Made by a program: the position numbers and the translations under genes. Source: a virus. From it: a DNA stretch of 27,703 nt. The notes beneath the pieces were generated by a model. That model saw nothing but the letters and a program-made list of their open reading frames with translations. It was not told the origin of the DNA and did not search any database. The DNA lies in the IMG/VR virus record IMGVR_UViG_3300007508_000034, positions 1-27,703 of that record. One strand, written 5' to 3'. This document shows positions 1-27,703 of this stretch, in pieces. The stretch's first letter is position 1. Each line of letters opens with the position of its first letter.

Positions 1-50
1 CCTTCTTCAAGTTCAACCTTCGTTTCTCTTATGTCGCTAAATTTCTTCAT
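1..50 (-). CDS. 5' end of a gene running off the window; possible capsid-targeted protein
   Basis: Only the first 16 codons are inside the window. The predicted N-terminus is MKKFSDIRETKVELEE. The ATG overlaps the stop of the preceding gene as ATGA, which suggests translational coupling at the end of the late operon. The start has M-x-x-F and then I-R-E followed by T, similar to the N-terminal tags seen on its upstream neighbours and to T4 gp21 cleavage sites ((I/L)-x-E). Nothing can be said about function from this fragment, and the tag match is weaker than in the genes at 2124-4648. Confidence 0.55.
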   Translation of the reverse strand, partial: MKKFSDIRETKVELEE

Positions 51-367
51 TTGTTTTTCTTCCACTGTGTAATTTTACGTTTCCACTGAGGTTTGTTCAT
101 TGCGCTCTCAGCATCCCTAATAGCCTGTATCTTATGAGATAAAATACCACCCTTCTCTACAATCTGACTGAAAGCCACACTAAAGTCGTCTTTCTTTGCT
201 CTTTTGCCTAAATCATCTAACTTCGAGGCCACATCTTTCTTCAATTGAGAAAGCAACATCGATCCAAAACCAGATATCATCACAGTTGGATCTTCTGGAT
301 TTTCGCTTCTAGGATCGATTGAAGCAACTGCTTCAATAAGATCTCTTAATTCTTGTTCTATATTCAT
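47..367 (-). CDS. Hypothetical protein, 106 aa, end of the late block
   Basis: The reading frame is open further upstream, but the first plausible start is the ATG at 367 (MNIEQELRDLIEA...), because earlier codons overlap the preceding gene. I do not recognise the family. The protein is charged and probably mostly helical, ending in a lysine-rich tail (QWKRKITQWKKNK). There is a perfect late-promoter element TATAAATA only 5 bases before the ATG and no convincing Shine-Dalgarno sequence at normal spacing. The start is therefore uncertain, or the message is nearly leaderless when made from that promoter. It lies just after the 143-aa tagged protein and overlaps the next gene by ATGA. Confidence 0.7.
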   Translation of the reverse strand: MNIEQELRDLIEAVASIDPRSENPEDPTVMISGFGSMLLSQLKKDVASKLDDLGKRAKKDDFSVAFSQIVEKGGILSHKIQAIRDAESAMNKPQWKRKITQWKKNK

Positions 368-372
368 AGTAT

Positions 373-380
373 TATTTATA
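373..380 (-). promoter_or_regulatory. T4-type late promoter element TATAAATA (unusually close to a start codon)
   Basis: The minus strand reads TATAAATA, identical to the T4 late -10 element recognised by gp55. It lies 5 bases upstream of the ATG at 367, so transcription would begin at or very near the start codon. It may serve genes further left, or it may be a chance match in AT-rich sequence. Confidence 0.4.
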
Positions 381-383
381 ATC

Positions 384-815
384 CTATCTTCCAACCACAC
401 TATTAACTGGTAATTTCTTGTCACCAAACTTAAAATCTTTCTTACGCATAACAGTTTTTGTAACAAGTTCCATCATCTTCGTTTTATGATTCCATTGAAT
501 AGCAACTGGCATATGAATCATTGTTGCATTATCCTTAATAACAGCTTCAATATCATCTACCGAATCAGCAACATTTTTTGCGTGAGTAGCGTATACAGCT
601 TTGAAGATTTGCTCTAATTCACAATATGAAATTTGTTGTTTGTTGCGCTTATCATTCACACGATCAAGAAAATGTCTTGTGAATTCAATATCAACGCCCA
701 ATTTATTGAAAATAGCATCAAGCGACTTCTCTAATTGATTTAAATCTTTTTTTGTTACTATATTATCATCTTTTGGGCAAAATTTCTCAAAAAGATGTTG
801 TTTAAATGACAACAT
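384..815 (-). CDS. Hypothetical late protein with capsid-targeting-like N-terminus, 143 aa
   Basis: The protein begins MLSFKQHLFEK. The pattern M-x-S-F-K-Q-x-L-x-E matches the tags of neighbouring genes. L-F-E followed by K fits the (I/L)-x-E rule of the T4 gp21 prohead protease, so residues after about 10 would be the mature protein. The rest is unrecognised: a helical charged N-terminal half, then a beta-rich C-terminal part (MIHMPVAIQWNHKTKMMELVTKTVMRKK). Its ATG overlaps the stop of the upstream nucleotidyltransferase as TAATG. Packaging in the virion is inferred from the N-terminal motif and the late promoter upstream of the operon. Confidence 0.8.
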   Translation of the reverse strand: MLSFKQHLFEKFCPKDDNIVTKKDLNQLEKSLDAIFNKLGVDIEFTRHFLDRVNDKRNKQQISYCELEQIFKAVYATHAKNVADSVDDIEAVIKDNATMIHMPVAIQWNHKTKMMELVTKTVMRKKDFKFGDKKLPVNSVVGR

Positions 816-1870
816 TACGCATACCTCGTTTTCTTATCTAGAACTTTTCTCAATTCTCTTGATGAAATGCCAACCATTTGTGCGGCAGTTGTTAGTGCTA
901 ATGATTTAGGATTAGTAATATATGATCCTGGAGTCTGAAATGCTTTTGGGTTTTTCTTATATTCACGTAACATTTCGTGATATAACTTTATTGCTTTTTT
1001 GTACTTATCTTTATGTAACATTCTTTTTACTTGATGAAGAGTTTTCTTAGGAAGCATTGCTTTAGTTATATTTTTTAATCCCATTGGATTTTCTGATAAC
1101 TCTATTTCTTCTTTAATGTTCATACCTTTGCGTACAGCGTTATAGATATCTTCAGCATCTTTCTCTGATGTACCTTTCGGCATACCATCTTTATATGATT
1201 CAAAATCTCCACTAGAAGCGTGTTTTCTCATATCAGTACCAGATACTCCTTTCACTCTTGCACCACCACCCTCGATCACTTCAAATTTATCAAAGTCATA
1301 TGACTTCTTAGGATCTTCGTGTTTGATATATGGACGAATTGCTTTCTCAAAGTCTTTAACTCTATCACCACCCACAACCATTGTAACATTTTTGAATCCT
1401 TTATCAGATAGATATCTTAAAGCATCAAACGCTGTCTTAACTTTACTATCTTTTACAATATTTGCTTTAGGGAAGAACTTCTTAAGGAACTTTGTCTTGT
1501 CGTTATATGTTAGTGGATTCTTCTTCGGATCGTTTGATTGTGAAGTGAAAATCATTGATATTCCACCACGCTTTTTACCCTCAGAAACAACAAAATCAAT
1601 CATTGCTTGATGACCCTTTGTGATTGGATTAAATCGTCCAAATGTAAATACAACGGTATCATTCTTTGATTCTGTAATATATTGTTTGAATGAATTCATA
1701 CTAGATTCCTTTATACTTAGCATCTTCTTTAGAATGCCTGTTATATATGCATAATCTTCTACGTGTCCTTCTTCCGCGGCAATAGCTTTTGCTTTCTGCC
1801 AGAGTCTTTCTATCTCTTCAATAGACTTTCCAGACTTTTTAGCGAATGATTGGACTACGTTATTAGGCAT
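815..1870 (-). CDS. Cytidylyltransferase-fold nucleotidyltransferase (NMN adenylyltransferase-like) with internal capsid tag
   Basis: The 351-residue product has three parts. Residues 1-55 form a small helical domain (VVQSFAKKSGKSIEEIERLW, ending YAYITGILKKML). Residues 58-68 (MNSFKQYITES) look like the capsid-targeting tag with an I-T-E cleavage site. From residue 70 there is a nucleotidyltransferase domain with GRFNPITKGH (78-87), the (G/T)xFxPxTxGH signature, and VSGTDMR (209-215), the ISxTxxR motif. A lysine-rich C-terminal domain follows. Such enzymes join a nucleotide to NMN, pantetheine phosphate or similar; the substrate cannot be told here. ATG 1870 overlaps the previous stop (TAATG). 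An internal ATG at 1699 has a strong AAGGAA ribosome site, so two products are possible. Confidence 0.85.
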   Translation of the reverse strand: MPNNVVQSFAKKSGKSIEEIERLWQKAKAIAAEEGHVEDYAYITGILKKMLSIKESSMNSFKQYITESKNDTVVFTFGRFNPITKGHQAMIDFVVSEGKKRGGISMIFTSQSNDPKKNPLTYNDKTKFLKKFFPKANIVKDSKVKTAFDALRYLSDKGFKNVTMVVGGDRVKDFEKAIRPYIKHEDPKKSYDFDKFEVIEGGGARVKGVSGTDMRKHASSGDFESYKDGMPKGTSEKDAEDIYNAVRKGMNIKEEIELSENPMGLKNITKAMLPKKTLHQVKRMLHKDKYKKAIKLYHEMLREYKKNPKAFQTPGSYITNPKSLALTTAAQMVGISSRELRKVLDKKTRYA

Positions 1871-2121
1871 TAGTCTTTAATTCCGTGATTTAGTCTTAAT
1901 CGAGTATTAGCAGCATGTGACAAAAACTTGATTGGTGGTTTAGCATCACGTACTGCAATTAATGCTTCAACACTAAATGTATCAAGTAACTTTTCAATCT
2001 TCTTCCAAGCTGGACTCATTGGATTAACAGTTTCTAATGTTGAGAATTTCTTTCTCAATATATCTAATTGCTTCTTAGTCATTGGTCCAACTGACTCATT
2101 AAATTCTCTAAATGTTTTCAT
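1870..2121 (-). CDS. Small late protein with capsid-tag-like N-terminus, 83 aa
   Basis: The N-terminus MKTFREFNESVGPM closely resembles the T4 internal-protein tag (MKTYQEFIAEA). The residue three before the putative cut is F rather than I or L, so processing is less certain than for its neighbours. The remainder is a short basic helical protein (TKKQLDILRKKFSTLETV..., ending NTRLRLNHGIKD) that I cannot assign. It sits between the ligase-like and nucleotidyltransferase genes, two bases after the upstream stop, with GGGGATAG as a plausible ribosome site. A DNA-associated internal head protein would fit, but that is inference. Confidence 0.8.
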   Translation of the reverse strand: MKTFREFNESVGPMTKKQLDILRKKFSTLETVNPMSPAWKKIEKLLDTFSVEALIAVRDAKPPIKFLSHAANTRLRLNHGIKD

Positions 2122-2123
2122 TT

Positions 2124-3353
2124 CTATCCCCAGTTTTTTATAGCATTGAAGTTATTTTTACTAAACTCAAGTCTATTAACTAACTTAACAGCTTTATTTG
2201 ACATATGATCAATTGCAACAAATCCTTCTGGACCAGTTACTTCATATCCACTACTTGTCTTAATAAATGCTGGTATTTTATTTACCTTTTCCATCTTCTT
2301 GATCAATAGCAATTTAATATCTGCAACTATATCGTGCCACTCAAGAGCATATGCAAGTGTACCACCAATCTTTCTGTTACTATTAATTTCACTAATTAGA
2401 TCATCAAGCACTTTCTGTTTCTTCGCTTTACCCTTTTCTGACTTCAACTTATCAATCATCGGTTTATAACGTTTTCTCAAGAAGTCAATAAATCCACCAA
2501 TTGCTTTCTGCTTACCACTAAATTTCTTCCCTTGCTTAGTAAGATCATTAATATAAATCTTCAAATTATATGCAATATCAGTCTTACCAAATAGAGTTTT
2601 TAATGCGCTCTTATCAAGTTTATTTAACTCTGAATAAGCAAGTTTTATTTTATTTTGAATAGTAGTCATTTCATCTACAGTAAGAGAAGCAGTTCCAGAT
2701 ACATCACTAAAGTTTGTATCAGTAAACCATACATCTTTAGATTTCTTTAATCCACTAATATTTATCTTGAATTGAGCTTCAAGATCGGCTATAGTGTCGC
2801 CCTTATAAGTAGTATGCCACACAACACCCACTTTCGCACCCAATACCTGTTTAGCTAAATCTTGATCAGCAGGTATAGCGTATGTGATTGTGTTAGGAGT
2901 AAATGTAACATACGAATCACCATCTATTTTTTCTTTCTTTATGTCTGATGGTATAAACATAAAATCACCTTGTATGATGCCCTTGATTCCCATCTTAGGG
3001 AATTCTTTGAGAGCAACTTTTAGTTTTTCTGCTAGTGACGGTGCGTGACCGTGATTAGCATCAACATCAGCAGAAGTATAATTTAATTTAGGTGTCTTAT
3101 TAAATACTGCTTTTGTACCAACGAAAAATTTACCATTTTCTGGATTGATTCCAGCAACTACAGATGGTGCGCCATCAACTTTAGCTTGAATATTAACAGC
3201 TTTCTTTGCGTGACCTTCTAATGAATGTGCCACATCTTCAAGAAATTTAAGAGCTGAAAGTCCACCATCATAACCTTGATCGAATATAGCATCTTCAAGG
3301 TGTTCAAGATGAGTTAGTTTGGCTTCTGTTAAATATGTCTTAAATGTTTTCAT
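2124..3353 (-). CDS. Ligase-like (KxDG) protein with capsid-targeting tag, DUF6267-like
   Basis: The 409-aa protein starts MKTFKTYLTEAKLTHLEHLE. Residues 1-10 match the T4 internal-protein targeting sequence, and L-T-E followed by A is a good gp21 cleavage site. After it comes KVDGAPS (58-64), resembling nucleotidyltransferase motif I of DNA/RNA ligases and capping enzymes, where the lysine is AMP- or GMP-modified. FFVGTKAVF (about 76-84), IIQGDFMF (126-133) and VGVVWHT (175-181) sit where later ligase motifs would fall. From memory this resembles the DUF6267 family found in cyanophage-type T4-like phages; that match is not verified. The C-terminal part is basic and helical. The start overlaps the previous stop (ATGA). 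Substrate and reaction are unknown. Confidence 0.82.
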   Translation of the reverse strand: MKTFKTYLTEAKLTHLEHLEDAIFDQGYDGGLSALKFLEDVAHSLEGHAKKAVNIQAKVDGAPSVVAGINPENGKFFVGTKAVFNKTPKLNYTSADVDANHGHAPSLAEKLKVALKEFPKMGIKGIIQGDFMFIPSDIKKEKIDGDSYVTFTPNTITYAIPADQDLAKQVLGAKVGVVWHTTYKGDTIADLEAQFKINISGLKKSKDVWFTDTNFSDVSGTASLTVDEMTTIQNKIKLAYSELNKLDKSALKTLFGKTDIAYNLKIYINDLTKQGKKFSGKQKAIGGFIDFLRKRYKPMIDKLKSEKGKAKKQKVLDDLISEINSNRKIGGTLAYALEWHDIVADIKLLLIKKMEKVNKIPAFIKTSSGYEVTGPEGFVAIDHMSNKAVKLVNRLEFSKNNFNAIKNWG

Positions 3354-4648
3354 TTTTTTAATTTCATCTTAAATCCGAGTTTATTTCCACCAGCATAACC
3401 AGCCCATCCAAAATCAAATTCAACATCTCTAAATCTATTACTCTGAAAATTCATCGTACTACTTTTTACATCAACGTTTACTTGAATAAGTGTTACTTGT
3501 CTAGCAACGTTTGTCAATGATGTTTTAATCTCTTTATCATTATTAAGAATTTTCCAGAGTGTTTCTCCTAGAGGTGATATCACAAGTCTCACTTTATCAG
3601 AACCATACTTAATTCTATCTGTCAACTTAGTGTTTAAAGTATCCCAAAATGGTTGTAATAGAGTGATTAATTCTTCTTCCTCTTTTGTACCTAACCACAC
3701 TTTGAGACTATCAAGAGTAATATCTTTATAACTTACTCCCATAATATCTCCGAGTTTCTTGATACCAGGAGTTTCCATATATTGATTTAATTTAAACATA
3801 CCTTCTCTCATTGGATTCTCTCTAACAAGATTGAAGATAACTAATGATTTTTCAGCACTATGATCAGCATTTGCAGTTTTGGCACGATTCTTGATAGCAT
3901 CTATGATATTTTGAATTGTTACTTTTCCACCTCCACCAGATTTGACAGAAATTGGATAGTGAATCCCCATTCTCACACCATAGAAGTCAATTAGCTTCTC
4001 ATTTGATGCTGTTGGGAAAAAGGATTCTTTGAATCCCATTGTATTCATACCCCAAATAGCTGATAGGATCTCACCAAAATCAGCAGAGACTTTAGCCAAG
4101 TCTTTAGATGTAAATTTATGAGTATCTTTCACTGAAATCTTAGACGATTTAGTATTTGCTAACTTCATTAAATCAATTAATGCATTAGCAGTGGATTCGT
4201 CATATTTTGATTTAAGAGTGGTTGATACTCTGTTAATAATATCTTTCTTTGATAATTGTAATCCAGCTAAACCAAGACTATCTGGAGATAGATCTTTGTT
4301 ATTGAATAACTGTCCACCAGCAGTACTCTTTGAGATATTATTATTCACCCAATGAATAGATGTTCCTACCGGAATTGTGCCTACTTTTTTAGTTGTTTTG
4401 ATAACGAATGTATCAAACTTACTTGAAATGCTCTTATTAGAGTCTTTAATAGAGAAATCTAAATTTTTGAAGAATCTTTCGATAGTTTTTTGATCACCAT
4501 CGACAGGAAAACGTATATGATAACCACCACGATTGCTATCAGTAACTTTGATATGCAGACCAGTGATGGTTTTCTTTAAATATGATTTTAATGAGGAGAC
4601 AGACTTATCAACCTTTGCCTCCTTCAAGTATGAACGAAATCCTTGCAT
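3350..4648 (-). CDS. Tagged late protein with possible PD-(D/E)XK nuclease core, 432 aa
   Basis: This is the first gene of the late block. It starts MQGFRSYLKEAKV, another tag ending in L-K-E followed by A. The middle contains a conserved-looking run: GEILSAIWG (E193), LIDFYG (D221) and YPISVKSGGGGK (K236). The order E, D, (S/E)-x-K after a hydrophobic strand is what a PD-(D/E)XK nuclease core looks like; this is a pattern judgement and not a proven family match. The C-terminal 150 residues are beta-rich and end with a glycine-rich, lysine-rich segment. The late promoter TATAAATA lies 34 bases upstream. If packaged, it could act on host DNA at entry. Confidence 0.8.
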   Translation of the reverse strand: MQGFRSYLKEAKVDKSVSSLKSYLKKTITGLHIKVTDSNRGGYHIRFPVDGDQKTIERFFKNLDFSIKDSNKSISSKFDTFVIKTTKKVGTIPVGTSIHWVNNNISKSTAGGQLFNNKDLSPDSLGLAGLQLSKKDIINRVSTTLKSKYDESTANALIDLMKLANTKSSKISVKDTHKFTSKDLAKVSADFGEILSAIWGMNTMGFKESFFPTASNEKLIDFYGVRMGIHYPISVKSGGGGKVTIQNIIDAIKNRAKTANADHSAEKSLVIFNLVRENPMREGMFKLNQYMETPGIKKLGDIMGVSYKDITLDSLKVWLGTKEEEELITLLQPFWDTLNTKLTDRIKYGSDKVRLVISPLGETLWKILNNDKEIKTSLTNVARQVTLIQVNVDVKSSTMNFQSNRFRDVEFDFGWAGYAGGNKLGFKMKLKK

Positions 4649-4681
4649 TTAAAATCCTCATTAATATAGTTAATTAATTAT

Positions 4682-4689
4682 TATTTATA
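4682..4689 (-). promoter_or_regulatory. T4-type late promoter TATAAATA for the tagged-protein operon
   Basis: A perfect minus-strand TATAAATA sits 34 bases upstream of the ATG at 4648. That spacing leaves room for a normal leader. It marks the change from early/middle genes (gp41 and the small protein) to late genes, and it would be read by RNA polymerase carrying gp55, which is encoded at 25961-26533. Confidence 0.75.
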
Positions 4690-4691
4690 AT

Positions 4692-4859
4692 TTATCTAAC
4701 GACACTAAATTTTCTTGCAACAGCTTCAATATCAAGTTCATTTTCTTTTTTATTCACTAGCACCCAAAAATCACTCATATTTTCTGCTTCTTTCACAACT
4801 TCAAATGATTTTAAAATCTCATCTTCTATATACTCTACAACAGCTTTATATTTTGTCAT
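4692..4859 (-). CDS. Small acidic hypothetical protein, 55 aa
   Basis: The ATG overlaps the gp41 stop codon as ATGA, and the frame is open to a TAA at 4694-4692. The product begins MTKYKAVVEYIEDEILKSFE and ends EAVARKFSVVR. It is helical and acidic and contains one tryptophan-bearing segment (MSDFWVLVNKKENELDI). I do not recognise it. The strict coupling to gp41, and its position before the late promoter, indicate co-expression with replication genes. Confidence 0.7.
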   Translation of the reverse strand: MTKYKAVVEYIEDEILKSFEVVKEAENMSDFWVLVNKKENELDIEAVARKFSVVR

Positions 4860-6244
4860 ATCTGGAACTCCTTGAATGCTTTTTTCTTCTCTTTATCTTT
4901 GGGTTTATTAAATTGTGATGTTTCAACAACTTGATCTGGCATAATTAAATCATCTTGAGCATCTTCCTCTACATTGTACCAACGCATTTTAGCTTTATCA
5001 ATACCAACAACGAATCTTTTATTCTTGTTTAGATCAGAATATCGATTCTTCAATTGCTTAATCATAACTTGATTTAGTTCAGCTAATTCTTCTGTTGAGA
5101 TCAGTGCAAGCATCATATCAGCAGTAGCTGGAAGTCCAAATGATTCTGAAGTATCCTCCAAACCAACATCTGTATTTGAATATCCAGAACGTGTCGTTTG
5201 TGTCGCAGAAAATACAGGAACATTATATTCAACAGCCATTCCACGCAACTCTTCTGCAATTGCTTTCACATACGTATAACTATTAACACTAGATGATCCA
5301 CCAGCGAATCTAGCGGACGCACATATATTTAGATAGTCAATAAAGATAATATCAGGAACAAAGTTCTTTTTCATTGATAGTTCTTTAAGGAGTGCTTTAA
5401 AGTGACCTGAGTGAGCAGAAGCGGTTGGATACTCCTTAACAATTAACTTACCAGTGGTGTTTGCCCTAATACGTTCTATTTTCTTCTCATATGCGCTTCT
5501 AGAGAGCCTCTCAAGATCATTTAGAGTAGTATTCAATAGATTAGCATCAATACGCTCTGCGATTCTCTCCTCTGCCATCTCCATTGTAATATACAACACA
5601 TTATTTCCTTGCGTCAAGCAATTTGAAGCAATATGAGTCATTGCTAATGTCTTACCGACACCTGGACCAGCTAGAAAAATATTAAGTGTTTTCTTCGGAA
5701 CGCCACCCTTCGTAATCTCGTTTAGATAATCAATATCAAACTCAACCCTCTCTTCTGTCTTATGATAGAAGTCAAAACGTTCATCAGCATTCTCTAGAAA
5801 ATCGTGTCCAATATGAGTGTCGAATGATACTGCTAGTGCATCAGATAGTAGGTCTGGTATGGCAGATTTTGTCTTTTTACCAGTCTTATCATCAATTATG
5901 GTAATTGATTCCATAATTGCGTTATATACAGCCTTATCTCTACAGAACTTCTCCGTAGAATCCATCAACCATTCTAGATCAGAATGCTCATCTTCTAGAG
6001 TAGAAATCTCTTCAACTGCTTGAGTATATTGCGTGGAAGAAATATCTTCACGCTCATCAATAGCAATAATAAGCGACTCTTTTGTTGGTCTATTATTATA
6101 CTTATTGATGAACGTAGATATTTCTTCGAATATTACTTTTTCAACAGTATCGTGAAAATAATCTGGTTTTAGAAAATGAGAAACCTTTCTAGCAAAATCA
6201 TCATTGAATACAAGATTTTGTATAATTGTTCTTTCAAGTGTCAT
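4856..6244 (-). CDS. 41: Replicative DNA helicase, T4 gp41-like (DnaB family)
   Basis: The 462-aa product matches the length of T4 gp41 (475 aa). It is a hexameric 5'-3' helicase of the DnaB/RecA fold that unwinds the fork and works with primase. The N-terminal helical domain covers about residues 1-150. The Walker A motif is GPGVGKT (193-199) in the context LNIFLAGPGVGKTLAMTH. Walker B is DIIFIDYLN (298-306). ATQTTRSG follows at about 346-353, as in DnaB sensor/arginine regions. No intein interrupts it. The ATG lies within the 3' end of the 84-aa gene upstream, and the stop overlaps the next small gene. Confidence 0.95.
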   Translation of the reverse strand: MTLERTIIQNLVFNDDFARKVSHFLKPDYFHDTVEKVIFEEISTFINKYNNRPTKESLIIAIDEREDISSTQYTQAVEEISTLEDEHSDLEWLMDSTEKFCRDKAVYNAIMESITIIDDKTGKKTKSAIPDLLSDALAVSFDTHIGHDFLENADERFDFYHKTEERVEFDIDYLNEITKGGVPKKTLNIFLAGPGVGKTLAMTHIASNCLTQGNNVLYITMEMAEERIAERIDANLLNTTLNDLERLSRSAYEKKIERIRANTTGKLIVKEYPTASAHSGHFKALLKELSMKKNFVPDIIFIDYLNICASARFAGGSSSVNSYTYVKAIAEELRGMAVEYNVPVFSATQTTRSGYSNTDVGLEDTSESFGLPATADMMLALISTEELAELNQVMIKQLKNRYSDLNKNKRFVVGIDKAKMRWYNVEEDAQDDLIMPDQVVETSQFNKPKDKEKKKAFKEFQI

Positions 6245-6488
6245 TAAATTCCTTCAGTGCTGTTTCCAATACGTTAATCAAATATTGACTAACTTCATCT
6301 GATACATCATCTATTGTAACATTATTTGGATTTTCAATCAAGTCCATTTCGAAATTCATTGGAACATTTCCAGATTCATCAGTTGATTCTTCATCGATAT
6401 TAATATCACCTACTGATACAATTGTACCATCTTCCAACTTAATATAAAACACATCAGTATCTTTATCACTATTTACAATTTTAGTCAT
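6234..6488 (-). CDS. Small acidic hypothetical protein, 84 aa
   Basis: The product begins MTKIVNSDKDTDVFYIKLED. It is strongly acidic (many D and E, almost no R) and has a short beta-rich start followed by a C-terminal helix. I chose the ATG at 6488 because AGAGG lies 9 bases upstream; another in-frame ATG at 6494 is too close to that site. The start lies inside the end of the UvsX C-terminal gene, and the gene overlaps gp41 by 11 bases, so it belongs to the uvsX-41 transcription unit. Function is unknown. Confidence 0.72.
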   Translation of the reverse strand: MTKIVNSDKDTDVFYIKLEDGTIVSVGDINIDEESTDESGNVPMNFEMDLIENPNNVTIDDVSDEVSQYLINVLETALKEFNDT

Positions 6489-6987
6489 TTTCATTATCCT
6501 CTAAATTATGCTCAACATATCCGATTGTATATCGTTCTTCTACCCACTGAGGGAAATCTGTATCTTGAAGAATTGGTGCCCAGAATTCAGCAGTATTAGT
6601 ATCCTTTGCTCTCCAACTCTTATCATCTTCTACAGATGGACGTGTATACCAACCAACTTTCGGTTTAGTAACGTGACCAGATTCTAGCGCAACATCAAGC
6701 AATCCAGACCACTTATTAATACCACCCTTGAATGATACTACAATAGGAATCTTCGACTTCTCACGTACAAAACGACTCTTCTCAACATTAATATTAAATG
6801 AATATCCATCAAGTTCTTTACCAGTTTTCTCTTGTGAACGTCCAATGATCCACACATTGTCGGAACTATACATTACGCCTGTATTATGTGTAACAACACC
6901 ATTTTCAAGAATATAATGTTCATTATCTTTTACTGACAAATCGTATACTGGTTTTCTACCCACTTTCTTTATTTTTACAATCTTCAT
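6481..6987 (-). CDS. uvsX: UvsX C-terminal half fused to a split-intein C-fragment
   Basis: The 168-aa product has two parts. Residues 1-35 are an intein C-fragment: a short start, VYDLSV, then HYILENGVVTHN, which is the terminal block with the penultimate His and the splice-site Asn. Residues 36-168 begin TGVMYSSDNVWIIGRSQ and are the C-terminal extein of the RecA-like recombinase UvsX. The +1 residue is Thr. The reading frame has its own ribosome site (CGGAGAAG) inside the nested small gene. Trans-splicing with the product of 7095-8048 would give a UvsX of about 343 aa. The extein ends with an acidic tail (EHNLEDNEND), typical of UvsX. Confidence 0.92.
   Translation of the reverse strand: MKIVKIKKVGRKPVYDLSVKDNEHYILENGVVTHNTGVMYSSDNVWIIGRSQEKTGKELDGYSFNINVEKSRFVREKSKIPIVVSFKGGINKWSGLLDVALESGHVTKPKVGWYTRPSVEDDKSWRAKDTNTAEFWAPILQDTDFPQWVEERYTIGYVEHNLEDNEND
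6883..6987 (-). other. Split intein C-fragment (35 residues)
   Basis: The fragment starts at its own ATG (MKIVKIKKVGRKPVYDLSV) and ends HYILENGVVTHN, matching intein splicing blocks F and G, followed by Thr as the +1 nucleophile. Its length of about 35 residues is that of natural split-intein C-fragments. It has no homing endonuclease domain. Confidence 0.9.
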
Positions 6988-7123
6988 TGTATATCTTCTC
7001 CGCTAGTTTATCAACATCACTTTCATAAGTGAATTTTCTTTCAATTAAATATTCGGCTTTTCTATAATAACTTAATTGTTGTTGTAGTGATAATTCATTC
7101 CATTTTGTGTTTACAATTTTCAT
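6956..7123 (-). CDS. Small gene nested between the two uvsX/intein halves, 55 aa
   Basis: The frame runs from ATG 7123 to TAG 6956. The product begins MKIVNTKWNELSLQQQLSYY and continues RKAEYLIERKFTYE. Its start overlaps the last 29 bases of the intein N-fragment gene, and its end overlaps the first 32 bases of the C-fragment gene. AGGTGG precedes the ATG at good spacing. The composition (Q/Y/K/E-rich helix, YLIE motif) looks like real small phage proteins and not intein sequence. Function is unknown. It is either a passenger of the intein split or a gene that happened to arrive there. Confidence 0.6.
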   Translation of the reverse strand: MKIVNTKWNELSLQQQLSYYRKAEYLIERKFTYESDVDKLAEKIYNEDCKNKESG

Positions 7124-8048
7124 TATGCCACCTATTCAAATTACCCATATTTGTCACATCACTTCCAACAATAAGATCTTTTGCTTCGACCCATCCACCA
7201 TCGATAAGAAATTTATGTTTATCGGAACAAGTTACTTTATAACCATCTTCAAATTCAATTTCATAACATTCAGGATTACCTTCTTCTAAAGTATCAGGAT
7301 TCCATATATGAGTAACTTTCTTCTCACCATCTAATGTAATAACTTTTTCACCAACATTAAAATCTTGAATTTCTTTTAACCCATCTTTAGTTTGTAATTT
7401 TGTTCCCTCAATAACACAACCACCAGACACAACAGCTTTACTAAACATTTCTTGTGTCTGGTATGTATGATTAACAGCAACCATAGGAATATCGTGTGTA
7501 GTCAAATATGGGGTTACCATACGGAATAGACTCTTGATCTGCTTTGCTCTTGTCATATCAGCTACAGACTTTTCATTAAGAGCATCTTCAACTTCTTTCT
7601 TTGATGCTAGATTACCAATAGAATCAACAAAGATAAACACCTTATCTTTCTTACCAATCTCTTTCATTTTCTTCATAATATCAAACTTCAATTCTTCAAT
7701 ATCCATTACTGGTGTATGTAGAACTCGATTCGTATCTACACCAAATGAAGAGAAGTAGTTTTCTGGTGTACCAAACTCACTATCATAAAATAGACAAACA
7801 GCTTCTTCATACTTATTCAGAAATGCTCCCATTAGTAATACACCAAATGCTGTTTTAAAATGCTTTGAAGGTCCAGCTAGTACAGTTAGTCCAGACGTTA
7901 ATCCACCATCAAGTTTTCCAGATAATGCTACATTAATCATTGGTACACTTGTTGGTACAACTTCTTTATCTTTATAGAGAGTTGATTCTGACAATACTGT
8001 ACTTTTGATTGATGCCGCTTTCTGTAAACGATCCATTAATAAACTCAT
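7095..8048 (-). CDS. uvsX: UvsX N-terminal half (RecA-like recombinase) fused to a split-intein N-fragment
   Basis: UvsX coats single-stranded DNA and performs strand exchange in T4-type recombination and replication. Residues 1-210 are the N-extein, with Walker A GPSKHFKT (59-66), Walker B VFIFVDSIG (D142) and the conserved AVNHTYQTQEMF segment. The extein stops after VVSGG, in the DNA-binding loop 2 region, and residue C211 starts the intein. Blocks A and B are visible (CVIEGTKLQTKDGLKEI; VTCSDKHKFLI). The frame ends 107 residues into the intein. AAGGAGAAATA precedes the ATG. The gene follows the polymerase C-half by 9 bases. Without trans-splicing this half would lack the C-terminal ATPase-core segment. 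Confidence 0.93.
   Translation of the reverse strand: MSLLMDRLQKAASIKSTVLSESTLYKDKEVVPTSVPMINVALSGKLDGGLTSGLTVLAGPSKHFKTAFGVLLMGAFLNKYEEAVCLFYDSEFGTPENYFSSFGVDTNRVLHTPVMDIEELKFDIMKKMKEIGKKDKVFIFVDSIGNLASKKEVEDALNEKSVADMTRAKQIKSLFRMVTPYLTTHDIPMVAVNHTYQTQEMFSKAVVSGGCVIEGTKLQTKDGLKEIQDFNVGEKVITLDGEKKVTHIWNPDTLEEGNPECYEIEFEDGYKVTCSDKHKFLIDGGWVEAKDLIVGSDVTNMGNLNRWHNENCKHKME
7098..7418 (-). other. Split intein N-fragment (about 107 residues)
   Basis: The fragment begins with Cys directly after UvsX VVSGG. It has CVIEGTKLQTKDG (block A) and GYKVTCSDKHKF (block B-like, with the T..H arrangement shifted to S..H). After EAKDLIVGSDV the sequence degenerates to a short hydrophilic tail ending CKHKME. 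No endonuclease domain is present. It pairs with the C-fragment at 6883-6987. Confidence 0.9.
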
Positions 8049-8057
8049 TATTTCTCC

Positions 8058-9386
8058 TTATCCAAAAAAATCTTCTAATGAAGCAGTTACTTCGTGCTTC
8101 CAATTAATCACATCTAAAATCGTTTTCAACGGTTCTAGGAATGTTTTCTCAAACATTTTATCATAATCTACATACTTATGCAAGTCAAATTCCTTGGGAA
8201 TTCCACCCTGAAATGATATTACATTTTCGTGTAGTGGGTTGGGTTCTTTAAGATAGATAAATTTAATCTTCTCACCTTCTTGTACTTGAGGTACTGTCTT
8301 TTGTAGCTTATGTTCACGAATCAAACGATTGAATGTAAGTGTACCTCTAACGTGAATTGGTGTTCCTTTGATATATCCATCACCATTTCTATACTTCTCA
8401 AGTCCATTCACACCACGAGGAAATGCTATGTCTTGTGGTTCTTGCTCATTGAAGTGTTTTCTAAACTCATCAATATAATCAATGACTGTATCATTGTCAG
8501 TATTTAGAATCAACTCAACTGATTTCTTTAGCTTCTTGCGAACCACTTCTGGTGTGCTTGATTTGACAATCTCTAATCCCATAACCTTCATCTTGGGTTC
8601 AGCATATCGTACACCTTCATTATCATATACATTCAATGCGTAACGCTTCTTAGCTGTCCAGATAGCTTTATCAGCAATTACCTCACGCTCCATAAACATC
8701 TTCTGTTCATAGGCATTCATATAATCAGCTAATTCTTGATAGCATTCATCAATATAAGGTTCAATCTTCTCTTTGGCTATCTTATCAAGAAAATCTACAA
8801 TCTTTGTCTTTTCCTCGGGAGTATTTCTCCTGTCACCAAAAATCTTGTGAATAAGATTGCCAAGGCGAATGTAGCTAGAATCTGTGTCAATTGCAACAAC
8901 ATAGTCATAATCCTCCGTTTTTAATAGACGATTGAAGTATATATTTAGTTTATTTGCGATCCACTTAATAGACAATTGTCCAGAAAGTGTGATAGCTTCT
9001 GCGTTTGCTAGATTATAGTAACGGAAATATTGGTTACCAATCGCCCCGTAAGCAGAATTTAACTGGATCTTACGAGCCATCTGAAAGTTATTGTACTTAG
9101 CGATATCATTACCAACATCTTCACCATCTTCTTTCTTCTGTTGAGCATCAAGCATTTTCTTTTTAAATGCCTTACGCTCTAAATACAACTTATTCATTAA
9201 CTCAGGTAAGAATCCTCTCTTATCCCTACGATACAATGTACCGTTAGGTACAATTGACACGTTTGCAATCTTTAATGCATCCAAATCAACATTACGTGAT
9301 ACCAATGCATCAACATTAACTTGGGAAGATAATTCTTTTAATCTCTCTAAAGCATCAATCTCTTTTCTAATTTCTTCTTGAGTCAT
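8058..9386 (-). CDS. 43: DNA polymerase gp43, C-terminal half (family B palm, fingers, thumb)
   Basis: This gene carries the polymerase part that follows motif A. Motif B is RKIQLNSAYGAIGNQ, motif C is VAIDTDSSYI (the catalytic aspartates) and the primer-contact motif is AKKRYALN. The C-terminus ASLEDFFG looks like the clamp-binding tail. I place the start at ATG 9386 (MTQEEIRKEIDALERLKEL), 10 bases after the HNH stop; the frame is open to a GTG at 9431, but that has no ribosome site. Together with 9609-10877 the length is close to T4 gp43 (898 aa). The two halves are in the same frame relative to each other but are separated by stops and the HNH gene, so they should assemble as two polypeptides. 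Confidence 0.93.
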   Translation of the reverse strand: MTQEEIRKEIDALERLKELSSQVNVDALVSRNVDLDALKIANVSIVPNGTLYRRDKRGFLPELMNKLYLERKAFKKKMLDAQQKKEDGEDVGNDIAKYNNFQMARKIQLNSAYGAIGNQYFRYYNLANAEAITLSGQLSIKWIANKLNIYFNRLLKTEDYDYVVAIDTDSSYIRLGNLIHKIFGDRRNTPEEKTKIVDFLDKIAKEKIEPYIDECYQELADYMNAYEQKMFMEREVIADKAIWTAKKRYALNVYDNEGVRYAEPKMKVMGLEIVKSSTPEVVRKKLKKSVELILNTDNDTVIDYIDEFRKHFNEQEPQDIAFPRGVNGLEKYRNGDGYIKGTPIHVRGTLTFNRLIREHKLQKTVPQVQEGEKIKFIYLKEPNPLHENVISFQGGIPKEFDLHKYVDYDKMFEKTFLEPLKTILDVINWKHEVTASLEDFFG

Positions 9387-9396
9387 TTGACTTGCA

Positions 9397-9600
9397 TCAT
9401 TCCACACGATTATGTTTTCTCCTATTTTCACTCATAGTTAATATTTGAAGGTTATCTTGATGATGGATGCCACCCTTTGAAATCGGTATTATATGGTCAA
9501 CTTCGTGAGGTATTCCAGTATCAACAGATAACATCTTTGCTTTAATATAAAACTCATTTATTTTATCATAATCAGCATCTGGAGTCAACGCATTTTTCAT
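9397..9600 (-). CDS. HNH endonuclease inside the split polymerase gene, 67 aa
   Basis: The product contains the HNH core EVDHIIPISKGGIHHQDNLQ followed by the final N (SENRRKHNR). The zinc-binding cysteines of some HNH proteins are absent. It resembles the C-terminal portion of free-standing phage HNH homing endonucleases, so it may be a shortened copy. It begins 8 bases after the stop of the polymerase N-half and ends 10 bases before the start of the C-half, and it is clearly the element that separates them. There is no room for a group I intron core. No good ribosome site precedes it, so it may be made poorly, by re-initiation or by frameshifting. Confidence 0.85.
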   Translation of the reverse strand: MKNALTPDADYDKINEFYIKAKMLSVDTGIPHEVDHIIPISKGGIHHQDNLQILTMSENRRKHNRVE

Positions 9601-9608
9601 ATTACAAT

Positions 9609-10877
9609 TTATAGGAGTTTTTTTAAGTATTCTATTCTATTATCAATATCTTTATGTTCAACAATAGTTTCTGCTGATATCGAATATTGCATAATCAAAT
9701 GGGGATATAGACTAGCCAAGTCAAATGATACAACCCAATCGTGAAAACCACGAATAGGATCTTTAACAAATGCTCCAGCATATTTATCACCACCAGTATG
9801 CTGTTGAGGTGGAATCACTAGATTATCTTTTCTTAGATAGTTATAGATAATCGCATCCCAAGTCTTTACTGGAGAGAATACATCATTAAATGTAATATGA
9901 GCATCATAGGCCATAGTGAATACAAGTTCGAGCATCTTCATTTTATCATCTAAACGCTGAACAATCTCAACATCTTTAATGTTATATTCAATAAACTTCT
10001 GATAGTTGACTCTTGCTAAATTATGAAGTGAGCCTTCCTCTTCATATGACAATTTTCTATCACCTAACTCAACATATGCAATATGATCAAGTTTATAACT
10101 CTCTTGCGCTGAGTATGTAAACTTCTTATAGAGTGCTAGATAATCGATTACAGCTACTCCAGCAACATCATATTTGATCTGCTCTTTACCAAACTGCATC
10201 TTAACTTTACGTTCATTTACCCTCTTCCAAGGAGAAAATTCTTTAGCAGTAGCAACACTAAAAATACGAGCATAACGATTGACTAGATATGGAATATCAA
10301 ATCCTTCAACATTCCATCCTGTAATTACATTGGGTGTAGTTACTTTCCATTGAGCCAGAAAGTCTTTGAGTAGTTCAGATTCTTTACCAAACTGTCGATA
10401 CTCAACATCAGATCGATCAGTTTTAAAATCATCAATTCCCCATACAATATACTTCTCTGTGATACTATCTCGAATTGTGATAGCATTGATAATTCCCTTA
10501 GCTTCTTCTGGCTTAGGGAATCCTTCTTTAGAATCAACCTCAATATCAATATTCCAAATACGAATCTGGTTAATATCAAAATCAATATCACCAGAATAAT
10601 CTTTAGATATGTATTGAAGAGTATAATTATTCATACCATAGACTTTGAAGCCTTCAACATCTTCATAACGCTTCATAAAGTCTCTAGTCTCTTTAATAGA
10701 ACCAGGTTTAATAGCTTCTACATAGTCACCTTCTAATGTCTTGAATTTAGACTTTTTAGAACTTGGAATAAACATTGTTGGAGAGAATTCATTTCTCTCT
10801 TCAAACGGTACACCATCATTGATACCTCGTACTAGAACATAATTGCCTAGCACATCCACATTTGTATAAAACTTCAT
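9609..10877 (-). CDS. 43: DNA polymerase gp43, N-terminal half (exonuclease and motif A)
   Basis: The 422-aa product covers the N-terminal and 3'-5' proofreading domains of a family B polymerase. Exo I is IWNIDIEVDS, Exo II is NVITGWNVEGFDIPYLV and Exo III is YNIKDVEIV. Polymerase motif A DLASLYP is at about 386-392. The protein stops about 30 residues later, after IDNRIEYLKKLL, so catalytic aspartates of motifs A and C are on different polypeptides. AGAGGTAAGAG precedes the ATG, and a promoter lies just upstream (10904-10932). The last codons contain a seven-A run that would fit a -1 slippery site into the HNH frame. Confidence 0.94.
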   Translation of the reverse strand: MKFYTNVDVLGNYVLVRGINDGVPFEERNEFSPTMFIPSSKKSKFKTLEGDYVEAIKPGSIKETRDFMKRYEDVEGFKVYGMNNYTLQYISKDYSGDIDFDINQIRIWNIDIEVDSKEGFPKPEEAKGIINAITIRDSITEKYIVWGIDDFKTDRSDVEYRQFGKESELLKDFLAQWKVTTPNVITGWNVEGFDIPYLVNRYARIFSVATAKEFSPWKRVNERKVKMQFGKEQIKYDVAGVAVIDYLALYKKFTYSAQESYKLDHIAYVELGDRKLSYEEEGSLHNLARVNYQKFIEYNIKDVEIVQRLDDKMKMLELVFTMAYDAHITFNDVFSPVKTWDAIIYNYLRKDNLVIPPQQHTGGDKYAGAFVKDPIRGFHDWVVSFDLASLYPHLIMQYSISAETIVEHKDIDNRIEYLKKLL

Positions 10878-10903
10878 TCACTCTTACCTCTATAATTTTG
10901 CTA

Positions 10904-10932
10904 ATTATAACACAATCATCACTTGATTGCAA
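10904..10932 (-). promoter_or_regulatory. Sigma70-type promoter for the split polymerase gene
   Basis: On the minus strand, TTGCAA (10932-10927), a 17-base spacer and a perfect TATAAT (10909-10904) lie 27 bases before the gp43 ATG. The -35 overlaps the 3' end of the CmoA-like gene. The -35 matches consensus at four of six positions. Confidence 0.6.
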
Positions 10933-11593
10933 CATATCCAACAAAATTAAAGTTTCTCCAGAAAGGTTCAATATTACTAAATCCAGCTTTTTGAACAAGA
11001 CCATTTAAACCAACCAAATCTTTCTCACTCATTGGACGTAACATATGTCTTAGTGAACGCTCTTTATCGAGAATATCCTCAGAATCAAATTTCTGTCTCT
11101 TAAAATCATAATACATAAATGTCAATATATCTTGAATACGTGAATCTTTACTATAAACTTTTTCAGCAAAAATAAAGGCTCCACCAGGATTCAATGATCG
11201 ATGCACATCTGTAACAATTTTCTGACGATCACATTTGTTAATAAATTGTAGTGTGAAAATTGAAGTAACTAATGAAGTGTTTCTCCATTGATTATATTTT
11301 CTCACATCATCATTGAAATATACGATTGATTCATCTTTAATTTGATTCTCGATCATATTATCTTCTGATTCAATACCAACATATTTAACATTATCAATTA
11401 CTGATTGATTCACTTCATTCATTTTATGAATCATCTTACCAGTAGAACAACCAATGTCAATCATCTTAGTATTTGGTTCAAGAAAATATTGACTCATATG
11501 GATCACATCATCAATTAGATTTGAATACCCTCTAACAGAATCATTAATATGATCATCAAAATTATCAATAGTAGCAAAACTAAACTCATTCAT
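10919..11593 (-). CDS. CmoA-like carboxy-SAM synthase / SAM-dependent methyltransferase family, 224 aa
   Basis: The sequence matches Escherichia coli CmoA along most of its length by eye. SVRGYSNLID (19-28) corresponds to its SVPGYSNII region, MIDIGCSTGK (44-53) is the SAM-binding loop, SIFTLQFIN (111-119) and LNPGGAFIFAEK (134-145) follow, then MYYDFKR and a C-terminal FNFVGYVAIK. CmoA makes carboxy-SAM from SAM and prephenate for the cmo5U34 modification of tRNA wobble bases. The arginine corresponding to E. coli Arg199 appears kept (KERS, R179). No CmoB partner is in the window, so a host CmoB would be needed. GAGGAGATTGTT precedes the ATG. A plain methyltransferase cannot be excluded. Confidence 0.85.
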   Translation of the reverse strand: MNEFSFATIDNFDDHINDSVRGYSNLIDDVIHMSQYFLEPNTKMIDIGCSTGKMIHKMNEVNQSVIDNVKYVGIESEDNMIENQIKDESIVYFNDDVRKYNQWRNTSLVTSIFTLQFINKCDRQKIVTDVHRSLNPGGAFIFAEKVYSKDSRIQDILTFMYYDFKRQKFDSEDILDKERSLRHMLRPMSEKDLVGLNGLVQKAGFSNIEPFWRNFNFVGYVAIK

Positions 11594-12146
11594 AACAATC
11601 TCCTCTTCTCATAGCAATCATAGATTTGTACATATACTCACTATTATACTTGGATTTCATTTGATAGTCAAAGAAATTTTTAGCATTTGCTACAAAATCA
11701 TATACGATTGTATATGTATTAGTATCTTTATCAACCGATAGAATATTTCCACCAATGATATAGTCAACAAGATATTGATGTTTCTTGAATGATGTTAAAT
11801 CAATCTTTCCTTTATGTCCATCTAAAACCCATTTGAAAGTTCTATCCTTCTTACGTTTAACTTCAAAATGTTCATTGTTTGGACCAACAACATCATATGC
11901 ATATGTTTCTGGATTTGAATAATCATATTCAAGTGGATTTTTCTTACCATTAATTAGTTTAGCAAATCCACGTTCTAACATTAGAGCATTTAGAATACGT
12001 GTAAACGTAAAATTATTAATGGGTTGATTTAGTTTCTGTCTGGTACCAATGATATCATTCACTTCATTAATTAATTCTTGTGAAGGTGTTACTTTAATTG
12101 GTATACCAATAGCTTCTTTTACATATTCAGGAATCATTTTTTTCAT
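11586..12146 (-). CDS. Possible PD-(D/E)XK endonuclease next to a C5 methyltransferase, 186 aa
   Basis: The N-terminal half is helical (EVNDIIGTRQKLNQPIN; ALMLERGFAKL). It is followed by YAYDVVGPNNEHFEVKRKKD, in which D85, E94 and K96 fit the D-(x)n-E-x-K catalytic pattern of restriction-type nucleases. The gene overlaps the 3' end of the cytosine methyltransferase by 20 bases, the arrangement of a type II restriction-modification pair. The size also fits. The family is not otherwise recognised, and a nuclease used against host DNA or in a non-RM role would look the same. The start could also be the ATG three codons later. Confidence 0.7.
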   Translation of the reverse strand: MKKMIPEYVKEAIGIPIKVTPSQELINEVNDIIGTRQKLNQPINNFTFTRILNALMLERGFAKLINGKKNPLEYDYSNPETYAYDVVGPNNEHFEVKRKKDRTFKWVLDGHKGKIDLTSFKKHQYLVDYIIGGNILSVDKDTNTYTIVYDFVANAKNFFDYQMKSKYNSEYMYKSMIAMRRGDCYE

Positions 12147-13386
12147 TATATACTTTTATCACTTTTTCATAAACACTAGATGCGATTGCTGCCATCATTT
12201 TCGGAGCAACCATACGACCAATACGTTCCGCTTTCTGATCAAACGAACCAGTTAATTTGTAATTGTCTGGGAGGCCCATCACACGCATTAATTCTGGTAT
12301 GTTGAACTTTCTATTGAGTAGAGGGTGAAACACTCCAGAAACGCTCTTCTGCTGACCTCTCTGCGTTAATGTAGGGCAAGGAAGTTCTAGACTAGGACGA
12401 ATCATATTGAACAATGATGCTTTAGGATGGAATTCAGATACTTTGATTGTACGTTTTGGATTATGTAAAAATCTCTCATCTTCAACCCATTTCTTCTGAA
12501 ATCCATTTTGAACATAATCAAACAATTCTTGATTCTCATCTGCTGGTCCAGGAGCAACATTTTCTAATGCGCTCTTGAGTGGAACTAAATCTGGCTCCAT
12601 ACGCTTCGTAGAGCTGTTGTAACGAGTGTTTGGAGTCGGATAGACTGTATCTATGTTCATAAAATTGAGACCGACTTCATCAGCTACATCTTCTCTAACA
12701 CATACAAAAATCGTTCTTTCACGGGTTTGAGATACACCATAATCAGCGGCAGAGATCATTTTAGCAGTTGCTATATAACCAATATCTTCAAAAGCATTAA
12801 GAAATTCTATCAACTTAGCTTTATTATCACCAAACATTAATCCTCTAACATTCTCAGCAATAATAACTTTTGGTTGAATATCTTTAGCAATTCGAATAAA
12901 TTCTAGAAATAGATCTTCAATAGCTTCTACTTTCTTACCATCAGAATAAGTTTTCTTACCATCATTGGCTTCACACAATTCACCACTAAAGCATACTTCA
13001 CCAGTCTCCATATCAAAGTATGATTCTCTAGTATCTTTAACTGCTCCTTTCCAACCCTTTGATCCTTTGCCAGCGATAGAGAATGCTGAACACGGTGGAG
13101 AGCCATCTAGAATATCAAGTTCACCAACTTTTAAATTTGCCTCTCTAAGAAAATCTTCTCCAGTATAATCTTTAATATCACCAGGAATGATTTTTGTATC
13201 AGGAAAGTTTGTAGAGTATGTTTCAATTGCCTCTTCAACAAATTCATTGATAGCAATTACTTTAGCACCTGCTAATCGATAGCCAGTAGATGATCCTCCA
13301 CCTCCAGCAAATGTTGACACAACAGTAAACAACTCTCTTGAAGATGATTCTTTAACATCCTCAATAGTATAAGACACATAATCCAT
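12127..13386 (-). CDS. DNA (cytosine-5) methyltransferase, 419 aa
   Basis: The classic motif order is present: STFAGGGGSSTGYRLAG (motif I, about 24-40), DGSPPCSAFS (motif IV, catalytic C99), IIAENVRG (motif VI, E178), QTRERTIFV (motif VIII, about 220-228), a target-recognition region, and the C-terminal LPDNYKL...RIGRMVAPKM (motifs IX-X). It transfers a methyl group from SAM to C5 of cytosine in a specific site. About 45 residues (KGSKGWKGAVKDTRESYFD and on) lie between motifs IV and VI, more than in small type II enzymes. The gene directly downstream may be the cognate nuclease. It could protect phage DNA or modify expression; target site unknown. Confidence 0.95.
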   Translation of the reverse strand: MDYVSYTIEDVKESSSRELFTVVSTFAGGGGSSTGYRLAGAKVIAINEFVEEAIETYSTNFPDTKIIPGDIKDYTGEDFLREANLKVGELDILDGSPPCSAFSIAGKGSKGWKGAVKDTRESYFDMETGEVCFSGELCEANDGKKTYSDGKKVEAIEDLFLEFIRIAKDIQPKVIIAENVRGLMFGDNKAKLIEFLNAFEDIGYIATAKMISAADYGVSQTRERTIFVCVREDVADEVGLNFMNIDTVYPTPNTRYNSSTKRMEPDLVPLKSALENVAPGPADENQELFDYVQNGFQKKWVEDERFLHNPKRTIKVSEFHPKASLFNMIRPSLELPCPTLTQRGQQKSVSGVFHPLLNRKFNIPELMRVMGLPDNYKLTGSFDQKAERIGRMVAPKMMAAIASSVYEKVIKVYNEKNDS

Positions 13387-13400
13387 AATATAACTTCTCT

Positions 13401-13583
13401 CTAATAATTTAATTGTTGTTCTTTTTGAACTCTTTTCAACTTAACATATCTTCTTTTTTCTTCAGAGTAAATATCACTTTTACTATTTTCTCTTGGTTTA
13501 TCAGACTTGATTCTTTCAAAAGATTCATATCCATATTCATCATCAAGATAATCCTCAATCTCATTCAAATTTATTCTAGACAT
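13401..13583 (-). CDS. Small hypothetical protein, 60 aa
   Basis: The product begins MSRINLNEIEDYLDDEYGYE and then becomes very basic (FERIKSDKPRENSK, KRRYVKLKRVQKEQQ). The acidic start and basic end suggest a nucleic-acid or protein-binding role, but the family is unknown to me. It lies 14 bases upstream of the cytosine methyltransferase gene. The ribosome site is weak. Confidence 0.6.
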   Translation of the reverse strand: MSRINLNEIEDYLDDEYGYESFERIKSDKPRENSKSDIYSEEKRRYVKLKRVQKEQQLNY

Positions 13584-13592
13584 TTTAAAACA

Positions 13593-13805
13593 CTAATACC
13601 CCATTTCATTTTTTAGTTTCATAAAAGTTTCTTTCGAAACGCTTGTAGATTCTATATTATACATCTTTCCAACATCTTCTGTCAAGAGTTTATATCTATA
13701 AAATCCTAATTGATCAAAAATAGTTAAATCAAATGGTTTATTAAAACTATTTTTAGCATCATTCATTGGATGATCATTAAAGTATTTACTAGAACAATCA
13801 TACAC
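13593..13805 (-). CDS. Small hypothetical protein, 70 aa, GTG start uncertain
   Basis: The open frame starts at a GTG (13805) preceded by AAAAGGAT at rather short spacing. An ATG occurs at codon 14 (MNDAKNSFNKPFDL) without a ribosome site. The rest (TIFDQLGFYRYKLLTEDVGK, ending FMKLKNEMGY) is not recognised. It is flanked by other short unknown genes of the same unit. Confidence 0.5.
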   Translation of the reverse strand: MYDCSSKYFNDHPMNDAKNSFNKPFDLTIFDQLGFYRYKLLTEDVGKMYNIESTSVSKETFMKLKNEMGY

Positions 13806-13836
13806 AATCCTTTTACTATTTCCATAGTAATTCTTT

Positions 13837-14088
13837 TTATTTATTTATTTCTCCTGTCTGCTTATAGCAAGTCCAAGATGGACACTTATGCGAACATTCT
13901 GTTGTAGCAAATAATCTAATTCTATTTTTATCTTCTATAGATCTTAAAAATTCAATATCATCATTCATTTTTATATCAAACATATCATAATGCTTTATTG
14001 TATTAGCGAGTCTTTCTTGCAATGATTCTCCCAATTGAAAGTTTGTACTATTGCATCCTCTAACTGATATTGTAAATTCTCTATTCAT
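13837..14088 (-). CDS. Small hypothetical protein with a cysteine cluster, 83 aa
   Basis: I chose the ATG at 14088 (MNREFTISVRGCNSTNFQ), which overlaps the preceding stop as ATGAATAG; an upstream extension in the same frame would run into the previous gene. The C-terminus has CSHKCPSWTC, a possible small metal-binding knuckle, together with another cysteine near the N-terminus. The middle (LQERLANTIKHYDMFDIK) is helical. Function is unknown. Confidence 0.62.
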   Translation of the reverse strand: MNREFTISVRGCNSTNFQLGESLQERLANTIKHYDMFDIKMNDDIEFLRSIEDKNRIRLFATTECSHKCPSWTCYKQTGEINK

Positions 14089-14431
14089 TTTCTTTAGAAA
14101 ACATATCCCTCGGATATACTGTAAACACAAAATCTTTTTGTGCTATCTCTTCTAGTGGTTTATGTAATTCGTGATGAATACCTAATTGTCGATATACCAA
14201 CGGTCGAAGAAACTTTACCACTATACTCATATCTGAGTGAAATTGAGGATCTTTCATATTGAATCCACATTCACCCATATATTCTATCATCGGAATGGAA
14301 ATATCTTGTAGCATCTCCTCCGCATATTTTAACTCTTTTTCTTTAGCATCATCAAAATCATTCATATCGATTTGTGGATACTTAGGTATATTATACTCGT
14401 TTCTCTTCACAAAGTCAAGTACTTTACCCAT
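14081..14431 (-). CDS. Hypothetical protein, 116 aa
   Basis: The product begins MGKVLDFVKRNEYNIPKYPQ and contains an acidic helical stretch and a C-terminal DFVFTVYPRDMF. I do not recognise the family. GAGGAGATAATCG precedes the ATG and lies inside the 3' end of the GcvH-like gene, so the two are translated together. It also overlaps the cysteine-cluster gene downstream. Confidence 0.68.
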   Translation of the reverse strand: MGKVLDFVKRNEYNIPKYPQIDMNDFDDAKEKELKYAEEMLQDISIPMIEYMGECGFNMKDPQFHSDMSIVVKFLRPLVYRQLGIHHELHKPLEEIAQKDFVFTVYPRDMFSKENE

Positions 14432-14759
14432 CGATTATCTCCTCATCTTCTAGATTATAGAATTCATTGGAGCCAGTAATTTCAATTTTATATAGTATTG
14501 TGTTACCATTAATATCTTCTGGATTCTCTAGCGCATCATTATTGATCCATACAACTGTTCCCGATACAGGAGCATAGATATCCGATGCAGCTTTCACACT
14601 TTCAATAACACCAGCATCCTCGTACTGCTCTACTTCATCACCCTCTTGTAGAGGATCGAAATATACAATAGATCCAAGTAGATCTAATGCGTGTTGTGTA
14701 ATTCCCACTTCACCAGTTTCAGTATTAATCCATTCGTGAGTCTTACTATATTTAATCAT
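14424..14759 (-). CDS. gcvH: Glycine cleavage H-protein-like lipoyl carrier, 111 aa
   Basis: The sequence follows bacterial GcvH closely. YSKTHEWINTETGEVGITQH opens the domain, then LLGSIVYFDPLQEGDEVE, and ESVKAASDIYAPVSGTVVWI carries the lipoylated lysine (K56). GcvH shuttles the aminomethyl group and reducing equivalents among the P, T and L proteins of the glycine cleavage system. No other glycine-cleavage gene is in the window, so it would rely on host enzymes and host lipoylation. At 111 aa it is shorter than the usual 125-130 and has an acidic, non-typical C-terminus (FYNLEDEEIIDG). CGGAGTGAATAA precedes the ATG. Confidence 0.92.
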   Translation of the reverse strand: MIKYSKTHEWINTETGEVGITQHALDLLGSIVYFDPLQEGDEVEQYEDAGVIESVKAASDIYAPVSGTVVWINNDALENPEDINGNTILYKIEITGSNEFYNLEDEEIIDG

Positions 14760-15173
14760 TTATTCACTCCGTGTAATAGCCAAAATTTTATCAATCTGCC
14801 CCTTAACAATAGATTCTCTGTTAGGCCAATAAATATATTCTTTATCTTTATTCTTCAATAGATTATATAGCAATGGAAGAATCATCTTCTCAATTTCATC
14901 TAATTTGGATTTTACTTTTGCTTCAACTTCAATTTTACGATTCTCAATCTCATCACGATCCGATTGTTGAGATTGAATCATAGCATTAATTTTTTCAGTT
15001 AGCTTTTCTAATTCATCAGAGAATTCACGATCCATTCCCTCACTAACTGTTCTAACAATTTCACTAGTCTCTTGTTGATGTGATTCATATTCGGTTTCAT
15101 CTACTGCTTCAAATCCGAAATCATAATTAGAATCAAATTCAATGTGACCATATTGGGTTTCTATACCAGCCAT
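14760..15173 (-). CDS. Coiled-coil hypothetical protein, 137 aa
   Basis: After a hydrophilic start (MAGIETQYGHIEFDSNYDFG), residues of about 35-100 form a long charged helix likely to be a coiled coil. The C-terminal part has KNKDKEYIYWPNRESIVKGQ, a compact motif with aromatic residues that looks conserved and may bind something. AGGAGAG precedes the ATG. The gene ends directly before GcvH. The family name is not known to me. Confidence 0.68.
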   Translation of the reverse strand: MAGIETQYGHIEFDSNYDFGFEAVDETEYESHQQETSEIVRTVSEGMDREFSDELEKLTEKINAMIQSQQSDRDEIENRKIEVEAKVKSKLDEIEKMILPLLYNLLKNKDKEYIYWPNRESIVKGQIDKILAITRSE

Positions 15174-15182
15174 TTTTCTCTC

Positions 15183-15590
15183 CTAGAAAGGCATCATTCC
15201 TCTAAACATACCTTGTGGACTAAATTTTCTACGCATACCACCAACATTGTAATTAATATGTTCCATCTGTTGATTTAGAATATGAATATGCTCTTCCATC
15301 TGAGTAACATTATGATTCATATCAGCACCAATGTTAGCCATCACTTCCATACGCTCTTTAATATCTTCCATATCATCATCAATACTTCTCATTGAGATTG
15401 ATATATTATTCATATCATTTCTTATGCTGTGTAGATCATCTGAACCTTGTTGGAATGAATGAGTCCAAGATTCCATATGACCATTTACAACATAACCAGC
15501 ATATACAATAACTCCGGCAACTGCTACTTGTGATAATGCTTGTAACCAAGCGCACCATTTACCATGACATCCCTTTGTACTACAAGACAT
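15183..15590 (-). CDS. Membrane-anchored coiled-coil protein, 135 aa
   Basis: The N-terminus has a cysteine-containing start (MSCSTKGCHGKWCAW) followed by one hydrophobic helix (QVAVAGVIVYAGYVV, about 21-35), which predicts a single membrane span. After it comes a long methionine-rich heptad-like helix (SIRNDMNNISISMRSIDDDM and on), probably a trimer or dimer coiled coil, and a short basic, methionine-rich tail. TAAGGAGAATGT precedes the ATG. A late-promoter-like CATAAATA lies 31 bases upstream. A role in the membrane, such as a spanin- or holin-like function, is only a possibility. Confidence 0.75.
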   Translation of the reverse strand: MSCSTKGCHGKWCAWLQALSQVAVAGVIVYAGYVVNGHMESWTHSFQQGSDDLHSIRNDMNNISISMRSIDDDMEDIKERMEVMANIGADMNHNVTQMEEHIHILNQQMEHINYNVGGMRRKFSPQGMFRGMMPF

Positions 15591-15621
15591 ACATTCTCCT
15601 TAGAGTCTATGTGTGATCTAA

Positions 15622-15629
15622 TATTTATG
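15622..15629 (-). promoter_or_regulatory. Possible late promoter variant CATAAATA
   Basis: The minus strand reads CATAAATA, one base from the late consensus TATAAATA, 31 bases before the ATG of the membrane/coiled-coil gene. The spacing is like that of the clear late promoter at 4682, but single-mismatch matches are common in AT-rich DNA. Confidence 0.3.
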
Positions 15630-15631
15630 AA

Positions 15632-16141
15632 TTACACGCCCGTATGCCCTAGTCCTCCTGCTCTACTTGTCTTTTTCTCTGGTGCGTTTTCAATAATTTC
15701 AAAGTTTACAGCTACAGTAGGCACTAATTCTGCTTGACAAATGCGCTCTCCGTGCCTCACTCTAATAACTTGATCACTAGTATTTTGAAGAATTACAAAA
15801 GTCTCATTGACATAATCAGCATCAATAATACCTTCTCCATTAGTGATAATTAGACCAGCTTTCCAAGATAGCCCTGATCTTGGTTGTAGTCTCATAGACC
15901 AACCCTCTGGAATATCAAAAATGACTCCAGTAGGAACTAAATAGCGACAACCAGGACGAATATCTAGATATTTTCCATTATTATCACTCTTTAACTTTAC
16001 ATTATCTTCTTCATTGTTCCGGCAGCGCATTTTAACACGCTCTGGATATAAAGATGCGTGTAGATCGTAACACGCTGAAAATTCGCTTCCGTGATGTGGA
16101 AGCGGAATAGTTTTATCAATCAAATAACAACCAACATTCAT
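15632..16141 (-). CDS. dut: dUTPase (trimeric dUTP diphosphatase), 169 aa
   Basis: All five dUTPase motifs are visible: SACYDLHA (22-29), PRSGLS (87-92), NGEGIIDADYVNE (101-113), GERICQAELVP (131-141) and the flexible C-terminal RAGGLGHTG (160-168). The enzyme cleaves dUTP to dUMP and pyrophosphate, keeping uracil out of DNA and feeding dTMP synthesis. Residues of about 35-60 (RVKMRCRNNEEDNVKLKSDN) form an insertion between motifs 1 and 2 that is longer than in bacterial Dut. AAAAGGAATATATT precedes the ATG. Confidence 0.94.
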   Translation of the reverse strand: MNVGCYLIDKTIPLPHHGSEFSACYDLHASLYPERVKMRCRNNEEDNVKLKSDNNGKYLDIRPGCRYLVPTGVIFDIPEGWSMRLQPRSGLSWKAGLIITNGEGIIDADYVNETFVILQNTSDQVIRVRHGERICQAELVPTVAVNFEIIENAPEKKTSRAGGLGHTGV

Positions 16142-16157
16142 AATATATTCCTTTTTA

Positions 16158-16568
16158 TTATCTAGTATTACCGATATTATACTTCGGTGTCAAAATCCAC
16201 TTATCTTTATCCCGATATGAAAGAATCTTAAACTGATTGATAGCACCTTTTGGTAGTGCTTTCTCAGGATCGATCATATTGAGTAATCCCCACTCCTCCA
16301 ATAAATGTACAATCGCATTACGTCTTTCCAAATCAACTTCTGTCAAATTAACAGACTTTCCATCAATTCCAAACAACTCCTTAAAATGAACAATATAGTA
16401 TCTACCTTGTTTATGTAAGATGTGACAGGACTGGTATAGCGTATTATCTTTTCTAGATGCTACACCCATTCTAGTTAGAGTTTCTTTAATTTTTAAGAAA
16501 TCATCATCTTCTTTAATAGTTACTTCAATCATATCATCGGGAGTCCACTTTATTATATTATTATCCAT
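16158..16568 (-). CDS. regA: RegA translational repressor
   Basis: The sequence matches T4 RegA: EVTIKEDDDFLKIKETLTRM, LYQSCHILHKQGRYYIVHFK and the C-terminal WILTPKYNIGN. RegA binds start regions of early mRNAs and blocks translation of replication genes. It directly follows gp62, as in T4. I chose ATG 16568, with AAAGGGTGG upstream; by homology the protein could start at MIEVTIK (16532). The frame is open to a GTG at 16577, which is less likely. The start overlaps the gp62 stop. Confidence 0.94.
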   Translation of the reverse strand: MDNNIIKWTPDDMIEVTIKEDDDFLKIKETLTRMGVASRKDNTLYQSCHILHKQGRYYIVHFKELFGIDGKSVNLTEVDLERRNAIVHLLEEWGLLNMIDPEKALPKGAINQFKILSYRDKDKWILTPKYNIGNTR

Positions 16569-16947
16569 ACTTTCCACCCTTTCTCAAACGATATTTCATA
16601 TACTCAATTTGATCATCAGTTAATAATTCTAAGACTTGTTGAGCCTTTTCATTACTATACTGATAATACTCCTTGATAATATTTATAGTATCGTTTTTTT
16701 CGGGTTTCGCCCATCTAGCAAATCGCTTCTTTGGTCTAATAGAATGTATATAGAAGTCATACTGCATAATCTTATCTAAATTTGATCTTATATTCATTTC
16801 ATTTACAAGATATATATTCTCTTGAAAATAAGATAAACTTCGATTAATGATAAATGGTGTGTATGGCTTTATTTCACTTTCATCAGCACGTAAAATATGA
16901 TCTTTCTTTAAATTTATATCAGTTAGATATTCACCCAATTTAGCCAT
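16561..16947 (-). CDS. 62: Clamp loader small subunit gp62
   Basis: The 128-aa protein fits the gp62 pattern: GEYLTDINLKKDHIL, TPFIINRSLSYFQENI, NEMNIRSNLD and RPKKRFARWAKPEK, with the C-terminal helix LLTDDQIEYMKYRLRKGGK. It is shorter than T4 gp62 (187 aa), as in many distant T4-like phages. With gp44 it forms the clamp loader that places gp45 on DNA. It lies between a thioredoxin-like gene and regA and overlaps both. Confidence 0.9.
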   Translation of the reverse strand: MAKLGEYLTDINLKKDHILRADESEIKPYTPFIINRSLSYFQENIYLVNEMNIRSNLDKIMQYDFYIHSIRPKKRFARWAKPEKNDTINIIKEYYQYSNEKAQQVLELLTDDQIEYMKYRLRKGGKYG

Positions 16948-17335
16948 CTTTCAACTCTTGTTCTGGATCTGGAATTTGGAACACTTCATCATAAGTTTGA
17001 TCGCTGTGTCTAACATTCAACATTTTCTTTAACTCGGCTTCAATAACTTCTTTTGGTGCCGCTCCTTCTCTAATAGTCATTTCACCTTCTTTCATATAAA
17101 AGTATCCAAGCGGCACTCTTAATGGTGGAAATGGATTATCATTTTCATCATCACTTACAATTTTATAGAATGCGATTGTATCACTAAACTTCTCTTCTGA
17201 CAAGGGTTCAATTATATTATCTAGAACGTGCTTACACGCACCACAAGTAGAATTTACAAAATAAATACACACCATCTTATCTTCTAAATCAGCAATCTTT
17301 TCTAATGCTTCTTTATATGTAATCTTCTCAATCAT
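16940..17335 (-). CDS. Thioredoxin-fold protein with CGAC motif, 131 aa
   Basis: MVCIYFVNSTCGACKHVLDN contains a beta-strand followed by the C-x-x-C active site (CGAC) and a helix, the thioredoxin arrangement. The cis-proline loop is suggested by RVPLGYFYM. It likely reduces disulfides or serves as an electron donor, for instance to ribonucleotide reductase, but the partner is not in the window. The start overlaps the gp44 stop as ATGA, and the gene ends over gp62. In T4, genes 44 and 62 are adjacent, so this is an insertion in a conserved block. Confidence 0.85.
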   Translation of the reverse strand: MIEKITYKEALEKIADLEDKMVCIYFVNSTCGACKHVLDNIIEPLSEEKFSDTIAFYKIVSDDENDNPFPPLRVPLGYFYMKEGEMTIREGAAPKEVIEAELKKMLNVRHSDQTYDEVFQIPDPEQELKDG

Positions 17336-18273
17336 TTAAATTCACTCTCCATCATAATCTCAGTTAAACAAGATACAAGATTAATCTCTTGATCTGCCGC
17401 GAATGCCGATTTATATTGATAGTCGGCTAAAATCAAAACTGTCTGTGGAATACTCTCTGGTTTCAAGAAGTCATACATTCCATCATAGATCTTGCGAATA
17501 ATACTCAAAGGGTCATTATCAATATTCAATGCTACCCATTTACGCATTTCAGTAAACTGCTTATTTTTTAGAAATCCAATAAGAGAATCAATATTAGCAT
17601 TTGAGATCTGAGATAGTACACCAGCATCAATAATACCAGATGCAGAGTGGCGCTGTAACTCATTTAACATTCTACGATAATCAGGGAAATGCTTCTTGAT
17701 CATTTCAGCTAGAATAGCTTTATTCTCAATCTGAACATCTTCGGTATCAAGAATACTTATAAGTCTATTCATAAACTGACCCATAAGTGATGGTTGATCT
17801 TTCTTAGATACTTGAAAGTCTACAACACTGGTACGAGAGTGTATAGGATCAATTAGACGGTTCTTAAAATTGCACGTAAGGATGAACCTACAATTGGCGC
17901 TAAACTCTTCTATAAAGCCACGTAGGGCGGGTTGTGTGCTGTTTGGATTCAGATAGTCTGCCTCATCCAAAATAACAACTTTCAAGCCACCAGATAGACT
18001 CACTGTTGAAGCAAAGTTTTTAATCTTATTACGTAATACATCAATACCAGATTCTTCCGATCCATTGATCAGCATATAATCAGCATCAAGTTCATTACAT
18101 AATGCTCTTGCTACTGTAGTCTTACCTGACCCCGCTGAACCTGCCAATAGAAGATTTGGTATCTCTTTATTGTCAACAAACTCTTGAAAAGTACTTTTGA
18201 TCTCATCAGGAAGAATACATTCAGCAATAGTAGTTGGGCGATACTTCTCAACCCATAAAAATTGCTCTCTCAT
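17332..18273 (-). CDS. 44: Clamp loader large subunit gp44 (AAA+ ATPase)
   Basis: The 313-aa product is close in size to T4 gp44 (319). Walker A is GSAGSGKT (45-52), Walker B is VVILDEAD (99-106), sensor 1 is ILTCNFKNR, and the arginine finger is in the HSRT segment (R146; usual motif SRC). ATP binding by the gp44/62 complex opens the gp45 ring and loads it at primer ends. GAGGAGTGATAG precedes the ATG. The order gp45, gp44, gp62, regA is conserved with T4 apart from the inserted thioredoxin-like gene. Confidence 0.96.
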   Translation of the reverse strand: MREQFLWVEKYRPTTIAECILPDEIKSTFQEFVDNKEIPNLLLAGSAGSGKTTVARALCNELDADYMLINGSEESGIDVLRNKIKNFASTVSLSGGLKVVILDEADYLNPNSTQPALRGFIEEFSANCRFILTCNFKNRLIDPIHSRTSVVDFQVSKKDQPSLMGQFMNRLISILDTEDVQIENKAILAEMIKKHFPDYRRMLNELQRHSASGIIDAGVLSQISNANIDSLIGFLKNKQFTEMRKWVALNIDNDPLSIIRKIYDGMYDFLKPESIPQTVLILADYQYKSAFAADQEINLVSCLTEIMMESEFK

Positions 18274-18279
18274 TCTCTA

Positions 18280-18960
18280 TCACTCCTCAAATGTTGAATC
18301 TGGCTCTAGAGCAATCCAATATTCCAACTGCTCATTCTTATTAGTAAAGTGACTAATAAAACGGGAAGAGATATCAATATCATAATCACCAGCCAACATC
18401 TTCATATTCTCAACTTTAAAGAAGAATTTGAATGTAGCACCATTAGCACCAATGAGGCCTGATAGAGTGCGTGAGTAAGTGTTACTTGTTGGAGAATTCT
18501 TATCTAGAACTTCAGCAATAATAGCATCACCATCAGATCTAATACAGAAGTCAGGTAGCATATAAACAGCACCAGCCTTCATTAGCTTATCATAATTAGC
18601 ATTAGATAGAGTAACAGATACCTCTGCTGGAGGCATCTTAATATCCTTCTCAGGCTTCACAATGATAGACTCATCAGCAAAGTAGTAACGAGTCTTACCG
18701 GCACCATTCGATTCAGTAATAGTCATATACTGATCTTCAAATTCAATATTCGGTTCATTGAATAGTGAAATACCACTTAGAAATTCTTTAAGATCGTAGA
18801 TACAGAAATCCTGTGGAAACGAATCTCCAACAGTTGCCGTGGCAAGAATATTCTTTTGTACCGAGATTGTCTTAATAGTATCACCCTGCTTCTGAGCAAT
18901 ACTTTGGTTAATCCCAGAAAAATTCTCTAGGATATCAATAGTCTTTTTATCAATTTTCAT
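18280..18960 (-). CDS. 45: Sliding clamp gp45
   Basis: The 226-aa length and order match T4 gp45 (228 aa), the trimeric ring that tethers gp43 and also activates late transcription with gp55. Recognisable segments are KIDKKTIDILENFSGINQSI at the start, DFCIYDLKEFLSGISLF and FFFKVENMKMLAGDYDIDIS near the end. It is followed after 6 bases by gp44. Its ATG overlaps the end of the upstream DUF3310-like gene. Confidence 0.94.
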   Translation of the reverse strand: MKIDKKTIDILENFSGINQSIAQKQGDTIKTISVQKNILATATVGDSFPQDFCIYDLKEFLSGISLFNEPNIEFEDQYMTITESNGAGKTRYYFADESIIVKPEKDIKMPPAEVSVTLSNANYDKLMKAGAVYMLPDFCIRSDGDAIIAEVLDKNSPTSNTYSRTLSGLIGANGATFKFFFKVENMKMLAGDYDIDISSRFISHFTNKNEQLEYWIALEPDSTFEE

Positions 18961-19238
18961 TTCACATTTTCTCCATTTTCAATTCCAAGCATAAGTATAA
19001 CATAATGTAAGATTTTAAGCAAGTCTTTTCGATTCTTTCCGGCTTTCTGTCCATAACGCATTAGATACTTAATGGCATTATCTCTACAGGTTGTATCAGC
19101 ATTACCTAGAGCAATAAACACATCTAACGTTTGAAGTCCCTCACCTTTCACATAATGTTGTCCATAGGTAGAGTCAATATATTCTCTCAACTCATCCATA
19201 ACCATTCCTTCGTTATACTTATAATCAATCACACTCAT
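18957..19238 (-). CDS. DUF3310-like protein, 93 aa
   Basis: The product begins MSVIDYKYNEGMVMDELRE. The C-terminal part LGNADTTCRDNAIKYLMRYG, followed by QKAGKNRKDLLKILHYV, is the DUF3310 pattern (NAIKYL-x-R-x-G-x-K...DL-K), found in small phage proteins next to nucleotide or replication genes; its biochemical role is not established. I chose ATG 19238, with AGAGGTGAAA upstream; the frame also opens at a GTG two codons earlier. It follows the CobS-like gene's terminator. Confidence 0.8.
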   Translation of the reverse strand: MSVIDYKYNEGMVMDELREYIDSTYGQHYVKGEGLQTLDVFIALGNADTTCRDNAIKYLMRYGQKAGKNRKDLLKILHYVILMLGIENGENVK

Positions 19239-19256
19239 TTTCACCTCTTATATTTT

Positions 19257-19284
19257 AAAAAAGATGGGGCTTTTACACCCCATC
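19257..19284 (-). terminator. Rho-independent terminator after the CobS-like ATPase gene
   Basis: On the minus strand, GATGGGG and CCCCATC form a perfect 7-bp stem with an 8-base loop, directly followed by six T residues. It lies 21 bases after the stop at 19305 and separates the AAA+ gene from the gp45 cluster. Confidence 0.85.
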
Positions 19285-19304
19285 AACACACTCAACAAAC
19301 AACT

Positions 19305-20483
19305 TTAGAAGTTGATAACATTCTCTTGCTTGGCTTCTTCGATAGTATCTTCAACTTGAGAAGTTGGAATAGCATCACTCTCAGCATCAATCTTCTCATA
19401 AAGATCACGGAATGAAGATTTAGTATCATCATCAAAACGCTCAGTACCCATCTTAATTGCCTTATCTTTATTCTTGAAGATTGAATAAGTCTTGACAATA
19501 TCAACAAGACGGCGAGTGGAGATTACCTCATCAATTCCACCATCTTCGAAAGTCTTACGAATGATATATCCCCAGCGGACAAGATTCTTAACAAAAGAAC
19601 TTTCCTTCTCTCCAGAATTCTCGACAAGAGATCCCATAACGGCAGTAAGAATTTTCTTCTCATTGGCTTCGGTTGGATACTCTTGATGGAGAGTAGCAGG
19701 GAAACGATCAAGGAATGCCTCATTCAAAATGTTAGTACCAACGAAACGACCATCATCAGATCCCTTACCCTTGGTATTCGCAGTAGCAATAACAGTGAAT
19801 CCTGGAGCGGGCATTACTTGTTCATTAATCTTTTTCAAGAACACTCCCTGACCTTCAAGAACACTCTGAAGAGTCATAACTTTATGAGAAGCCAGATCAA
19901 TCTCATCAAGTAGAAGAACCGCACCACGGCGCATTGCTTCAACTACTGGACCATCTTGCCACACAGTCTCACCATTCACAAGACGGAAACCACCAATCAG
20001 ATCATCTTCGTCAGTCTCAATAGTGAAGTTTACTCGAATCAATTCACGATTCAAATTGGCACACGCTTGGCGAATACCCATTGTTTTACCATTACCAGAG
20101 AGACCAGTAATGAATACGGGATAGAAGTGGCGAGACTTGATCACCATTTCAAGATCACGATAATTACCCCATTTAATAAAAGTGGGATCTTTTGGTGGAA
20201 TATAAGAGACAGTAGAACTAGCGGTTTTCTGAATAGAACCAACACTCGCTTGAACGGCCTCAGTGATTTTCTCTTCCACTTTCTTTACACTCTCATCTAC
20301 TTTAGCGGGAATCTTAAACAATCCTCGACCAATCTTATTTGCTGGATCTTTCTTAATTTCACCAGGAACCATATAACCATACTTCTCAGCAATAGTTTTC
20401 ATTTGCTTTCGAGTCACTTCCAGAGTCCCGAAGGTCTCCATAGAAGCAATACCGAAAGTTTGGGAATCAACACGAATAGACAT
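19305..20483 (-). CDS. cobS: MoxR/CobS-like AAA+ ATPase, 392 aa
   Basis: Residues of about 1-100 are an unusual N-terminal region with a small basic domain and a helix-rich linker. The AAA+ core follows: Walker A GLSGNGKT (127-134), Walker B LLLDEID (190-196), sensor 1 VIATANTKG, then FLDRFPATLHQEYP as the arginine-finger region. It belongs to the CobS/MoxR branch, whose members act as chaperone-like motors with a VWA partner. The gene directly upstream encodes such a VWA protein, so a functional pair is likely. A role in cobalamin synthesis, as the CobS name implies, is not supported by other genes here. TGAGGTATATATT precedes the ATG. Confidence 0.92.
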   Translation of the reverse strand: MSIRVDSQTFGIASMETFGTLEVTRKQMKTIAEKYGYMVPGEIKKDPANKIGRGLFKIPAKVDESVKKVEEKITEAVQASVGSIQKTASSTVSYIPPKDPTFIKWGNYRDLEMVIKSRHFYPVFITGLSGNGKTMGIRQACANLNRELIRVNFTIETDEDDLIGGFRLVNGETVWQDGPVVEAMRRGAVLLLDEIDLASHKVMTLQSVLEGQGVFLKKINEQVMPAPGFTVIATANTKGKGSDDGRFVGTNILNEAFLDRFPATLHQEYPTEANEKKILTAVMGSLVENSGEKESSFVKNLVRWGYIIRKTFEDGGIDEVISTRRLVDIVKTYSIFKNKDKAIKMGTERFDDDTKSSFRDLYEKIDAESDAIPTSQVEDTIEEAKQENVINF

Positions 20484-20519
20484 AATATATACCTCACTTA
20501 TTCATAATATAAAAAACAA

Positions 20520-20564
20520 CTCAATCAACAATACGTATTATACGTGGATTTGGATCAATGTCAA
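20520..20564 (-). promoter_or_regulatory. Consensus sigma70 promoter with shared start sequence, CobS-like gene
   Basis: The minus strand has TTGACA (20564-20559), a 16-base spacer and TATAAT (20542-20537). Seven bases later comes GTTGATTGAG (20529-20520), which would be the start of the transcript and is repeated at two other promoters in this window. The promoter is independent of the upstream VWA gene. Confidence 0.85.
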
Positions 20565-20589
20565 GGCTTTTTTTGGATTAAGATCCAAA

Positions 20590-22833
20590 TTAGGCAACCA
20601 TATCAACAAAACGTGAAAGAAGAACCTTGTTTACTCGCTTGCTCTTGGAGAACTTGCGGAAGGCAGTGGTCATTGCTCCACGCTTGGCAGTCGGATCAAT
20701 CTCCAACTCATTAGCATCAGTATCCAGCGCCTTTCCACCCTTGATTAGATAGAAGTCGGAATATCCAGTACCATCGGCGGTAGTGAATCCGTGCTGACGC
20801 ATTTCCTTTCGGCCAGAATCAATAGAGTCCCAAGACTTCCAACGCTGCATTGCCTTTAGGTTTGGAAGAATGAAGAATCCAATCGCCTCGGCTCCAGTAC
20901 GTTCACGAAGGAACATTAATAAAGTATCAGTAAGTTCAGTAAGTTTCCACTCATCCATCTTACGGGTAATTTTAGTAATTGGATCTCGGAGATAAATATC
21001 CTTGCGATAGAAACTCTCTTCTTTATAAGAACCCTCTTTATTAGGGTTATAGTAACTGCGATTTCCATCACTATCACCATCAGTCAAGAAAATAGTATGA
21101 ATCTTATCAGCACCAGTTTCACCCTTGAATCGCTCAACTTGATCAATCGCTGTAAAGATTGCTTCATTTAGAGGAGTAGATCCTAGACCATAACCATTTG
21201 GTGCGTAAATATAATCATAGTATGATAGACTTGATAGAGTTACGTTACCAAGAGCAATACCAGTATAATAAAAGTACTTACACATTGTATTGAACTGCTT
21301 GGTATTCATTCGGTGGTGAAAGAACTGAATCAGGTTAAAGTTACGACCGATAAACGCTGGTTCATTAAATTCACTATAGTTCCAAGGAGATTCTCCTAGT
21401 CCAGTTTGATTCGAGAAAGCATAAACTTCAAATGGGATACCAACTTTACGGGCAAACATTACAAGATTCAAAGTCTGCTTGATTGTTCCAAAAATGTTAT
21501 CGGACATTGAACCGGACCAGTCAACATACATTAGAAGTCCGTGATTCTTACCATCACGAATGGTCTCCATTCGGCGGAAGATATCATCAGTCACTTTGTA
21601 GGCGTGCATCTTATTAGTATCAAGAACACCAGACTTTGAAATACTGGTACGCTGATGGGCATCAGCCGCTTTCTTCATTTCAAACTCTTTTACAAGATAG
21701 TTCACAGTCGGAACAGATTCTTTTTTGAACTGGTTGAATGAAGTCAACATTGCAGTTTTAGTTGATTCACTAATAGTATTACCATCATAATGACTATGTA
21801 AATCACTCAAAACATTCTTGAATGGGATAACAACTTTTGACTCTTTTGTTGGTTGAATAGAGAGATAAACACTTTCACGATCATAATCCTCATTGTTCAT
21901 ATTCTCAACAGTTTTATCAAATTCTTGCTGGGTATGAGATTGTGGATCATATTCAGTTTCAGGAGACTCTTCACCACCAGAACCAGAACTAGTATCATCA
22001 CTATCTTTTGAATCGTCAATCTTAGACTCACTTTCAGACTCACCAGATTCTGAAGAAGTCTTTTCTTCACTAGACTCTTCACCTCCAGACTCTCCAGATT
22101 CTTCAGACTCTTCAGACTCTTCAGACTCTTCAGACTCTTCAGAATTTTCATTCTCATCCTGTGGTGGCATTGGAGTAGTCATTGTCTCTCCAGTCTCTTC
22201 ACCATCTTCAAAATCTTCAAAGTCAAAATCTTCACCAAAGTCAATTGGATCAAGAGCATCCATTTCGTTTTGCTCACCCTTGGCATATTCATAGATAGCC
22301 TCTGCGGAAGCAACAACATCTTCCCAAGTCTCTGCGGCCTCAACAGCATCAACCAGAAGATCCTCTTCATCATTAAACTCAACACCAGCACGGAAGCCAG
22401 CTTTACAATGAATATTGATTCGATCAATTAGCGGATAATCATTGATATCTTTACCAGCTAGACCAAAGAAGTCACGATCCATCAACTCACTATAAAGAGA
22501 GTGGAATCCCTTATTCATTCCTGGATATTTAATCTTGACTTTCTTCTCGATTCGAGCATCCTCAACAACATTCAAGAAAGAATGGAAACCACTATTCTTT
22601 TTAACAGCATCTTTCCAACCCTCGGCTGGAGTGAACAGTGCGTGACCAATTTCGTGAGCGATAAGCCCATCATAGATAGTAGAACTCATTTTCTCCCATT
22701 TTGGAAGAGTAAGAACACGGCGCTTCACATCAAAAGAAGCGGTATTCACAGTCTTATGCTCTACTGCAAGATCTTCAGTAGCCATCAATTTGGCTAGAGA
22801 AGATTTTGACTCAATAGAAACAACATTATTCAT
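20590..22833 (-). CDS. cobT: VWA-domain protein with metalloprotease motif (CobT-like), 747 aa
   Basis: The N-terminal domain has IAHEIGHALFTP (HExxH, about residues 59-70), and NVVEDARIE about 30 residues later could supply the third metal ligand. A very acidic Ser/Glu linker (about 230-310, with SEE repeats) follows, then a VWA domain with a full MIDAS: DWSGS (438-442), a downstream GSTPLNEAI threonine and FLTDGD. It probably partners the AAA+ ATPase encoded next, in the manner of CobS/CobT or MoxR/VWA pairs, perhaps unfolding, assembling or cleaving a target. The ATG at 22833 has AGAGG upstream; the frame is open to a TTG at 22854. Target unknown. Confidence 0.88.
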   Translation of the reverse strand: MNNVVSIESKSSLAKLMATEDLAVEHKTVNTASFDVKRRVLTLPKWEKMSSTIYDGLIAHEIGHALFTPAEGWKDAVKKNSGFHSFLNVVEDARIEKKVKIKYPGMNKGFHSLYSELMDRDFFGLAGKDINDYPLIDRINIHCKAGFRAGVEFNDEEDLLVDAVEAAETWEDVVASAEAIYEYAKGEQNEMDALDPIDFGEDFDFEDFEDGEETGETMTTPMPPQDENENSEESEESEESEESEESGESGGEESSEEKTSSESGESESESKIDDSKDSDDTSSGSGGEESPETEYDPQSHTQQEFDKTVENMNNEDYDRESVYLSIQPTKESKVVIPFKNVLSDLHSHYDGNTISESTKTAMLTSFNQFKKESVPTVNYLVKEFEMKKAADAHQRTSISKSGVLDTNKMHAYKVTDDIFRRMETIRDGKNHGLLMYVDWSGSMSDNIFGTIKQTLNLVMFARKVGIPFEVYAFSNQTGLGESPWNYSEFNEPAFIGRNFNLIQFFHHRMNTKQFNTMCKYFYYTGIALGNVTLSSLSYYDYIYAPNGYGLGSTPLNEAIFTAIDQVERFKGETGADKIHTIFLTDGDSDGNRSYYNPNKEGSYKEESFYRKDIYLRDPITKITRKMDEWKLTELTDTLLMFLRERTGAEAIGFFILPNLKAMQRWKSWDSIDSGRKEMRQHGFTTADGTGYSDFYLIKGGKALDTDANELEIDPTAKRGAMTTAFRKFSKSKRVNKVLLSRFVDMVA
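22101..22143 (-). repeat. 9-bp tandem repeat coding Ser/Glu repeats in the VWA protein
   Basis: The plus-strand unit CTTCAGACT is repeated more than four times without change. On the coding strand it gives repeated Glu-Ser-Glu in the acidic linker. Such exact units can vary in number through slippage, which would alter linker length. Confidence 0.85.
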
Positions 22834-22849
22834 AATATAAACCTCTTTT

Positions 22850-22894
22850 CTCAATCAACAAGCATATTATACTCGGAGTATTTTCACTTGTCAA
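22850..22894 (-). promoter_or_regulatory. Perfect consensus sigma70 promoter for the VWA gene
   Basis: The minus strand has TTGACA (22894-22889), exactly 17 bases, and TATAAT (22871-22866). GTTGATTGAG (22859-22850) follows six bases later as the presumed start of the transcript. The ATG is at 22833. Confidence 0.9.
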
Positions 22895-22923
22895 CAACAA
22901 TTTCAATCTTTTTAATCCTTAAA

Positions 22924-22968
22924 CTCAATCAACAAATGAATTATAAATCAAGTCTAAGGATTTTTCAA
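22924..22968 (-). promoter_or_regulatory. Second sigma70-type promoter upstream of the VWA gene
   Basis: TTGAAA (22968-22963), 17 bases, TATAAT (22945-22940), and again GTTGATTGAG (22933-22924) six bases downstream. It is 74 bases upstream of the perfect promoter, giving a tandem arrangement. Confidence 0.75.
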
Positions 22969-23000
22969 GATGTTTATTTCTATAGAGATATAAAAATTAT

Positions 23001-24710
23001 TTATGAGATAGTCGAGAAATTCTTTTGTTTATTTACTTTCAATAGCTTATCAAACTTCGATTCGATCTCTGCTCCTTTATGCGAAATAACAAATGTGTTA
23101 GTTTCTTTACCTAGAGTACGTAGAATAGCAAGAAAATCATCAATACCAGTCTGATCAAGTGAAGAGTCAAACACTTCATCAAGAATCAATAAGTTACAAT
23201 TAGTAGAGTTTCTTAGTTTCGCAACTTCTCTCCAAGTAAATAGTAGAGCCAAATCAATACGTAATTTCTCACCTTCACTAAATGAAGCATATGAAAATTC
23301 ATCACGATATCGTGATTTAATAGTCTCTGAAAAATTCTCATCAAGATTAAATGATACTGAAAAATTCATTGCTGATAGATACTTGTTAATCAGCTTGTTC
23401 ATTGATGGTAAATAGTTACGAATGATTCTAGTCTTAATACCAGTATCTTTCAACATACCAGCAACAATCTTATGATGTTGCTCAAGTTCCATTAACTCAT
23501 ATTTCTTCTGAGTCAATTCTTCAAGCATTTCATTCAATCGTTTAATCTCACTATCATCCATCATTTCTGTATCATCGGATAGAATAGAATTAACCTCTTT
23601 TTGTAGCTTAGTGATATATTGATTGATAGCACTAATAGAGTTTATACGTTTTACTATCTCTGATTCAATATTAGATATATTTGTATTGATATCAGTGATA
23701 GTAGATAATCGTTTTGATACTTTTCCAAACTCATCTTCTAATTTTGTCATAGCATCTTCAAGCTGAGAAATTTTTGAATTTCTACTTGACAACATAGTAT
23801 TTTTATGCTCTTCGGAAATTGTCTGAGAACACGTAGGACAATGGTTATTATCATTAAAGAATGATATTTCACTACTCACGCTTTTCTTAGATGATAAAAA
23901 TGAATTCTTGAATTTATCAAGTTTTCTCTTCTTAGTCTCAATCTCTGAATGATCATTGATAGTATTTTGTAAATCTTCAATCTGACTTCGATAATCATCA
24001 ATCTCTTCAGTAAGTCTATCAATAGATAATTGATTCTCTTCAATATCAATATTGATGTGTTCAATTCGATCCTTATCTTTATTACGCAGATTCTCAAGAT
24101 TCTGCTTCTGCATATCAATCTTCTCTTCTGTTAGATTGATCGCATAGTCATTATCTTTTGTCGTATCTTTTAGCATTGACATACGTTCTTTATTGATATC
24201 ATTCATCACAGAGAATACTTGAATACCTAATAGCTCTTCAATAATAGATCTTCTCTGAGCGGCTGGTAATCGCATAAACGGAACAAATGAGCCTGAACCC
24301 AACACAACAATCTGACGAAATGAACTTTCATTCATCTTCAAAATATGTTGCTCAAGATATGTTTGATAATCTTTTGATTTTGCATCTTGATCTCTTAGCT
24401 GGCCATTAACATATATGTCAAATATGGCTGGTTTTAACCCTCTAACGACCTTATATGAACTATTATTGATTTTAAACTCAAGTTCAACAACACAATTTTT
24501 CTTATTGATCGTATTAACTAACTGACCTAATTTGATCTTCCTAAATGCTTTACCAAACATAGCAAACGAAAGAGCATCCAACATTGTAGATTTACCAGCA
24601 CCATTAGTACCAACAATCAATGTTGTTGTGTTTTCATTCAAATCTATTTGGGTATAGTTTTTTCCAGTGGATAGAAAGTTCTTCCACTTAATACTCTTAA
24701 ACTCTATCAA
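23001..24710 (-). CDS. 46: Recombination endonuclease subunit gp46 (Rad50/SbcC-like), 569 aa
   Basis: The N-terminal lobe has Walker A GTNGAGKST (34-42). Two coiled-coil arms flank a zinc-hook CPTC (about residues 293-296). The C-terminal lobe has the ABC signature ASFSEGEKLRIDLALLF, Walker B LLILDEVFDSSLD and ISHKGAEIES. With gp47 it processes DNA ends for recombination-dependent replication and helps degrade host DNA. The start is TTG at 24710 (LIEFKSIKW, read as Met), with GGGAG upstream; no better start fits the family's N-terminus. Length matches T4 gp46 (560). Confidence 0.95.
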   Translation of the reverse strand: MIEFKSIKWKNFLSTGKNYTQIDLNENTTTLIVGTNGAGKSTMLDALSFAMFGKAFRKIKLGQLVNTINKKNCVVELEFKINNSSYKVVRGLKPAIFDIYVNGQLRDQDAKSKDYQTYLEQHILKMNESSFRQIVVLGSGSFVPFMRLPAAQRRSIIEELLGIQVFSVMNDINKERMSMLKDTTKDNDYAINLTEEKIDMQKQNLENLRNKDKDRIEHINIDIEENQLSIDRLTEEIDDYRSQIEDLQNTINDHSEIETKKRKLDKFKNSFLSSKKSVSSEISFFNDNNHCPTCSQTISEEHKNTMLSSRNSKISQLEDAMTKLEDEFGKVSKRLSTITDINTNISNIESEIVKRINSISAINQYITKLQKEVNSILSDDTEMMDDSEIKRLNEMLEELTQKKYELMELEQHHKIVAGMLKDTGIKTRIIRNYLPSMNKLINKYLSAMNFSVSFNLDENFSETIKSRYRDEFSYASFSEGEKLRIDLALLFTWREVAKLRNSTNCNLLILDEVFDSSLDQTGIDDFLAILRTLGKETNTFVISHKGAEIESKFDKLLKVNKQKNFSTIS

Positions 24711-24720
24711 TTAAACTCCC

Positions 24721-24900
24721 TTATGATTCACTATCACGATATGCATCACCTAGACCAAGATCATCTAATTCTTCCTCAGTCATATAATCACGATCAATTA
24801 CATCATCTTCATATTCATATCCATCAAACAACTTATCATCGATTACTTCTTCAAAATACATATCATTATCCACCATTTTATTGTTTTGATAACTTGACAT
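24721..24900 (-). CDS. Small acidic protein between gp46 and gp47, 59 aa
   Basis: The product begins MSSYQNNKMVDNDMYFEEVI and is highly acidic throughout (LFDGYEYEDDVIDRDYMTEE), ending GDAYRDSES. AAGGAGATAGT before the ATG is the strongest ribosome site in this cluster, in contrast to the TTG starts of both neighbours, so it may be made in larger amounts. It is not recognised. An acidic DNA mimic or partner of the nuclease complex are guesses. Confidence 0.75.
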   Translation of the reverse strand: MSSYQNNKMVDNDMYFEEVIDDKLFDGYEYEDDVIDRDYMTEEELDDLGLGDAYRDSES

Positions 24901-24911
24901 ACTATCTCCTT

Positions 24912-25964
24912 CTATGCTACGTTTATCGCTTCCACATACAACTCTTGTAAAATCTTCTTAACAACATCACTATCTTTCTTCTCTAGTTCAGTTGAATCAA
25001 CAAAATTATTCAGAGCTGTTAGTGTATCTTCTGTTGTAATAATATCATCTTCATCATCATCTAATGTGAAGTCCTCAATAATCATCAACTCTTTTGAAAC
25101 ATTATCTAACTCATCAATAACATTATCATACTGTTGATAATCACTCTTTTCAATAACAACCAACTTAACAATCTTATCTTCATATTCATTAATATTATCT
25201 AGAATAGTAACATCTTCTGAATCATCGTAAAAGATCTTATGGTGTAGTCTATCAGAATTTTGGATGAATGTCAACTCTAATGTTTCAGTATCAAAGATAT
25301 GAAAACCACGAGGATCATCATAATCAGCCCAATTAATTTCATATGGACTACCTAGATAGAATACTTGACCATTATCAGACTTATGATGATAGTGTCCACT
25401 AAACACCATATCATACTTCTTTAGAAAGTCTATTGCTCTAGAGTGATATCTAGATGTAACACCACGATACATTTCAAAACCCATCAAATCAAAGTGACCA
25501 ACAGCGATTGTTGATTTACTATTCTTAATGAACTCTAAAACTTTCTCTTCATTCTCATCATTAATCCAGGGAATAATATCAATAGGTAAGTCGCCAAACA
25601 CAAATGTACTAGGTTCACTATAAGCAATAATAGGAGTTTCGATATGAGTATCAAACAACTCTTCAACAGAATTAATAGATACTTTAGATTTGAAATATGT
25701 ATCGTGATTACCGACAACAGTATGCATTACGCATTCCATATCTTCAAGTGGTTGTAAGAAACGATTTCTCATTTCATACAATGTATTGATATTCACATTC
25801 TTACGATTATCCATTAGATCACCACAATGAATAATCTCTTTAATATTATGCTTTTCTAGATATGGGAAAAATTGTTCTTCATAAAATTTGTAAAAGTACT
25901 CTGAAAACGTATCATTGTTTGATCTTGCTCCAAAGTGTGTATCTGTTATTAACGCAATCTTCAA
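24912..25964 (-). CDS. 47: Recombination endonuclease subunit gp47 (Mre11/SbcD-like), 350 aa
   Basis: The metallophosphoesterase motifs are in order: ITDTHFG (6-12), HCGDLMD (46-52), VGNHDTY (84-90), VGHFDL and FSGHYHHKS. It is the manganese-dependent nuclease partner of gp46. The start is a TTG at 25964 overlapping the gp55 stop (TTGA), with GGGAGAG upstream. By homology the N-terminus must lie here (KIALITDTH). The C-terminal third is acidic and includes DDDEDD, and is likely the gp46-binding and capping region. T4 gp47 has 339 aa. Confidence 0.95.
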   Translation of the reverse strand: MKIALITDTHFGARSNNDTFSEYFYKFYEEQFFPYLEKHNIKEIIHCGDLMDNRKNVNINTLYEMRNRFLQPLEDMECVMHTVVGNHDTYFKSKVSINSVEELFDTHIETPIIAYSEPSTFVFGDLPIDIIPWINDENEEKVLEFIKNSKSTIAVGHFDLMGFEMYRGVTSRYHSRAIDFLKKYDMVFSGHYHHKSDNGQVFYLGSPYEINWADYDDPRGFHIFDTETLELTFIQNSDRLHHKIFYDDSEDVTILDNINEYEDKIVKLVVIEKSDYQQYDNVIDELDNVSKELMIIEDFTLDDDEDDIITTEDTLTALNNFVDSTELEKKDSDVVKKILQELYVEAINVA

Positions 25965-26533
25965 TCATTCTCTCCCATAAAATTCTCAAGTGCTTTCTTC
26001 TTTTTAGCACGTTCTTTCTTCGCAGCTTCCTTCTTATCCATATCTTCAATGAATGTCATATAGTCATTATATATGTCAAGATTTTGTTGATAAAATTCTT
26101 CCCCCTGATCGTGATCTTGATAATCCGCAAGGGCTTCGAACCCACCGTTTAGGTCGAAATGTTTGTACTTCACGTATTGTTGTTTCTTCTCTTTTTGGAT
26201 ACGTCTTAGGAAAGCGTAATAGATGATCTGTGTAAAATAAGCGAAAGGATTTGTTGATTTGTCAGGATCAAAGTTATGCATATAAGCAAGACAGTTCTCG
26301 ATCCCATCAGATATCATATCATCTTTGTACGTGTAGTTAATAAAGTTCGGACGATAACTTAAACGAGTAGCAATCTGCAGAAAGCATTTGGCAATGTAGT
26401 TAGGAATTTGCGGACGAGATTCGTCTGCGGCACTGGCGTCTCCGCAACATTTCTTGTACTCTATAAGCGCCTGCAGGAACTCTTTATTATTAATATAGTG
26501 ACTACTAGTTTTTTCAGCATCTTCTAATTTCAT
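25961..26533 (-). CDS. 55: Late-transcription sigma factor gp55
   Basis: The 190-aa product is the size of T4 gp55 (185). Recognisable segments are IPNYIAKCFLQIATRLSYRP, YKDDMISDGIENCLAYMHNF and NPFAYFTQIIYYAFLRRIQK (sigma region 2, binding RNA polymerase and the -10 element). The basic C-terminus would contact the clamp gp45. It directs host RNA polymerase to TATAAATA promoters such as the one at 4682. CCGGAGGTTAATAA precedes the ATG. It is the first gene after the long non-coding region and has its own promoter. Confidence 0.95.
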   Translation of the reverse strand: MKLEDAEKTSSHYINNKEFLQALIEYKKCCGDASAADESRPQIPNYIAKCFLQIATRLSYRPNFINYTYKDDMISDGIENCLAYMHNFDPDKSTNPFAYFTQIIYYAFLRRIQKEKKQQYVKYKHFDLNGGFEALADYQDHDQGEEFYQQNLDIYNDYMTFIEDMDKKEAAKKERAKKKKALENFMGEND

Positions 26534-26573
26534 TTATTAACCTCCGGAATTATTTTAGATATTATTAGAAATA

Positions 26574-26602
26574 ATTATAACACATGTAATAAAGAAAGTC
26601 AA
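26574..26602 (-). promoter_or_regulatory. Sigma70-type promoter for the gp55-gp47-gp46 unit
   Basis: TTGACT (26602-26597), 17 bases and TATAAT (26579-26574) on the minus strand, 41 bases before the gp55 ATG. Five of six -35 positions match consensus. It would be read by unmodified host polymerase, so gp55 would be expressed early. It does not carry the GTTGATTGAG start sequence seen at 20520, 22850 and 22924. Confidence 0.85.
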
Positions 26603-26618
26603 ATAAAAAATCTAGTCG

Positions 26619-26695
26619 TATGAAAGGGTGGTGAGCGAAGCGAAGCACCCTTGAATATCAAGCGACCGAAGGTCGTTTGATGTTCCTATTTCATA
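26619..26695. repeat. Left hairpin cluster, possible three-way fold
   Basis: GGGTG/CACCC (extended by AA/TT) closes a 15-base loop containing the overlapping word GCGAAGCGAAGC. A second hairpin of 15 pairs (two of them G-T) spans 26653-26685 with a GAA loop. The outer bases TATGAAA and TTTCATA are complementary and could close both into one branched structure. The hairpins lack a T-run, so simple termination is not obvious. Confidence 0.75.
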
Positions 26696-26924
26696 TCCAG
26701 ATCCCATTTTAGAATGTACTAGGTCTTTCTACTACATTTCTAGTGTAATTTTAAACAATTATAATGTAATTAATATTTTTAGTGCGATTTTAGCGTCATA
26801 TAGCTACATTATAACGACAATATTAATACAAATAGCGACTAGATCACGACAGAAATCTAATAGAACACTGTTTATGTATAATAGTACTTGATATTAATAA
26901 AAATAACTGGTTTTACTGGATTTT

Positions 26925-26981
26925 TAATAGAATCTAGTAGTTCCTAAAGAAATCTTGTTACATTATAAGTTCTAATAGAAT
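26925..26981. repeat. 57-bp direct repeat, copy 1
   Basis: An exact 57-bp unit beginning TAATAGAATCTAGTAGTTCC and ending TTCTAATAGAAT. It is identical to the copy at 26984-27040, with two bases between them (period 59). The unit itself starts and ends with TAATAGAAT. Confidence 0.95.
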
Positions 26982-26983
26982 TC

Positions 26984-27040
26984 TAATAGAATCTAGTAGT
27001 TCCTAAAGAAATCTTGTTACATTATAAGTTCTAATAGAAT
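26984..27040. repeat. 57-bp direct repeat, copy 2
   Basis: Identical to copy 1 at 26925-26981. It runs directly into CTAGATCTTTCGCTC and the right hairpin cluster. Confidence 0.95.
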
Positions 27041-27055
27041 CTAGATCTTTCGCTC

Positions 27056-27107
27056 AACAATCCTTCGGATTGTTTCGCTAGGATGACTCACTGCGTTCGT
27101 CATCCTA
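27056..27107. repeat. Right hairpin cluster
   Basis: AACAATCC-TTC-GGATTGTT (27056-27074) is a perfect 8-bp hairpin with a 3-base loop. TAGGATGAC and GTCATCCTA (27079-27107) form a perfect 9-bp stem with an 11-base loop. The word TTTCGCT occurs on both sides of the first hairpin. The short-loop design with CC/GG closing pairs is like the left cluster (CC-GAA-GG there, CC-TTC-GG here). Confidence 0.8.
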
Positions 27108-27304
27108 CCTACTCAGTATCAATTTTTGATTATTTATTTTGTTCCAGAATAATATTTTACAAATATTTTAAATACAACTCACCCTATCACTTCAGAATTG
27201 TGATATAGTCAAACCATTGAGTTATAGCAGGTGATTTAAATCAGACTAACTATAATCTGGATATGTGATTGATATCATAGCATCACCAATCCTAAACAAC
27301 TTTA

Positions 27305-27425
27305 GGTATGCCATCTGATAGTGCGTTACTCTATCGGGTACTGGGCGAGTTAGTGTTCAACCGTCACTTTCGATCTTTTAGATCTCCAGTTCAGCCCCAG
27401 TCATATTACTACCGGGTTCCATACC
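27305..27425. ncRNA. Candidate structured RNA (strand undetermined)
   Basis: Complementary segments nest into one branched fold. GGTATG (27305-27310) pairs with CATACC (27420-27425). Inside are hairpin GATAG/CTATC (27317-27335) and stem ACTGGG/CCCAGT (27340-27345 with 27396-27401). The latter encloses hairpins AGTG/CACT (27352-27368) and GATCT/AGATC (27372-27384). The segment is visibly richer in G and C than the rest of the window. The minus strand is co-directional with all genes and follows the methyltransferase, so it is the likelier strand. It is no tRNA I can recognise. The pairing was found by eye, with no covariation evidence. Confidence 0.4.
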
Positions 27426-27487
27426 CCCTTCTCACATTTTACTGTACGCTTATTTACTATTCTCCTTTGGTTTTGAACTCATTTCCT

Positions 27488-27703
27488 TCATTGTCGGTGT
27501 GCATTGATTCTCTCCTCTGCTATAGCGAAATAGTCGGGGTCTAGCTCAATGCCTATAAAGTCCCTATTAGTATTCTTACAAGCAACTCCTGTTGAACCAC
27601 TACCCATTGTAAAATCTACAATCAAATCATTTTCATTGCTGAAAGTCTTAATTAAATCTTCCAACAATAAAACAGGCTTTTGGGTTGGGTGATGTCCGTC
27701 ATA
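27488..27703 (-). CDS. DNA methyltransferase (N6-adenine or N4-cytosine), C-terminal 71 residues
   Basis: The gene enters from the right edge and ends at TGA 27490-27488. The visible part contains [17 protein letters not shown], then [20 protein letters not shown] (motif I, SAM binding), then [23 protein letters not shown] followed by a C-terminal motif I is typical of beta-class amino-methyltransferases with the catalytic DPPY motif earlier in the chain, here outside the window. It is separate from the C5-cytosine enzyme at 12127-13386. Target base and site are unknown. Confidence 0.9.

Follow-up and report, generated by a model that had tools for sequence, protein, structure and literature searches.

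The locus analyzed here raises the question of why adjacent phage genes that encode unrelated enzymes should open with the same kind of ten-residue N-terminus. Our answer, which we consider highly probable, is that the block is a late cargo operon, whose enzymes are packaged by a signal of the capsid targeting sequence (CTS) type, trimmed by gp21 and injected. The window, by which we mean the whole stretch of 27,703 nucleotides analyzed from virus record IMGVR_UViG_3300007508_000034, carries this block of enzyme genes on its minus strand, and all six N-termini listed in an earlier note on this DNA are present. The features of the cassette are given below, with a slash marking the predicted cut.

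4682 to 4689, minus strand: late-promoter-like TATAAATA; it precedes the start codon that opens the cassette by 34 nt.
3350 to 4648, minus strand: 432-aa protein, candidate PD-(D/E)xK nuclease; start at 4648, N-terminus MQGFRSYLKEAK, tag MQGFRSYLKE/AK (codons 4619-4648).
2124 to 3353, minus strand: 409-aa DUF6267 protein (PF19782); start at 3353, N-terminus MKTFKTYLTEAK, tag MKTFKTYLTE/AK (codons 3324-3353).
1870 to 2121, minus strand: 83-aa protein; start at 2121, N-terminus MKTFREFNESV, variant tag MKTFREFNES.
1700 to 1870, minus strand: in-frame 57-aa upstream extension of the CTase ORF, beginning MPNNVVQSFAKKSGKS; its own ATG overlaps the preceding stop.
815 to 1699, minus strand: 294-aa nucleotidylyltransferase (cytidylyltransferase/NMNAT-like; CTase); N-terminus MNSFKQYITESK, tag MNSFKQYITE/SK (codons 1670-1699).
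384 to 815, minus strand: 143-aa protein (phrog_23027 / phrog_14518); start at 815, N-terminus MLSFKQHLFEKF, tag MLSFKQHLFE/KF (codons 786-815).
47 to 370, minus strand: 107-aa gene of the same operon, untagged (shuffle P 0.84).
1 to 50, minus strand: start of an edge-truncated gene, MKKFSDIRETKVELEE; start at 50, N-terminus MKKFSDIRETK, variant tag (shuffle P 0.04).

The tag takes the form M-x-x-F-x-x-[YH]-[IL]-x-E in four of the six intact cassette genes (those for the 432-aa, DUF6267, CTase and 143-aa proteins). The earlier claim that it recurs in consecutive genes needs amendment: the untagged 107-aa gene separates the truncated gene from the 143-aa gene, two of the tags are shorter variants, and the tag described as internal probably marks a true start. 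The start in question is Met58 of a 351-aa ORF (815-1870), with its start codon at 1699; because the alignments of nearly all of about 50 CTase homologues (all but a few) begin at residue 54-58 and AAGGA lies shortly before the Met58 ATG, the sequence indicates that the gene very probably begins there. No second copy of the 57-aa extension was found in related loci. The variants MKTFREFNE (83-aa protein) and MKKFSDIRE (truncated gene) are one residue shorter, lack the canonical spacing and fail the strict pattern defined below; in the former, Phe also replaces Ile/Leu. The start of the 83-aa protein resembles both T4 IPI (MKTFKEF) and the S-CREM2 virion protein gp15 (MNFSEFNES), and C48C1 encodes MKKFTEIREARR in the same cassette, comparable with the start of the truncated gene.

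A strict pattern (^M..[FYW]..[FYHILMWN][ILVMF].E), written after the tags had been seen, matches four of the six cassette genes and none of the other 34 genes in the window (Fisher 1.6e-4 for this post hoc pattern), so that a search beyond the cassette returned no further tagged gene there. We also used a tag matrix trained only on the N-termini of DUF6267 relatives (threshold 6.9). Shuffle P values with this matrix, which are listed above for the truncated and 107-aa genes, are 0.003 for the 432-aa protein, below 1e-5 for the CTase, 1.3e-4 for the 143-aa protein and 0.004 for the 83-aa protein; the 432-aa and 83-aa tags score under the 0.1% threshold. Among DUF6267 N-termini grouped solely by their homology, residues 4, 10, 2 and 8 hold the most information after Met1, and residue 7 is Y/F/H in 22 of 27. 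The strict pattern is found in 12 of 16 members of the 432-aa family, and the tag is disordered in both predicted models (pLDDT below 50).

Across the loci of relatives, the tag is confined to one side of gp41: beyond that gene the matrix recovers 45 tagged genes, belonging to 16 other families, and among the 156 genes up to it none, and the strict pattern matches 81/345 genes after gp41 versus 0/156 up to gp41 (Fisher 4e-15). These counts supersede one by distance (7/260 'upstream' genes tagged), which was dropped because some cassette genes sit between gp41 and DUF6267.

The determinants of the T4 CTS have been mapped by experiment, with residues 4 and 7 directing targeting and residues 8 and 10 directing processing (PMC9026906). 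The 432-aa, 409-aa, CTase and 143-aa proteins retain both sets, namely F4 and Y/H7 for targeting and Ile/Leu8 and Glu10 for processing; the likeness to the T4 internal-protein tag that had been claimed for this locus therefore holds at every one of these positions, and it holds for a matrix never trained on T4, which scores IPII/IPIII at 13.35 (shuffle P 3e-5; threshold 6.9) and IPI at 6.16, slightly under threshold. The strict pattern likewise singles out ipII and ipIII among 74 T4 genes. The cassette thus resembles the T4 IPI/IPII/IPIII system in its ten-residue N-terminal peptide (residues 4 and 7 aromatic, Ile/Leu8, Glu10), in the sharing of that peptide by several unrelated proteins, in late expression and in the presence of a prohead protease (here in relatives). 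It differs in cargo: T4 packages three small basic proteins, whereas the predicted cargo here, known from genes alone, includes proteins with enzyme folds, is encoded in an operon behind gp41 and belongs to a set of at least 16 tagged families across relatives. T4 Alt ADP-ribosyltransferase offers a second parallel, as a phage enzyme that is head-packaged, cleaved by gp21 and then passed into the host; however, its propeptide (MELITELFDE) scores -7.0 with the tag matrix and is no match. There are no head genes within the window and gp21 is therefore known only from relatives, where it has an N-terminal YITE/AK, the same [IL]-x-E motif as the tag, and where gp23 carries FLSE/A, FLTE/T, LLTE/A or FLAE/A close to where the mature capsid domain begins.

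These observations bear on the possibility that the shared N-terminus is a signal of another kind, serving translation initiation, a common partner or membrane attachment late in infection, and that its likeness to the T4 CTS is convergent. Short, Lys-rich, aromatic N-termini could arise often and the tagged operon shows close translational coupling, but positions 4, 7, 8 and 10 preserve specific side chains, beyond what codons or charge would require, the tag is missing from all of the 156 neighboring replication genes, the [IL]-x-E motif recurs in the gp23 and gp21 propeptides and the top scorers are virion proteins (see below); we consider this reading very improbable. Common descent, in which the cassette genes would have arisen by duplication and diverged while retaining an ancestral N-terminus, strikes us as scarcely credible. 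The genes are adjacent and some families share domains; nevertheless, clustering without the first 20 residues yields 21 tagged families, clearly unrelated folds among them, by which paralogy of the cassette genes is rejected, and homologues with and without the tag are found at the same boundary. Fission products, too, gained or kept tags of their own. In L016 the CTase-core, C-domain and 143-aa domain make up a single protein bearing a single tag, and in L008 the fused protein has a tag-like start. The window, L012 and L014 encode them as two proteins, both of which are tagged; the second split product of the CTase gene in L011 has a tag-like start. In some relatives the 143-aa domain forms the fused C-terminal part of the tagged nucleotidyltransferase.

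Published mass spectrometry connects the tag with virions. The CTase was detected in the virions of four cyanophages and is tagged in all four (S-CREM2, MKNFSSFLTEAD; S-SZBM1, MRFRQFIIEAV; S-SCSM1, MKSFLQFLKEAA; S-SM1, MKKFSAFLNEAE), and the tagged nucleotidyltransferases of S-SM1 and S-SZBM1 lie at a syntenic locus. In S-CREM2, the five best tag scores among 189 CDS all belong to virion proteins, as do four of the four proteins above threshold (Fisher 0.004); of the two S-SCSM1 ORFs above threshold, one is absent from the virion protein list. Untagged virion proteins are encoded at the same loci (S-SZBM1 gp139 and gp136; S-SCSM1 gp89, gp90 and gp92), and hence the tag is not the sole way into the head. 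Cytidylyltransferases, kinases and a SAM hydrolase have been found repeatedly in cyanophage virions, with the choice between cargo and contamination left undecided by the authors, who caution that carry-over from lysates is possible. Packaging of the CTase is already known, and homologous nucleotidyltransferases with the same tag occur in purified particles of the group in which virion CTase/NMNAT and kinases are recorded (S-SM1, S-SZBM1, S-SCSM1, S-CREM2, S-CRM01). The accessible parts of those reports record the proteins but mention no targeting signal, and we found no paper linking the CTase to a CTS. Given these tagged relatives inside purified particles, such viruses probably reach the cell with pre-loaded enzymes.

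The activities that had been proposed for the cargo fare unequally. The nucleotidyltransferase is upheld by PF01467 (38.7 bits against a cut-off of 21) and by its HxGH-like TKGH and SGTDMR (SGTxxR) motifs. The ligase-like assignment of the 409-aa protein is likewise borne out by its motifs: it matches DUF6267 at a Pfam E of 1.3e-107 (360.8 bits against a gathering cut-off of 27), its invariant residues are K58-x-D60-G61, Q128/D130, H180, E376-G377 and K390, and motifs I (KxDG, K58-D60-G61), IV (EG, E376-G377) and V (Lys, K390) occur in order and are identical in 31 sequences. Foldseek alone returned no significant match for the model, and in structural comparison ligases make up nearly all of the best 50 matches, the highest Z being 8.8 (184 residues, 3.7 A). 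From its predicted model, DUF6267 looks like an RNA/DNA-ligase-type covalent nucleotidyltransferase, sharing with T4 Rnl1, Rnl2 and Naegleria RNA ligase the motif order I (KxDG), III (QGD), IIIa, IV (EG), V (K) and perhaps, to judge from the model, the fold; unlike them, it has IIIa separated from IV by a long helical insertion (about residues 226-355), and with Z values of only 7-9 the ligase role is putative. The nuclease is merely suggested. E193, D221 and S234-V235-K236 are invariant in the 432-aa family and the top Foldseek match of its model is the HinP1I restriction enzyme, at a non-significant E of 0.02 that neither a second structural aligner nor Pfam confirmed, leaving the PD-(D/E)xK nuclease as only a candidate. 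For this protein Pfam and PHROGs gave nothing beyond weak chance matches, profile searches of PDB sequences with its family and with DUF6267 yielded chance matches alone, and a direct scan of viral contigs for it found nothing; its relatives were taken from loci fetched via DUF6267.

Intact active sites also bear on a reading that we regard as unlikely, in which the tag does target the head but the proteins act there, as core filler or in DNA condensation or head maturation, instead of being delivered to the host as working enzymes. T4 core proteins do work in assembly, T4 internal proteins are largely dispensable and several tagged families are small, lysine-rich proteins. Fillers, however, have no need of conserved active sites, and catalytic motifs are intact in several kinds of tagged protein: TxGH nucleotidyltransferases, ligase-like KxDG/EG/K DUF6267, a P-loop zeta-toxin-like kinase, a HAD phosphatase, and a SAM hydrolase and an APH-like kinase in S-CREM2.

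The promoter motif claimed ahead of the cassette is indeed present, and its position is conserved: almost every close relative keeps TATAAATA ahead of its first cassette gene, at a distance of 30-43 nt, and the motif precedes about 10% of other genes. The motif is not over-represented in the window (three found versus 4.5 expected); its count alone was accordingly rejected as proof of late expression, for which the support is positional conservation only.

We hypothesize that the source virus is an uncultured marine T4-like (Kyanoviridae-like) myovirus that would express the cassette late, and that the ten-residue CTS equivalent would bring unrelated enzymes into the prohead core, where gp21 probably cuts after Glu10 and frees the mature enzymes inside the head; these would then probably enter the host along with the DNA. 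The likely cargo, an NMNAT/cytidylyltransferase-like nucleotidyltransferase, a ligase-type DUF6267 protein and a possible nuclease, may constitute an early nucleic-acid or cofactor processing set. We infer packaging in this phage, cleavage after Glu10, injection and enzyme function from these comparisons, and injection specifically by analogy with T4.

A broader and more tentative possibility, which we consider less likely than not, is that the T4-type tag serves Kyanoviridae, a dominant group of T4-like marine phages, as a general delivery address that moves freely, and that the post-gp41 cassette works as an effector array, pre-loading the capsid with a repair kit for nucleic acids and NAD. 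If so, the kit (NMNAT-like nucleotidyltransferase, ligase-like DUF6267, kinase, HAD phosphatase and nuclease) would be active in the first minutes of infection, would plausibly counter host defenses that cut tRNA or drain NAD, and the tag alone would predict the injected proteins of each phage. A sorting signal supplies both a mechanism and a test for the question of cargo versus contamination in cyanophage virions, allows cargo lists to be drawn up from sequence for thousands of marine T4-like genomes and takes a packaging tag engineered in T4 to a far broader set of phages. It also provides a first hypothesis for DUF6267, widespread in T4-like cyanophages and so far without a function, as a packaged ligase-type enzyme.

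DUF6267 is tagged in the window and its close relatives, whereas the cyanophage DUF6267 proteins examined are untagged. Homologues without the tag had been named in the earlier note as evidence against packaging, and these proteins partly answer that description; yet their first residue coincides with the predicted mature residue or lies within a few positions of it, as would suit a tag that can be removed. The DUF6267 protein of S-SZBM1, which is untagged and absent from the virion list of that phage, starts M-AKNTHLEHLED, the predicted mature end.

The T4-like replication genes of this 27.7-kb virus fragment, the sole record of the genome concerned, lie on the minus strand, and downstream of the helicase gene follow a 55-aa gene, genes of 432, 409 (DUF6267), 83, 351 (nucleotidyltransferase), 143 and 107 aa, and the start of a gene cut by the window edge.

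4856-6244, minus strand, gp41 helicase

The same order, from gp41 to an accessory block with DUF6267 and nucleotidyltransferase genes, occurs in Pelagibacter phage HTVC008M and Methylophilales phage Melnitz and is matched in outline by cyanophages; in Phage C48C1 the block is separate from gp41. The earlier note's observation that consecutive genes of this block share an N-terminal tag is right with small corrections: a strict pattern (N-terminal M..[FYW]..[FYHILMWN][ILVMF].E), which includes the positions of known importance in T4, opens the 432-, 409- and 143-aa genes and recurs at Met58 within the 351-aa ORF; no other called gene of the window has it. The T4 capsid targeting sequence (CTS) comprises the first ten residues, of which positions 4 and 7 govern targeting and 8 and 10 processing (PMC9026906). 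Because similarity to homologues of the 351-aa ORF in other phages starts, with few exceptions, at residues 54-58 and a good ribosome site lies just before Met58, 1699 is the probable true start of the nucleotidyltransferase. The preceding 57-aa in-frame extension (MPNNVVQSFAKKSGKSIEEIERLWQKAKAIAAEEGHVEDYAYITGILKKMLSIKESS; 1700-1870, minus strand) carries a coupled ATG of its own, from which translation might also start and yield an untargeted form. Shorter variants of the tag open the edge-cut gene (MKKFSDIRE) and the 83-aa gene (MKTFREFNES), the latter resembling both T4 internal protein IPI (MKTFKEF) and the S-CREM2 virion protein gp15 (MNFSEFNES). The tag is disordered in both structure models.

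To place the tag among relatives, 59 related viral contigs were fetched, their genes called and clustered after removal of the first 20 residues. On the 38 contigs also holding gp41, the strict pattern marks 81 of 345 genes after gp41, in 16 families, versus none of the 156 genes up to gp41 (Fisher 4e-15); as the contigs are related and not independent, the family count outweighs the P value. A matrix built, to avoid circularity, from DUF6267 N-termini only, chosen by homology, scores the T4 IPII/IPIII propeptide at 13.35 (0.1% shuffle threshold, 6.9). With this matrix, a further 45 genes located after gp41, from 16 families, are picked up, compared with none among the genes up to gp41. Among 74 T4 genes tested, the strict pattern picks ipII and ipIII only; in the C48C1 (nearly whole), Melnitz-3 and HTVC008M genomes, all high scorers fall within the accessory block, bar one spurious upstream start in C48C1.

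Homologues lacking the tag, which the earlier note had set against its reading, do exist for DUF6267, but they differ from tagged ones exactly at the tag: the window protein begins MKTFKTYLTE/AKLTHLEHLED (slash, predicted gp21 cut), and untagged proteins begin M-AKNTHLEHLED (S-SZBM1, S-CAM9) or M-SKNTHLEHLED (P-HM2). The nucleotidyltransferase core, C-domain and 143-aa domain are united in a single protein with a single tag in locus L016; L008, L009 and L013 likewise encode a single protein, whose start is tag-like. In the window, L012 and L014 these domains are divided between two proteins, both with a tag, and in L011, which also has two proteins, the second has the tag-like start MKKLNNFKEYLE. 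Judged from these sequences, the tag goes with the polypeptide and not with the domain, the behaviour due of a sorting signal.

The second half of the tag is the same motif found in relatives near the start of the mature domain of the major capsid protein (FLSE/A, FLTE/T, LLTE/A or FLAE/A) and early in the prohead protease itself (YITE/AK or similar). The first tagged gene of the window has TATAAATA 34 nt upstream, and almost all close relatives have it at -30 to -43 before theirs.

Packaging of the cytidylyltransferase is already known: published reports place the nucleotidyltransferase in virions of S-SM1 (PMC3037559), S-SZBM1 (PMC9146016), S-SCSM1 (PMC9602691) and S-CREM2 (PMC10665884). Its sequence is tagged in all four: the S-SZBM1 copy, shorter by one residue, starts MRFRQFIIEAV, and the tags of the other three are MKKFSAFLNEAE, MKSFLQFLKEAA and MKNFSSFLTEAD. 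When 189 annotated S-CREM2 CDS (the 42-68 kb stretch left out) were scored with the DUF6267 matrix, the five best scorers (nucleotidyltransferase, APH-like kinase, gp13, gp136 and SAM hydrolase) all belonged to the virion proteome, as did 4/4 CDS above threshold (Fisher 0.004); in S-SCSM1, 2 of 292 ORFs exceeded it, one being a virion protein. The S-CRM01 kinase, which we take to be the virion protein cited in PMC10665884, starts MISFDQFLSEKK. The untagged S-SZBM1 DUF6267 protein is absent from the virion list of that phage. Authors of the virion reports caution that such proteins might be carry-over, and some cassette virion proteins carry no tag, so other packaging routes exist. CTS-type sorting of the tagged proteins, as the earlier note had proposed, is the best explanation; cutting of the tag is likely, and injection into the host would follow by analogy with T4. 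In a search of openly available literature, the term "capsid targeting sequence" occurred in 15 papers, and none of those listed deals with a marine phage.

Tag-like sequences were also seen elsewhere. A small S-SCSM1 ORF (44215-44535) among head and tail genes, outside the reported virion proteins, has a strong tag (MKTFKQFMSESV) and stands as a prediction for re-analysis. The Cas9-annotated S-CREM2 virion protein gp12 (7704-10313, minus strand) has a tag-like LRFASFMAEAA about 17 residues in, after MTSRWSNWSTGSDKKP; the start of S-CRM01 g128 (MRQSRWAKWSRGTEVKLSLDSFIKEAA) is similar to that of gp12.

The cargo assignments proposed earlier fare unequally. The nucleotidyltransferase scores above the Pfam cut-off, with TKGH and SGTDMR both retained. 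For DUF6267, proposed as a KxDG ligase-like protein, the ligase motifs follow the canonical order and do not vary among 31 sequences, and nearly all top structural matches of its model are RNA and DNA ligases (Naegleria RNA ligase, Z 8.8 over 184 residues; T4 Rnl2, Z 7.2; T4 Rnl1, Z 7.0); as Foldseek alone gave the model no significant match, an RNA/DNA-ligase-type assignment is supported but unproven. One PHROG covers both the nucleotidyltransferase and DUF6267 proteins, and the S-PM2 DUF6267 protein has 591 aa, which suggests fusions and joint action of the two. The "possible nuclease" of 432 aa has an invariant E...D...SVK set, but its best structural match, HinP1I, is non-significant, so "nuclease" stays a guess. 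Among the tagged cargo of relatives are a P-loop kinase resembling zeta toxin and a HAD protein with a match to a polynucleotide-kinase PHROG. Large multidomain cargo also occurs: the tagged nucleotidyltransferase encoded at locus L041 (1650-3902) is 750 aa long and also contains, further down the chain, a DUF5824 domain.

Two replication genes of the window are divided. UvsX occupies two minus-strand ORFs (6481-6987 and 7095-8048) with a 55-aa ORF between; N-intein-like sequence (CVIEGTKLQTKDGLKEIQDF...) ends the first and C-intein-like MKIVKIKKVGRKPVYDLSVKDNEHYILENGVVTHN starts the second, an arrangement that looks like a naturally split intein. The DNA polymerase (8058-10877, minus strand) is broken up into ORFs 9609-10877 and 8058-9431, which flank an HNH-like ORF (9397-9600), the pattern expected where an intron or intein carries a homing endonuclease.
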